DNA of 48,038 bases from contig JAJYFL010000017.1 in NCBI GenBank assembly GCA_021790935.1, positions 1-48,038 of the forward strand, given 5' to 3'. Source of the stretch: a bacterium. Lineage in GTDB: Bacteria > Vulcanimicrobiota > Vulcanimicrobiia > Vulcanimicrobiales > Vulcanimicrobiaceae. The stretch's first letter is position 1, and each line of letters opens with the position of its first letter. Both the position numbers and the translations under genes were made by a program. The notes under the pieces were generated by a model. That model was not told where the DNA came from. It saw only the letters and a list, made by a program, of their open reading frames with translations, and did no database searches. Of this stretch, positions 1-48,038 are shown one piece after another.

Positions 1-2
1 CG

Positions 3-305
3 TGGCGACGCTACGGCGACATCGAGCACCTGCGCCACGGTGGCTACTGGCAACAGCAGCAGCACATCTACTCGTTGCCGTTCTACTACATCGACTATAC
101 GCTCGCGCTCGGCACCGCGCTGCAGTTTTGGGTGAGGTCGCTCGACGATTACGGCGCCGCGCTTGGGGCCTACACCTCCCTCTGCAAGCGCGGCGGCGAG
201 GCCCCGTTTCAAGCGCTCGTGCGCTCTGCCGGTCTAAAGTCGCCATTCGAACCCGGCGTGCTGCACGCGGTCGCGGAGCGCGCCGGGCAAGTTCTCGGAC
301 TGTGA
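3..305 (+). CDS. M3 family oligoendopeptidase, C-terminal end (5' partial)
   Basis: This is the last 100 codons of a gene that begins before the window. The reading frame is open from the first base to the TGA at 303-305. The protein contains FYYIDYTLA followed by an ALQFW segment and a Gly-rich helical tail. That arrangement is typical of the C-terminal helical part of PepF-like M3 oligopeptidases, which cut short peptides in the cytoplasm with a HExxH zinc site. The HExxH site itself lies outside the window and cannot be checked. The family call rests only on the C-terminal motif. Confidence 0.75.
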   Translation, partial: WRRYGDIEHLRHGGYWQQQQHIYSLPFYYIDYTLALGTALQFWVRSLDDYGAALGAYTSLCKRGGEAPFQALVRSAGLKSPFEPGVLHAVAERAGQVLGL

Positions 306-315
306 GTCATCGGAG

Positions 316-855
316 TTACCCGCCGCGATGTCCTGCAGGCCCACAACTCGGCTGCGCAGGCGTGAGACTGGGCGGTGCAAAGACCGGAATCGGGGTGCGC
401 CGCGGAATGGGCTCACCGGTGAAGATTGGGCGGGGCGTGGGGATGGGGGCCGGGGTAAAGACCGCGCTCGGGGGCGCCTCAGGCACGGCGGGATTGAACG
501 GGGTTGGTAGCGCCACCAGCGCTTCGGAGCGCGGCCGGACCTCTAGGACCCGGGTCGCTGGATCGTATGAAACGACTTCCCCCAAAGCCCGAAGGATCGG
601 TGCCACTGCGACGTAGAGGTTCGCCAACTCGCTTGGCTGCGGCCGGCGGAGGAGCCGGATCTGCGCGAAGCGGTCTCCGCGCGAGACGATCATCGTGCCC
701 CCAACGTACTCGATGCGGTCGGCTACTGCGGTCAAGACGGGATCGATCGTCGCCATAACCCTACCGTGCGCGAGGTATGCGCGGTTGTACGACGGCACGA
801 TGGCGCCGTCGACGACGAGCGTCACCGGGGGTCTAGCCGCAAGTGGGAAAATCAC
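316..855 (-). CDS. Copper-amine-oxidase-N-like (stalk) domain protein
   Basis: The 179-residue product opens at a GTG. It has two short beta-rich repeats, around residues 10-70 and 80-110. The second contains SYDPATRVLEV, the usual ending of a copper amine oxidase N-terminal-like or stalk domain. These domains normally sit on secreted or wall-bound proteins. The last 70 residues are rich in Pro, Thr and Ala and look unstructured. No clear signal peptide precedes the domain, so the true start could be elsewhere. It is transcribed away from the YihY-type gene, whose start lies 26 nt away. The function is unknown. Confidence 0.55.
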   Translation of the reverse strand: MIFPLAARPPVTLVVDGAIVPSYNRAYLAHGRVMATIDPVLTAVADRIEYVGGTMIVSRGDRFAQIRLLRRPQPSELANLYVAVAPILRALGEVVSYDPATRVLEVRPRSEALVALPTPFNPAVPEAPPSAVFTPAPIPTPRPIFTGEPIPRRTPIPVFAPPSLTPAQPSCGPAGHRGG

Positions 856-881
856 CGTTCCGCAGCGATATATCGCATCGG

Positions 882-1748
882 ATGAAACGACTCGTCTTGG
901 CGTTCAGGGAGGCCAGCCTGCGCTTCTCGCGTGACGGCTGTGCGTTCCACGCGCAGGCTGTGGCATTCAATGCCCTCTTCACGCTCTTTCCGCTTCTGGT
1001 CCTGATAATCGGCGCCGGATCGTTCTTCTTCCCGAACAGCCAGCAGCGGGTTCTCGGGTTCTTTCACACTTTCGCTCCCGCGCTGCAAGGTTTCGTCGCC
1101 GCAAACCTGCAGTCGTACATTTACGGCCGCGGCATATCGAGCATCGTGGCACTGCTCTTTATTATTTGGTCGGGGAAGAATCTCCTGATGGGCCTCGCCT
1201 TCGCCTTGGACCGGGCGCTCGGCGTGCCCAAAGGCCGCCCGCTGGTGCACGACATCGCGCTCGCGATCGTCATGCTCCCGCTGATCGGCGTCTTGCTCTT
1301 GGTTGCGATCGCTCTGCCGGTTCTGCTCGCGCTGGTCATCACCTACGCGAACCTCCCAGACAGACAGCACGTGACCCAGTTTGGCGGATACGCCATCTCG
1401 ATGGCTTTGGTTTTCATCGTCATCATCGTGCTGTATACGTTTCTGCCCAACCGCCGCGTGCGATGGACGTTCGCAGTTCCCGGAGCGATCTTTGTGGCTA
1501 TCCTGTGGCCGCTCGTTCAGTTCGCCTTCGCTCAATACACGACGCACGTCAATTTTACACGCATCTACGGTGCGCTCTCCGCTCCACTGGTTCTGCTCCT
1601 CTGGTTTTACCTGATGGGATCGATCTTTCTCTTCGGTGCCGAACTCTGCGTCGGCTGGGCACATCTGCGGGGCACGCTCCAAGTCGAGGAACTGATCGAC
1701 CAGATCGAGATGCCGCCCGTCAGTGCCACAACGGCGACTCCTCCATGA
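882..1748 (+). CDS. YihY/BrkB-family inner membrane protein
   Basis: The 288-residue polytopic protein begins with a cytoplasmic basic helix (MKRLVLAFREA), then an FSRDGC/AFNALFTLFPLL stretch typical of the YihY/virulence-factor BrkB family. About six hydrophobic helices follow. A further family signature, YGALSAPLVLLLWFYL, lies near residue 240. The family was once called ribonuclease BN by mistake; its real role is unsettled, with transport or envelope functions proposed. An ATG at 843 is also in frame, but it would overlap the divergent neighbour's start, so 882 is preferred. The stop overlaps the next ATG by ATGA. Confidence 0.85.
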   Translation: MKRLVLAFREASLRFSRDGCAFHAQAVAFNALFTLFPLLVLIIGAGSFFFPNSQQRVLGFFHTFAPALQGFVAANLQSYIYGRGISSIVALLFIIWSGKNLLMGLAFALDRALGVPKGRPLVHDIALAIVMLPLIGVLLLVAIALPVLLALVITYANLPDRQHVTQFGGYAISMALVFIVIIVLYTFLPNRRVRWTFAVPGAIFVAILWPLVQFAFAQYTTHVNFTRIYGALSAPLVLLLWFYLMGSIFLFGAELCVGWAHLRGTLQVEELIDQIEMPPVSATTATPP

Positions 1749-2431
1749 AGCCGGCACTCGTCTTTCTCCATGGGTCCGGATTCACGGGGTATGCGTTCCG
1801 CGCGCAAGTTGATGCCTTCTCCGGTTCCCACGCGCCCAATCTTCCGGGACACTGCGTCCCGGGGTCGTGCGCGAGCGTTGCGGAGTTCGCGACGTTCGTC
1901 GAAGCGTACGTTCGCGAGTGGCAACTACCACGGGTCGTGCTGGCCGGCAGTTCGCTCGGAGGGGCCATCGCACTCGAGTGCGCGCTGCGCGGCATCCCGG
2001 GGCTGGCGGGGATCGTGCTCCTCGGCTCGGGCGCTCGCCTGCGTGTGGCGCCGGCCTTCTTGGACGGGCTCCGAGACGATTTCGAGGCCACGGCAAGAAC
2101 GATCGCGGGCTATCTCTACGCCGAGGCGACTCCCGAACGCGTCGAGGATGCCGTCGCAAGCATGAAGCTCGTCGGACAGGCGCAGACCCTGCTCGATTTC
2201 ATCGCCTGCAACGCGTTCGACGCGGTCGACCGCCTGGCCGGCTTACGGCTGCCACTACTGGCTATCACGGGAGCGTTAGACCGCATGACGCCGCCGAAGT
2301 TCGCGCAGATGTTCGCCGACCGGGTCGAAGGCGGACAAGCGCGAATCGTGCCCGAAGCCGGGCATCTCGTGATGATCGAGCGGCCGGAGCTAACGAACGA
2401 ACTGATTCGCGACTTCGTTCACGCACTATGA
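1745..2431 (+). CDS. Alpha/beta-fold hydrolase
   Basis: The 228-residue protein has an N-terminal oxyanion motif LHGSG (residues 8-12) and a nucleophile elbow GSSLGG with Ser70. A GALDRMTPP strand carries the likely catalytic Asp, and EAGH near the C-terminus carries the likely His. The order and length match single-domain esterase/lipase-like hydrolases. The substrate cannot be told from sequence. The start is fixed by the ATGA overlap with the YihY-type gene upstream. The gene in turn overlaps the next one by ATGA, so the three are probably co-translated. Confidence 0.85.
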   Translation: MKPALVFLHGSGFTGYAFRAQVDAFSGSHAPNLPGHCVPGSCASVAEFATFVEAYVREWQLPRVVLAGSSLGGAIALECALRGIPGLAGIVLLGSGARLRVAPAFLDGLRDDFEATARTIAGYLYAEATPERVEDAVASMKLVGQAQTLLDFIACNAFDAVDRLAGLRLPLLAITGALDRMTPPKFAQMFADRVEGGQARIVPEAGHLVMIERPELTNELIRDFVHAL

Positions 2432-3426
2432 GCACGCGCAGCCGGTTAGAAGAAAGGGGTCTCGTGCGTCCTATCGTCGGTTTCCTCACTTTGTGCTTGG
2501 GCGTTGCCCTGGTGGGCGCGGCCGCCCCGAGCCCGGCGCCACAAGCCAACCTGCCGACCGTAGTAGTCTACCCGTTCGGCACGTCGGGAGAGTTGAAGCC
2601 GGCCGCCGGACTTCAAGCCGAGCAGATATTCGTAAACACGATGCGCTCGGCCGGCGGAATGAACGTCATCGCCGGCGGCGCCGGCGTCAAGCGCATCGAC
2701 TATCCGCGCGATGCCGCTAATTATCATGCCGATTATTACGTCAGCGGGTATATGACCTCGCTCGGCGACTCGGTGGCCCTGGTCGAGCAACTCGTGAGCG
2801 TATCCAGCGGCATCATCGTCTTCGCCAAGACGGCGGAGATCGGCTCGTTCCAGGACGCGACGGCCCAGGCTCTCTCCATGCACGATGCCGTCTTAGCGCA
2901 GCAAGCCACCTACAACGCCCAGATCGCGCAAGCCGCAACGCCGAGCACGACGCCCTCGCCGAAGCCTATCGATCGGGCGAATCTCGGCAATCTCTTCGGA
3001 CACCATTCCAAACCGACGCCCCGGCCGGATCTCGCGCCCAGCGCGAAGCCGGCGCGCGGCATCTACGTCGTGCGCATCGACGGCGATCTTTCCGGGGGCG
3101 AGATTACCGAGGGCACCCAGGCGTTGCTCCGGGCTTTGAATGACCGGTACGCGGCTCATTTGTCGAGCGCGCCTCACGCGAACCTCGCGGCGGAGGCCAA
3201 CTCCATCTGCGGCGCGCATCGCGACAACACCATCGCGAGCGGCCGGCTAACGGTTGGATCGCAGCGACACGGGCTCTTTACGCGAAGGGAGTACGCGTTT
3301 GCGCTGCATATCTATACGTGCTTCGGAGCGGTGCTCGCAACCGAAAACGGTCGGGCCGGTTCTATCGACGGTGCCGTTGCAGAAGCCGCACGCCGGTACG
3401 CGCGCGCCCACCCGCGAAATTTCTAG
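2428..3426 (+). CDS. Secreted protein of unknown function
   Basis: I do not recognise this 332-residue protein. It starts in an ATGA overlap with the hydrolase. A signal-like segment spans about residues 12-33 (VGFLTLCLGVALVGAAA). A VVVYPFGTSG strand follows, then a region suggesting an alpha/beta domain. A Pro/Thr/Ser-rich linker around residues 170-205 separates a second domain ending in HIYTCFGAVLATE. The bipartite layout resembles periplasmic GNA1162/CsgG-type nucleotide-free domains, but this is a guess. Its position as the last gene of a three-gene coupled set is the only context. Confidence 0.6.
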   Translation: MSTRSRLEERGLVRPIVGFLTLCLGVALVGAAAPSPAPQANLPTVVVYPFGTSGELKPAAGLQAEQIFVNTMRSAGGMNVIAGGAGVKRIDYPRDAANYHADYYVSGYMTSLGDSVALVEQLVSVSSGIIVFAKTAEIGSFQDATAQALSMHDAVLAQQATYNAQIAQAATPSTTPSPKPIDRANLGNLFGHHSKPTPRPDLAPSAKPARGIYVVRIDGDLSGGEITEGTQALLRALNDRYAAHLSSAPHANLAAEANSICGAHRDNTIASGRLTVGSQRHGLFTRREYAFALHIYTCFGAVLATENGRAGSIDGAVAEAARRYARAHPRNF

Positions 3427-3445
3427 CGGCTTTTTCCGCAACAAT

Positions 3446-3964
3446 CTACTCCTCGAAGAGGCCGGGCGGCACGTGCACCGTCACGCGCCTTGCAACGATA
3501 TCGATCTCCCGGACGAACTCCTTGATCATCGGCACGAGGTGCCCGTCGACCAGGAGCATGTCCGAAGTCGGATAGTGCTCGATGCCGGTTACCACTCCCA
3601 GGCACGCGCCCCCCTGCTCGTAGACCGAACATCCTATCAGATCGCGATCGAGATATTCGCCCTCCGCTAGGTGGATGAGTTCGCGCCGGGCGAAGAACGT
3701 GGCTCCTACGTACGCGCTCGCGGCATTCACGCCGGTTACGCCGTCCAAACGGATCAGCAGACGCCCCTTGTGCTCGCGCACGCCGGCGACGCGAACCTCA
3801 TGCGACGCGCCGCCGATCTCGCACCGCAGCGCGGCGCCCATCGAAAAAACGATGCGACCCGCGCTCGTCGGATCGCACTTGAGCTCGCCCTGGAGACCAA
3901 AGACTCCAGCTATGCGGCCGACCGGAACCTCACGGCTCGGTGTCGTCGCCACCGGCCTCGACAT
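3446..3964 (-). CDS. rimM: Ribosome maturation factor RimM
   Basis: RimM binds S19 and helps mature the 30S subunit head. The N-terminal beta-barrel motif VGRIAGVFGLQGELKC is clear. The C-terminal PRC-barrel part holds YPTSDMLLVDG and a VPMIKEFVREID strand. The start is uncertain: ATG at 3964 is used here, while ATG 3988 and GTG 3952 are also in frame. All three overlap the end of khpA. It is last in the rpsP-khpA-rimM order. trmD, which often follows, is not there; the next gene is on the other strand. Confidence 0.9.
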   Translation of the reverse strand: MSRPVATTPSREVPVGRIAGVFGLQGELKCDPTSAGRIVFSMGAALRCEIGGASHEVRVAGVREHKGRLLIRLDGVTGVNAASAYVGATFFARRELIHLAEGEYLDRDLIGCSVYEQGGACLGVVTGIEHYPTSDMLLVDGHLVPMIKEFVREIDIVARRVTVHVPPGLFEE

Positions 3965-4478
3965 CTCCGGTCTCGCCGTTCTCGCCATCTTGCGTATCGT
4001 AGATGTCGACCGCGATCTTGCCTTCGGCCGTCGCGCGCACGACCGTTCGCAACGCTTGAGCCACGCGGCCCCCGCGCCCGATCACCTTCCCCAAGTCGTC
4101 CGGATCGACGACCAGCTCCAGGACGGGCTGTTCGTCGTCATCGCCGGGGAAGTACTCAACGGTGACGACGTCGGGCTTCGAGACGAGCCTCTTTGCCAGG
4201 AACTCGAGCAACGTACCTGCACGTTCCCGCGATGCTGCCGGGTCCGCACTTTCGCGGCGCGGGCCACGCTCGCGCCGGCCCTTCGCTACGAACGGTCGGC
4301 TTCCGCTCGCGGGCCGATCCGTTCCCGTTCGCCGCCGCGGCGGGCCGTCGTCCTCCGGTTCGATGTCATCGATGATCGTTTCGCTCGTCGCGATTTTGCG
4401 CGCGCCGAGCGTCGAGCGGCGCTCGACCTCGACGTTTTCGTCGCCGAAAAGCCCGAACTCGTCATCGAAGGCGCTCAT
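3930..4478 (-). CDS. khpA: KhpA-like KH-domain RNA-binding protein
   Basis: The 182-residue protein ends in a single KH domain with the GKVIGRGGRVAQALR loop (GxxG variant, around residues 130-145), placed between rpsP and rimM as KhpA usually is. KhpA binds RNA with KhpB and affects small RNAs and cell division in Gram-positives. Unlike the usual protein of about 80 residues, this one has an N-terminal extension of about 85 residues. The extension is acidic then basic, Arg/Pro-rich and probably disordered. The ATG overlaps the last base of the rpsP stop codon. Confidence 0.85.
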   Translation of the reverse strand: MSAFDDEFGLFGDENVEVERRSTLGARKIATSETIIDDIEPEDDGPPRRRTGTDRPASGSRPFVAKGRRERGPRRESADPAASRERAGTLLEFLAKRLVSKPDVVTVEYFPGDDDEQPVLELVVDPDDLGKVIGRGGRVAQALRTVVRATAEGKIAVDIYDTQDGENGETGDVEAGGDDTEP

Positions 4479-4774
4479 TACTTGGCGCTCGCTTCGGACT
4501 TGCGTTTGCGCGTGCTCTCCGGAACTGGGCCCCGTTCGACGATGCCTTTCTCCGCGAACAGCCGGCGCACCGTATCCGACGGCTGCGCGCCTTTAGAGAG
4601 CCACGCCTTTGCCTTCTCCTCGTTTACAACGATGGTGCGAGGTTCGGTTCTCGGATTATAGTGGCCCAGAATCTCGATGAACCGCCCGTCGCGCGGCGAG
4701 CGCGCGTCGGCAACGACAAAACGATAGGTCGGTTGTTTCTTGGCGCCCATGCGCCGCAGTCTGATCTTTACCAT
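4478..4774 (-). CDS. rpsP: 30S ribosomal protein S16
   Basis: The 98-residue protein starts [18 protein letters not shown] and contains GHYNPRTEP, both diagnostic of bS16, an early-assembling protein of the 30S body. Length is normal. It lies 28 nt downstream of ffh, and its TAA stop shares one base with the khpA start. A Gly-rich GGGGAAA stretch before the ATG serves as the ribosome binding site. Confidence 0.97.
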
Positions 4775-4802
4775 GATTTCCCCAAAATGCTTGTGAATCT
4801 AG

Positions 4803-6131
4803 TTACGAAAACATCCCCGTCGGTAGACGTGGACGCCTCTTGCCGCCGAGCCCCATCTGCTTCATCATCTGCCGCGATTGCTCGAACTGCTTGACCAGCC
4901 GGTTGACGTCGGCTACGTGCGTTCCGCTGCCCGTAGCGATGCGTTTGCGTCGCGATCCGTTCAAGAGATTCGGATTGCGGCGCTCGCGCAGCGTCATCGA
5001 ACATATGATGGCTTCGACCCGGGTGAGGTCCTTCTCCGGTAGTTCGAAGTCTTTCGGCAGGGCGCGCGAAACGCCCGGGATCATCTTCAGCAGATCCTTC
5101 ATCGAGCCCATCTTCTTGACCTGACGAAGCTGGTCCAAAAAGTCGTCGAGCGTAAACTGCTGCTTGAGGAATCTCTGCTCGAGCGTCTTTGCCTGCTCGG
5201 CGCTGTAGACGCTCTGCGTCTTTTCGATGAGCGTCAGGACGTCGCCCATGCCGAGGATGCGCGAAGCCAAGCGATCCGGATGAAACGGTTCGATCGCGGA
5301 GAGCTTCTCGCCGACCCCGATGAATTTGATCGGAGCGCCGGTCACGTGATGGATAGAGAGCGCGGCCCCGCCGCGCGTGTCCCCGTCCATCTTCGTGAGA
5401 ATAACTCCGGTAATGCCGAGGCGGTCGTGGAAGCCCTTTGCAACGTTGGTCGCCTCTTGACCGGTCATCGCGTCGGCTACGAGCAGAATCTCCTTCGGAT
5501 CGACCGCCGCCCGCATCCGCTCGAGCTCGGTCATCAGGGCGTCGTCGATCTGCAGACGCCCGGCCGTATCGATGATGACGGTCGAAAGACCGAGCCGCCT
5601 GGCCTCCGCTACGCCGTCCCGCGCGATCCGAACCGCATCCCCTTGCCCTTGCTCGTAGACCGGGAGATCGATCTGCCGGCCCAGGATCTGCAGCTGTGCA
5701 ACTGCCGCCGGGCGATAGACGTCGGCGGCTACCAAGAGCGCGCGCCGGCCCTGCTCTTTCAATCGCAGCGCCAACTTGGCGGCGTGCGTGGTCTTGCCCG
5801 AACCTTGAAGACCGACGAGCATGATAACCGAGGGAGGCGCGTCGGAAAACTGCAGCCGCGCCTGGGCGCCGCCCAGCAGATCGACGAGCTCGTCGTGAAC
5901 GATCTTCACGATCGTCTGCGCCGGCGAAAGCGACTCCAGCACGTTGGCGCCGATCGCCTTCTCTCTGATCCGGTTCGCGAACTCTTTGGCAGCGGAAAGC
6001 GAAACGTCCGCTTCGAGCAACGCCATACGCACCTCGCGCATGACGTCGCCGACCTCGGACTCGCTCAAGCGACCGCGCCCGGTCAGGCGCGAAAATATCG
6101 CACCTAACCGGTCGGAGAGTGCTTCAAACAC
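4803..6131 (-). CDS. ffh: Signal recognition particle GTPase Ffh
   Basis: The 442-residue protein has the N-domain helices (1-90), then an SRP-type NG GTPase. The P-loop GLQGSGKTT lies at 107-115, followed by DVYRPAA, DTAGR and TKMDGD. The Met-rich M domain follows from about 300 and contains SMTLRERRNP and the RNA-binding SGTHVADVNRLVKQF helix. It delivers ribosomes making membrane and secreted proteins to FtsY. The usual partners ftsY, smc and rnc are not next to it; acpP precedes it by 24 nt, so it appears to share the fab transcript. Confidence 0.97.
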   Translation of the reverse strand: MFEALSDRLGAIFSRLTGRGRLSESEVGDVMREVRMALLEADVSLSAAKEFANRIREKAIGANVLESLSPAQTIVKIVHDELVDLLGGAQARLQFSDAPPSVIMLVGLQGSGKTTHAAKLALRLKEQGRRALLVAADVYRPAAVAQLQILGRQIDLPVYEQGQGDAVRIARDGVAEARRLGLSTVIIDTAGRLQIDDALMTELERMRAAVDPKEILLVADAMTGQEATNVAKGFHDRLGITGVILTKMDGDTRGGAALSIHHVTGAPIKFIGVGEKLSAIEPFHPDRLASRILGMGDVLTLIEKTQSVYSAEQAKTLEQRFLKQQFTLDDFLDQLRQVKKMGSMKDLLKMIPGVSRALPKDFELPEKDLTRVEAIICSMTLRERRNPNLLNGSRRKRIATGSGTHVADVNRLVKQFEQSRQMMKQMGLGGKRRPRLPTGMFS

Positions 6132-6155
6132 GGAGACTGCGCCCTGCCCGCACGA

Positions 6156-6398
6156 CTACTCCTTCGCGTTTGCTTCGTCGATACGCGCGACGGCATCACC
6201 GACGGTCTTGATCTTTTCGGCCTCTTCGTCCGGAATGTCGATATTGAACTCGGTCTCGAACGCCATCACGAGCTCGACCTGGTCGAGCGAATCGGCGCCC
6301 AAATCGTCGGTAATCGAAGCTTCCGGCGTTACCTCGGATTCATCGACGCCGAGCTGCTCGACGATGATCTTCTTTACTTTATCGAACGTGGTGGGCAT
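6156..6398 (-). CDS. acpP: Acyl carrier protein
   Basis: The 80-residue acidic protein has the [10 protein letters not shown] motif; Ser37 is the site for 4'-phosphopantetheine. It carries growing acyl chains for the type II fatty acid synthase in the cytoplasm. An AGGAGA ribosome binding site lies 5 nt before the ATG. It follows fabG, as is common, but fabF does not come after it; ffh does. Confidence 0.97.
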
Positions 6399-6435
6399 AG
6401 GTCTCCTATTCTAAACATGTGACGCGGAAGGGTGC

Positions 6436-7182
6436 TTACATCACGACGCCGCCGTCGACTACGATCGTCTGACCTGTTATGTAGCCGGCGGCATCCGAAC
6501 ACAAAAAACTAACTACTCCGCTGACGTCTTCCGGCTTGCCCGGACGCCCGAGTGCCGTTTGCTTGACGACGTACTCGCGCATCGCGGCAGGCATCTTCTC
6601 CGTCATCGCCGTCTCGATGATACCGGGCGCGACGGCGTTGACTCTTATGTTCCTCGACCCCAATTCCTTCGCTAGAGACTTGAGAAGGCCGAAAAGCCCG
6701 GCCTTAGAGGCCGCATACGCCGCCTGACCCGCGTTCCCCGTAATTCCGACGATGCTGCTGACGAGGACGATCGATCCGCCGCGCTGGCGCATCATGGGTT
6801 TGGCGACGGCTCCGCAGAGATAGAACGCAGATTTCAAATTTACCGAAAGCATCTGCTCGAGTATCTCTGGTTTCATACGCAACAGGAGCGCGTCGACGGA
6901 CTGCCCCGCATTCGCGATTGCAAAATGGATCCCACCGAGCTTCTCCACGGTCTCATCGACCGCCCCCTCCACGGCCGCGCGGTCGGCCACGTCCGCCACG
7001 ACCACGAGCGTACGGGCACCGGAACGGACAGCCCCGCACGCTAGCGCCGTCTCCGCGAGCGCGGCCGCATCCCGGCCGATCAAGGCGACGTCGGCACCCT
7101 TCCCGCAGAGATCGACCGCAACCGCCCGGCCGATACCCCGGCTCGCACCGGTGACGAGCGCGACCCTTCCTTCGAAGGTCAT
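6436..7182 (-). CDS. fabG: 3-oxoacyl-[ACP] reductase FabG
   Basis: This short-chain dehydrogenase of 248 residues performs the NADPH-dependent first reduction in fatty acid elongation. The TGASRGIG nucleotide loop is near residue 12, NAG near 87, the catalytic Ser in LVSSIVG, and the YAASKAG Tyr/Lys pair near 152. The C-terminus ends GQTIVVDGGVVM, as in FabG. The start is set by the ATGA overlap with the fabD stop; a longer in-frame start upstream (7221) would read into fabD. Confidence 0.95.
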   Translation of the reverse strand: MTFEGRVALVTGASRGIGRAVAVDLCGKGADVALIGRDAAALAETALACGAVRSGARTLVVVADVADRAAVEGAVDETVEKLGGIHFAIANAGQSVDALLLRMKPEILEQMLSVNLKSAFYLCGAVAKPMMRQRGGSIVLVSSIVGITGNAGQAAYAASKAGLFGLLKSLAKELGSRNIRVNAVAPGIIETAMTEKMPAAMREYVVKQTALGRPGKPEDVSGVVSFLCSDAAGYITGQTIVVDGGVVM

Positions 7183-8165
7183 GCGCCGCTCCCGGCCTTC
7201 GTGGCCCCGCTCGCCGCCCACCCCGGCGAGGCGAGCATCGCTCGGAGCCGATCGACGCCTGCGAGATCCGAGACGTTCAGGACCTCGGGAGCGCCTCCGA
7301 GGCGTTTCATCAGCGGTCCGAGCACCGGCGTAGCGCCAAATTCCACGACGGCGTCGAGGTCGTATTCAAGCAGCCGCACGGCCGTATCGTGCCAGCGAAC
7401 CTCGTGCGTGATGGAACGGATCAGATTGCGCCGGATCGTCGGTACGTCGCGATATGCCTGCGCGTCGACGTTCGAGACGACGTCGATGCCCGGAAGCGCG
7501 AACTCGCCGGCCGCTACGGCGTCGGCAAATCTCTCCACGGCGGGCTGCATCAGCGCGCTGTGCCACGCCCCCGAGACGTTCAAGGGGACGATCCGCTTGG
7601 CTCCCGCCGCGAGCATCGCTTCTCCGATGGCTTGAAGGGCTGCACGATCGCCGCTGAGCACGATTTGCGTCGGGGAGTTGTAATTCGCCAACTGAACGCG
7701 CTGAGCGCTTTGCGCGTTGCGCCGCTCGACGATTTCGCGAATCTGTTCGGCCTGCAGGCCAAGCACCGCCGACATCCCGCCCGGTGCGAGATCCGCGGCA
7801 TACTGCATCGCCTTGCCGCGTTCGTCCACCATCGCAAGCGCATCGTCGAAACGAACCGCACCCGAGATGGTAAGACTGCAGAACTCGCCAAATGAGTGCC
7901 CGGCGCTCACGACCGGCTGCAAGATATCGCCGACCGCGTAGTAGTATGCCAAGTTCGTCGTAAAGATCGCCGGCTGGCTGTACTGCGTCTCGCGCAAGCG
8001 CTCTTCCGGACCACCCTCCTGCAAGGCGAGCAGATCGTATCCCAACAGCTCGCTCGCGCGCTCGAAGAGCTCCGCCGCGGCAGCCGAATTGCGCGCGATG
8101 TCGGCTCCCATGCCCACCAGCTGCGAGCCTTGGCCCGGGAAGATCGCGGCAACGCGCACGCTCAT
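7179..8165 (-). CDS. fabD: Malonyl-CoA:ACP transacylase FabD
   Basis: The 328-residue protein moves malonyl groups from CoA to ACP. The N-terminal FPGQGSQ motif is at residues 9-15 and the nucleophile motif is GHSFGE with Ser91. Phe stands where Leu is usual in GHSLGE. A VSGAWHSALM segment bears the catalytic His. The ATG at 8165 overlaps the fabH stop (ATGA) and gives a normal family N-terminus. The last 15 residues are Ala/Gly-rich beyond the usual end. Confidence 0.95.
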   Translation of the reverse strand: MSVRVAAIFPGQGSQLVGMGADIARNSAAAAELFERASELLGYDLLALQEGGPEERLRETQYSQPAIFTTNLAYYYAVGDILQPVVSAGHSFGEFCSLTISGAVRFDDALAMVDERGKAMQYAADLAPGGMSAVLGLQAEQIREIVERRNAQSAQRVQLANYNSPTQIVLSGDRAALQAIGEAMLAAGAKRIVPLNVSGAWHSALMQPAVERFADAVAAGEFALPGIDVVSNVDAQAYRDVPTIRRNLIRSITHEVRWHDTAVRLLEYDLDAVVEFGATPVLGPLMKRLGGAPEVLNVSDLAGVDRLRAMLASPGWAASGATKAGSGA

Positions 8166-9151
8166 GCCACCCATCGCCAAGTGACCGCGCCCCACGAGAG
8201 CCCGCCGCCGAAGCCCACGAAGACGATCACGTTGCCAGGCTGGATCTTTCCGCTCGCGAGCGCCTCCGAGAGCGCTATCGGTATCGATGCGGCCGACGTG
8301 TTGCCGTATTCGTGTATGTTCACGATGACCTTTTCGCTCGGCATCCCCAGATACTTGGCCGCCGAATCGATGATACGCTTGTTGGCTTGGTGCGGAATGA
8401 GCCAGTCGACGTCCGCGTGGGCTAGATTCGCCTTGCGCAGCGCGCTATCGGTCACGGCAATCATCTTGGTCACCGCGAACTTGAATACTTCACGGCCTTC
8501 CATGTAGATGTACTGCTCGCCGGCCTCCCAGGCGGACGGCGTAAGCGGCTTCCGCGACCCGCCGGCCGGCACCCGCAATATCTCCGGTCTGCTGCCATCC
8601 GAACCCAACTCGCTGGAAAGAAACGAATCGGCGGAGGATGCCTCCAAAATCACCGCGCCGGCTCCGTCGCCGAAGAGGATCGCGGTTCCGCGGTCGGTTC
8701 TGTTCACCAACTTGCTCAGCGTCTCGGCCCCGATGAGCATCACGCGCCGGAAGATGCCCGATCGCACCAAACTCGAGGCCACCGTCAGACCGTAGATGAA
8801 GCCGCTGCACGCGATCTCGATATCGAAGGCGGCCGTGTCTCTGGCACCTAATTTCGAAGCGACGATGCAGGCGGTAGCCGGAAAGACGTAGTCGGGCGTC
8901 ACCGTTGCCACGATAAAGCAGTCGATATCGGATGGTTTCAGCGACGCGTTCGCAAGGGCTCTGCGCGCGGCGGCCAATGCGAGATCGCTGGTCGCCTCGT
9001 CCGCCGACGAAACGTGACGGCGCTTCATCCCGGTCCGTGAGGTGATCCACTGGTCGCTGGTATCTAGGACCTTCTCGAGATCCTCGTTCGTGAGGATCGC
9101 GGCCGGCGCGTAGTGCCCGGCGGCAACGATTCGTACTCCGGTTTGACCCAC
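8162..9151 (-). CDS. fabH: Beta-ketoacyl-ACP synthase III FabH
   Basis: The 329-residue condensing enzyme starts fatty acid synthesis by joining acetyl-CoA to malonyl-ACP. The catalytic Cys115 lies in EIACSGFIYGL. The active-site His is in IPHQANKRI and the Asn in YGNTSAAS. The N-terminal TSDQWITSRTGMKRR is also typical. It heads a tight fabH-fabD-fabG-acpP series coupled by ATGA overlaps, starting 4 nt after rpmF. plsX, which often sits between rpmF and fabH, is absent. Confidence 0.97.
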   Translation of the reverse strand: MGQTGVRIVAAGHYAPAAILTNEDLEKVLDTSDQWITSRTGMKRRHVSSADEATSDLALAAARRALANASLKPSDIDCFIVATVTPDYVFPATACIVASKLGARDTAAFDIEIACSGFIYGLTVASSLVRSGIFRRVMLIGAETLSKLVNRTDRGTAILFGDGAGAVILEASSADSFLSSELGSDGSRPEILRVPAGGSRKPLTPSAWEAGEQYIYMEGREVFKFAVTKMIAVTDSALRKANLAHADVDWLIPHQANKRIIDSAAKYLGMPSEKVIVNIHEYGNTSAASIPIALSEALASGKIQPGNVIVFVGFGGGLSWGAVTWRWVA

Positions 9152-9155
9152 CGAT

Positions 9156-9362
9156 CTAGCCGTGCTGGTGCCCGGTGCGATCGTCCTTTATCTCGATGAC
9201 CTGGCGCCCATCGTACGAACCGCAGTGCCCGCAAGCAAAGTGCGGCCGCTTGGATTCATGGCACTGCGGGCATTCGACCGTTGTCACCGCGCCGAGCTTC
9301 CAATTGGCAGCGCGACGGCTGCGCGTCTTACTGCGCGGGGTCTTCCACTTTAAGTTCGCCAC
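9156..9362 (-). CDS. rpmF: 50S ribosomal protein L32 (GTG start)
   Basis: The 68-residue basic protein opens at GTG and reads VANLKWKTPRSKTRSRRA. A four-Cys zinc ribbon follows (CPQC at about 31-34, CGHC at about 44-47). This is bL32 with its zinc knuckle. The usual N-terminal PKRKTSKSR is recognisable in altered form. The gene overlaps the end of the YceD-family gene by 35 nt, the standard yceD-rpmF pairing. An Asp/His-rich tail of eight residues follows the normal end. Confidence 0.93.
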   Translation of the reverse strand: MANLKWKTPRSKTRSRRAANWKLGAVTTVECPQCHESKRPHFACGHCGSYDGRQVIEIKDDRTGHQHG

Positions 9363-9834
9363 GTTCGTCTCCGTTTTCGGGCACGCAAGCACACGCACCT
9401 TGGTTTTTGTTCTCGCCGCAGACCTGGCACAAGCCTTTGCAGTTCGGAGTGCAAAGTAACCCGAACGGCACCGCACTGCAGACCAGTTGCGCCGCCAGAT
9501 CCGCGACGTCCAAGCGGCTTCCCGCCAAGACGTTGCTCTCCCCGAAGGGATCGCGCCGCGCGCTCTCCGCCGGGTCCAGCCGTTCCATAACGTCGAGATG
9601 CAGCCCGCGCACCACGCCGCCCAAGCACCGGTCGCACTCGCCGCGGTACTCCACGTCGATCGTGCCGCCGATCTCCAACAGACCGTCGGCCGCCCGCAAT
9701 TCGAGCCGCACGACCGCCGGTTCCGGAAACGCCAGCCCTTCGAACGGTTCGAGTACGATACGCCGGTCAACCAGCAGACGCTGGTGACCTCCGCCGGCCA
9801 ATCCGCCGACGTCGATCTTGTTTTCAGAAGCCAT
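9328..9834 (-). CDS. YceD/DUF177 family protein
   Basis: The 168-residue protein has the DUF177 signatures: CDRCLGG in the middle and CKGLCQVCGENKNQGACAC near the end. In plants and E. coli, YceD-family proteins affect 23S rRNA accumulation, and the gene is nearly always upstream of rpmF as here. ATG 9834 is chosen because the promoter at 9884-9913 would start transcription near 9877. That excludes the upstream in-frame GTG at 9882. Confidence 0.88.
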   Translation of the reverse strand: MASENKIDVGGLAGGGHQRLLVDRRIVLEPFEGLAFPEPAVVRLELRAADGLLEIGGTIDVEYRGECDRCLGGVVRGLHLDVMERLDPAESARRDPFGESNVLAGSRLDVADLAAQLVCSAVPFGLLCTPNCKGLCQVCGENKNQGACACVPENGDERGELKVEDPAQ

Positions 9835-9883
9835 AACATAGACGAAGGTCCCCACGGCGGGAGGACCCCCAAAAACTCGCACT

Positions 9884-9913
9884 ATTGTAGTCCCCCCAAG
9901 CGCGCCTTGTCAA
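9884..9913 (-). promoter_or_regulatory. Sigma-70-type promoter of the yceD-rpmF-fab operon
   Basis: Read on the minus strand, a perfect TTGACA (9913-9908) is followed by an 18-nt spacer and TACAAT (9889-9884). Transcription would start near 9877, about 43 nt before the yceD ATG. The short leader contains a GGTCC/GGACC hairpin. No such element lies inside the run down to rimM, so this probably drives much of it. Confidence 0.7.
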
Positions 9914-9943
9914 ACGGCTCTGTCGACGGGATAGAGGGATACG

Positions 9944-10618
9944 ATGAACAGCATACCTCCGGGCGCTCCTGCCGCCCAAACGCTTGCGAGCAGCGGGGTG
10001 GCCTACGCCCGTGAGATTGCCGCTGCCGCCCGCCGGCACGGCCTCGACCCGCGCCTGTTGGCTGCCGTCGCCGCCCAAGAGACGGGCGGCCCCGGGAGCA
10101 ATGCCGGCCGCAATATCGTCGGGGACGGCGGGCACGGCCGCGGCCTCTTCCAGATCGACGACCGCTGGCACGCCTTTGCCCGCTCGCCCGCCGCAATGCA
10201 GCCCGCGCGCAACGCAGAGTACGCCGCCGGCCTGATCTCGGGGCTGCTCCACCGCTACGGCGGGAACCTCCGAGAAGCGCTCTCTGCCTACAACTCCGGC
10301 TGCCCGGAATCCAAAGGAACGGTCACGCGCTGGGCCGATGGGCAAAGCCTAGGTTATGCGGACTCCGTCCTACGGCACTACGAGGACCTCGCAGGGGCGG
10401 CCGAACCCGGTCCAAGCCTCCCGGCCGAACTCGACGCCGAGCGCGCGGCCGACCGCGAACGCGTTAACGCGCTCGCCTCCTTTGCCGCTGGGCAGGCCGA
10501 TCTGCTGCCGGCGGCGGTCGCGACCCGCACCTATTCGTACCGCGAACTCGCCGGCCTGGACGACGACGGCGCAAGCCGGCGCCGCGAGCTTGCCGGCGGC
10601 AACGCTGCGCGTGAATGA
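9944..10618 (+). CDS. Lytic transglycosylase (SLT-like lysozyme fold)
   Basis: The 224-residue protein has the SLT arrangement. Catalytic Glu46 is in AAQETGGPGS, GRGLFQIDDRWH follows around residue 65, and ALSAYNSG around 112. These enzymes cleave the MurNAc-GlcNAc bond. There is no signal peptide, so it is unlike a standard periplasmic Slt. It resembles phage virion or secretion-system transglycosylases that cross the membrane by another route. The last 70 residues are Ala/Glu-rich and helical. It leads a three-gene set with the next two genes (gaps of 27 and 2 nt). Confidence 0.8.
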   Translation: MNSIPPGAPAAQTLASSGVAYAREIAAAARRHGLDPRLLAAVAAQETGGPGSNAGRNIVGDGGHGRGLFQIDDRWHAFARSPAAMQPARNAEYAAGLISGLLHRYGGNLREALSAYNSGCPESKGTVTRWADGQSLGYADSVLRHYEDLAGAAEPGPSLPAELDAERAADRERVNALASFAAGQADLLPAAVATRTYSYRELAGLDDDGASRRRELAGGNAARE

Positions 10619-10645
10619 GCTGCGTACTTTCAGGAGGAGAGAATC

Positions 10646-11023
10646 ATGGGTTTCAACCTTGGCAACGCATTGGCCGGAGCCGTGACGGGCTTCATGGAGA
10701 CGGGTAACCCGTGGGTCGGCGCGGCGATGGGCGCCGCCGGCGCCTTCGGCGGCAGCACGAATCTCGGAAACGTCGCGGGCGGCCTCGGCAACGGCGCCAT
10801 GGGCTTGCTCAACGCGCAGAGCGAGGGCTTCCAGGTGGCCATGTACGGCGAGCAACTGCGCCACCAGGAGCAGATGCAGTTCAACTCACAGGCCTTTAAC
10901 GAAATGATCGACGAGAAGTCCGAAAACATGCGGGAAGCCAATACGCTCCGGGACGTTCAGATGTCCCAGTTCCGCGCGGACAACCAAATCGTCAAGAAGT
11001 TCGTCCAGATGATCGGCGAGTAG
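10646..11023 (+). CDS. Small Gly/Ala-rich protein with helical tail, transglycosylase-linked
   Basis: I do not recognise this 125-residue protein. Residues 1-55 are Gly/Ala/Asn-rich and weakly hydrophobic (GAAMGAAGAFGG, GNVAGGLGNG), suited to entering a membrane. Residues 56-125 form a Gln/Met-rich amphipathic helix ending FVQMIGE. The pattern recalls phage internal virion (ejection) proteins or type III secretion translocators, by architecture only. A strong AGGAGG ribosome binding site precedes the ATG. It lies between the transglycosylase and a coiled-coil gene. Confidence 0.65.
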   Translation: MGFNLGNALAGAVTGFMETGNPWVGAAMGAAGAFGGSTNLGNVAGGLGNGAMGLLNAQSEGFQVAMYGEQLRHQEQMQFNSQAFNEMIDEKSENMREANTLRDVQMSQFRADNQIVKKFVQMIGE

Positions 11024-11025
11024 CG

Positions 11026-11349
11026 GTGCGCGTTCGCCCGTTGGCGGCGCAGGCCGCACCACGCGCCGCTTCAGCCCCCGCGCCGGGCTCCCCGGAGCCC
11101 TCCGGGGCGGCGAACGGCGACGACGCGACGCACGATGACGTCGCGCTCGTGCTGCAAAACGTCCTCGACCGCGAGCAGGCTATGGCGACCGAGCAGCAAC
11201 TGCGTCTTCAGGTCCAGCGTGCTACGTTCGACGAAGCCGCTGCGGAGCGCGCCGAGCTCGAGCGCGAATGTAACCTCCTGCAATCGATGTTCCAGCAGCA
11301 GGCCAAAGACGAAGACGAAGTAGTCAAGAAATGGATCGCCCTGATTTAG
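11026..11349 (+). CDS. Small coiled-coil protein, third gene of the transglycosylase cassette
   Basis: This unrecognised 107-residue protein starts at a GTG only 2 nt after the previous stop, which suggests coupled translation. Residues 1-40 are Ala/Pro-rich and disordered. Residues 45-107 are a charged helix with heptad-like Leu/Ala spacing (REQAMATEQQLRLQ, AELERECNLLQ), probably a coiled coil. Its size and position would suit a chaperone or structural partner of the preceding Gly-rich protein, but no function can be assigned. Confidence 0.6.
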   Translation: MRVRPLAAQAAPRAASAPAPGSPEPSGAANGDDATHDDVALVLQNVLDREQAMATEQQLRLQVQRATFDEAAAERAELERECNLLQSMFQQQAKDEDEVVKKWIALI

Positions 11350-11369
11350 GAGGGGCTGCGTGCGACATG

Positions 11370-11378
11370 TGGTACAAT
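11370..11378 (+). promoter_or_regulatory. Extended -10 promoter for tRNA-Ile
   Basis: A TG (11370-11371), one base, then TACAAT (11373-11378) lies 12 nt before the tRNA-Ile 5' end. No good -35 box is visible, as is common for extended -10 promoters. Confidence 0.5.
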
Positions 11379-11390
11379 CACTCGTCGTGC

Positions 11391-11467
11391 GGGCCATTAG
11401 CTCAGTTGGTTAGAGCGCATGCTTGATAAGCATGAGGTCCCTGGTTCGACCCCAGGATGGCCCACCA
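11391..11467 (+). tRNA. tRNA-Ile(GAT)
   Basis: This is a 77-nt cloverleaf. The acceptor GGGCCAT pairs with ATGGCCC, the anticodon loop is CTTGATAAG with anticodon GAT, and the T-loop is TTCGACC. The CCA end is encoded. It stands alone and not in an rRNA operon, which is unusual for tRNA-Ile(GAT). Confidence 0.97.
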
Positions 11468-11481
11468 TGTGAGACCTTCGA

Positions 11482-11524
11482 GCGGGTAGGCCTGGGAAGT
11501 CCAAACTTCCCGGGCCTACCTCGC
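11482..11524. terminator. Strong hairpin after tRNA-Ile (probable terminator)
   Basis: A stem of about 19 bp with one bulge and one G-U pair and a CCAA loop (11501-11504) lies 15 nt after the tRNA and before the convergent gene's stop. It lacks a clear U-tract on either side. It may end transcription from both directions or trim the tRNA 3' end. Confidence 0.55.
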
Positions 11525-11559
11525 ATCTGCCGGCCCACGAAGGGTACAGACAGCGGCTC

Positions 11560-12072
11560 TTATAGCTTATAGATCGAACGCCGCAGGGCCGGCAGATGTG
11601 GATTCTTCCACACGGTGCCGTTCGCGAACGTGATGCGCAGCGGCACGCATCTCGCGAAGGCCGTCCGCAGCGGAAAGACGTTGGGGCTGAGACCGAACTT
11701 GTGCTTGATCTGCACGCCTGGCGAGAAGGTTCCCACATCGCGCACCTCAGCGACCAGCCGGCCACGGGCCACGAGCCCGAACTCGATCTCCTTCATGGTC
11801 GCGGTCATTTCATTGACGTAGTCTATGCCAAGCGTGGGGTTGCCTCCGAGCGAATCTTGATGGTAACGATAACCGTACACGTCGGACCAAAAGTAAGGCC
11901 CCGGCGGGTAGTAGCCCGGGATATACCCGGGCAGCATAAAATGACCTCGGTCGGCGTCGCATGCGAGCACCTTGACCGGATGGCGGGAGGTCGCCGCGTG
12001 CGCGCTCAGAGGAAAGCCGACGGCCATCACCGACGCCAGCGCAAGACCGAGTTTTCGCAAATTGTTCATCAT
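11560..12072 (-). CDS. Secreted protein of unknown function
   Basis: The 170-residue protein has a signal peptide (residues 1-27, ending SAHAA). The mature part is Tyr/Pro/Gly-rich (YIPGYYPPGPYFW), then a beta-rich region ending in ANGTVWKNPHLP. The small secreted form and repeated aromatic residues suggest an envelope protein. I do not recognise the family. It converges on tRNA-Ile, with the hairpin at 11482-11524 between them. A second strong hairpin (12160-12209) separates it from the upstream cupredoxin gene. Confidence 0.7.
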   Translation of the reverse strand: MMNNLRKLGLALASVMAVGFPLSAHAATSRHPVKVLACDADRGHFMLPGYIPGYYPPGPYFWSDVYGYRYHQDSLGGNPTLGIDYVNEMTATMKEIEFGLVARGRLVAEVRDVGTFSPGVQIKHKFGLSPNVFPLRTAFARCVPLRITFANGTVWKNPHLPALRRSIYKL

Positions 12073-12159
12073 TACTCTCCTCCGCCGTTCCTACCCATTT
12101 TTCGTGCGCCGCAATATCCGAGCGAGCCGTGCCGCCCGCGCGGCGCTCGAGCCCGGCGC

Positions 12160-12209
12160 ACCAACGCAAAGAAGGCCTCGGCGCTTGCCGAAGCCTTCGT
12201 TGCGTTGGT
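12160..12209 (-). terminator. Rho-independent-type hairpin behind the cupredoxin gene
   Basis: A 23-bp inverted repeat (12160-12182 with 12187-12209), with two mismatches and a 4-nt loop, starts about 17 nt beyond the cupredoxin stop on the minus strand. No long U-run follows, but the stem is very stable. Confidence 0.65.
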
Positions 12210-12225
12210 TGAACCTCGACGGCTC

Positions 12226-12603
12226 TTACGCCTCGACTTTTACGACGAACTTCATGTTCGCGTGGTCCGGCCCGCACATGATCGCGCAGTGAATGACGTA
12301 GGTTCCCACTTTTTCCGGCGTGAACGTGACGGTCTTGTCGCTGCCCGGCGTAATCACGGTCATCGGAATGCCGAAGTCGCTCGACTCGATTCCATGGACG
12401 CCTGCGGCTGAAGTGAGATGCAACGCAACCGGCTGGCCGGCGTGCACGATGATGACGCCCGGAGTGAACTTCCCGGTCGATGCCGTGATGTTGATATTTT
12501 GAACGGCAGTAGCGGCCGAACCGTTGGCGGGCATCCCGACGGTGAGGCCTAAGCTGAGTGCGCAAGCGAAGAGTGCTGATGCCGCGCGGGCTTGGAAGTT
12601 CAT
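12226..12603 (-). CDS. Secreted cupredoxin with a CuA-type site
   Basis: The 125-residue protein has a signal peptide (1-31) and one cupredoxin domain like that of cytochrome c oxidase subunit II. Ligands visible are His70 (VHGIES) and the block C106-x3-C110-x3-H114-x2-M117, which is the dinuclear CuA pattern. No transmembrane anchor and no oxidase genes are nearby, so it is a free periplasmic electron carrier or copper protein. AAAGG precedes the ATG at 12603. A perfect inverted repeat lies about 80 nt upstream. Confidence 0.85.
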   Translation of the reverse strand: MNFQARAASALFACALSLGLTVGMPANGSAATAVQNINITASTGKFTPGVIIVHAGQPVALHLTSAAGVHGIESSDFGIPMTVITPGSDKTVTFTPEKVGTYVIHCAIMCGPDHANMKFVVKVEA

Positions 12604-12679
12604 GTGATCCTTTCTCTGACGAACGATGTACTTCTCTGCGATGGTACGGCGTCTACGAGAAATAGCCGTGAAGCGATTC

Positions 12680-12693
12680 TTCACAAGTGTGAA
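12680..12693. promoter_or_regulatory. Perfect palindrome TTCACA-N2-TGTGAA, candidate operator
   Basis: A 14-nt perfect inverted repeat lies 77 nt upstream of the cupredoxin ATG and 125 nt before tRNA-Ala(TGC). Short perfect dyads of this kind are often regulator sites. It has CRP-like half-sites in inverted order, so it is not a standard CRP/FNR box. Confidence 0.35.
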
Positions 12694-12817
12694 CGCCTCG
12701 GGAAGAACTCGTATTTTTGTCGCTAATTTCTCGCTACGACAAATACCGCAGCGGAAACGTTCGGATCGCAAGGTCGCGCGGCCAGGCGTCTATAACAAGG
12801 CGCAGCAAGCCGCTCTC

Positions 12818-12890
12818 GGGGATGTAGCTCAGTTGGTAGAGCGCCTGCTTTGCAAGCAGGATGTCAGCGGTTCGAGTCCGCTCATCTCCA
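12818..12890 (+). tRNA. tRNA-Ala(TGC)
   Basis: The cloverleaf has 73 nt and no encoded CCA. The acceptor GGGGATG pairs with CATCTCC and includes the G3-U70 pair that identifies alanine tRNAs. The anticodon TGC is at 12851-12853. A TATAAC box at 12791-12796 could be its -10 element. Confidence 0.97.
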
Positions 12891-12984
12891 GGTTTTCGGG
12901 AGGAACTTCGCCGTAGCGAGGCTCCTCCCAAGGTGCGCTGCCGAAGGACTCGCAGGGCGCCTAGTGAATCAAGGCGGGTCGTCC

Positions 12985-13060
12985 GGGGGCATAGCTCAGT
13001 TGGTAGAGCATTACGCTGGCAGCGTAAGGGTCAGGAGTTCGAGTCTCCTTGCCTCCACCA
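12985..13060 (+). tRNA. tRNA-Ala(GGC)
   Basis: The 76-nt cloverleaf has an encoded CCA. The anticodon stem is TTACG/CGTAA with loop CTGGCAG (anticodon GGC). The acceptor again has the G3-U70 alanine identity pair. It lies 94 nt after tRNA-Ala(TGC), so the two may be co-transcribed. Confidence 0.97.
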
Positions 13061-13097
13061 CGTACGGGTCCAAATGGGATTCCAGCGGGCTCGCAGG

Positions 13098-13126
13098 TTT
13101 ACGAACCCCTGCTTTTGCCCTATACT
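13098..13126 (+). promoter_or_regulatory. Promoter of the RNase P RNA gene
   Basis: TTTACG (13098-13103), a 17-nt spacer and TATACT (13121-13126) lie 7 nt before the predicted 5' end of the RNase P RNA. Confidence 0.55.
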
Positions 13127-13133
13127 GACGCTC

Positions 13134-13525
13134 GCGGAGTACGCTGGATGACCGCGCTGGCGCTCGTTGCGCCGGCGAGGAAAGTCCGGGCTTCACCGGG
13201 CAAGGTGCAGGATAACGTCCTGTCGGGGCGACCCGAAGGAAAGTGCCACAGAAACAAACCGCCCGCCGCATGCCTGGGTATCCCGAGGCGGCGCATGGGT
13301 AAGGGTGAAATCGCGAGGTAAGAGCTCACGGAGCGGCGCGAAAGCGACCGCTCGGGTAAACCCCACCTGAAGCAAGATCGCTCGACGCGTCCCGAGCTTG
13401 GCAAGGGACCGGACGGCCCGTCCGAACGAGCAACATCGCACGAGGCGCGCGGCGACGCACGCCCCAGACAGATGGTCATCGCCGGCCTCGGCCGGTACAG
13501 AATCCGGCTTACAGGCGTGCTCCGC
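13134..13525 (+). ncRNA. rnpB: RNase P RNA (bacterial type A)
   Basis: This is the catalytic RNA that removes 5' leaders from pre-tRNAs. Conserved core pieces are present: GAGGAAAGTCCGGGCT near 13180, the GGTAAGAGCTCAC and GTAAACCCCACC blocks, and ACAGAATCCGGCTTACAG near the 3' end. Helix P1 closes the molecule: GCGGAGTACGC at 13134 pairs with GCGTGCTCCGC ending at 13525, with one G-U pair. The length of about 390 nt is normal for type A. The ends are set by P1. Confidence 0.95.
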
Positions 13526-13602
13526 TTCTGTCACACGCCGCAACTGATGAGGGAGCCGGTGCGTTCTAGCCAATGAGGCCGCCAAGAGGTATTTTATCCA
13601 CC

Positions 13603-14007
13603 GTGAGCGATCAACGATTCACCCCCGAAATGACCGTCGACGAAGCGTTCAAAATACACGCCGGCGCGCGGCGCGTCTTCGCACGCTTTCACCTGGGCGG
13701 ATGCTCGCACTGTGCGATCAGCGAATCCCATACCATCGGCGCCGTCAGCGAAGATTACGGCATTCCGTTGCCGATGCTGCTCGAAAGTTTGAACGCGCTT
13801 TTTGCCCAGGGCGATCTTGCGGTGGGCGCTAAAGTCCGCATTCCCGACGAGATTCGCGCAAAGATCCCGCAACTTGCCGAGGTCCCGGAGATCGGCGAGA
13901 TTACCGAAGCCGAGAGCGGCGCCTATACGGCCGAGTTCGGCGATGTGCGCCTGCAGGGGCTAGCCGAGGACTTCGTACCGGTCCAAGCCGACGCCACGCC
14001 GGCTTAA
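13603..14007 (+). CDS. DUF1858-like redox-disulfide domain protein
   Basis: The 134-residue protein has an N-terminal DUF1858 domain: TVDEAFKIHAGARRVFARFHLGGCSHC, in which the two Cys are spaced CxxC. This helical domain is related to the hybrid-cluster-protein-associated disulfide proteins. The C-terminal 65 residues are acidic and unassigned. The GTG at 13603 has AAGAGG 13 nt upstream; the in-frame ATG at 13573 lacks any such site, so the GTG is preferred. It follows rnpB. Confidence 0.72.
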   Translation: MSDQRFTPEMTVDEAFKIHAGARRVFARFHLGGCSHCAISESHTIGAVSEDYGIPLPMLLESLNALFAQGDLAVGAKVRIPDEIRAKIPQLAEVPEIGEITEAESGAYTAEFGDVRLQGLAEDFVPVQADATPA

Positions 14008-14011
14008 CCGG

Positions 14012-14413
14012 TCAACCATCGAGCGGCTTGCGCTGCTTGAAGCCTTCGTCGGCGCCGTGCCAGTAGCCAACGCGCCGTTCGCCTACCTTCCAGCACAGAT
14101 AGACCGGCACGCCTTCGCGCAGCGATGGAAAGTCGATCAGTCCGATATCGATATCTTTCACGATGCAGCCATGGGCCTCGATGCGGTTGATTAGCCGTAC
14201 GATCTCGGCCTTCAACTCGCTATACGGTCCAGGCGCAAACGGCGCTCGAACCCCGACGACGCGCGGATGCGGTGCGGGCTGTATGCCGCGCACCGCCGGA
14301 TCGTTCTGGAGCAAGGTAATGGCCAGCTCGCGGCGGCGGACCCAGAGGTCTTCGAAGACCGATTCGAGTCTCGGGATGAGGGCGTTAGCCTTTTCGGGCG
14401 AAAATATCTTCAT
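14012..14413 (-). CDS. DUF2203 family protein
   Basis: The 133-residue protein begins KIFSPEKANALIPRLE and ends CWKVGERRVGYWHG, both typical of DUF2203 (the YqfB-like small protein family of unknown role). Two helices are joined by a RIEAHGCIVKDIDIGLIDFP core. It converges on the DUF1858 gene and diverges from rapZ, sharing 27 nt of spacer. Confidence 0.8.
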   Translation of the reverse strand: MKIFSPEKANALIPRLESVFEDLWVRRRELAITLLQNDPAVRGIQPAPHPRVVGVRAPFAPGPYSELKAEIVRLINRIEAHGCIVKDIDIGLIDFPSLREGVPVYLCWKVGERRVGYWHGADEGFKQRKPLDG

Positions 14414-14440
14414 GGACGTTCCAGGCTTCCGGCGGCTCGC

Positions 14441-15301
14441 ATGGCTTTAGATCGGCTCGTCTTCGTGACCGGCCTTTCGGGGGCGGGCAAGAGCCAGACG
14501 ATGAAGACCTTTGAGGACTTGGGCTTTTACTGCGTCGACAACCTTCCTCCCGCACTGCTCGAGCCGGCGCTGGAACTGGTCGATCGGGCACAGCAGCGGC
14601 GGGTCGCGCTGGCGCTTGACGTTCGCACCGGCGGCGCGCTCGGCGAAGCCTTGCCGATCGTCACGCGGCTTGCGCGCAACGGGGTGCGCGCCGAGACCCT
14701 CTTTCTCGATGCCCGCGACGACGTACTAGTCCGCCGCTACAGCGAGACGCGCCGCCGCCATCCGTTCGCAGCCGCCGCGTCGCTGCGCGAAGCCATCGCC
14801 ATTGAGCGCACGGCTCTCGCATCCTTACGCGCGTACGCTACGCAGGTCATCGATACGACGACGCTGACGCAAGCCGATCTCAAAGAGCGCATTACGACCG
14901 CGTACGCCCCAAGCGACGGCGAGCATCGGCTGGCGATCGCCATCGTCGCCTTTGGATTCAAATATGGCATTCCGCTGGACCTCGATCTGCTCTTCGACGT
15001 CCGCTTCTTGCGCAATCCTAACTACGACGATGCATTACGGCCGATGACGGGAGCCGATCCCGCCGTTGGGACCTACATCGAAGGCGACCCCTCACTCGAA
15101 CCCTTTACGGCGCGCCTCTTCGATATGATCGACTTTCTCGTGCCGCATTTCATCTCCGAGGGGAAATCGCAGATCACGATCGGGATCGGATGCACCGGCG
15201 GCCGGCACCGGTCCGTGTACGTGGCGCGCCGGCTCTTTGCCCATCTCGAAGCCGTGGCGGGCGTTCAACTTCACCTCGACATGCGGGATGCGGCCCGATG
15301 A
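14441..15301 (+). CDS. rapZ: RapZ/YvcJ-family nucleotide-binding protein
   Basis: The 286-residue protein has a P-loop TGLSGAGKS (10-18), then FEDLGFYCVDNLP, and an HPFA segment in the middle. The C-terminal domain holds FGFKYGIP, DVRFLRNP and the IGCTGGRHRSV motif that in E. coli RapZ binds the glucosamine metabolite GlcN6P and the small RNAs. In other bacteria (YvcJ) it hydrolyses GTP or ATP. It is coupled to yvcK by an ATGA overlap, the usual rapZ-yvcK pair. Confidence 0.95.
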   Translation: MALDRLVFVTGLSGAGKSQTMKTFEDLGFYCVDNLPPALLEPALELVDRAQQRRVALALDVRTGGALGEALPIVTRLARNGVRAETLFLDARDDVLVRRYSETRRRHPFAAAASLREAIAIERTALASLRAYATQVIDTTTLTQADLKERITTAYAPSDGEHRLAIAIVAFGFKYGIPLDLDLLFDVRFLRNPNYDDALRPMTGADPAVGTYIEGDPSLEPFTARLFDMIDFLVPHFISEGKSQITIGIGCTGGRHRSVYVARRLFAHLEAVAGVQLHLDMRDAAR

Positions 15302-16638
15302 CGCGCGACCGGATCTTTTCGTGGCTGCGCTGGTTTTATCCGGGCTTGGGCGTGAAGCGCTGGCTGGTCGTTACGATCGTCGGCGTGCTGCTGCTAGTCA
15401 ACGGCATCGACCGGTATCTCGTCGCGGTCGGCCTGCGTTTCCACGTCAATGAAGTGCTCGACAGCATCGTCTCCGATTATTTTTCGCCGTCGTATCTTTC
15501 GTGGATCTTTGGGCTGCTGGGTATCGTGGCTATTCTCTTCGGCATCCGGCAATGGCTTCGCGCCATCATCCGCGCGAGCGCCATGGGCGGGCGCAATCGC
15601 ATCGTCGACCGCCTCCTCGAGATGCGTCTGCGCAACGGGTACAAGATCGTGGCGATCGGCGGCGGAACGGGGCTTTCTACGCTGCTGCGCGGTCTCAAGA
15701 GCCGGACCACCAATCTTACGGCCGTCGTCACCGTGAGCGACGACGGCGGCAGCTCGGGGCGCCTTCAGAAAGAGCTCGGCGTTCTGCCCCCGGGAGACAT
15801 CCGAAACTGCCTGGTCGCACTCGCCGACGACGAGGCACTCGTCACCGATCTCTTCCAATACCGCTTCAAAGAGGGCGACGGTCTGACGGGACACTCGTTC
15901 GGCAACCTGTTCCTAGCGGCGATGACCGGCATAACGGGCAACTTCGACGAGGCGATCAAGGAGTCGAGCCGCGTCTTGAACGTCAAAGGACGCGTCCTCC
16001 CCTCGACGCTCGGTGTCGTGCGGCTCTGCGCGACGCTCGAAGACGGCAGCGTGCTGGAAGGCGAGTCGAACATCTCGAAGGCGCGCAGCCGGATCGACAA
16101 GGTCTACTTCGACCCGCCGTACGCCGCCCCGCTCGACGAAGTCATCGCGGCCATACGCGAGGCGGACGCCATCGTGCTCGGGCCGGGCAGCCTCTTCACG
16201 TCGATCGTACCGAATCTGTTGGTGGACCGCATCGCGCGCGAAGTCTCCGCTGCTTCCGCCGTGAAGATGTACGTCTGCAACGTCATGACGCAGCCGGGAG
16301 AGACCGACTCGATGGCCGCCTCCGAGCACGTTGCGGCGCTGCTTGCAAACGCCGGCGAGCGCGTCTGCGACTACGTCATCGTCAACGACCAGCTGCCTTC
16401 ACGGCTCTTGGGCGCCTATGCAGAGGAGGGTCAAACCCCTGTGGTGCCCGATCTAGACCGCATCAAAGCGATGGGGTTACAACCGGTACGCGCGCAAGTC
16501 ATCAGCGAGACGATGAACGTGCGCCACGATCCGTCGCGGTTGGCGCAGGTCGTTCTCACCATCATCGACCGCGCGGTAGCTCAGCGCGCGTCGTACGTGA
16601 AAGCCGCTCCGGATCGCGACGTCAATGCGATAGCGTGA
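15298..16638 (+). CDS. YvcK/GlmR-type gluconeogenesis factor with membrane anchor
   Basis: The 446-residue protein has two N-terminal membrane segments (about 20-42 and 62-85), then the YvcK core from about residue 115. Core motifs are AIGGGTGLSTLLRGLK, TVSDDGGSSG, LPPGDIRNCL, GHSFGNL and LGPGSLFTSI. YvcK proteins bind UDP-GlcNAc and steer carbon to cell-wall precursors. Anchored versions occur in Actinobacteria-like and deep lineages, while Bacillus YvcK is soluble. The usual third gene, whiA, is missing. The gene's last 17 nt overlap the convergent lipoprotein gene. Confidence 0.92.
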   Translation: MTRDRIFSWLRWFYPGLGVKRWLVVTIVGVLLLVNGIDRYLVAVGLRFHVNEVLDSIVSDYFSPSYLSWIFGLLGIVAILFGIRQWLRAIIRASAMGGRNRIVDRLLEMRLRNGYKIVAIGGGTGLSTLLRGLKSRTTNLTAVVTVSDDGGSSGRLQKELGVLPPGDIRNCLVALADDEALVTDLFQYRFKEGDGLTGHSFGNLFLAAMTGITGNFDEAIKESSRVLNVKGRVLPSTLGVVRLCATLEDGSVLEGESNISKARSRIDKVYFDPPYAAPLDEVIAAIREADAIVLGPGSLFTSIVPNLLVDRIAREVSAASAVKMYVCNVMTQPGETDSMAASEHVAALLANAGERVCDYVIVNDQLPSRLLGAYAEEGQTPVVPDLDRIKAMGLQPVRAQVISETMNVRHDPSRLAQVVLTIIDRAVAQRASYVKAAPDRDVNAIA

Positions 16639-16963
16639 CGGTAACGGCGAGCGGTTTGCCGGGATCGACGTGCGACGTCGGCGCTTGGTATGCCTGATAG
16701 CCCTTCGCCTGCACCGTGTAATCGAAGTATCCGCTCGGGATGCTGCGGAAATCGAACTTCCCGTTCGCGTCCGTCGTTCGGGTCAGAACCACGTCGACCG
16801 TTACCAGGGCGTCCGCCAATGGCTGATTTGTTCCGGCGTCCAGCACCACGCCGGAGAACGACGAGTACGTCGCACCCGGCGGCAACGCGGAGTCGTTGCA
16901 CGCAGCCAGCACGATGACCGCGGCGAGCGCTGCCAACAAGCGCACGAGTTTCATAGCCATCAT
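16622..16963 (-). CDS. Small lipoprotein with carboxypeptidase-regulatory-like domain
   Basis: The 113-residue protein has a lipoprotein signal with lipobox LAAC (Cys at about 22). One beta-sandwich follows, of the type found in carboxypeptidase regulatory-like (CarboxypepD_reg) repeats: SGVVLDAGTNQPLADALVTV, DANGKFDFRSIPSGYFDYTVQAKGY. Such domains are usually parts of larger surface proteins; here it stands alone. It ends inside the 3' end of yvcK (17-nt convergent overlap). Confidence 0.8.
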   Translation of the reverse strand: MMAMKLVRLLAALAAVIVLAACNDSALPPGATYSSFSGVVLDAGTNQPLADALVTVDVVLTRTTDANGKFDFRSIPSGYFDYTVQAKGYQAYQAPTSHVDPGKPLAVTVTLSH

Positions 16964-16980
16964 TTCTTCTTCTCGCGCAC

Positions 16981-17082
16981 ATCCCCCGTCGCTCCCCGGC
17001 TCGGAGGGCGAACCGGCAGCGGTGAGGAACCGCGGGGGGTCATGGGAAGCCCGGCGCGCCGCGGCATCCCGCTATCAGGAGG
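16981..17082 (+). promoter_or_regulatory. Structured GC-rich leader before the cbs-cgl operon
   Basis: The leader can fold into a closing stem (16981-16988 with 17033-17040, with one G-U pair). That stem holds an inner CCGG..CCGG hairpin (16996-17016) and a GCGGT-GAGGA-ACCGC hairpin (17019-17033). A further GC-rich palindrome lies at about 17050-17062, just before the Shine-Dalgarno. It does not match the SAM-I, SAM-II or cobalamin consensus as I know them. The three-way shape and the sulfur-metabolism context suggest a cis-regulatory RNA, but this is tentative. Confidence 0.25.
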
Positions 17083-17089
17083 TTCCGTC

Positions 17090-18496
17090 TTGTCGACCAC
17101 GGCCCCGATCGACCGGCACGCCGGCATGCGCTACTGTGAAGACGCGCTTGAAGCGATCGGTCATACCCCGCTCGTAAGACTCAACAAGGTCACCGGCGGC
17201 GCTCGCTGCCTGATGCTGGCCAAGATCGAGTACATGAACCCGGGCGGCAGCGTCAAGGACCGCCCGGCTATCGCGATGATCGAGGCGGCGGAGCAAGCCG
17301 GTCTCCTTAAGCCCAGCGGGACGATCGTCGAGCCGACCAGCGGCAATACCGGTTCTGGACTAGCGATGGCGGCAGCCATTCGCGGTTACCGCTGCATATT
17401 GGTGATGCCCGATAAGATGTCGCGGGAGAAAGTCGACCTCTTGCGAGCCTACGGCGCCGACGTCGTCGTGACGCCGACCAACGTGCCGAACGATTCGCCC
17501 GAATCCTACTACGGGGTCGCCAACCGGCTGGCCGCAGAGATCCCCGGGGCATTCCAACCCAACCAGTTCCACAACCCGGTCAACCCGGTCGCGCACTACC
17601 GAACGACCGGCCCCGAGATATGGGAGCAGACTGCCGGGAAGATCACCCATCTCGTTGCCGGCATCGGTACCGGCGGAACGATCTCCGGCACGGCACGCTT
17701 CCTGAAAGAGTGCAACCCGAAGATCCACGTTGTCGGTGCGGACCCCGAGGGCTCGATCTACTCCGGCGACACCCCGAAATCGTATGCGGTCGAGGGGATC
17801 GGCATGTCCTACCTGCCCGAGACCGTCGACATGAAGGTCATCGACGAGATGGTCCGCGTCTCGGACCGCGATTCGTTTCTCATGGCCCGCCGAATCACAC
17901 GCGAAGAAGGCTTGCTGGTCGGCGGTTCCTCCGGTACCGCAGCCGTCGCGGCCGTGCGGCTGGCCGCCACGCTTCCGGCCGAAGCCGTCCTCGTCGTGAT
18001 CTTCCCGGACTCGGGTAAAGGCTACATGTCGAAGATATTCAACGACGAGTGGATGATCGCGAACGGCTTCCTGGCCGAGGGCAAACGCCTCGCGACCGTA
18101 GGCGACGTGCTGCGCAGCAAACGCCCGATGCCCCCGATGATCACCGTGCAGGACACCGACGTCGTCAAAGATGCGCTCGATCTCTTGCGCCGTTATGAGA
18201 TATCGCAGATCCCCGTCATGCGCGGCCACGAGCAGATCGGCAGCATCAACGACGTCGCAGTCATGCAGTCCGTATTCGACCGCTCCGACATTCTGCACAA
18301 ACCGGTGACCGAAGTCATGGGGCGGCCGTTCCCCGTTCTCGAACAATCCGATGAGATCTCGAAGGCGTACAAACTTCTGACGCTGGCCAACCCGGCCGTC
18401 GTCGTCACCGACGCCGACGACCCGGTCGGCGTCCTTACCCGCCAGGATATCATCAGCTTTCTCTCCACCTCTTCCGAGACGCTGCGACCCGCATGA
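17090..18496 (+). CDS. Cystathionine beta-synthase with C-terminal CBS domains
   Basis: The 468-residue PLP enzyme condenses serine (or O-acetylserine) with homocysteine to cystathionine. The N-terminal fold-type-II core has the PLP Lys56 in NPGGSVKDRPA, then EPTSGNTGSGLAM and the phosphate-binding GTGGTISG. Two CBS domains follow from about residue 340 (LRRYEISQIPVM, NPAVVVTDADDPVGVLT). An AGGAGG site (17077-17082) lies 7 nt before the TTG at 17090, which sets that start. The next ATG is 36 nt further on. It is coupled to the cystathionine lyase gene by ATGA. Confidence 0.9.
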   Translation: MSTTAPIDRHAGMRYCEDALEAIGHTPLVRLNKVTGGARCLMLAKIEYMNPGGSVKDRPAIAMIEAAEQAGLLKPSGTIVEPTSGNTGSGLAMAAAIRGYRCILVMPDKMSREKVDLLRAYGADVVVTPTNVPNDSPESYYGVANRLAAEIPGAFQPNQFHNPVNPVAHYRTTGPEIWEQTAGKITHLVAGIGTGGTISGTARFLKECNPKIHVVGADPEGSIYSGDTPKSYAVEGIGMSYLPETVDMKVIDEMVRVSDRDSFLMARRITREEGLLVGGSSGTAAVAAVRLAATLPAEAVLVVIFPDSGKGYMSKIFNDEWMIANGFLAEGKRLATVGDVLRSKRPMPPMITVQDTDVVKDALDLLRRYEISQIPVMRGHEQIGSINDVAVMQSVFDRSDILHKPVTEVMGRPFPVLEQSDEISKAYKLLTLANPAVVVTDADDPVGVLTRQDIISFLSTSSETLRPA

Positions 18497-19668
18497 AGTT
18501 CAGCACGAGAGCGATCCACGCCGGTCAAGGCGCCGACCCGGCTACCGGCGCGACCATCGTCCCGATCTACCAAACGTCGACCTACACGCAGGAAGCCGTC
18601 GGCGTTCACAAGGGCTACGACTATAGCCGAACCGCGAACCCGACGCGCGCCGCTCTGGAGACCCAGCTCGCCGCCTTGGAGGACGCACGTTTTGGCTGCG
18701 CGTTCTCGAGCGGGATGGCAGCGACGGCAGCGGCGCTGAACCTGTTGTCCGCGGGAGATCACGTCGTCGTAACCGACGACCTCTACGGCGGAACCTATCG
18801 GCTCTTCGCGCGAGTGCTCGCACGCTACGGCATCGGCTTCACCTACGTGGATATGTCGGATCTCGAAGCCCTTGAGGCCGCCGTCGAAACCAACACGAAG
18901 ATGTTTTGGATCGAGACGCCCACGAACCCCCTGCTCAAACTCATCGACATCGCAGCGGTCTGCGCTCTTCGCGACGCTCGGCATCCCGAAGGGCAGCGCG
19001 CGGTCGTCGCGGTCGACAATACGTTTGCATCGCCGTACTTTCAGTCGCCGCTGGCGCTCGGAGCCGACCTCGTGGTGCATTCCACCACCAAGTACATCGG
19101 CGGCCACAGCGACGTCGTCGGCGGTGCGGTTCTCACCAACGACCAGGCGCTGCACGACGTCGTCAAGTTCCACCAGAACGCCGTGGGCGGAGTACCCAGC
19201 CCGCACGACGCCTATCTCACGATGCGCGGCGCCAAAACCCTCGCGCTCCGCATGCGCGAGCACGAGCGGAACGCGCTGGCGATCGCCGGCTTTCTCGAGT
19301 CGCATCCGCAGGTGGAGCGCGTCTACTACCCAGGGCTGCCATCGCATCCGCAACACGAACTGGCGAAACGCCAAATGAGCGGATTCGGCGGGATGCTTTC
19401 GTTCACGCTCCTCGGACCGCAGCGGCGCGCGATCGATTTCGCAAACCGCATGCGCTACTTCAGCCTGGCAGAGAGCTTGGGCGGGGTTGAGTCGCTGATC
19501 TGCCATCCGGCTCGAATGACGCACGGATCGATTCCCAGGGAGGAGCGCGAGAGGCGCGGCATTACCGACGGCTTGCTCCGGCTCTCCGTCGGCATCGAAG
19601 ACCTCAGCGATTTGATCGCAGACCTCGGCGATGCGCTCGAAGGATCGGCGCGCGACTATTCGCGGTAG
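18493..19668 (+). CDS. Cystathionine gamma-lyase / gamma-synthase family enzyme
   Basis: The 391-residue fold-type-I PLP enzyme of the Cys/Met metabolism family shows YSRTANPTR, the FSSGMAA phosphate-binding stretch, and PLP Lys200 in HSTTKYIGGHSD. ESLGGVESLICHPA lies near the C-terminus. With the upstream beta-synthase it would complete reverse transsulfuration (homocysteine to cysteine). Gamma-lyase is therefore more likely than gamma-synthase, but sequence alone does not settle it. The stop overlaps the convergent secreted-protein gene by 13 nt. Confidence 0.9.
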   Translation: MKFSTRAIHAGQGADPATGATIVPIYQTSTYTQEAVGVHKGYDYSRTANPTRAALETQLAALEDARFGCAFSSGMAATAAALNLLSAGDHVVVTDDLYGGTYRLFARVLARYGIGFTYVDMSDLEALEAAVETNTKMFWIETPTNPLLKLIDIAAVCALRDARHPEGQRAVVAVDNTFASPYFQSPLALGADLVVHSTTKYIGGHSDVVGGAVLTNDQALHDVVKFHQNAVGGVPSPHDAYLTMRGAKTLALRMREHERNALAIAGFLESHPQVERVYYPGLPSHPQHELAKRQMSGFGGMLSFTLLGPQRRAIDFANRMRYFSLAESLGGVESLICHPARMTHGSIPREERERRGITDGLLRLSVGIEDLSDLIADLGDALEGSARDYSR

Positions 19669-20228
19669 CGATCGATTGGGAAGGCGACGGCCGTAAGGTT
19701 CGCCAGATCTGCCTTCGCCTGTCTCTCGCCGAGCTCGCCCATTCGCGCGCTCTCGGAGACGATCACACCTCGCACGCCGTCGACCCACTCGTACTGATAG
19801 ATGCGCTTGGCGTGGAAACCCGAGCCCACGCTGACGCCGACCCAATACGCCGGCATCCCGTTGGAAAGCGCGGTGAGTTGTTTCTTGTCGACGAACAGCG
19901 TGCCGGCTTGCGAGTGCAAAGTGCTCTCGGTGGTACCTTCGAAATCGTTTAGCGAGCCCTGCTCGTCGTCCATGGTAATGACGATCAGACGTTCGTCGAG
20001 CTGCCCGGCATCCTTCACGAAGGCCGCCACCGTCGTACGCCCGCCGAAGCTCGTCGGATCCCGATGCGCGGCGACGGGCAATGCGGTGAATCCAGCGGGG
20101 GCGACGAACTTCATCGCCGGATCGCTAAAGCCCGCCGGCGTCGGCGCGGGCGAAGGCTGCGGGCTTGCCGCACCTAGAAGGCAGCCGGCCAGCAGCGAAG
20201 CTGCCAGCAACCCGATCGTCTTTCTCAT
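19656..20228 (-). CDS. Secreted protein of unknown function
   Basis: The 190-residue protein starts with a signal peptide (MRKTIGLLAASLLAGCLLGAAS). LLAGC could be a lipobox with Cys16. The mature part begins with a Pro-rich linker, then a compact beta/alpha domain with FVAPAGFTALP and VSVGSGFHAKRIYQYEWV. It looks like a PsbP/MOG1-type substrate-binding shape, but this is inference. Its ATG overlaps the stop of the small ORF upstream by ATGA, and it runs convergent to the cystathionine lyase. Confidence 0.7.
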   Translation of the reverse strand: MRKTIGLLAASLLAGCLLGAASPQPSPAPTPAGFSDPAMKFVAPAGFTALPVAAHRDPTSFGGRTTVAAFVKDAGQLDERLIVITMDDEQGSLNDFEGTTESTLHSQAGTLFVDKKQLTALSNGMPAYWVGVSVGSGFHAKRIYQYEWVDGVRGVIVSESARMGELGERQAKADLANLTAVAFPIDRYRE

Positions 20229-20398
20229 CTTCTCTCCAAAACGGCCGCCGTTACGGTGGTCGTCGTCGGATTCTTCGTGGACAGCGAAAACTCATCGGCG
20301 AGAGCGCGATGGAATTCCGGTCGTCTCTCTTGCGCCGTTTGGAAAAGGTCGGCCACGCTGTCGTTGTGGCGCGCCCACCCCCCCCCCAGTTCCGGCAT
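20225..20398 (-). CDS. Small ORF with a ten-G tract near its start
   Basis: This 57-residue reading frame begins MPEL, passes through a run of ten G (20387-20378 on the minus strand) that encodes three Gly codons, and continues as an Arg/Glu-rich helix ending in AVLERR. Its TGA overlaps the next gene's ATG (ATGA), which supports real translation. A one-base change in the G run would shift the frame, so expression could vary. No family is recognised, and assembly error in the homopolymer is possible. Confidence 0.4.
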   Translation of the reverse strand: MPELGGGWARHNDSVADLFQTAQERRPEFHRALADEFSLSTKNPTTTTVTAAVLERR

Positions 20399-20672
20399 AA
20401 GCAGCCCACAAAGGCTGCTGTCACGGCCCTTTTGGCCTATATAACGGCGCTCTCTTCCCGCGGCCCTTGCTCCAGACGATCGGCACATCTTTAGAAACGC
20501 GCGCTACTCCAACCGTCTAGGCAATCTCGCGCGCGGACGCCCTGCTTGCCCGTCTGCCACCGGCAAGGAACCGTACGGCCGTTGCCTAATGGGGCCGAAC
20601 CGCCGGTCGGTTGATCTTCTCACCAGTAGAGGCCGTTAATTTATCGGCATGGCGGGAACCAAGGGGCAGCAT
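20399..20672. other. Intergenic stretch with no recognised gene
   Basis: About 270 nt separate the small ORF from the low-GC insert. A TATATAAC box lies near 20440. TTGATC (about 20612) and a TTAATT (about 20637) lie 19 nt apart before the next gene. No convincing promoter, RNA or terminator could be established. Confidence 0.4.
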
Positions 20673-21419
20673 ATGGACGGCTATCAGAGGGTGTATCTCC
20701 TCTCGCAAGATGGGCTGCAAATAGCTCGCATTCAAAATGCAACTCTGCATACGGACTTTGGCTTTGCGCTTGACCATGGGCTCTTTGGAAGCGATGACTG
20801 GTGGCGCGCAATCGAGCGCGGGGAACTTTCGGTGTACTCCGTACGCGGCACCATTTGTGCCTTGCTTATGGAGAGCCAGAATGATTGGCCCATCTTTAGG
20901 ATTCTCACGGAGGACGGTGTTGTAACGGGGTCTATTACCCGTGAGGCACTTCCGCAAACGGCCGAACTGTACCAAGTAGGAAGACGCGTAATATGGAAAT
21001 ATGTCGAAACGCCCTTGAAACGACCCGTTCAAGAATTGTCAACGACGAGTAAGGTCACTCTGGAGGTTTGGGTTGCAGAAACGGTGATACTGTACCGCCC
21101 CGTGGGTCCAGACGAGTTGAACCTGATAGCCGGCTCTGGCTACAGTCACTTCCCGCCCAGGCTTCCGGAACAGTCCATTTTTTACCCGGTTTGTACTCAA
21201 GAATACGCCGAAGCAATCGCTTCAAACTGGAACGTGCGAGACAGCGGGTGCGGCTACGTCACCAGGTTCGAAGTGGATAAGCAGTATCTAGACCGCTACG
21301 AAGTCCATCAAGTAGGCAACAATAGACATCGAGAGTACTGGATTCCGGCTGATGAATTGGCCGAGTTCAATGGGCATCTTATCGGCAAGATTCAGATCGT
21401 GAAAGCATTTCGCACATAA
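20673..21419 (+). CDS. Protein with C-terminal ADP-ribosylation/crystallin-J1-like small domain
   Basis: The 248-residue protein has two halves. Residues 1-130 are an unrecognised alpha/beta domain with DWWRAIERGELSVYSVRGTI. Residues 140-248 match a short family that databases often label ADP-ribosylation/crystallin J1: VILYRPVGPDELNLI, PPRLPEQSIFYPV, GYVTRF, REYWIPADEL. The biochemistry of that family is not established to my knowledge. ATG 20673 is chosen because AAGGGG lies 6 nt upstream; ATG 20649 is also in frame. Base composition is clearly less GC-rich than the flanking genes, which suggests transfer. Confidence 0.65.
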   Translation: MDGYQRVYLLSQDGLQIARIQNATLHTDFGFALDHGLFGSDDWWRAIERGELSVYSVRGTICALLMESQNDWPIFRILTEDGVVTGSITREALPQTAELYQVGRRVIWKYVETPLKRPVQELSTTSKVTLEVWVAETVILYRPVGPDELNLIAGSGYSHFPPRLPEQSIFYPVCTQEYAEAIASNWNVRDSGCGYVTRFEVDKQYLDRYEVHQVGNNRHREYWIPADELAEFNGHLIGKIQIVKAFRT

Positions 21420-21423
21420 ACAT

Positions 21424-22053
21424 ATGCTACCTAGGCTATCTAGGGTACTAGCACTTGCGGGCGTGGCGTTGCTCTTGGGCCTGGGGACACCGCCTAAGGT
21501 GCCGCGCCCTGCGTCGGGTGCCGTATTCTACCTCCGTTACTGCGGCGGGCGCCCAAGGCGCGTGTTGCATGTTGAAGCGTACGATCACGGCACCAGTTCG
21601 CAGCCGCGTGACGTAATCGTCAGCCGGGTAGTGCGACGCCAGGGAAGATCGGACGGCATTTATGTGCCCCTGCCCGAGGGCGGTTACCAGGTCTCCCTTT
21701 ACGACGGCCTATGCAGCGCGAACGTAACGTTTGCTGTGCTAGCCAATCGTGTGCGGCCCGTGAACGCTAAAATGGAACGCTATTCAACTTCTCCTGTATA
21801 CGAGGACCGGGACATGTACGGGCCCGCAGGCGATCTCGCCGGCTCGCTGCCGAATCGCGGCATGAGCCTGACGCTAGTGGGATCGAATCAAAACGTCTAT
21901 AGCGCCGTGATCTCCGGCGATGCATACTATTTCGACGACATGCCCGCGGGCCAGTACAGACTCGAACTACGAGGCAGCAACTTCTCCGTCGACAAGACGG
22001 TCAGAATCCCTGAGAACTTTGACCTCATGCGAGTAGATTTGCCGGCTCTTTAG
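21424..22053 (+). CDS. Secreted beta-sandwich protein
   Basis: The 209-residue protein begins with a signal peptide (residues 1-23). Two short beta-sandwich repeats follow. Each has a run of hydrophobic strands ending in a GGYQVSLYDG or AGQYRLELRG turn, typical of carboxypeptidase-regulatory-like (PEGA/SpaA-type) folds. It begins 4 nt after the upstream gene's stop and shares its lower GC, so the two form one insert. The role is unknown; secretion suggests a surface partner. Confidence 0.65.
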   Translation: MLPRLSRVLALAGVALLLGLGTPPKVPRPASGAVFYLRYCGGRPRRVLHVEAYDHGTSSQPRDVIVSRVVRRQGRSDGIYVPLPEGGYQVSLYDGLCSANVTFAVLANRVRPVNAKMERYSTSPVYEDRDMYGPAGDLAGSLPNRGMSLTLVGSNQNVYSAVISGDAYYFDDMPAGQYRLELRGSNFSVDKTVRIPENFDLMRVDLPAL

Positions 22054-22340
22054 ATCTATGTCTTTCTGTTCAAAGAAACGGAGCCGCCGCTCTTCAGGCT
22101 TACGTCTTGGCGGGCGGTGATCGTGAGACGATGACGTGGGAGGCCTGCGGAGCGGCGCTCCTCGCCGAGCCTGTCTTCGTGCTGACTATTAACCGACGAA
22201 TAAACCGGACACTCAGGCCTAGCAAGACCGGGCCCGCCCCTAACCACAGCGCGGCGTGCAGTCTTCATCGTCTATGATCCCAAGACGGGCAACGGCGCGC
22301 CTTTGCGCCGCCGCCAGGGCCGCCGTAGACTGCACCGAAG
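22054..22340. other. Intergenic stretch with paired 9-nt inverted repeat
   Basis: No gene is supported here. GTGCAGTCT (22256-22264) is the exact reverse complement of AGACTGCAC (22328-22336), directly before the transporter-glycosidase ATG. The pair could form a long-range stem or flank an operator. Otherwise the stretch is GC-rich and featureless. Confidence 0.35.
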
Positions 22341-25300
22341 ATGCCGGCCATGATACGCGGTATCGGAACGCGCGGGGCCGTTGCCGTCAACGTGATCGCA
22401 ATGATCGGCATCGGCCCGCTGATTACCATACCGCTGGTACTCGCGCAGCTCGCCGGGCCGCTCGCGCTCGTCGGGTGGATCGCCGGCGCGGTAGTCGCGC
22501 TGTGCGACGGTCTGGTCTGGGCGGAACTGGGATCGCGCTATCCCGGCTCCGGCGGTACGTACGTCTATCTGCGCGAGGTCTTCGGGAACGCGACGTGGGG
22601 GCGTCTGCTCGCCTTTCTATTCAACTGGCAGTTCCTGCTCTACGCGCCCTTTCTTTTGGCGAGCGGCTATATCGGTTTCGCGAATTATGCCGGGTACTTC
22701 TTTCCGGCGCTCGCCGCTTCGCCGGCGCTGCACGTGGCCGCCGCGGTGGGCATCGGGCTGTTGACGATCGCGCTGCTCTACCGGCGGATCGATGCCGTGG
22801 CATCGTTGAGCGTCGCGCTTGCAGTCGCAGCGATCCTCACGCTCTTGCTCGTGATCGCGGCCTCGCTGCCGCACGCCAACTTCCATCGCGCGCTTACGCT
22901 CGCGGCGCCGGTTACGTTCGGCTGGGGCTTCCTCGCGGGCCTGGGCGGCGCGCTCTACATCACGCTCTACGACTACGTCGGGTACTCCGCCGCGGCCACG
23001 CTGGGGGACGAAGTGCGCGCGCCGTCTCGTACGATACCGTTGGCCACGATCCTATCGATTCTGATCGTAGCCGCCCTCTATATCGCACTACAGGTGGGCG
23101 TGCTCGGAATCGTGCCCTGGCAAGAACTCGTTGGGCGAAACGGCGCCGCGCCGCCGCCGAGCGCGCAATACGTCGCCGCCACGGTCGTGCAGCGCACGTG
23201 GGGCGTCTGGGCCGCCGGCGCGGTCACGATCCTGATCCTCGTTACGGCCTTCGCTTCGCTCTTCGGCAATCTGCTCGGCTTTTCGCGAATCCCTTACGCC
23301 GCCGCACGCGACGGCGCGTTTCTCCCGATCTTCGCCCGCCTCCATCCAGAAAAGCAGTTCCCTCACGTATCGCTGCTCGCCATCGGCGCCATCTCGCTCT
23401 GCGCGTGCTTCTTCTCGCTCGAGCAGGTCATCGCCATTCTCACCACCGGAAGCGTATTGATTCAGAACGTCGCTCAGATAGCGGCGCTCTTCGCTTTGCG
23501 GCTGCGCGGCACGCGGGCGCCGTTTCGCATGTGGCTTTTCCCTCTCCCGGCGCTGGTCGCGCTCGTCGGCTGGCTGCTGGCCTTCGCCTATGCCGGCGCG
23601 CTGCCGATCGCTTTGGGCATCGGCTGGCTAGTCGTGGGCATCGCCGCCTTTCTCACCACCGCCCGCACCCAACGCAACTGGCCGTTCGTCGCCCGCACGG
23701 CCGCCGCGCTGCTGCTCGCACTCGGCGCGTACGGCGTCCGCCCCGCCGACGCCGCTTGGCACGCGAGCGCCCTCGTGCGCGAACATGGGTACCCGGTCTT
23801 TGCGGTCCACCGCAAACCGTTCTTCGTCTACGCTGCGGCATTCTTTTACGAACGCATTCCGCGTTCGCAGTGGCGTGCGTCCCTGCAAGCCTATCGCGAG
23901 CTCGGTATCAACACGATCGATCTCTACGTCATGTGGAACTGGCACGCTTCGCAGGCTCCGCGGACGGCTCGGGGAACGCTGCGCCAAATCTTCGACTTCA
24001 CCGGGCGTACCAATCCGCGCCGCGATCTGGTCGGCTTGCTGAAGCTGATCGACGCCATGGGTTTCAAAGTGATCCTCCGGCCCGGTCCCGTCATTCGAAA
24101 CGAGTGGCGCAACGGCGGTTATCCGGCGTGGCTGCTCGAGCGCCCCGCCTACGACATGCCGCTGCACGACGTACTGCAAGGGCGCTATCCGGCCACGGCC
24201 ACGCTGCAGAACGCGCATGCCGACGATGCCGCCGCCGAGTGGATGCACAACGCCACGCACATGCGCTACGCCGCGCAGTGGCTGCGAGCGGTGCTTCGAG
24301 CGGCCGCGCCCTGGCGCCGCGACGTGATCGCGATAGCGCTCGACGACGATCAAGGCGCCTACATCGACAATCAGACGTGGCCCGCGCCGCATTGGCAGGC
24401 GTACGTGCGCTATCTGAAGTCCGTCGTGCAGAGCGTCGTCGGAGACCGCCTGCCGTTGTTCATCAACACGTATCAAATGAAAGTCACCGCCTCCGCTCCC
24501 GTATGGGCGTGGGGCAATTGGTATCAGAGCGATGCCTACAGCATCGGCGAGCACGACCGCGCTCAGCTCGAATTTTCGACCGGGCTGCTGCAGACGCAAG
24601 CACGCCTTCCCGTCATGATCAGCGAGTTTCAGGCCGGCTGGCTGCAGGGCGCCGGCGCCGCCTATCCGCGCAGCGCCGACCCGACCAACACGAGTCTCGC
24701 GCTGCATACGCTCTTGCAGATGGGCATGCACGGCGTCGTGAACTTTCCGGTCCAGGATACGCTCGATCCGGCCGGTTGGGAGGCGCCGTGGGCCAATGCG
24801 TTCTACGGCTGGGATGCCGCGCTCTCGCTCGAGTTGACGCGCCAGGCTCGATGGGCACCTACCAGGCGTTTCGGCGAGCTGCTGCGCGCCTACGGGCCGC
24901 TGCTCGCACGCACGCACCCCGTCACCGACGCCGCAGTTGCCTACCTGACGAGCGCGTACCACGCGCCGATGCTGAGTAACGCTCAGATCGGGCGGATCGC
25001 CGCCGCCACCATTGCCGTCCAGCAGGGGTGCCGCTCGCGGGCGCTCGCCTGCCGCCTCGTCGATCTGCGCTACGACTCGGTACGCGACTTGCTCCGCAAC
25101 CGCGTGCTGATCGTACCGCGCACGGGCCTGCCCCTTCGCTATACGCGCAGCGCCGAGCGAAAGATCGCGGCGTTTCGGCGCGCAGGCGGCCGGATCGTGC
25201 ATTCGGCCGGCGCGGCGCGAGCGCTCGTGAACCCGGCCGCCGGCGGCGTGCGCGACGCGGCGTTCTTAGCCGCCGACGACGGGCGTTTCGGATTCCTCGA

Positions 25301-26315
25301 CATCGTCAATTACGCTTCCGCAGCGATGCGAACGCCGGGCACCCGGCTGATGCTGGGGACGCGTACGATCTTCGTCCCGCCCACGAACGTACCCGCACGG
25401 GGCGCGCTGCTGTTGCCGATCGGTCTGCCGCCATCGCTGCGGCATCCTCAACCCGAACCTGCGCGCGTCTCGAACGCCCTCCCAGCCGGCGCGATCCCTT
25501 TGCGCGATGGCGCGTACGTGACCGGCGCGCACCTGCGCGCCGTCCCACGCGGCCGGGCCATTGCATATATGACCGATGCATTTGCCGACGGCGAACCCGT
25601 TGCCGTCCTCGAAAATGATCGCGTGCGCCTGATCGTCTCCCCCGACGCCGGCGCTCGCAGCTTCGTCTTCGAGGACAAAGCGACGCGTACCAATCTCTTC
25701 TCGACCGTCGGCGGGCTTCGCGACGACGTGTCGATGCCGTTGCCGCCCTCGCCGCGCGATTACATCGCGCGTTACACCCACCCAATGCCGGCGGGCTTCT
25801 TCAACCGCCCGTACGTGCCACGCGTTACGAGCTCCGGTTCGCGCGCCTCGGTCCGGTTTTCATACGACGCGCCCGATGCGCCGCCCGGCGGCGCGCTTTT
25901 CGAGCGGGTAGTCACCATGTTGCCGAACCGGCCCGGCTTCACCGTAGACGAACGCGTGCGCTTCCACGGAGACGACGTACCGGCGGCGCAACGGCCGGTC
26001 GTACGTACGTCGTTCGCGAGCGGCGCGCAGACGCTCGCGCTCGAGTTACCCGACGGCTGCGCGTTCTACCGCCCGAGCCTTCACCGCGTCGTCCTCGTAG
26101 CGTGGCCAGCCGGCGACGTCGTCGCACGAGCGCTTGCCCCAGAACGGGGGAACCTCTTGCTCTCGCTGACCTACGCGCGCGGCGGCACGCGCCGCACCGT
26201 ATTCGCGGTCCGCGGCGCGGCTACGCCCGCGGCGGCACGCGCGCTCTTGGCCGCGTTTTCCGCATCGATCCATCCGCCGCAAGGACGTGCGGCGACGGAC
26301 GCGAATCGGCGGTAG
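22341..26315 (+). CDS. APC-type transporter fused to GH35-like glycosidase and mutarotase-like domain
   Basis: One continuous frame of 1324 residues. Residues 1-445 form an APC-superfamily permease: about 12 membrane helices, with the helix-1 motif IAMIGIGP and DYVGYS in helix 6. A thirteenth hydrophobic helix (about 451-468, ending ADA-A) would carry the chain outside. Residues 484-840 are GH35-like: PFFVYAAAFFYERIP, YVMWNWHAS and ILRPGPVIRNEW. The nucleophile Glu762 is in ISEFQAGWL. The usual acid/base block ENEYG reads DDDQG (668-672). From about 1086 a mutarotase-like beta domain follows (LIVSPDAGARSFVFEDK). The whole would cleave a sugar at the outer face and perhaps import a product. 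Substrate is unknown; ATG 22350 is an alternative start. No frameshift or stop lies between the domains. Confidence 0.85.
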   Translation: MPAMIRGIGTRGAVAVNVIAMIGIGPLITIPLVLAQLAGPLALVGWIAGAVVALCDGLVWAELGSRYPGSGGTYVYLREVFGNATWGRLLAFLFNWQFLLYAPFLLASGYIGFANYAGYFFPALAASPALHVAAAVGIGLLTIALLYRRIDAVASLSVALAVAAILTLLLVIAASLPHANFHRALTLAAPVTFGWGFLAGLGGALYITLYDYVGYSAAATLGDEVRAPSRTIPLATILSILIVAALYIALQVGVLGIVPWQELVGRNGAAPPPSAQYVAATVVQRTWGVWAAGAVTILILVTAFASLFGNLLGFSRIPYAAARDGAFLPIFARLHPEKQFPHVSLLAIGAISLCACFFSLEQVIAILTTGSVLIQNVAQIAALFALRLRGTRAPFRMWLFPLPALVALVGWLLAFAYAGALPIALGIGWLVVGIAAFLTTARTQRNWPFVARTAAALLLALGAYGVRPADAAWHASALVREHGYPVFAVHRKPFFVYAAAFFYERIPRSQWRASLQAYRELGINTIDLYVMWNWHASQAPRTARGTLRQIFDFTGRTNPRRDLVGLLKLIDAMGFKVILRPGPVIRNEWRNGGYPAWLLERPAYDMPLHDVLQGRYPATATLQNAHADDAAAEWMHNATHMRYAAQWLRAVLRAAAPWRRDVIAIALDDDQGAYIDNQTWPAPHWQAYVRYLKSVVQSVVGDRLPLFINTYQMKVTASAPVWAWGNWYQSDAYSIGEHDRAQLEFSTGLLQTQARLPVMISEFQAGWLQGAGAAYPRSADPTNTSLALHTLLQMGMHGVVNFPVQDTLDPAGWEAPWANAFYGWDAALSLELTRQARWAPTRRFGELLRAYGPLLARTHPVTDAAVAYLTSAYHAPMLSNAQIGRIAAATIAVQQGCRSRALACRLVDLRYDSVRDLLRNRVLIVPRTGLPLRYTRSAERKIAAFRRAGGRIVHSAGAARALVNPAAGGVRDAAFLAADDGRFGFLDIVNYASAAMRTPGTRLMLGTRTIFVPPTNVPARGALLLPIGLPPSLRHPQPEPARVSNALPAGAIPLRDGAYVTGAHLRAVPRGRAIAYMTDAFADGEPVAVLENDRVRLIVSPDAGARSFVFEDKATRTNLFSTVGGLRDDVSMPLPPSPRDYIARYTHPMPAGFFNRPYVPRVTSSGSRASVRFSYDAPDAPPGGALFERVVTMLPNRPGFTVDERVRFHGDDVPAAQRPVVRTSFASGAQTLALELPDGCAFYRPSLHRVVLVAWPAGDVVARALAPERGNLLLSLTYARGGTRRTVFAVRGAATPAAARALLAAFSASIHPPQGRAATDANRR

Positions 26316-26340
26316 TGCTCTAGGAGGCTGTCGGAAGCGG

Positions 26341-26425
26341 GGGGAAGTGGCGGAACGGTAGACGCAGCCGCCTCAAAAGCGGCCGGGCACACCCCATGTG
26401 GGTTCGATTCCCACCTTCCCTACCA
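26341..26425 (+). tRNA. tRNA-Leu(CAA)
   Basis: The 85-nt class II tRNA has a long variable arm. The acceptor GGGGAAG pairs with CTTCCCT and includes a G1-U72 pair. The anticodon loop is CTCAAAA with anticodon CAA, the T-arm is GTGGG/CCCAC, and CCA is encoded. It lies 25 nt after the transporter-glycosidase stop. Confidence 0.93.
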
Positions 26426-26507
26426 CCCAGCACACAATCTCCGGGCGCATTCGAGCCCGCGGCGCCGAGGTTCCGCCGACCCGCGCGCGTAACGCACCCG
26501 CGTACAG

Positions 26508-27785
26508 ATGTTGAAGCACGCTCCCTCCTTTCGGCCCGGACCGCTGCGCGGCCGCATCGCGGTTCCCGGCGACAAATCGATCTCGCATCGCGCGCTGGTC
26601 GTCGCAGCCTCGGGGCGCCAACCCGTCCGCATCGCCAATCTCAACCTGGGACGAGACGTCCGTGCCACCATCGGTGCGCTCCGTGCGCTCGGCACCGGGA
26701 TCGACGACGCCGACGGTGCCTTCGTCGTTACGGGCGCGCCATTGCACGATCCGGCACGCGATCTCGACTGCATGAACTCCGGGTCGACCGCACGCATGCT
26801 GATGGGCGTCTGTGCCGGCGCCGCCCTGACCGCACGTCTCGACGGCGACGCATCGCTGCGGGGACGGCCGATGGAGCCGGTTGCGGCCCAACTGCGCGCC
26901 TTCGGCGCACGTATCGAGACAGAGGAAGGCAAGCTGCCCGCACTCTTGGAGGGAACCGCCGCGCCGCAGACGCGCCGGTTCATTCTGCTCTCGCCATCGG
27001 CACAGGTGAAGTCCGCACTGCTCTTCTGCGGTCTCTACGGCGGCGTGCCCGTCGCCGTAACCGGCGACGCAGGTTCGCGCGACCATACCGAGCGGCTCCT
27101 GCGCTATTTCGGCGCCGATATCGAATTCGATCGCCGCTCCGTCGAGCTTCGCGGCGGGCCTACCCGCTACCCCGATATCGAGGTAGCCGGTGATTTCTCC
27201 GCAGCCGCGTTCTTCATCGTCGCCGCGACCATCTCACCCGGAAGCTCGATCGTCGTTGAAAACGTCGGCGTAAACCCTTCGCGCACGGGGCTGCTCGACG
27301 CCCTGCTCGCGATGGGAGCCGACGTACGCCTGCTCAACGCGCGCGAACGCTGCGGCGAGCCCATCGCCGACATCGCGGTAACCTCTGCACCGCTGCAGGC
27401 AATCTCCGTTGGCCGGGAACTCGCACTGCGCGCGATCGACGAGATACCCGTCCTCGCGGTGGCGGCGGCATTTGCCCGCGGCACCACCTCGATCTCCGGG
27501 ATACGCGACCTGCGTACCAAAGAGTCGAACCGCATCGCCGCGATCGAACGCATGTTGGCAGCCGTCGGCATCGCCGTGACGGAGATGCCCGACGGCATAG
27601 CGATCGCGGGCGGCAATCCACGCCCCGTCGAAGCGGCCCTCGTCGAGACGCGCGACGATCATCGCACGGCAATGTCGGTCGCCGCTCTTGCCGCCGGTGC
27701 CGGTCCGCTCGCGATCGACGCCGCGGAGAGCATCGATGTCAGCTTCCCTTCGTTTCTCACGCAGCTGCAGCGGGCGCAGGCATGA
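26508..27785 (+). CDS. aroA: 3-phosphoshikimate 1-carboxyvinyltransferase (EPSP synthase)
   Basis: The 425-residue enzyme joins shikimate-3-phosphate and PEP in aromatic amino acid synthesis. PGDKSISHRALV is the phosphate-binding start, and DCMNSGSTARML, MEPVAAQLRAFGA and IRDLRTKESNRIAA are the later signatures. DDHRTAMS near the C-terminus is also typical. The second signature is MNSGST, where E. coli AroA has LGNAGTA, so it is not the E. coli class. The stop overlaps the methyltransferase start (ATGA). Confidence 0.95.
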   Translation: MLKHAPSFRPGPLRGRIAVPGDKSISHRALVVAASGRQPVRIANLNLGRDVRATIGALRALGTGIDDADGAFVVTGAPLHDPARDLDCMNSGSTARMLMGVCAGAALTARLDGDASLRGRPMEPVAAQLRAFGARIETEEGKLPALLEGTAAPQTRRFILLSPSAQVKSALLFCGLYGGVPVAVTGDAGSRDHTERLLRYFGADIEFDRRSVELRGGPTRYPDIEVAGDFSAAAFFIVAATISPGSSIVVENVGVNPSRTGLLDALLAMGADVRLLNARERCGEPIADIAVTSAPLQAISVGRELALRAIDEIPVLAVAAAFARGTTSISGIRDLRTKESNRIAAIERMLAAVGIAVTEMPDGIAIAGGNPRPVEAALVETRDDHRTAMSVAALAAGAGPLAIDAAESIDVSFPSFLTQLQRAQA

Positions 27786-28630
27786 CGCACGAGCAGCGCT
27801 ACTCTCCCGACGAGTTTGCATCCGAGGCGCGCCACTTGGAGACGCTCGCCTGGGAGGCGTTGAGCGTAACGGTGGGCTCGAACGTGCTCGTCTGCGGTTA
27901 CGGCGGCTCCGGGCAGTTGGTAGCGCGCGCCATCGAAGCCGGCGCGAGCGTCACCGTGATAGAGCATCGCGACGAAGTGATTCGCCGCTTCGCATCGCTT
28001 CCGGCTCGCTTGCTGCGCGGCAGCACGTCGGTTATCCCAGCCCAGGAGAACGCTTTCGATCTGGCGATCGCGGCACACTACCTGCACGAGATCGACCCCT
28101 TCTTCCACGCGCAGGTCGTCTCCGAGCTCGGGCGCGTGGCTCGCCGCATCGCGGTCATAGAGCCGGCACCGCCCTCCGACCCGCTGGGAGAACGCATCGC
28201 GCTGCTCTATTCACAGGCCAAGCGCGAGTTCGGACAGTTCGAATATTACCAGCCGATCGAGTATTGGAAGAAGCTCCTGCAGGCGGTCAAGGCGGAAGTA
28301 TCGCAGCACGTCTTCGCTTTTGCGAAGATGCCGCCGCGCGAGTACCTCACCGACACGATCGATCTCCTATTAGACACGATGGCAGCCGAAGAGACGCCGC
28401 GCGATTATCTCCTCGAGCTGCGCCGGATAGCCGAGGGCTCCGACCTCCAACTCTTGCCGCCTGCACGCTACGTGCTGCAGGGCGCGGCGCTCGGCGAGCT
28501 CCCGAAGCCGGCGTTCAGCCCTCGCTCGCAGCCTGCAGATCCAGAGCCCACGGCCAGGGTGCCGGTCGGGGTGGCCTCCGCAGCTCCACCCGCACCTTGG
28601 TCGTGGGCGCCGCCGGAAAAGCACGCCTGA
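27782..28630 (+). CDS. SAM-dependent methyltransferase-like protein
   Basis: The 282-residue protein has a Rossmann core. Motif I, VLVCGYGGSGQLVARA, binds the cofactor (around 38-53), VTVIEHRDEV carries the acidic residue, and FDLAIAAHYLHEIDPF the post-motif. A helical cap and a Pro-rich tail follow. The substrate is unknown. It is coupled to aroA by ATGA overlap, which may be only convenience. Confidence 0.75.
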   Translation: MTHEQRYSPDEFASEARHLETLAWEALSVTVGSNVLVCGYGGSGQLVARAIEAGASVTVIEHRDEVIRRFASLPARLLRGSTSVIPAQENAFDLAIAAHYLHEIDPFFHAQVVSELGRVARRIAVIEPAPPSDPLGERIALLYSQAKREFGQFEYYQPIEYWKKLLQAVKAEVSQHVFAFAKMPPREYLTDTIDLLLDTMAAEETPRDYLLELRRIAEGSDLQLLPPARYVLQGAALGELPKPAFSPRSQPADPEPTARVPVGVASAAPPAPWSWAPPEKHA

Positions 28631-28657
28631 CCGAAGAGCGGCGAACGATGCGGTGAG

Positions 28658-29005
28658 TTAGCGCAGGGTATGCACGATGAGCCGCAACGCGCGGCTCGCC
28701 GTGCCGAAGGCCGCAGCCACGGCCCCCAGCGGCAGCTCGCTCCAGGAAGCGCGAATCGATGCCAGGGCCAGCCCCACCTCGGCAATTGCATCCTGCAGGC
28801 GCGCAGGCAAGGGTACGAGCCGGCCGCTCTGCCTGCCCAGTGCCTGCAGTCCGTCAATAACTTGATGGTTGCGCAGAAGATCGAGCCGAGCGCGCATGCG
28901 CCAAGCCGCGATTCCAGCGCGAGTCAGGCCGTAGATCGCAAAAAGCAAACCCAACCCGCAGAGGACGAGCGCTATCCAGACCGGATGCGCGATCAGCTCG
29001 CTCAG
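28658..29005 (-). CDS. Small single-membrane-segment protein, likely CTG start
   Basis: The protein would have 115 residues: SELIAHPVWIALVLCGLGLL and the next residues form one membrane segment, followed by a basic helix RAGIAAWRMRARLD and an amphipathic Leu/Ala-rich C-terminal half. It is unrecognised. ATG, GTG and TTG do not occur in frame before 28954 (TTG), which would cut off half of the membrane segment. CTG 29005, in a CTGA overlap with the FmdB-type gene's stop and preceded by AAGGA, gives a natural N-terminus. Confidence 0.55.
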   Translation of the reverse strand: MSELIAHPVWIALVLCGLGLLFAIYGLTRAGIAAWRMRARLDLLRNHQVIDGLQALGRQSGRLVPLPARLQDAIAEVGLALASIRASWSELPLGAVAAAFGTASRALRLIVHTLR

Positions 29006-29229
29006 GCGGCCGATTCCTTGACCGGCGCCTTCTCGCTCGACGGCTTCGAGGCGGGACGCGAATCGTTGACGTAAAAGCCGGAACCTCTGAACAGGATCGG
29101 CGCCGGGTTAAAGACGCGAGCGAGCGAGCCACCGCAAGCCGTACACGACTCGGAGTGCGTCTCTTCGAACCCGTGGCGCACTTCGGTGATTCGCTTGCAC
29201 GCAGAGCATTGGTAATCGTAGAGCGGCAT
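29002..29229 (-). CDS. FmdB-family zinc ribbon protein
   Basis: The 75-residue protein starts MPLYDYQCSAC and has a second Cys pair in SCTACGG, forming the FmdB/CxxC_CxxC_SSSS zinc ribbon. FRGSGFYVNDSR near the C-terminus is the usual ending. These proteins are regulators or assembly factors of unknown target. ATG 29229 is preferred over the upstream in-frame ATG 29247, because it gives the family's MPxYxYxC start. Confidence 0.85.
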   Translation of the reverse strand: MPLYDYQCSACKRITEVRHGFEETHSESCTACGGSLARVFNPAPILFRGSGFYVNDSRPASKPSSEKAPVKESAA

Positions 29230-29272
29230 GAACCAAAGTATACCCAATCCTAGCAGTCGCCGTCAACGACTG

Positions 29273-29803
29273 CTAAAAGTCTGCAAGGGCGGGATCTCCA
29301 CGGTTTTCGAACTCGACCAGCCCACGAAAGGCGGCCAGTGACTCTTCCAGAGCATTGTCCAGCTTCCGGCCGTAACGAAGCCGGTCGTACAGCATGCCAA
29401 GGCGGCCGCCATAGGCGGGGTAGTCGATGCGAAGGTGTATCTTCGAGCGCGAAGAGCCCGTAGCATCGGTCCGCGAGATCTTACGCTCCACGCGAACGTC
29501 GATGCGCCGCCGCACCGAATACGCGCCGACGAGCGAGAGGTGGAAGTCCCGGATAAAACGGTCGACTTCGTAGGTCTGCTCGGGCTCTCCCGGGATCGTC
29601 GAGCGCACGACGACCTCGCTGCCGACTTCGAGCGGTTCGCCGGGTTTGGCGCGCTCGGCGCTACGCACAAAGGCCAGCCAGACCGGCCACTTTTCAGGCG
29701 TGGCAAGCAGCGAGAATGCCGCCTCGGCGCTCGTCCCAACATCCAGCGAACCCGTAACGGAGCGGACATTGAGTTTTGCGGACGGCGAGCTCACGAACGC
29801 CAT
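29273..29803 (-). CDS. SRPBCC/polyketide-cyclase-like lipid-binding fold protein
   Basis: The 176-residue protein has the START-type pattern: VTGSLDVGTSAEAAFSLLATPEKWPVWLAFV near the N-terminus, a curved beta-sheet with GSEVVVRSTIP, and a final long helix (NALEESLAAFRGLVEFENRG). These bind hydrophobic ligands or cofactors. ATG 29803 begins just before the fold. The in-frame GTG 29854 is an alternative that lies 3 nt after the M20 stop. Confidence 0.7.
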   Translation of the reverse strand: MAFVSSPSAKLNVRSVTGSLDVGTSAEAAFSLLATPEKWPVWLAFVRSAERAKPGEPLEVGSEVVVRSTIPGEPEQTYEVDRFIRDFHLSLVGAYSVRRRIDVRVERKISRTDATGSSRSKIHLRIDYPAYGGRLGMLYDRLRYGRKLDNALEESLAAFRGLVEFENRGDPALADF

Positions 29804-29857
29804 CCCGCGCAGTTCAACGACCCCATATGGTGTGCCTCTTGGCCGCCCTACCACAAC

Positions 29858-31054
29858 CTATGGAGAAGGCCGCGCGACCAGCTCGACCTGCCCGGACCCT
29901 ACGCCGACTGCGAAGGCGACGAGCGTCTCCACGCCGGCCGGCAGGGCCTCTTCGTCGACGCGAAAGAGCGGCGAGTGGCCCGAGTGTACCGAGCCCACCT
30001 TCTCGCTGCGAATGCCCAGTCGCACGTGGAGGCCTGGAACGCGCTGCGCAAAGTAGGCGAAGTCTTCGGCCCCCATCGTCGGCGCCGGCCGCTCGACGTG
30101 CAAAGTTCCCCGCGCCTTCATGTATCGCGCGAAACTCTCGGCTAGGGTGACGTCGTTGACGACCGGCGGATAGCCGTACGTGACGTCGAGGGAGGCTCGA
30201 ACGCCGTAGGCCGCAGCCACGCCGTCCAGAATCCGTCGCGCGCGGGGCTCGAGAGCCGCGCGAATCTCCGGATCGTGGGCGCGAAACGTCCCCGTCATCT
30301 TGACGCGGTCGGCGATGACGTTATTACGGTACCCACCCGCGATCGTCCCGACCGTTACGACGACGCTGGCGAGCGGATCGGTCTCGCGTGCCGCGATGTT
30401 TTGCAACGCGAGGATCGCCGCTGCGGCCGCCGGAATCGCATCCGCCGCGGTGTGCGGATAGGCTCCGTGGCCGCCGCGGCCTTCGATCTCGACCGCAAAC
30501 TCGTCCGCCGAGGCATTGACGGGGCCCGGTGTGATACCGATCGAGCCGGTCGGCAGGCGCGGATCCACATGCAGCATCGCAACCGCTGCGACCGGCGGCT
30601 CGTCGAGCGCGCCCTCGGCAATCATGCGCTCGGCGCCCCCGGGACCTTCTTCGGCGGGTTGGAAGAGCAGCACGACGGTCCCGGCGAGATCCGCGCGCAT
30701 CCTTTGCAGCACGCGCGCGGCACCGAGGAGCATCGCAGTGTGCGCGTCGTGCCCGCAGGCGTGCATCTTCCCTGCAACCTCCGAAGCGAAGAGCTCGCCG
30801 GAACGCTCGCCGATCGGCAGCGCATCCATATCTGCGCGGAGTCCCACCACGCGGCCGGGCTTCGCTCCGCGGATCGCACCGGTTACGCCGGTGCCGGCGA
30901 TTCTCCGGTGCTCGATACCAAGCGCATCGAGCTCGCGCTCGATCAGCGCCTGCGTTTCGAACTCTTCGAGCCCAAGCTCGGGATGACGGTGAATCGCCCG
31001 GCGTAACTCCACGACGCGCGCCGCAACTTCTTCCGAAGGCACAATAGCGTTCAT
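29858..31054 (-). CDS. M20 family amidohydrolase
   Basis: The 398-residue metallohydrolase resembles hippurate or N-acyl-amino-acid amidohydrolases. Metal ligands are visible in MHACGHDAH (Cys100, His102) and QPAEEGPGG (Glu pair near 134), plus a later HSPLF near the C-terminus. RADMDALP and RGGHGAYPH (dimerisation lid) are also present. ATG 31054 is chosen; the longer in-frame start at 31108 would lie on the divergent gene's start codon. Confidence 0.9.
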   Translation of the reverse strand: MNAIVPSEEVAARVVELRRAIHRHPELGLEEFETQALIERELDALGIEHRRIAGTGVTGAIRGAKPGRVVGLRADMDALPIGERSGELFASEVAGKMHACGHDAHTAMLLGAARVLQRMRADLAGTVVLLFQPAEEGPGGAERMIAEGALDEPPVAAVAMLHVDPRLPTGSIGITPGPVNASADEFAVEIEGRGGHGAYPHTAADAIPAAAAAILALQNIAARETDPLASVVVTVGTIAGGYRNNVIADRVKMTGTFRAHDPEIRAALEPRARRILDGVAAAYGVRASLDVTYGYPPVVNDVTLAESFARYMKARGTLHVERPAPTMGAEDFAYFAQRVPGLHVRLGIRSEKVGSVHSGHSPLFRVDEEALPAGVETLVAFAVGVGSGQVELVARPSP

Positions 31055-31107
31055 ACCGGCGTCTTTGTTCGGCGGTACGCGCGACCCTTTTGACGAAGCC
31101 CCCGCCA

Positions 31108-31827
31108 ATGATCTCGCCCGACCTGGCCATGGCCCTGCTGGTCAATCGCACGGCCGCCGCTTACACCGGCAACGCACCCGCCTACATCGCCTACCGCGAG
31201 CGCACGCACGTCAGCGCGCCCGCACTCGGCCGCTCGCAAGAGATCGACCGGTACGTCGAGGTACGCGTCGCCGACGATTATGCCGTCATGCAAGACCTGC
31301 CGCGCGGTGCGGTGCGGACGGGCGAAGCCTTTCCGATCATCCCGTATTTCGACCCATTTTCGTCATTCGAGTTCAGCTACTACGCCAATCTCAAGAGCGT
31401 CGACATCACGCTCTCGCGCGGCAGCCCCATCGTGCTGAACCTTCCCCCGCCGGATCCAAGCGTCAACGCCGTCGTGCCGTACAATAGTTACTGGGACCCG
31501 CAATATGCGCCCGACTCCACGGCCGGCGCCCTCCATCTGCTGGTCGCGCCGACGCCGCGCGTCGGCAACGGCTTCTATCCGAGCGACGTCGTCGAAGATC
31601 CGGTGACGCGCTTGCCCTCGCGCATCGTGATGACGACGGTCGCAAACGACGAAACCATCGCCTTCGATTTTCGCTCGATCGACGGATATTGGGTGATCGT
31701 TCGCGGAACGTTCACGGCGCAAGAACGCGTCGGCCTCCTAGCGTTTCGGGTCGTAGCCGACGTGACCTACGATGAGTTTTCGTTCCCGAAGACCCCTCCC
31801 GACCCAAGGCTCGCTGCTACGCCATGA
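31108..31827 (+). CDS. Conserved-looking protein of unknown function
   Basis: The 239-residue protein is not recognised. It is beta-rich with repeated Tyr/Pro motifs (YFDPFSSFEFSYYA, YNSYWDPQYAP) and no signal peptide, although a short hydrophobic N-terminus could be membrane-associated. The start ATG 31108 is shared with the M20 gene's possible upstream start. TTG 31090 is an alternative. It ends in an ATGA overlap with the GT39 gene, so it may serve the same envelope pathway. Confidence 0.6.
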   Translation: MISPDLAMALLVNRTAAAYTGNAPAYIAYRERTHVSAPALGRSQEIDRYVEVRVADDYAVMQDLPRGAVRTGEAFPIIPYFDPFSSFEFSYYANLKSVDITLSRGSPIVLNLPPPDPSVNAVVPYNSYWDPQYAPDSTAGALHLLVAPTPRVGNGFYPSDVVEDPVTRLPSRIVMTTVANDETIAFDFRSIDGYWVIVRGTFTAQERVGLLAFRVVADVTYDEFSFPKTPPDPRLAATP

Positions 31828-33335
31828 CGATAAACGCCGTTGGCAACCCCCATCGCGTTAGCGCGGCGCAGCTCCTCATACCGATCGCCGGAACGCTCGT
31901 CGTTCTGCTGTTGCGCACCGTCGCCGCGGCGAGGATGCCTCTGACGGGCGATGAGGCCTACTACTGGGAGTGGAGCCGCCGCCTGGCCTTCGGGTACGTC
32001 GACCACCCGCCGATGGTGGCCTGGGCGATCGCCGCCGCCGGCTGGCTCGGCCGCATCCCGCTTGCGGTAAGGGCCGGCTCGCTGCTGGCCGGGGCTCTCG
32101 CGGCCTTCGGCGCCTTCGACTTCGTGCGGGTCGCGACCGGGAACCGCGTCGCCGGCGCCTGGGCCGCCTTCGCGGTGAATGCCGTGCCCATCGCCCAGCT
32201 AACCTTCGGCTTCGCCACCCCGGACGCCGTCTATCTCGCCGCGTGGATCTGCGCGCTAGCCTGCGCCCAGCGCGCGCTCGCATCGACGGGGCGCCGCTGG
32301 TGGATAGCCCTCGGCGTTGCCTTTGCCGCGGCGCTCCTCTCGCGCATCATGGCGACGGCGCTCCTCGCCGGCGTAGCGCTCCTCTCGTGGCAGGCGGTCC
32401 GGCGGGGGCGCATTCGCGTGGACCGGCCGCTCGTCGCCTACGCAATCGCACTGGCGTTCTGGTCGCCGTTCCTGGGCTGGAATGCGATGCACGATGCCGC
32501 GACGTTCGTCTTTGCGCTGGTCGGCCGCCATCACGTGGGCATCGCCGAGCCGTTGCACCCGCTCCTTTATCTGGGCTTCGTCGCAGTCGTCTGCTGGTTT
32601 ACCGCCACGCCGCTGATGGCCGGACTCTTTCGCCCTCGCAGCGGCGAGCGGCCGTGGCTCGCGCTCGTGCTCGCGACGTCGTTGCCGCTGCTCGTCCTTC
32701 TGCTCGCACTCGCCGTAATCGAGCCCGTCGAGGTCTACTGGGCCGCAGCGCCCGCGCTTTCGCTGCTTCTGGCGGGGATCGTCGCAGCTGCCCTACGGGC
32801 CGGGCGTTCGTCGCGCGGTCTCGCGCTCGCGGTCGTTCCGAGCGCGCTGCTCTCGTGTGCCGCGCTGATACTCGTCTCCTTACCGGTCGCCGCGATCGCG
32901 AACATCGCGACCGGGATCGCACCGAACATCCGCCTCCAGAGTGCGCTCGAACCTTACGCCTATGTTGGACTGGCGCGTGCCCTGCACGAGCGCTTTCCTC
33001 CGCAAACGCTCGTGCTGACCGACGGGTACGGCCTCTCCAGCGTCCTCGATTTCTACGGCGGTTACGCTCCGAGCGTCATCGGCTACAATACCGAAGGCGG
33101 CCAGACGCGCTACTGGCCGATCGATCTGCACGAGCGCGATTCGGTCTACATCGACGTCGTGCCGATGAGCGCGCGGCCGGATATGCTCGCGCTCCTGCGC
33201 CGGTCCTGCACGCACGTTCACCTCTATCGGCCGTTCGTCTTCCGCGCCGGCGCGACCGTGCTGCACGCGTTTTATCCCGTCGGTTGTACGGGTTTGACGC
33301 GCGCTCGCCTCGTGCGCCTCGACCGCACCTCGTGA
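31824..33335 (+). CDS. GT39/ArnT-like membrane glycosyltransferase
   Basis: The 503-residue membrane protein has about eleven hydrophobic helices. The first periplasmic loop carries TGDEAYYWEW with Asp43-Glu44, then GYVDHPPMVAW, both diagnostic of PMT/ArnT-type lipid-linked glycosyltransferases. These add sugars from polyprenyl phosphates to lipids or proteins at the periplasmic face. A soluble domain with VLTDGYGLSS follows the last helices. Acceptor and sugar are unknown. Confidence 0.88.
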   Translation: MTINAVGNPHRVSAAQLLIPIAGTLVVLLLRTVAAARMPLTGDEAYYWEWSRRLAFGYVDHPPMVAWAIAAAGWLGRIPLAVRAGSLLAGALAAFGAFDFVRVATGNRVAGAWAAFAVNAVPIAQLTFGFATPDAVYLAAWICALACAQRALASTGRRWWIALGVAFAAALLSRIMATALLAGVALLSWQAVRRGRIRVDRPLVAYAIALAFWSPFLGWNAMHDAATFVFALVGRHHVGIAEPLHPLLYLGFVAVVCWFTATPLMAGLFRPRSGERPWLALVLATSLPLLVLLLALAVIEPVEVYWAAAPALSLLLAGIVAAALRAGRSSRGLALAVVPSALLSCAALILVSLPVAAIANIATGIAPNIRLQSALEPYAYVGLARALHERFPPQTLVLTDGYGLSSVLDFYGGYAPSVIGYNTEGGQTRYWPIDLHERDSVYIDVVPMSARPDMLALLRRSCTHVHLYRPFVFRAGATVLHAFYPVGCTGLTRARLVRLDRTS

Positions 33336-33371
33336 TATCGGTCGAGCCGACACCCGCGCGCGCTACATTCG

Positions 33372-33462
33372 TGGCGGAGAGGGAGAGATTCGAACTCTCG
33401 AGACGCTCATCACGTCTGCCCGCTTTCGAGGCGGGTGCCTTCAACCACTCGACCACCTCTCC
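33372..33462 (-). tRNA. tRNA-Ser(CGA)
   Basis: The class II tRNA has 91 nt with an encoded CCA. The acceptor GGAGAGG has its partner at the 3' end, the anticodon stem CCCGC/GCGGG encloses CTCGAAA (anticodon CGA), a long variable arm follows, and the T-loop is TTCGAAT. Confidence 0.95.
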
Positions 33463-33502
33463 GTGATTAGGGCATAGGGGACCGCTGATTCGCGAGTGCG
33501 TT

Positions 33503-33982
33503 TCAAATTCTTTCTTCGCCGCGCTTCGCGCGGAAAAACGCCTGCAACTGTTCGGCCGTCTCTCCTTCGAGCACTCCGCCGGTCACCTGCACGCGATGAT
33601 TCAGCGCGGGATTGTCGAGAATGCCGACCACGCTTCCGGCGGCGCCGCCTTTGGGATCGCGGCAGCCGTAGACCACCCGCTTCACGCGCGCGGCGACGAG
33701 TGCCCCCGCGCACATCACGCACGGCTCCTTCGTCACGTAGACGGTCGCCTCCGCGAGCCTCCACGCGCCAAGCCTACGCGACGCTTCCTGCAGGACGAGC
33801 ATCTCGGCATGAGCGGTCGCGTCTCGACGGCTCTCCTTTTCGTTGCGTGCCTCGCAGACCACGGTGCCGCAAACGAGAACCGCGCCGATCGGCACGTCCC
33901 CGGCGCGCCGCGCGCGCTCGGCTAGTTCCATCGCGCGGCGAACGTAGCGTTCGTCCGTCTCAGGCGTAACGGGAGTCGGCAG
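33503..33982 (-). CDS. tadA: tRNA adenosine deaminase TadA, probable CTG start
   Basis: This zinc deaminase turns A34 into inosine in tRNA-Arg(ACG), which is encoded in this window. HAEM and PCVMCAGAL carry the zinc ligands and the catalytic Glu. The first ATG (33931) begins at MELAERARRAGD and omits the usual first helix. In-frame residues before it read TDERYVRRA, the normal family start. CTG 33982 with AAAGG 7 nt upstream supplies this; no ATG, GTG or TTG does. Product 159 residues with CTG, 142 with ATG. Confidence 0.92.
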   Translation of the reverse strand: MPTPVTPETDERYVRRAMELAERARRAGDVPIGAVLVCGTVVCEARNEKESRRDATAHAEMLVLQEASRRLGAWRLAEATVYVTKEPCVMCAGALVAARVKRVVYGCRDPKGGAAGSVVGILDNPALNHRVQVTGGVLEGETAEQLQAFFRAKRGEERI

Positions 33983-34005
33983 TGGTAGACCTTTGCACGA
34001 AAAAT

Positions 34006-34082
<77 letters not shown>

Positions 34083-34093
34083 ACGAGGTCATC

Positions 34094-34330
34094 TCAAGCC
34101 TGGCTCTCGGGAGAGCTCGTGGGGCTTGGAATGTGTTTAAATAGGTCGAGCTTGTGATCGACCAAGCCGCGGTAGAATTTTCGCACGCAATCGGGATGCC
34201 CGAAAAAATAGGTTCGGGCATAGGCCAGATCGTCGCCGGAGCTGTCCGGTACGTAATGCGAAATTTCTATCTCCTCCATCTGCCCGCGGTCGACGGGGTG
34301 CGGGCAGAAATCGCACGGAATGGTTGACAT
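34094..34330 (-). CDS. Small Cys/His protein of unknown function
   Basis: The 78-residue protein has CDFC at residues 6-9 and HPDC about 40 residues on, which together could bind zinc. FFGHPDCVRKFYRG is a likely helix. I do not recognise a named family. A GAGGTG site lies about 8 nt before the ATG. It lies between tRNA-Arg(CCG) and tRNA-Met, and a strong hairpin (34351-34383) precedes it. Confidence 0.6.
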   Translation of the reverse strand: MSTIPCDFCPHPVDRGQMEEIEISHYVPDSSGDDLAYARTYFFGHPDCVRKFYRGLVDHKLDLFKHIPSPTSSPESQA

Positions 34331-34350
34331 TTTTTGGCACCTCAGAAAGC

Positions 34351-34383
34351 GGGAACGGCCGCCTCGGACAGGCGGTCGTTCCC
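34351..34383 (-). terminator. Hairpin between tRNA-Met and the small Cys/His gene
   Basis: GGGAACG..CCGCCT pairs with AGGCGG..CGTTCCC over 14 positions with one mismatch and a short GGAC-containing loop. It begins 8 nt after the tRNA-Met 3' end on the minus strand. No U-run follows. Confidence 0.5.
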
Positions 34384-34390
34384 GTACACC

Positions 34391-34465
34391 TGGTGACTCG
34401 GGTAGGATTTGAACCTACGACCAAGGGCTTATGAGTCCCCTGCTCTACCACTGAGCTACCGAGCC
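34391..34465 (-). tRNA. tRNA-Met(CAT), elongator type
   Basis: The 75-nt tRNA has an encoded CCA. The acceptor GGCTCGG pairs with CCGAGTC including the first pair, which excludes an initiator tRNA. The anticodon loop CTCATAA gives CAT. The same anticodon occurs in tRNA-Ile2 (lysidine), so the amino acid identity is likely but not certain. Confidence 0.85.
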
Positions 34466-34586
34466 GCGACCGTAAAGCCTTCGACACTGTAATCTACCAG
34501 ACCCCGGCACCAGGTTTCAAGCCCGCCCCTCAGAAAAGCCCAAGGGCGCACCATGCGCGCCTTCTCCGATTCGTTTAGGGGTGTAC

Positions 34587-36152
34587 ATGCGAATTCTTTG
34601 CCTCTTCTTAGGAGCCGTTGGGCTCCTGCTTCCCTTACAGGCACGCGCCGATGACGCTGCCTCCTTGCTTGCCAAGCACGTCGCCTACGTCGGGTGGCAG
34701 TCCGGCGACCCTGCGATGCTTGCCTGGCGGCTGGGCGGAACGCGCATCGAGGGAAAGAACGACGACCGCTTCTCAGAGGTGCGCCGCGGTCTTCTCTTCC
34801 ACGACGTGTTCCGCACGCGCGATCGTAAGATCTCCATCGACGAAGGCTTCACGGGCCGCCTCATGTGGAAAGCCGATCCAAACGGTTACGTCGTAACGCT
34901 GCTGCGCGGGCCCGCTAAGGTGGCGTTCGATCTCGACGCGTTGCTGGACGAAGCGACCGCAACCTTTCCGGACCCGACTATCGACGGAAGCGCGCAGGTC
35001 CGTGGCGTCGAGACGACGATCGTGAGGGTCTCGCCGAAAGGGCTGCCGCCGATCGATCTCTACGTCGATCCTGCTACCGGCGCGTACCTGCGCGCCGTTA
35101 TCGACCCAAAGGGACCCCACCGCACCGACGTCGAGATCCTCAGCTACATGCAGGCCGCACCGGGAAAGAAGATCGCCGGACGCTACGATGTCGGCCACGC
35201 ACGCTACCACGTCGCGCGAGTCCAGGTCGGCGCGAACGTTACGAATGCGGCTCTCGAACCGCCCCCGGCGCGCGCGGCGTGGACGTTCTCCGGGCCACAG
35301 TTTTTCCCCATCGACACGTACATTCAGTCTACCGCAAGCCGTGAGATTCGCGTGCAAGCCTCGGTCGACGGGCACCCGGGCGTCTTTCTCCTAGATACCG
35401 GCACGCCGGGAATCATCGTCTTCGATGCATTTGCCCGCAGTGCAGGACTCGTGCCGCTCGGGGAATCGGATTTTTCGCCGTTCGCGGGCGACCCCAGGGA
35501 TCGCGGATACGTTAACATCGCGTCGCTCGACGTGAGCGGCAACGTTCTACACGACGTTTTGGTCGAGGACATCGCGGATTCGAGCCGGCATATCGACGGC
35601 ATCCTCGGCTACGACTTTTTTGCGGGAATGCTGGCTAACGTCGAACTCAGTAAAGGGGTCATGCAGATCCTCGATCCCGTAACGACGTCGCCTGCAGTCT
35701 CCAAGGGCGCCTATGCGTTCCCTATCGACCTAACGCATCTGCGTCCCGTCGTCTCGGTTACCATCGGCAGCGGCGCCGTCGCGCACCCTCGTTTCGGTAC
35801 CGGCGACAACTACTTCATGCTGCTCTCGCAGGCCCTGCGCGACGACGGTAAGATTCAGGCTCCGAATGTAACGCAAAGATACAGCACCTCCATAACCGGA
35901 GCCCGCAGCGATACGGTCCCCGTGCTCGCCACCTACTCCGATTATGCGGGCGCCAACGGCACCGGCAACTGCGTCGTCGTTCCAAAGGTGATGATCGGGC
36001 CATACCGCTACGAGAACCCGCCGCTCTGCTTCATCGGCAGCGGCGCGTTCGGGCCTGACGGTGGGCTGGTCGGGCTCGATTTCCTACGTCACTTCAATTG
36101 GGAGATCGATTATCCGAAGGGCACGTTCGTCTTGGCGCCCAACGGCCAATAG
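34587..36152 (+). CDS. Two-lobed retropepsin-like aspartic protease (secreted)
   Basis: The 521-residue protein has a signal peptide (1-22). Residues about 25-215 are a lipid-transfer-like beta domain. From about 255 come two pepsin-type lobes. The first has FLLDTGTPGII with Asp270 and a closing DGILGYDFF. The second has FGTGDNYFMLL in the matching place, with Gly for the Asp, and a closing GGLVGLDFL. Retropepsins normally act as dimers of one lobe. ATG 34587 has AGGGG 5 nt upstream. A hairpin terminator follows. Confidence 0.8.
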   Translation: MRILCLFLGAVGLLLPLQARADDAASLLAKHVAYVGWQSGDPAMLAWRLGGTRIEGKNDDRFSEVRRGLLFHDVFRTRDRKISIDEGFTGRLMWKADPNGYVVTLLRGPAKVAFDLDALLDEATATFPDPTIDGSAQVRGVETTIVRVSPKGLPPIDLYVDPATGAYLRAVIDPKGPHRTDVEILSYMQAAPGKKIAGRYDVGHARYHVARVQVGANVTNAALEPPPARAAWTFSGPQFFPIDTYIQSTASREIRVQASVDGHPGVFLLDTGTPGIIVFDAFARSAGLVPLGESDFSPFAGDPRDRGYVNIASLDVSGNVLHDVLVEDIADSSRHIDGILGYDFFAGMLANVELSKGVMQILDPVTTSPAVSKGAYAFPIDLTHLRPVVSVTIGSGAVAHPRFGTGDNYFMLLSQALRDDGKIQAPNVTQRYSTSITGARSDTVPVLATYSDYAGANGTGNCVVVPKVMIGPYRYENPPLCFIGSGAFGPDGGLVGLDFLRHFNWEIDYPKGTFVLAPNGQ

Positions 36153-36165
36153 CGACGCAACGAAA

Positions 36166-36200
36166 GGGAGCGCCCGCCGTATCCGAAGGCGGACGCTCCC
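36166..36200 (+). terminator. Terminator of the retropepsin-like gene
   Basis: GGGAGCGCCCGCC (36166-36178) pairs with GGCGGACGCTCCC (36188-36200), one G-U, loop of nine. A TCTCTGTCC tail follows. It lies 14 nt after the stop. Confidence 0.7.
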
Positions 36201-36214
36201 TCTCTGTCCAAACG

Positions 36215-36288
36215 CGCGGTCGGAGGGACTCGAACCCCCAACCTACAAGTTCGTAGCCTGTTGCTCTATCCAATTGAGCTACGACCGC
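36215..36288 (-). tRNA. tRNA-Arg(ACG)
   Basis: The 74-nt cloverleaf has no encoded CCA. The acceptor GCGGTCG has its partner at the 3' end. The anticodon loop is CTACGAA (ACG), the substrate of TadA. Confidence 0.94.
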
Positions 36289-36351
36289 ACGGCCGCGTAA
36301 GTTACAACGCGGTTTTTTCTTTCCCCTGCCCGAGCGTGCCGGGAGCGAACA

Positions 36352-36441
36352 CGGAGAGAGAGGGATTCGAACCCTCGATACGACTTTACATCGTATAACG
36401 GTTTAGCAAACCGCCGCCTTCAGCCGCTCGGCCATCTCTCC
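36352..36441 (-). tRNA. tRNA-Ser(GCT)
   Basis: The 90-nt class II tRNA has no encoded CCA. The acceptor GGAGAGA pairs with TCTCTCC and the anticodon is GCT in TTTGCTAAA. A long variable arm follows, with ATACGA/TCGTAT pairing. Confidence 0.94.
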
Positions 36442-36456
36442 AGGGACCGCCGACGA

Positions 36457-37026
36457 CTATACCACATCCGAAGGTCCGGCACCTAGCGAGCCTTCGTGCG
36501 CGGCAGGCGGTACAGGCGCAGGTTCGTCGACGAACTCCGGAATCAGCGCCGCAGGTTTGGTGGCGGGCGCGAACAACGCGTCGATGCCCAGCACGCGCCC
36601 GGTCGGTATGACGACGTTGATGAACGATAGCGCGAAAAAGGTTGCGTCCGGCATTCCGATGGCGGAGAGATGTGCGAACGAACCGTCGGCGAGCCCGTAG
36701 TTGAGAGCGAGAAAGCATCCGCCGAGCCCCCCCAGCCGGCTCCACAGGCCTACGACCAGACTGCAGCCGACCAACACCTCGCCGACGCGCACCAGCTCGG
36801 CAAAGACGCCGATATTCGGCGTGACGATCTGCAGCAGAAAACCGTGGTACCAGCCGGAGCTGTTTTGAACGCCGACGGCGACGACTCTCGGCATGAATCC
36901 ATTGGGTGGAAGGTAACGCCCGCTCTCCAAAAATTTGGCGACGCCGTGCGAGAGCCAAGCAAACCCTGCAAATATCCGAAGCGCCGCCAGCCACCCGGCG
37001 TAATAGCGTGACGACGGCAGCTTCAT
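36457..37026 (-). CDS. DoxX-family membrane protein
   Basis: The 189-residue protein has four membrane helices typical of DoxX/TQO-small-subunit-like proteins: AALRIFAGFAWLSHGVAKF, GVFAELVRVGEVLVGCSLV and VIPTGRVLGIDALF. Members sit in quinone- or thiosulfate-linked complexes or are uncharacterised; no partner is visible here. A Pro/Ala-rich tail of 35 residues is added. It overlaps the glycosyltransferase stop (ATGA) and lies at the end of the minus-strand run. Confidence 0.85.
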   Translation of the reverse strand: MKLPSSRYYAGWLAALRIFAGFAWLSHGVAKFLESGRYLPPNGFMPRVVAVGVQNSSGWYHGFLLQIVTPNIGVFAELVRVGEVLVGCSLVVGLWSRLGGLGGCFLALNYGLADGSFAHLSAIGMPDATFFALSFINVVIPTGRVLGIDALFAPATKPAALIPEFVDEPAPVPPAAHEGSLGAGPSDVV

Positions 37027-38165
37027 GCAAGCGCCTCTTCGCGCTCCCGCAGCGCAACGGCGCGCACCAGAAGCGCAACGTCATGCGCCGCGTGGGGACG
37101 CGCGAGCTGCGCGAGCGCTACGCGCATTCGCGCCCGCCGTTCGCCCGAATCGAGAAGACTCTCAACGGTGCGGCTCAAATCGCTCGGGTTTTTCGCCCGC
37201 AATGCGGCTTCGCGCGCAACCAAGTACCCGGTATTGCGCTCTTCCTGACCCGGCAACGCTTTGTAGAGCACCATCGGAAGCCTCGCGACGAGCGCCTCGG
37301 CCGAAGTCAAGCCTCCCGGTTTCGTCAGGAGGATGTCGCTCGCATGCATGTAGTCGTGTACGTTGCCTACGAACCGGAGTACGCGAAGCGGATAACCGAC
37401 GTTTTGCGCGGCTTCGAGCACGCGCCGTTCTACGCGGGCGTTACGGCCCACGATAACGACGGCGCAGAGCGGGCGGCGCACGCCGTCGAGCGCCTCCATC
37501 ATCGTCTCCAGCGGGCCGATCCCGAGCCCCCCGCCCATCATCAACACGACGGAGCGATCGCGCGGCAGACCTAAGCGGGCGCGTAATTCGTCGCGGTCGC
37601 CGTGCGGCAACGCAAACGCCGAATCGACGGGAATGCCCGAAACGACGATGCGCCGGGCGGCGACGCCTCGCGCTACCAGCGTATCCCGCATCTCCTCCGT
37701 CGCCACGGCGTAGCCCTCGATATTGTCGTGAATCCAAAAAGCGTGCACGACGAAATCCGTCACGACGCCGACCACCGGCGGAGCGCCCGGAAACTGTTTC
37801 TTGTACTCCGCCATCACGCCGCACGGAAACGCGTGAGTACAGACGACGATATCGGGCCGTTGCGCCTGGATCAGCGCGTGGAGATTGCCTGCGGTGAACT
37901 GGTGGATCCAGGTGCGAAAGGGGCCGACCTCGGTCGCTCGCTCTGCGCGGTCGTAGAGGTAGCGGTACATCTGCGGCACGGTCTTGACCATCCCGATATA
38001 ACCGTTCGAAACGACTCGCGAAACGACGGACGCCGCATACTTGTACGAATCGACGACCTGCGCTTCCAGCGCCGGATCCTGCGACTTCAAGGCCGCCCGA
38101 ACGGCCGATGCGGCAGACATATGCCCGACGCCGACGTTTGCCGAGAGAAACAGAACGCGAATCAG
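37023..38165 (-). CDS. MGDG-synthase/UgtP-like glycosyltransferase, probable CTG start
   Basis: GT28-type enzymes of this group add glucose or galactose to diacylglycerol to make glycolipids. The N-terminal LFLSANVGVGHMSAA loop precedes PDIVVCTHAFP; VVTDFVVH and LLTKPGGLTSAEA follow near the C-terminus. With ATG 38120 the first loop is lost. CTG 38165 (in a CTGA overlap with the DUF1292 gene's stop, with GGAGGAG 4 nt upstream) restores IRVLFLSANVGVGH. 380 residues. It sits next to the DoxX gene. Confidence 0.85.
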   Translation of the reverse strand: MIRVLFLSANVGVGHMSAASAVRAALKSQDPALEAQVVDSYKYAASVVSRVVSNGYIGMVKTVPQMYRYLYDRAERATEVGPFRTWIHQFTAGNLHALIQAQRPDIVVCTHAFPCGVMAEYKKQFPGAPPVVGVVTDFVVHAFWIHDNIEGYAVATEEMRDTLVARGVAARRIVVSGIPVDSAFALPHGDRDELRARLGLPRDRSVVLMMGGGLGIGPLETMMEALDGVRRPLCAVVIVGRNARVERRVLEAAQNVGYPLRVLRFVGNVHDYMHASDILLTKPGGLTSAEALVARLPMVLYKALPGQEERNTGYLVAREAALRAKNPSDLSRTVESLLDSGERRARMRVALAQLARPHAAHDVALLVRAVALREREEALA

Positions 38166-38446
38166 CCGTCTCCTCCGTCGTCACTCGATTCGTCAGCCAA
38201 CACGAAAAAATCGTCCAGAATCTCTTGTGCTAGTTCGTCGTCGGCAAGCAAATTGCCGCGGGCGTCGGTGACGACGAACTCGTCCTCCGGCTCGCAGTAG
38301 CAAACGGCGTAGGCATTCTTTTCCTCGTCTTCTACCAATCCGACGACTTCGAACTCGAGCTTCTTTTCGTCGCCGGTTTGGATCACCAAGACTTCGCGCA
38401 GCTCGAGGGGGCTTGCGGTACCGGACTCACCGTTAGTTGATGACAT
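38162..38446 (-). CDS. DUF1292 family protein
   Basis: The 94-residue acidic protein has LEFEVVGLVEDEEKNAYAVCY and a DEELAQEILDDFF helix, as in the DUF1292 (YrzB-like) family of unknown function. AGGAA lies 7 nt before ATG 38446. It lies between mltG and the glycosyltransferase, close to ruvX, as in Firmicutes. Confidence 0.85.
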   Translation of the reverse strand: MSSTNGESGTASPLELREVLVIQTGDEKKLEFEVVGLVEDEEKNAYAVCYCEPEDEFVVTDARGNLLADDELAQEILDDFFVLADESSDDGGDG

Positions 38447-38466
38447 TGCCGTTTTCCTCACCAGAG

Positions 38467-39459
38467 TTACTTGAGATACTTGGCCACGTTGGCGTTCTGT
38501 TCCGCCAGGGTCTTTGCGAACGCGTGGTGCCCGTTGCCCGCGTAGACGTAGTACAGGTACTGCGAAGCCTTCGGGTTGAAGGCCGCCAGGAGCGACGGCT
38601 CGCCGGGGTTCGCGATGGGCGTCGGTGGCAGTCCTTCGTGCTCGTAGGTATTGTACGGCGAGCGAATCTGCAGGTCGCGCTCCGTGATCACGGTCTGATG
38701 CTTAGAGAACGCGTACTCCAGAGAGGCGTCCACCTGCAAAGGCATACGCAGGCGCAGACGATTGTAGATAACCCCTGCGATCAATGCTCGTTCGTCATCG
38801 GCCTGCGCTTCCCGCTCGACGAGCGAGGCTACGGTAACGACTTGCGGCACGTCCAGGTGCAGCGCCCGCGCCTTTTCGAGCGCGTCCTTAGGCAGTTCCC
38901 GAAAAAACTGCCGGGTCATGATGGACGCGACGGTGCGAGGGGAGGCCCCCACCGGGAAGAGGTAGGTGCTTGGAAAGAGGAAGCCCTCGAGACTCTTGGT
39001 CCTCGTTCCATCGACGACGATCGTATCGTGCAGGAAGAAGCGTGCGAACGTTTGGGCACTGCCGAAGCCCTCGTCTTGCAGCCGTGCGGCCATCTGCTTG
39101 GCCGTGAAGCCCTCCGGGAAGGTCACCCACTTGGCGACCTGAGCGCCGCCTACGAGCAGCTGGCCCAGGATCTCCGCCTGCGTCTGGTGCGGGGCGAATC
39201 GGTACTCGCCCGCCTTCACCTCGGTGTCCGCATGGCGGAGCTTCGCGTAGATTTGCATTGCGAGCGGATGGGCGATGACGCCGTCGGCCGCCAGCCGGCT
39301 CGCAATCTCTTTGAAGGTCGAGCCTCGCGGAACGATCGTCTGCGTCGTAGCGACCGGATGCGAGCGATCGGCAAAGACCGCGAAGAAGAACCAGAGCAGG
39401 AACAGAGCGGCCGCGGCGGCGATGAGCGCCCCCGAAAGGCACACCACGCGTCGGATCAT
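38467..39459 (-). CDS. mltG: Endolytic transglycosylase MltG
   Basis: MltG cuts nascent peptidoglycan at the membrane. The 330-residue protein has an N-terminal membrane segment (9-30), then LysM-like PRGSTFKEIASRL. The catalytic region (VTVASLVEREAQ with the likely Glu, AGVIYNRLRLRMPLQVDAS, and SPYNTYEHEGLPPTPIANPG) is complete. It is coupled to ruvX by ATGA. Length and order match the family. Confidence 0.95.
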   Translation of the reverse strand: MIRRVVCLSGALIAAAAALFLLWFFFAVFADRSHPVATTQTIVPRGSTFKEIASRLAADGVIAHPLAMQIYAKLRHADTEVKAGEYRFAPHQTQAEILGQLLVGGAQVAKWVTFPEGFTAKQMAARLQDEGFGSAQTFARFFLHDTIVVDGTRTKSLEGFLFPSTYLFPVGASPRTVASIMTRQFFRELPKDALEKARALHLDVPQVVTVASLVEREAQADDERALIAGVIYNRLRLRMPLQVDASLEYAFSKHQTVITERDLQIRSPYNTYEHEGLPPTPIANPGEPSLLAAFNPKASQYLYYVYAGNGHHAFAKTLAEQNANVAKYLK

Positions 39460-39881
39460 GCGCCGGTTGCCCGTCTGCGCCGTGCCAAGAACTGCTCGAG
39501 AATCAAAGCCGCCGCCAGTTTATCGACCGTCGCCCTCCGCCTCCTCCGCGAGACGTCGGCGGCGATGAGGCTCTTGTTGGCCTCAGCCGTCGTCAGGCGC
39601 TCGTCGACACGATGGATCTTTCCGGCGAAACTGCGGGTGAGCTGCGCGACGAAGCGATCCATCGTTTCGGCCGCCGGACCGCGTTCGCCGGTGAGCCGAA
39701 GCGGATCGCCGACGACGAGATCGGTCGCACCATACTCCGCCAGCATCGCTTGAATCCGCTTCAAATCCTCTCGAAGGTTACTTCGCTCGATCACGCACAA
39801 GGGCATCGCATAGATTCCATCCGGGTCGGCGATCGCGACGCCGATTCGCTTCGAACCGACGTCGAGGGCAAGAATGGCCAT
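39456..39881 (-). CDS. ruvX: Holliday junction resolvase-like RuvX/YqgF
   Basis: The 141-residue RNase H-fold protein starts MAILALDVGSKRIGVAI, has VVGDPLRLTGERG in the middle and DERLTTAEA near 95. E. coli YqgF trims 16S rRNA; a resolvase role is also reported. The start is clear. It overlaps mltG by ATGA and lies 4 nt after the recO stop. Confidence 0.95.
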   Translation of the reverse strand: MAILALDVGSKRIGVAIADPDGIYAMPLCVIERSNLREDLKRIQAMLAEYGATDLVVGDPLRLTGERGPAAETMDRFVAQLTRSFAGKIHRVDERLTTAEANKSLIAADVSRRRRRATVDKLAAALILEQFLARRRRATGA

Positions 39882-39884
39882 CGC

Positions 39885-40637
39885 CTATCCCGTTACGAAC
39901 TCGGCAGCGTGCGCTCCCGCTTTGGGGCGCCGGCCCAGATGCGCGTGGACCAGAGCATCGATCGCCTTCGCGACGCTCGCGTTGGCCTGTACGGCCGCTC
40001 GCAGCTCGCCTCCCTTGCGCGCCCCGAGCGCGCGAAAGTTCTCGAGGTCCGCCGCAGTCAATTCAAGGGAATCGCGGGAGGCGGCCCGGCACTCCACGCC
40101 GGCGAGTCCGCCTTGCTCGGAGTCAAGCCACGCGCCCTTCCCGGAGAAGGGAGCGCCGCAGCGAACGCAACTATCGGCCGGCGGAGCAAGCCCAAGCGCC
40201 CCCAGCAAGCGCAGCGAGAACCGCGCGATCAGGGAGGTCGGCGCATCGCTCGCTCCGATCGCCGCTATCGCGCCGGTCAGCAGGTCGTAGACTTCGGGCA
40301 TCGCCAGGTCGGGTTCGCAAAAGGCGTCGATTAACTCCGTAACGACGCAAGCGGCGGCATAGGCATGGGGCCGCACGATACCGCTCCAATGCGCGCGTTC
40401 GATCTCCGCCGCTACGATCACGTCCAGCGTGCGCCCGCGGTGCATCGAAAGGTTCACTTCGGTCGCAAACTCAAGGCGCCCGGCCAGATGACTTTTCTGC
40501 CGGCGTACGCCTTTGGCCACGGCATCGACCTTGCCGCGCGCCGTCGTAAACAGCGTGACGATGCGATCGGCCTCGCCGAGGTTGCGCCCGCGCAGCACCA
40601 CCGCCAGCGTCTTATACGCCCGCGCCGGCGTGCTCAC
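39885..40637 (-). CDS. recO: DNA repair protein RecO
   Basis: RecO anneals single strands and loads RecA with RecR. The 250-residue protein starts VSTPARAYKTLAVVLRGRNLGEADRIV (OB fold), and has a CVRCG zinc pair in the helical C-terminal domain. Its GTG is in a GTGA overlap with the cdd stop, which sets the start. era, which usually lies between cdd and recO, is absent. Confidence 0.93.
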   Translation of the reverse strand: MSTPARAYKTLAVVLRGRNLGEADRIVTLFTTARGKVDAVAKGVRRQKSHLAGRLEFATEVNLSMHRGRTLDVIVAAEIERAHWSGIVRPHAYAAACVVTELIDAFCEPDLAMPEVYDLLTGAIAAIGASDAPTSLIARFSLRLLGALGLAPPADSCVRCGAPFSGKGAWLDSEQGGLAGVECRAASRDSLELTAADLENFRALGARKGGELRAAVQANASVAKAIDALVHAHLGRRPKAGAHAAEFVTG

Positions 40638-41047
40638 TTCGTGGGGAGCGGCCTCACGCTCGAAAGATCCGACGCTCCGAAGCTGCGGGGAAGGAGTTCC
40701 TCGAGGGTCGTCTTCACCGGCCCGGCCGCGGTCGTAAACGTGACCGGCATCCGCCGGTCGAACTCTGCCATGAACTGCCGGCACGCGCCGCACGGTGCCG
40801 TCTGTGCCGACTCCGGTCCGGCGATCGCGATCGCGAAAATGCGGGTATGCCCCTGTGCGATCGCGTTGCAGAGCGCTACGCGCTCGGCGCAGATCGACAG
40901 CCCGTAGCTGGCATTTTCGACGTTGCAGCCGACGACGACGACGCCCTCACCGACGTCGACCGCCGCACCCACCGTAAAGCCGGAGTAGGGTGCGTAGGCC
41001 CGGTCGCGCGCTCGTTTGGCGTGCTCCAGAAGATCGTCAGACTGCAT
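40634..41047 (-). CDS. cdd: Cytidine deaminase
   Basis: The 137-residue zinc enzyme deaminates cytidine and deoxycytidine in pyrimidine salvage. CAERVAL carries the first Cys and the catalytic Glu; PCGACRQ the other two zinc Cys. YSGFTVGAAV and GCNVENASYG are family motifs. It overlaps the membrane CBS protein stop by 11 nt. Confidence 0.95.
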   Translation of the reverse strand: MQSDDLLEHAKRARDRAYAPYSGFTVGAAVDVGEGVVVVGCNVENASYGLSICAERVALCNAIAQGHTRIFAIAIAGPESAQTAPCGACRQFMAEFDRRMPVTFTTAAGPVKTTLEELLPRSFGASDLSSVRPLPTK

Positions 41048-42359
41048 CGCGCTCCGGCTCCCGCGGACCCGGCACGCCGAACGGCGCGTCGCTCGTACGA
41101 ACGCGGACCGCCAAGATGCGCCGGCCGCGCATGCGTTCGACCTTCAGGCGCGTGCGCTCGTCCGCCTCAATCTCTTCGCCTTCGCTCGGCAACCGGCCGA
41201 ATAACCCAACCGTGTAGCCGCCGATCGTTTCGAACTCTTCATGCGGCAGGTGCGTGCCGAGCTTCGCGTTGAGATCCTCGATATTGACGCCCGAGTCGAC
41301 GACCGCCTCGTTGGAATCTACGATGCGTACCGGTTCCTGTTCGTCTTCGTCGTGCTCGTCACGAATCTCGCCCACGATCTCTTCGAGCAGATCCTCCATC
41401 GTAACCAGTCCCGCCGTACCGCCGTACTCGTCGACGACGATCGCCATCGAAAATTTGTCGCGCTGCATCGCGCGCAGCAGTTCGGCAGTCTTCTTGTTCT
41501 CCGGAACGTGCGTGACCGCGCGCATCAGCATGCGGAGCGGCTTCGAACTCAACGTACCGTCGGCCAGACTGATCAACAGCTCGCGGTCGTGTACGACGCC
41601 GACGATATCGTCCTTCGATTCTTGGTAGACCGGGAGTTTCGAGTAGCCCTCCGCGATGACCAGATCGAGCGCGCGCCGCGGAGAGTCGTCGAGAGAGACG
41701 GCCACGATATTCGGGCGCGGGGTCATCACTTCGCGCACGATCGTATCGCCGAACTCGATGACGGAGTGGATCATCTCGCGCTCCTGCTCTTGCAGGACGT
41801 TTTGCTCCGCACCGACATTGACGATCGCGCGAATGTCGTCTTCGGTGACGAAAATTTGGTGAGGATGCTTGACGCCCAGCGGGCGAACGGCCAGATTGGT
41901 GACCCACAAGAACGTGAAGGCCAAGGGCTTGAGCACCTTAGCGAACAGCACCATCGTCGGCGCCAGGCGTAGCGCCCAGCGCTCGCCGTCCGAGACGGCC
42001 AGCGTCTTCGGAATGATCTCGCCAAAGAGCAATAACACGATCGTCATCGTGACGGTCGCCACCAATGCGCCGTCGGGCAGACCCCAGGTGATGAACAGGT
42101 ACGTTGCCAGCGAGTCGGCCGCGAGCAAGACGATCGTGTTCCCAATGAGGATCGACGTGAGGATCCGGTTCCGATCGTCGACGAGAAGGACGACGGATCT
42201 CGCTCGCTTGACGCCCCGGTCGAGGATCGCCCGCGCGCGCAGGCGGGAGATCGAGACCAGCGCCGCCTCGGAAGCCGAAAAGAATCCGGCTGCGACGACC
42301 AGGAGAAGCAGCGTGACGATCTGCCACCACGAAGGGGCGGCGTGGATACCGGCGCTCAA
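41037..42359 (-). CDS. CorC/HlyC-family membrane protein (DUF21, CBS pair)
   Basis: The 440-residue protein has an N-terminal DUF21 region with four membrane segments (residues 10-160, LLLVVAAGFFSASEAAL and FGEIIPKTLA). Two CBS domains follow (VREVMTPRPNIVAV, KLPVYQESKDDIVGVV). The CorC/HlyC C-terminal domain ends with DGxxGLVT-type strands (EYGGTAGLVTMEDLLEEIVGEI). Such proteins are linked to Mg/Co efflux or resistance. A promoter-like sequence lies upstream at 42471-42498. Confidence 0.92.
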   Translation of the reverse strand: MSAGIHAAPSWWQIVTLLLLVVAAGFFSASEAALVSISRLRARAILDRGVKRARSVVLLVDDRNRILTSILIGNTIVLLAADSLATYLFITWGLPDGALVATVTMTIVLLLFGEIIPKTLAVSDGERWALRLAPTMVLFAKVLKPLAFTFLWVTNLAVRPLGVKHPHQIFVTEDDIRAIVNVGAEQNVLQEQEREMIHSVIEFGDTIVREVMTPRPNIVAVSLDDSPRRALDLVIAEGYSKLPVYQESKDDIVGVVHDRELLISLADGTLSSKPLRMLMRAVTHVPENKKTAELLRAMQRDKFSMAIVVDEYGGTAGLVTMEDLLEEIVGEIRDEHDEDEQEPVRIVDSNEAVVDSGVNIEDLNAKLGTHLPHEEFETIGGYTVGLFGRLPSEGEEIEADERTRLKVERMRGRRILAVRVRTSDAPFGVPGPREPERDAV

Positions 42360-42470
42360 AGCGGGGACTCCTGCTTAGCGAGATCGCCGTCCGGCGAACG
42401 GACGGGGGCTGCGGCGGGCCGGGCGGCTCGCGCTCCGGCTGAAGGACCTCGGGATATCCAATGCGGGGCC

Positions 42471-42498
42471 ATTATAGCACACCGTGCCGCCGGACCAA
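42471..42498 (-). promoter_or_regulatory. Possible internal promoter before the CorC/HlyC gene
   Basis: A perfect TATAAT (42476-42471 on the minus strand) overlaps the dgkA-PAP2 stop codon. TTGGTC 16 nt upstream is a weak -35. The start would fall near 42464 and leave a leader of about 105 nt. Confidence 0.4.
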
Positions 42499-43245
42499 GA
42501 GATAGACCGCCAGAGCGACGAGGCTTCCGAGCGCCGAGCCCCAGGCGACCTCAGCGACGCTGTGGATGCGCCCCTCGACGCGGCTCTGCGCGACGAGAAA
42601 GGCCACGAAGTACGCCAGGACGGCGGCCAAAGGGTGTTGGTAGAGGAGCGCCAGCAGCGTTGCCGCGGCAAAGGCCAGCGCGGCGTGGCCCGAGACGGCG
42701 CCGCCTTGCAGGGCGAAGCCTCGGCCGAAATAGGCCTTCGCAAAGATGGTGGCGATCGCCGCCACCGCCAGCACGATGAGCGCGAGATTCAACGGCACCT
42801 CTGCGATCGCGGTATAGACGCGCTCGCCACCGCTCTGGATGCTCTGGTAGAAGGCAAGGAAACCGACCACCACGGCGGCGATCGTCGCGATCAGCACGGC
42901 GCCGGCCGACGCGTCCTTGGCGGTCTTCGCGAGCGGGTGATGGGCGACGGTCAGGAAATCGACGATCGCCTCGACCGCCGTGTTGACCAGTTCGAGCGCG
43001 AGGACCAGCGCGATCGCGATAACGATCGCGGCCACGTACGCGCGGCCGACGCGCAGCCATAAGGTCGCGAGCAGCACGAGCGCCGCGATCAGCAGATGCA
43101 CCCGCATGTTGGGCTGCGTCTTGGCCGCGTAGAGAATGCCTTGCAGCGCGTAGTGGAAGGAGCTCCAGAACTTCGTTTGGCCGATCTGCACGTAGCCCGC
43201 GTCGGGGCGTCTCTCCGGCTTCTCCGGCTTCTCCGGCTGCTTCAT
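42472..43245 (-). CDS. Diacylglycerol kinase-PAP2 phosphatase fusion
   Basis: The 257-residue membrane protein joins two lipid enzymes. Residues 30-130 are undecaprenol/diacylglycerol kinase (DgkA-like): FWSSFHYALQGI, ELVNTAVEAIVD and KDASAGAVL. Residues 140-257 are PAP2-like: FGRGFALQGGAVSGHAALAFAAA and RVEGRIHSVAEV with the phosphatase His/Arg. Together they may recycle undecaprenyl lipids. The N-terminus has a PEKPEKPEK repeat. Start ATG 43245 shares a base with the ybeY stop. Confidence 0.92.
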   Translation of the reverse strand: MKQPEKPEKPERRPDAGYVQIGQTKFWSSFHYALQGILYAAKTQPNMRVHLLIAALVLLATLWLRVGRAYVAAIVIAIALVLALELVNTAVEAIVDFLTVAHHPLAKTAKDASAGAVLIATIAAVVVGFLAFYQSIQSGGERVYTAIAEVPLNLALIVLAVAAIATIFAKAYFGRGFALQGGAVSGHAALAFAAATLLALLYQHPLAAVLAYFVAFLVAQSRVEGRIHSVAEVAWGSALGSLVALAVYLLVRRHGVL

Positions 43246-43706
43246 CAACGGTCGTACGGCCAAGCCATGCCGATCGCGGCTGCGAGGCGGCGCTCCTCCG
43301 ATTCCATGAGATCCCGTTCTTCGCGTTCGGCGTGGTCGTGCCCCATCACATGCAGCAGGCCATGGATGAGCAGACGGTTGACCTCGTCCTGGAGTCCGGC
43401 GTCGTAGGCCGCCGCCTGTCGCCGGGCCGTCTCGACGCTGATAACGACATCGCCCAGGAGGCGCTCGGGCTCGCCCGTACGATCCGGGCGGCGCGCCCCC
43501 ACGCCCATCGGAAAGCTTAAAACGTCGGTCGCTCTGTCCTGGGCTCGGTGCGCTCGGTTGAGCGTTTGAATCTCGCGATCTCCAACCAGCGACAGGGAGA
43601 GCGACGAACCCGCTTCCCCGACCTCCTGGAGGAGCGCGCGCGCCGTAGCCTTCAGGCGGCGCGCATCGACGCCGCTGCCCCTAGTTGCGTTCCGGTAATA
43701 GATCAC
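43245..43706 (-). CDS. ybeY: rRNA maturation RNase YbeY
   Basis: The 153-residue metalloendonuclease needed for 16S rRNA 3' end processing ends in HGLLHVMGHDH, the three-His zinc site, and has DRATDVLSFPMG before it. It is coupled to phoH (4-nt overlap) and dgkA-PAP2, as in many bacteria. Length and start are normal. Confidence 0.95.
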   Translation of the reverse strand: MIYYRNATRGSGVDARRLKATARALLQEVGEAGSSLSLSLVGDREIQTLNRAHRAQDRATDVLSFPMGVGARRPDRTGEPERLLGDVVISVETARRQAAAYDAGLQDEVNRLLIHGLLHVMGHDHAEREERDLMESEERRLAAAIGMAWPYDR

Positions 43707-44659
43707 GAGCGCCGCGGCGGGTCGTGCTCGTAGGCGCGAATGATGCGCGCCACGAGCGGATGGCGCACGACGTCGGTCTCGTCCAACTCGACGATGCCGA
43801 TGTCGCCGATCGAGGAGAAGCGCGAACGCGCTTCGAGCAGTCCGCTGCTCGCCCCCGGCGGAAGGTCTATCTGCGTTACGTCGCCGTTGACCACCATCTT
43901 CGACCCGCTGCCGAGACGCGTCAGAAACATCTTCATCTGCGCCCGCGTTGCGTTCTGCGCCTCATCCAAAATGACGAACGCCTCGGAGAGCGTACGACCG
44001 CGCATGTACGCGAGCGGCGCGACCTCGATCGTACCGCGTTCGATGTAGCGCGCCACGACCTGATCGTCCAAGAGTTCGGCCAGCGCGTCGTAGAGTGGGC
44101 GCAGATACGGATCGACCTTCTCGCGTGCGTCGCCGGGAAGAAAGCCCAACTTTTCACCCGCTTCGACGGCAGGCCGCGAGAGGACCAGCCGCGAGACGGC
44201 CTTCGCGCGCAGTGCCCGAACGGCCATCACGACCGCAAGAAACGTCTTCCCCGTGCCGGCCGGCCCGATGCCGAAGGTGAGGGTGTTGCGATCGATCGAC
44301 TCGACGAGCGAGCGTTGTCCGGCGGTCTTCGGGCGAATTTGGCGGCCACGCTGCGAGCGGTACAAGGTGCTCGGCAGTGCAGCGGTTTCGATCTTTTTCG
44401 CGGCGTCCGATGCCGCCAAGGCCACGTCGTCCGGCGTAATCTCGGCGCCCTCGACTGCGGCGGCCAGCATACGCGCGATCGCATTGCGGGCGTGACCGAC
44501 GGCCTCGCCTTCGCCGCATACGATCAGCGAGTTCCCGTCGGCGCGCAGCGAAACGCCAAGCGCGCCCTCGATCGCCGAGAGGTTCTGATCGAATCTCCCG
44601 AAGAGCCGGAGGTGGTCGTTCAACTCGCTTAAATCGATCGATCGCTCGATGGTCGCCAG
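43703..44659 (-). CDS. phoH: PhoH-family ATPase, probable CTG start
   Basis: The 318-residue protein has the PhoH/YbeZ core: GPAGTGKTF (about 132-140), SRPAVEAGEKLGFLPGD and VILDEAQNA (Walker B). It acts with YbeY in rRNA handling. The first TTG (44623) starts at NDHLRLFGRF, inside the usual first strand. CTG 44659 with AAGGGAG 8 nt upstream gives ATIERSIDLSELNDHLRLFG, the family N-terminus. No ATG, GTG or TTG lies between the upstream stop and 44623. Confidence 0.95.
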   Translation of the reverse strand: MATIERSIDLSELNDHLRLFGRFDQNLSAIEGALGVSLRADGNSLIVCGEGEAVGHARNAIARMLAAAVEGAEITPDDVALAASDAAKKIETAALPSTLYRSQRGRQIRPKTAGQRSLVESIDRNTLTFGIGPAGTGKTFLAVVMAVRALRAKAVSRLVLSRPAVEAGEKLGFLPGDAREKVDPYLRPLYDALAELLDDQVVARYIERGTIEVAPLAYMRGRTLSEAFVILDEAQNATRAQMKMFLTRLGSGSKMVVNGDVTQIDLPPGASSGLLEARSRFSSIGDIGIVELDETDVVRHPLVARIIRAYEHDPPRRS

Positions 44660-44695
44660 CGCGGATACTCCCTTAACGGGTTTCGGTGATCCCTG

Positions 44696-45049
44696 TCAAT
44701 GCAGGCGGTCTTCCGCTTTTCGCAGGGCGACCGGCGGACCGAAGACCTCGGCCGCGACAACCGCGCGCACGAGGCTCCGCCCATCTTCGAACAATCCGTC
44801 CAAAGGTCCGGGTCGGACGACGGCCTCCGGCGGCGCAGCCCGGCGAGGCGTTACCGGGACCTGCACGGGCGAGACCTGGGGCACGGCCTTCGCGGCCTGC
44901 CGCAGTTCGGGTTTGGGCCGCGGCGGCGCGGGCGTCGCTGCGCGGAGCTGCGGCGCGGCGCTGACCGGCGGCGTGGCCGGTGCCACGCGTTTGCGCCGCC
45001 CTGTCGCGAGCATCAGGATTACGAACGCCGCAAACCATATCCAACCCAT
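44696..45049 (-). CDS. Small membrane-anchored Pro/Ala-rich protein
   Basis: The 117-residue protein has an N-terminal anchor (GWIWFAAFVILMLATG), then a Pro/Ala/Arg-rich stretch (20-75) that is probably disordered. A short C-terminal helix (LVRAVVAAEVFGPPVALRKAEDRL) follows. No family is recognised. Its place between floA and phoH is held by unrelated small genes in Bacillus. It begins 7 nt after the floA stop. Confidence 0.6.
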   Translation of the reverse strand: MGWIWFAAFVILMLATGRRKRVAPATPPVSAAPQLRAATPAPPRPKPELRQAAKAVPQVSPVQVPVTPRRAAPPEAVVRPGPLDGLFEDGRSLVRAVVAAEVFGPPVALRKAEDRLH

Positions 45050-45055
45050 AGGGAG

Positions 45056-46060
45056 CTATCTTTGCGGACCTGCGGACGGCGGCGGCACGTCGCTTCCGCG
45101 CTCGACGCTGCCGGAGATCGATCCGCGCATCGAAGTGTCGGATTGTATGTTCTGAAGACGGTAGTAATCCATCACGCCGAGATGGCCGCTGCGAAAGGCT
45201 TCGGCTATCGCCTGCGGAACGGAAGCTTCGGCCTCGACCACCTTGGCCCGCATCCGTTGCGTCTCGGCCTTCATCTCCTGCTCGGCTGCTTGCGCCGCAT
45301 ACTGCCGTTCGGAGGCTTTTGCTTGCGCGATGCGGCGGTCGGCCTCCGCTTGGCTGGTCTGCAATTCGGCGCCGATATTCTTGCCGACGTCGACGTCGGC
45401 GATGTCGATCGACACGATCTCGAATGCGGTGCCGGCATCGAGGCCTTTCGCGAGGACCATCTTGCTTATGCGATCGGGATACTCGAGCACTTCTTTATGA
45501 TCGACCGAAGCGCCGACCGCTGAAACGACGCCTTCACCGACACGCGCGATGATCGTCGGCTCCCCCGCCCCGCCGACGTACCGGTCGAGATTGCTGCGCA
45601 CGGTTATGCGCGCTTTGACGTTGAGTTGGATCCCGTTCTGCGCGACGCCTTGGAAGATCGGCGTCTCGATGACTTTGGGGTTGACGGAGGTCTGCAATGC
45701 TTCCAGTACGTTGCGTCCGGCCAGATCGATCGCCGCCGCACGCTGCCATTCGAGCGGAATCTGAGCGCGCTGGGCGGCGATCATCGCGAGCACGACGTTC
45801 TCCACGTTGCCGCCGGCCAGAAAATGGGATTGCATCTGGTCGACGGTGAGCTGCAGGCCGGCCTTGCGCGAACGCACCAGATTGGTGACGATCACCCCCG
45901 GTGGAATGCCGATGATGCGCATGCGGATCAGAGCGCCGATGGGCAGCGGCACGCCGGCGGCAATCGTTCGCAGCCATAATCCGATCGGGAAATAGTACAG
46001 GAACACGAAAAGTACGATGATTGCGATGAAAAATACGACCAACACGCCGGCTGCGATCAC
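45056..46060 (-). CDS. floA: Flotillin-like protein FloA
   Basis: The 334-residue protein has a membrane hairpin near the N-terminus (5-27), a SPFH-like region with [15 protein letters not shown] and [18 protein letters not shown], and a Gln/Glu/Ala-rich coiled coil (240-300). FloA organises membrane microdomains with the NfeD partner encoded upstream. GTG start; 4 nt after the nfeD stop. Confidence 0.92.
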
Positions 46061-46063
46061 GTC

Positions 46064-47350
46064 TTACTCCTTGTAGCTCGGGAGAGTGACTGGTTCCACG
46101 AAAATCCTGGCACCTTCGACGCGCGTGACGCGCACGGGCGTACCCGCCGGGATGAAATCGCCCTCGGTCAGTACGTCGACGCGATTCCCGTCAAACGTCG
46201 CCACCCCTGCCGGGCGCAGTAGCGAACTCGCGCTGCCCACGCAACCTCGAAGCATCGAATGGTCGGCGCTCGCAACGTATTCGGGCCCCTGCACGCCCGC
46301 GAACGTCAGGCGCCGCAGCCAAGCATTCTCCGGCCACATGCGAGTGGCCAGCCAAAAGAGCAGGACCGTGAGCACGATCGCCGTCGAGATCGTCTGCAGC
46401 GCGACGAAAAAGAATACGACGTTGAACGCGAGAACCGCGGCGAGCACCAGCGCGATCGAACCGAGAACGCCTGGGATGCCGTGTCCCGGCACGACGTGCA
46501 GCTCGTAGGCGATACCGATCAGGCCGGCAATCGCGAGCACGACGACCAAACCGTTGCTGAAGCCCGAATAGACGTGACTTCCGAAGAACAGCGCGAGCGC
46601 GGCAACGCCGATGAAGCCGGCAACGCCGTGGAGCGTAAGCATCTCGATCAGCAGACCGAGCATCCCGATCGTCAAGAGAATGCCGCTGACCGCCGGGTCG
46701 GTCGCGAAACGGGCCACGCGCTCGCCGAGCGTGTACTTTGCGGTCTCGACCGGCGCCGCTCCGAAGGCCCCCCGCTCGAACGAGCGGAGCGAAGGCTGCA
46801 CGCCGTCGGCGATCTTGGCGCGCACGGCCTCGTTGGTGTCGAGCGTCAGCGGGGTTTCGACCATGGCGGCGGCCACCAGCGGATCGCGATGGTAGCGCAG
46901 TGCCGTCGACTTGAACTCGGCAGCCAGTCCCGATACCAGTTTGGGTGTGTTAGGGATGGGCTGGGCATCTCCGATGCTCGATCCCGGAGCCATCTCAATC
47001 CGGCGCGCGGAGAGCGCTATGAGCGCGGCGGCCGAGTAGGCGCGCTCGGAGACGTACGCGTAGACGGGCACCTTCGAGGCCAGAAGCGCATCGCGCATAT
47101 CTAAGGCCGGAGAGATTAGCCCCCCGGGCGAGTCGATATCCAGCACGATTGCCTGCGCTCCCTCGGCGCGAGCCCGAGCGACCCAGGCCTGCACCATGTG
47201 CGCCATGCCCTCGTCGACGGTGTGATGGATCGGGATGACGACGACCTCCGCGGCCGGAGGCGCGGAGGCCGCCAGCGCGAAACCCGCGAGTCCAGCCGCG
47301 AGCGACGACGCCCATACCAAGAACCGCAGGCGCGGCAGCAGGCTACTCAT
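46064..47350 (-). CDS. NfeD family membrane serine protease
   Basis: The 428-residue protein has a signal peptide (1-28), a ClpP-class serine protease domain (VLDIDSPGGLISPA, YVSERAYSAAALIALSA with the likely Ser, PGSSIGDA), then 4-5 membrane helices (215-355), and an NfeD OB-fold C-terminal domain. Partner of FloA. ATG 47350 gives the signal peptide; a longer in-frame start at 47389 is less likely. Confidence 0.9.
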   Translation of the reverse strand: MSSLLPRLRFLVWASSLAAGLAGFALAASAPPAAEVVVIPIHHTVDEGMAHMVQAWVARARAEGAQAIVLDIDSPGGLISPALDMRDALLASKVPVYAYVSERAYSAAALIALSARRIEMAPGSSIGDAQPIPNTPKLVSGLAAEFKSTALRYHRDPLVAAAMVETPLTLDTNEAVRAKIADGVQPSLRSFERGAFGAAPVETAKYTLGERVARFATDPAVSGILLTIGMLGLLIEMLTLHGVAGFIGVAALALFFGSHVYSGFSNGLVVVLAIAGLIGIAYELHVVPGHGIPGVLGSIALVLAAVLAFNVVFFFVALQTISTAIVLTVLLFWLATRMWPENAWLRRLTFAGVQGPEYVASADHSMLRGCVGSASSLLRPAGVATFDGNRVDVLTEGDFIPAGTPVRVTRVEGARIFVEPVTLPSYKE

Positions 47351-47407
47351 GAATCTGCGTACCGGCCAAGCGGTTAAAGGTTGCAGCAACCGGTTAGCCG
47401 AGGAGGC

Positions 47408-47863
47408 TCAACTCCGAGAGCCTCCAAGTTCCTCGAGAACGATCTGGCGCACCGTATTACCGTCGGCCAGCCCTTTGAGCTGTGCCATCACGACCTTCAT
47501 CGCCGCGCCCTGGTTGCGCGCCCCGGCCGGTAGTTCCGCGAGCGCAGCCTTGACGACGGCGCGAATCTCATCGGCGGACTTCTGCGCGGGCAGGTACGCC
47601 ATCAAGATCTCGCGCTCGCGTTCCTCTTTCTCAGCGAGATCCGGACGATCTGCTTTGCGGTACTCGCCGGCGGCGTCGGTGCGCTGTTTGACCTGCCTGC
47701 GCACCACATCGAGCTCGTCGGCTTCGCTCGGTTCGACGCCGGCCTCCACGCGTTTATAGGTAAACCCAGAGAGGGCCGACCGTAACGTGTCGACCCTAAG
47801 CTGGTCGCGTGCCTTCATCGCCGTCTTGAGATCTTCGGCGATGCGATCCTTGAGGACGCTCAC
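47408..47863 (-). CDS. GatB/YqeY domain protein
   Basis: The 151-residue helical protein has ILMAYLPAQKSADEIRAVV and GxAMKVVMAQLKG, as in YqeY (related to the GatB tail domain, whose role in YqeY is unclear). The GTG start shares one base with the rpsU stop (TAGTG). The gene order rpsU-yqeY is the usual one. Confidence 0.93.
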   Translation of the reverse strand: MSVLKDRIAEDLKTAMKARDQLRVDTLRSALSGFTYKRVEAGVEPSEADELDVVRRQVKQRTDAAGEYRKADRPDLAEKEEREREILMAYLPAQKSADEIRAVVKAALAELPAGARNQGAAMKVVMAQLKGLADGNTVRQIVLEELGGSRS

Positions 47864-48033
47864 TACGCGCGGCGCTTGCGCGCGGCAGCCGACTTCTTCT
47901 TGCGGCGGACGCTCGGCTTCTCGTAATGCTCGTGCTTACGCGCCTCGGCCAAGACGCCGGCCTTCTGGGTGGCTTTTTTGAAACGGCGCAGCGCGCTCTC
48001 GATCGATTCGCCCGGAGCTACGCGAACTTCCAT
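47863..48033 (-). CDS. rpsU: 30S ribosomal protein S21
   Basis: The 56-residue basic protein reads [20 protein letters not shown] and ends in a Lys/Arg-rich tail [18 protein letters not shown], as bS21 does. The gene is complete, ending 5 nt from the window edge. It heads the rpsU-yqeY-nfeD-floA-phoH-ybeY run. Confidence 0.95.
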
Positions 48034-48038
48034 TCTCT

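Follow-up and report, generated by a model that had tools for sequence, protein, structure and literature searches.

What do a cell wall enzyme without a signal peptide and the two small helical proteins encoded directly behind it do together, and how would they reach the wall? Such a cassette lies in the window (the whole stretch of DNA that was analysed, 48,038 nucleotides of contig JAJYFL010000017.1 from a member of the Vulcanimicrobiaceae). A preliminary description had likened its layout to phage ejection proteins and to type III secretion components, and had considered a domesticated or new wall-crossing system. The genes are as follows.

9944..10618, plus strand: gene 1, an SLT/goose-lysozyme-like transglycosylase of 224 amino acids without a signal peptide (open reading frame and PF01464 match)
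10646..11023, plus strand: gene 2, a Gly/Ala-rich head (about residues 1-55) and a long charged helix, 125 amino acids (open reading frame, phylum-wide search, AlphaFold2)
11026..11349, plus strand: gene 3, a disordered Pro/Ala head and a charged helical tail, 107 amino acids, GTG start

The cassette genes are real and under selection, given the distribution of the family and the low pairwise dN/dS within one genus (0.07-0.15 for gene 1, 0.02-0.07 for gene 2 and 0.12-0.18 for gene 3). That they form a tightly spaced, conserved unit was borne out: the open reading frames are where the preliminary description placed them, with 27 bp between genes 1 and 2 and 2 bp between genes 2 and 3. AGGAGG is present upstream of gene 2.

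Protein 1 is an SLT transglycosylase. It matches the Pfam SLT profile (PF01464) above the curated cut-off (1.1e-8, 35.1 bits against 21.3) and contains E46 within AQET, GLFQI at 67, and AYNSG at 115, which we take to be the catalytic Glu, GLxQ, and AYN motifs of the family. Its N-terminus has no strongly hydrophobic stretch (within residues 1-45, the highest KD mean over 19 residues is 0.6), so no Sec signal is apparent, and the earlier reading of a lysozyme-fold enzyme without a signal peptide holds.

Residues 1-55 of protein 2 are 29% Gly and 18% Ala, and the AlphaFold2 model contains a long helix at residues 40-124 besides two short ones, as expected from the earlier account of a Gly/Ala-rich protein with a helical tail. 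The mean pLDDT is only 60, which makes fold comparison uninformative, and a Foldseek search of the PDB with this model gave no significant match. Constraint falls on the charged tail of the protein rather than on its head. Pfam and NCBIfam searches with proteins 2 and 3 of the window returned no family above cut-off; protein 2 thus did not prove to be a known family with another role, an outcome that the preliminary description had said would count against it. A PHROG of no known function, phrog_7546, matches 11 of the 32 protein-2 rows over about 35 residues of the charged helix (best 3.9e-5). Against PDB sequences, profile A1 gave a best match to an influenza HA2 chain (E 0.028), a weak hit that we judged to be chance, and the best E for profile A3 was only 0.25.

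Over their last ~50 residues, proteins 2 and 3 are homologous, a relationship newly recognised here. The shared domains are:

10853..11020, plus strand: shared 56-residue tail domain of protein 2 (alignment A3)
11179..11346, plus strand: shared 56-residue tail domain of protein 3 (alignment A3)

Protein 2, used as a query on its own genome, recovers protein 3 at E 0.002, and a single profile built on the last 56 residues of both recovers the two. The common motif is roughly F-D/N...E-R/K-S/A-E..RE...L......K.D..I.KK(F/W)I..I. The heads differ, being Gly-rich on protein 2 and Pro/Ala-rich on protein 3. Locus L039 of G108 (10640-12521) carries gene 3 twice, with the second copy about 1.4 kb further downstream, and the gap between genes 2 and 3 is enlarged.

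Searches of 149 genomes of the phylum Eremiobacterota recovered relatives of protein 2 from 96 (E<=0.01), usually with protein 3 adjoining, so the co-occurrence in related genomes raised beforehand is present. At this threshold they are restricted to families f1-f3 of the class Eremiobacteria (96 of the 117 genomes in the class, none of the 32 outside it). The tail profile extends the count to 103 of 149 genomes, including three outside the class at E 0.03-0.045, which we judged to be chance matches; in family f3 it gives one copy per genome in most cases. A further search yielded 31 loci, most of the named ones from Candidatus Eremiobacterota and one in a bin labelled Rhodospirillales. Gene 1 is present at E<=1e-50 in 77 of 149 genomes (our own count of the search listing). 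It lies beside gene 2 in family f1 only, and was not detected in the six f2/f3 loci examined.

On one side of the cassette in the window is a divergent series, yceD-fabH-fabD-fabG-acpP-ffh (all names but yceD are presumed from the sequences), and on the other a tRNA-Ile and a cupredoxin gene. In most f1 loci fetched the cassette adjoins yceD-rpmF-fabH. The preliminary description had taken unrelated neighbours in relatives as a sign against a functional unit; the neighbours are conserved, though they are housekeeping genes. Two candidate promoters, read from their sequence and their recurrence in relatives, lie between yceD and gene 1.

9907..9935, plus strand: putative sigma70-like promoter of the cassette, TTGTCA at 9907-9912 and GATAGA at 9930-9935, 17 bp apart
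9884..9913, minus strand: putative promoter of the divergent yceD-rpmF-fab genes, TTGACA at 9913-9908 and TACAAT at 9889-9884

Together the two sigma70-like promoters span 9884-9935 of the window, and the overlap of their -35 boxes recurs in most relatives compared.

The 3' part of gene 2, around codon 110, looks like an integration hot spot. The gene breaks off at codons 109-111 in three genomes (G037, G054, and G107, the last with an insertion carrying a resolvase gene) and in one viral contig; in another viral contig the break is near codon 120. The loci with breaks at the 3' end of gene 2 are L106, L109, L147, L184, and L185.

If the proteins have no Sec signal, which machine could export them? 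The preliminary description had noted that no secretion genes surround the cassette; this is correct locally, but another contig of the genome (G000:C20, about 85-99 kb; L064 and L065) carries a reduced flagellar-type secretion machine, here called T3SS-B. Its cluster has Pfam matches to FlhA, FlhB, FliR, FliQ, FliP, FliN, FliI, FliH, FliF, and FliE, and to a Flg_bbr_C protein; a match to FlgE/F/G-D1 is sub-threshold, and the C-terminus of FliF carries a FliG_M piece. A transglycosylase of the machine's own adjoins fliI, and the cluster is interleaved with a presumed metF and followed by presumed secDF genes. No hook, filament, or motor genes were recognised in the cluster, in which small open reading frames were covered non-exhaustively. 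FHIPEP (FlhA/SctV) was found in 138 of 149 genomes, with two copies in the genome of the window, the second of them in the T3SS-B cluster. In a tree of 20 rows, several of which deviate in composition, T3SS-B FlhA clades with the f3 FlhA, separate from the remaining FlhAs in the phylum (100/99 support). Some genomes have two or three T3SS-B-type FlhA genes (G035 on C18 and C62; G095 on C53, C188, and C18). T3SS-B is widespread in the class, and its class-level range matches that of the cassette. The machine is perhaps of more interest than the cassette. Among titles and abstract openings on Eremiobacterota/WPS-2 secretion, flagella, and transglycosylases, none described either one. A passage on Vulcanimicrobium alpinus, a cultivated member of the Baltobacteraceae, reports that it lacks flagella and a flagellin gene (PMC9758169).

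T3SS-B has been lost in six genomes (G092, G099, G100, G101, G107, and G110). In G099, G100, G101, and G107, FliP is absent, a DUF3810 gene, an aspartic protease gene, metF, and secD remain together, and no fli, flg, or flh genes were detected among the remaining host genes; this loss is real and falls on long contigs. G092 and G110 retain remnants of T3SS-B with stops or frameshifts. The cassette of G092 consists of fragments with stops and a frameshift, and gene 1 was not found. In G099 gene 1 has a nonsense mutation that replaces the conserved W of IDDRWH with a stop, and gene 2 of G107 is split by about 6.8 kb of inserted DNA that includes a resolvase gene. In G101 an IS1595-type transposase gene is inserted between yceD and gene 1, and protein 2 has a Leu-to-Pro change at a near-invariant position. 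G099 and G101 belong to one genus, yet their lesions differ. The cassette reading frames of G110 are intact despite the loss of T3SS-B, and G100 could not be scored because neither cassette nor yceD matched.

Among genomes that lost T3SS-B, the cassette is therefore broken in 4 of the 5 that could be scored, against 3 of 47 T3SS-B-positive f1 genomes (Fisher p 0.0006, in a post hoc test devised after the first cases that takes no account of phylogeny). The 47 are f1 genomes at least 90% complete with T3SS-B, 52 minus five with the cassette or yceD at a contig edge (G079, G126, and G040) or no yceD match (G057 and G073); the broken ones are G037, G048, and G052. The p value is 0.008 under either alternative, whether five relocated cassettes are scored as broken or coding damage alone is counted. 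Presence of T3SS-B was judged by FlhA and FliP, with the type of FliP judged by bit score; T3SS-B-type FliP is present in G034, G056, G063, G067, G072, G115, G123, and G126. Exceptions run both ways. An intact cassette occurs where T3SS-B FlhA/FliP was not found in G083 (87% complete), G104 (56%), and G069 (61%), and gene 2 is broken despite T3SS-B in the three genomes named and in G090 (84% complete). Pairs involving G099 or G101 did not show raised dN/dS after the loss of T3SS-B, and one regular expression revealed no promoter motif common to the cassette and the flgB operon. No gene 1 was detected in the loci fetched from several T3SS-B-positive genomes.

Breakage where the machine was lost suggests, and does not prove, a link between the cassette and T3SS-B. 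We tentatively propose, as the best explanation though one that falls somewhat short of probable, that the cassette serves T3SS-B as an unlinked accessory module, with a wall enzyme and helical subunits that would be exported through the machine. The three proteins, which include a wall enzyme and show no apparent Sec signal, need an exit route, and T3SS-B offers one. By predicted function it retains an export gate, an ATPase, an MS-ring, a FliN-like protein, and rod-type proteins. The signal-less protein 1 would be exported through T3SS-B or act at the base of the machine, opening the peptidoglycan. We infer from the homologous tails that proteins 2 and 3 may pack together, as exported axial proteins do, and co-assemble as small exported helical subunits at the rod tip, in a periplasmic tube, or in a membrane-inserting tip; the Gly-rich head of protein 2 could enter a membrane. 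The absence of a detected gene 1 from several T3SS-B-positive loci and from f2/f3 loci implies that the enzyme would be dispensable for the role of protein 2. Several points weigh against the link. Besides the exceptions, the dN/dS and promoter results and the undetected gene 1 given above, the cassette lies outside the T3SS-B cluster, the machine already has a transglycosylase, and profile searches and a fold search with the low-confidence model found nothing to connect proteins 2 and 3 with T3SS parts.

In a more specific version, which we consider unlikely as a whole, the machine would be a flagellar derivative that has shed hook, filament, and motor; it would export proteins 2 and 3 as its axial or tip subunits and use protein 1 as its dedicated wall opener, with the genes for these outer parts at a site unlinked to its own. 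This would be a class-wide "half flagellum" turned into a secretion device. If the link is true, Eremiobacteria possess a flagellar export machine that has no flagellum of its own and whose outer parts were overlooked, and it would join the Myxococcales system as a second type of flagellum-to-secretion intermediate. V. alpinus could serve as a test organism if its genome holds both the cassette and T3SS-B.

The cassette may instead be a stand-alone envelope module in which protein 1 and its partners, proteins 2 and 3, remodel peptidoglycan (in division, at the septum, or in elongation) after leaving by another export route, the link to T3SS-B being coincidental. This is possible, if rather doubtful. 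The constant position beside yceD-rpmF-fabH in most f1 loci examined, the overlap of housekeeping-type promoters, the strong constraint on gene 2, and the genomes with a cassette in which T3SS-B was not found all agree with it. It leaves the signal-less proteins with no apparent export route, and does not account for the breakage pattern in genomes that lost T3SS-B or for loci in which genes 2 and 3 are intact and gene 1 is missing. Programmed lysis by a holin-endolysin-like cassette, with protein 1 as endolysin, protein 2 as pore former, and protein 3 as helper, is improbable. A gene for a signal-less muramidase does lie directly 5' of one for a small Gly-rich protein, but protein 2 has no segment of transmembrane strength (best KD19 0.71; 1.44 and 1.0 in two relatives), and the constraint lies on its charged tail, not on the Gly-rich head.

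Descent from phage ejection proteins of the T7 gp14-gp16 kind, or from another phage remnant, we consider very improbable, and the kinship suggested in the preliminary description was not upheld. Protein 1 matches phrog_2013 "lytic tail protein" (1.5e-9) and phrog_342 "internal virion protein with endolysin domain" (1.7e-8), and a Gly-rich head followed by a helix is a layout in keeping with such proteins. However, these matches are confined to the SLT domain, the only strong PHROG match of the cassette (proteins 2 and 3 gave weak matches at best), and tblastn with protein 1 and one protein-2 relative found nothing in 50,697 phage records. No virion genes lie beside the cassette, which is inherited class-wide. 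Only two viral contigs were found to contain a relative of protein 2. One has genes 1 and 2 at its end, where gene 2 gives way to other DNA near codon 111, whereas its counterpart starts inside gene 2; judged by these junctions, both fit prophages integrated in a host gene 2, not a phage origin of the cassette. Three more viral contigs have relatives of protein 1 alone, 39-49% identical over parts. The proposed module of T3SS-B keeps the wall-crossing role that the preliminary description had foreseen, which we consider plausible.

Among known systems, T7 gp14-gp16 and the P22 ejection proteins share the general layout of a muramidase plus small helical proteins, and no sequence link to them was found for proteins 2 and 3. 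Kinship with T3SS components, also suggested beforehand, was not supported: translocator, needle, and inner-rod profiles in Pfam did not match the window proteins, no catalogued translocator profile scored above cut-off, and an NCBIfam match to SseD (0.0054) in 1 of 32 protein-2 rows was not accepted. Pfam Flg_bb_rod and Flg_bbr_C likewise gave no match in proteins 2 and 3, so they do not group with flagellar axial proteins by profile. The closest solved sequences to protein 1 are goose-type lysozymes (3.3e-5, residues 21-80). Known goose-type lysozymes are secreted animal enzymes, whereas protein 1 has no signal peptide. The IagB-type transglycosylases of T3SS and the FlgJ-type muramidases are, like protein 1, small SLT enzymes; the match to the IagB type (NF011856) is 1.3e-5 with 24.8 bits against a cut-off of 208, and that to FlgJ is weak (0.11). 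Unlike these types, protein 1 is encoded apart from the machine, and T3SS-B has an enzyme of its own. The nearest counterpart of T3SS-B is the Myxococcales-type intermediate NF-T3SS, which lacks FlgB, FlgC, and FliE, among others (PMC3459982). Both are flagellum-derived export machines without motility parts; unlike the Myxococcales system, T3SS-B keeps a FliE, and one of its rod proteins matches Flg_bbr_C.

What the first reader, a model, noticed from the sequence alone, without database searches (positions are those of the whole stretch)
22341..26315. APC-type transporter fused in one frame to a GH35-like glycosidase and a mutarotase-like domain
The sequence shows a full 12-helix permease, a thirteenth helix with a signal-like ending, then a GH35-type barrel and a C-terminal beta domain, with no stop or frameshift between. 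Established knowledge: GH35 enzymes are usually soluble or secreted single proteins, and APC carriers normally transport amino acids. I know of no described transporter-GH35 fusion. Inference: the extra helix puts the hydrolase outside, so cleavage and uptake may be joined in one polypeptide.
Basis: partly seen in the sequence, partly recalled or inferred. Interest (0 to 1): 0.8.

Follow-up and report, generated by a model that had tools for sequence, protein, structure and literature searches.

The report
Transporter fused to secreted sugar-cleaving enzyme
A soil-bacterium lineage (Candidatus Eremiobacterota) makes a membrane transporter and a GH35-like sugar-cleaving enzyme as one long protein joined by a built-in export signal; the arrangement is real and kept in about half of the family's genomes, and neighbouring genes in relatives hint that the transporter carries amino sugars rather than amino acids.

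Summary
Window 22341-26315 is one open frame of 1324 codons: an APC/LAT-type permease, a short thirteenth helix, a GH35-like barrel, an alpha/beta domain and a C-terminal beta domain. It is not an assembly join: congeners match end to end (96-97%), and 48 of 99 held genomes of the same Eremiobacterota family give one unbroken hit across the junction. About 20 others carry both proteins as separate genes. The joint is a built-in signal peptide (AxA motif in 41 of 43 fusions; separate copies of the enzyme start with ordinary signal peptides). The enzyme is therefore probably periplasmic, and signal peptidase may cut it free; tethering is not shown. The catalytic site is unusual but strictly conserved: nucleophile Glu762 in 70/70, but DDD where GH35 has (E)NE, so the acid/base Glu is Asp. 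Where the permease stands alone, the next gene is often a glucosamine-6-phosphate-deaminase-like SIS protein (8 of 26) or a ManA-like isomerase (4 of 26). My reading: exo-glycosidase plus product permease, probably for amino sugars. 'Mutarotase-like' is unsupported at sequence level. Pairing is frequent, not obligate.

The parts
22341..26315 (+). whole fused open reading frame, 1324 aa
   Evidence: full-length homologues
22341..23669 (+). APC/LAT-type permease, 12 helices (residues 1-443)
   Evidence: Pfam AA_permease_2; nearest solved relatives xCT, LAT1, BasC; model matches BasC, TM 0.88 by target
23682..23753 (+). short helix 13 with AxA end (residues 448-471, A469-D-A471): internal signal-peptide-like junction
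23790..24905 (+). GH35-like (beta/alpha)8 barrel (residues 484-855)
   Evidence: Pfam GH35; NCBIfam exo-beta-D-glucosaminidase model as best GH35-type partial match; fold search
24096..24104 (+). R586-N587-E588: E588 aligns with GlmA Glu103; R-N replaces Cys-Gly
   Evidence: RN in 68 of 70
24342..24350 (+). D668-D669-D670 in place of GH35 (E)NE: D669 at the GlcN-recognising Asp178 position of GlmA, D670 at the acid/base position
   Evidence: 66 of 70, the other 4 lack the scored motif
24624..24626 (+). E762, predicted nucleophile in motif EFQAGW
   Evidence: aligns with proven nucleophile E343 of I. album IaSGT; 70 of 70
24909..25427 (+). alpha/beta middle domain with invariant Cys897 and Cys904
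25566..26282 (+). C-terminal beta-rich domain (residues 1076-1314) of unknown family

Best explanation
It is a coupled 'cut and take up' system encoded as one reading frame. The APC/LAT-type permease sits in the inner membrane; the short thirteenth helix acts as an internal signal peptide and carries the GH35-like enzyme into the periplasm. Signal peptidase I then probably cuts after the AxA motif, leaving permease and free periplasmic enzyme in equal amounts; if it does not, the enzyme stays tethered beside the transporter. The enzyme most likely removes a terminal sugar from a beta-glycoside, probably an amino sugar such as glucosamine, and the permease imports it for conversion by cytoplasmic SIS- and PMI-type sugar-phosphate isomerases. 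Shown: one frame, conservation, domain identities, signal-peptide-like joint, conserved pocket, gene neighbours of the standalone permease. Inferred: periplasmic location, cleavage, catalysis, substrate, coupling.
For: Single unbroken frame in 48 of 99 family genomes. A second set carries both parts as separate genes, which is Rosetta-stone type evidence. The junction looks like a signal peptide: AxA in 41 of 43 against 29.8 +/- 2.6 in shuffles, maximum 38 in 2000; separate enzymes begin with ordinary signal peptides that resemble the fused linker. Only 4 of 43 fusions have an ATG near the joint, so separate initiation is not general. Barrel, subsite -1 Tyr/Glu and nucleophile Glu conserved. 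D669 sits where archaeal GlmA has the Asp that recognises the amino group of GlcN (PMC6566704). Of 26 standalone permease loci, 8 have a GlmS/NagB-II-like SIS gene and 4 a ManA-like gene directly adjacent, 11 of the 12 on the same strand; GH20 hexosaminidase also adjacent in G011 and G074.
Against: The acid/base Glu is replaced by Asp throughout, so the enzyme may not hydrolyse ordinary glycosides. Several genomes have the enzyme but no permease of this group (e.g. G069 and G082, 95-96% complete), and some have the permease without the enzyme (G007, G022, G034, G037), so pairing is not obligate. The permease's closest solved relatives are amino-acid carriers. The window's own fused gene is not next to SIS, PMI or GH20; its conserved neighbours are cystathionine-pathway genes and aroA. 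In the window's genome the SIS homologue lies in another cluster with peptidoglycan genes and may be a paralogue.
Confidence: 0.5

Rival explanations
1. A bacterial look-alike of heteromeric amino acid transporters: the GH-fold domain is a catalytically weak or dead ectodomain that stabilises or modulates an SLC7-like amino-acid permease, as the SLC3 heavy chains 4F2hc and rBAT do, but covalently fused.
For: Nearest solved permease relatives are HAT light chains (xCT, LAT1) and BasC. Both systems have a single helix leading to an extracytoplasmic GH-fold ectodomain (PMC8537225). Acid/base Glu is lost. Conserved neighbours CBS and CGL are sulphur amino-acid genes.
Against: Different GH fold family (GH35-like, not GH13). 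The pocket is strictly conserved, unlike rBAT orthologues, where the triad is not kept. No Cys in the permease TM3-TM4 loop for the HAT disulphide (sequence). The enzyme exists alone with its own signal peptide. Standalone permeases neighbour sugar isomerases.
Confidence: 0.2
2. Co-production only: the fusion is an expression arrangement, cut by signal peptidase, and the two proteins have no direct mechanistic link.
For: Signal-peptide-like joint with AxA; helix 13 is only about 16 residues; each part occurs without the other in some genomes.
Against: The fusion is kept across about 19 genera, and genomes rarely hold both a fused and a standalone permease of the group.
Confidence: 0.25
3. Assembly or annotation artefact: two adjacent genes joined by a missed stop or frameshift.
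For: None; one relative (G018) has a broken frame.
Against: 48 genomes with open junctions, many from independent assemblies.
Confidence: 0.01

Closest known systems
[quoted passage not shown] PDB 5GSL, 5GSM, 6JOW, 8OUG)
   Same: Best sequence and fold relatives; barrel start, subsite -1 Tyr and Glu, Asp before the acid/base position
   Different: Acid/base Glu is Asp here; C-G before the conserved Glu is R-N; ~14-15% identity over the full fold alignment; GlmA is not fused to a transporter
Ignavibacterium album beta-1,2-glucosyltransferase (GH35; 7VKW)
   Same: EFQAG motif carrying the proven nucleophile E343
   Different: N175-E176 acid/base pair is DD here; cytosolic, no signal peptide, not fused
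Heteromeric amino acid transporters (SLC7 light chain + SLC3 heavy chain)
   Same: LAT-type APC permease, one helix, GH-fold ectodomain outside
   Different: GH13-type and two polypeptides joined by a disulphide in animals; here GH35-like and one frame
BasC and other bacterial LATs
   Same: APC fold (TM 0.88 to 9H76)
   Different: BasC is an alanine-serine-cysteine exchanger crystallised as a transporter alone; no enzyme domain
FrlA (APC fructoselysine permease) with FrlB (SIS deglycase)
   Same: APC permease alongside an SIS-domain sugar enzyme; weak model match (NF008466, E 3.5e-19)
   Different: Far below the FrlA cutoff (69 vs 800 bits); the SIS neighbour is closer to GlmS/NagB-II than to FrlB

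Membership tests
GH35 (CAZy, clan GH-A) | Sequence match to the GH35 model | tested here: met
   PF01301 94.6 bits vs cutoff 27, but only 103 of 319 model positions
[quoted passage not shown]
   model pLDDT 80; top PDB matches are GH35 enzymes
GH35 (CAZy, clan GH-A) | nucleophile Glu at end of strand 7 | tested here: met
   E762, aligned with IaSGT E343; 70/70
GH35 (CAZy, clan GH-A) | acid/base Glu at end of strand 4 | tested here: not met
   D670; DDD wherever the motif could be scored, 66 of 70
GH35 (CAZy, clan GH-A) | retaining beta-glycosidase activity | not testable with these tools
   needs enzyme assay
APC superfamily, LAT/ABT branch | sequence match and LeuT-type fold | tested here: met
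   PF13520 E 6e-40; BasC/LAT1 fold matches
APC superfamily, LAT/ABT branch | amino-acid transport | not testable with these tools
   gene neighbours of standalone relatives suggest sugar instead
Heteromeric amino acid transporters | heavy chain of GH13 type | tested here: not met
   GH35-like
Heteromeric amino acid transporters | intersubunit disulphide from the light-chain TM3-TM4 loop | tested here: not met
   no Cys in that loop (sequence, helices)
Signal-peptidase-cleaved precursor | h-region followed by AxA | tested here: met
   41 of 43 fusions
Signal-peptidase-cleaved precursor | actual cleavage in the cell | not testable with these tools
   needs protein-level data

The most novel reading that the evidence does not exclude
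A new kind of nutrient scavenger: an amino-sugar-specific APC permease permanently tethered to a periplasmic exo-glycosidase that works with Asp as acid/base, passing its product straight to the transporter, and architecturally convergent with animal SLC7-SLC3 heteromeric transporters.
Probability: 0.15. Interest if true: 0.85.

Novelty: new variant of a known kind. Interest (0 to 1): 0.62.

Why it matters
It would be a conserved example of an exo-enzyme and its product transporter translated as one chain with an internal signal peptide, in a phylum known mainly from metagenomes. If the tether persists it gives a bacterial analogue for asking why animal SLC7 transporters carry a sugar-hydrolase-fold partner. 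It also predicts an amino-sugar substrate for an APC carrier group and a GH35-like group with a variant catalytic site.

Tried and rejected
Artefact by missed stop: rejected. Two starts, i.e. two proteins from one region: rejected as a general rule, since only 4 of 43 fusions have an ATG near the joint, though 21 of 43 have some ATG/GTG/TTG. A single origin of the fused permease could neither be shown nor excluded (AU p 0.258); on the enzyme tree fused and separate states interleave (10 changes, at least 7 forced), on the permease tree 4 changes. C-terminal and middle domains: no family by profile search. Transsulfuration neighbours as a clue to substrate: set aside, because the same block flanks the enzyme whether or not the permease is there. 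FrlA/FrlB reading: weaker than GlmS/NagB-II by model scores. Literature searches gave no described GH35-transporter fusion, but only open-licence papers and a few term sets were covered. Relative orientation of permease and barrel in the model was not used (pTM 0.55).

Full report
WHAT IS THERE. The frame 22341-26315 on the plus strand is open for 1324 codons. Residues 13-422 match AA_permease_2 (E 6e-40) and residues 488-603 match GH35 (E 1e-26); the best GH35-type NCBIfam match, also partial, is the exo-beta-D-glucosaminidase model. The record titles of the near relatives name Candidatus Eremiobacterota (WPS-2).

IT IS REAL AND CONSERVED. Two genomes of the same genus carry the same 1324-aa protein at 96-97% identity, and differences among the three are mostly synonymous in permease and barrel. 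A query spanning the junction gives one unbroken hit in 48 of 99 held genomes of the same family, about 19 genera, none with an internal stop. G078 is fused by its ORF although its hit splits; G015 and G020 break at contig ends exactly at or near the joint. Roughly 20 genomes have both proteins as separate genes, in most cases on different contigs or far apart. The enzyme was found in 86 family genomes and, above partial hits to ordinary GH35 genes, not in other families of the phylum; a scan of 84,980 species genomes with two conserved motifs returned 70 loci, all Eremiobacterota or unlabelled or apparently mislabelled MAGs.

THE JOINT. Fused proteins share a basic stretch and a WPF motif, then 13-16 hydrophobic residues and AxA. 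AxA occurs in 41 of 43, against 29.8 +/- 2.6 in shuffles of the same residues, maximum 38 in 2000. Separate enzymes begin with ordinary signal peptides, in places nearly the same as a fused linker (L108 '...LFPLHARAASGW', L123 '...AVPMHARAASGGW'). The basic residues between helices 12 and 13 place that side in the cytoplasm and the enzyme outside (inference by the positive-inside rule); two invariant cysteines in the middle domain fit an oxidising compartment. The model gives helix 13 about 16 residues at low confidence. A cleaved signal peptide therefore looks at least as likely as a permanent anchor; no tool here can decide.

THE ENZYME. The barrel model (pLDDT 80) matches archaeal exo-beta-D-glucosaminidases and the I. 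album beta-1,2-glucosyltransferase best. Profile alignment puts E762 on the proven nucleophile E343 of the latter (PMC8861115), and D669 on GlmA Asp178, which recognises the amino group of glucosamine; D178N is inactive there (PMC6566704). The acid/base position is D670 instead of Glu. DDD was found in 66 of 70 sequences (the other four lack the scored motif, some being incomplete), the nucleophile Glu in 70 of 70, and R-N before the conserved Glu588 in 68. Loss of the acid/base Glu is a failed membership feature for GH35; strict conservation of the pocket argues against a dead fold. PMC6566704 itself warns that catalytic residues of this group are hard to assign from sequence, so the assignments here are predictions.

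THE PERMEASE. By profile the nearest solved relatives are xCT, LAT1 and BasC, and the model matches BasC with TM 0.88 by target. In 26 standalone loci of the same group, 8 have an SIS-domain gene directly next to it and 4 a class I PMI-like gene; gaps are a few bases to about 50, and 11 of the 12 are on the same strand, upstream (G011 is convergent). The SIS protein scores best with GlmS and NagB-II models, well below their cutoffs, and with GlmS and glucosamine-6-phosphate deaminase structures. GH20 genes follow in G011 and G074, whose permeases lie with the fused type on the tree. In the window's genome the nearest SIS homologue is in another cluster, with a PMI-like gene, an amidase_2, a DAP-decarboxylase-type gene, a D-Ala-D-Ala carboxypeptidase and oligopeptide transport genes; some genomes hold two SIS copies, so this may be a paralogue.

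EVOLUTION. The enzyme sits at one syntenic place (CBS - CGL - 19656 homologue - esterase - enzyme or fusion - aroA) in fused and separate genomes alike. The state changes 10 times on the enzyme tree (at least 7 forced) and 4 times on the permease tree; one clade of fused-type permeases is not rejected (p 0.258). The simplest reading is a permease that moved in front of an enzyme with a signal peptide, followed by splits or losses, but repeated fusion is not excluded. In genus g9 some genomes are fused and others separate.

LIMITS. Pairing is not obligate: some near-complete genomes have the enzyme without this permease, and others the permease without the enzyme. Location, cleavage, activity and substrates are inferred.

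NOVELTY. Enzyme-transporter fusions are known as a kind (general knowledge); I found no described APC-GH35 one (limited library). I file it as a new variant. The parallel with animal SLC7-SLC3 transporters (PMC8537225) is in architecture, not membership: two defining features are not met.

Noticed in passing
window 20649-22053: Two predicted genes without Pfam match stand where about 60 related loci have a divergently transcribed putative esterase (PF00756); the window's genome has no good copy of that esterase.
   Followed up: partly
window 17018-31108: Gene order CBS, CGL, 19656 homologue, (fusion), aroA, methyltransferase, cyclase-like, M20 peptidase is widely kept across the family, whether or not the permease is fused.
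   Followed up: partly
window 26341-26425: tRNA-Leu (CAA) starts 26 bases after the stop of the fused gene, before aroA.
   Followed up: no
L128 / G018:C49 20228-23262: The fused gene is broken into several frames in this MAG: pseudogene or assembly error.
   Followed up: no
G083:C47 and G083:C137: This genome (8% contamination estimate) carries two fused copies.
   Followed up: no
L101, L111: Contigs titled Rhodospirillales carry the family's fusion, in L101 with the same gene order; the titles are probably mislabelled MAGs.
   Followed up: no
L182 3944-17531 (G000:C20): Cluster of PMI-like, amidase_2, DAP-decarboxylase-type, D-Ala-D-Ala carboxypeptidase, SIS, TonB-receptor-like and oligopeptide transport genes: looks like a peptidoglycan-turnover or recycling cluster.
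   Followed up: partly
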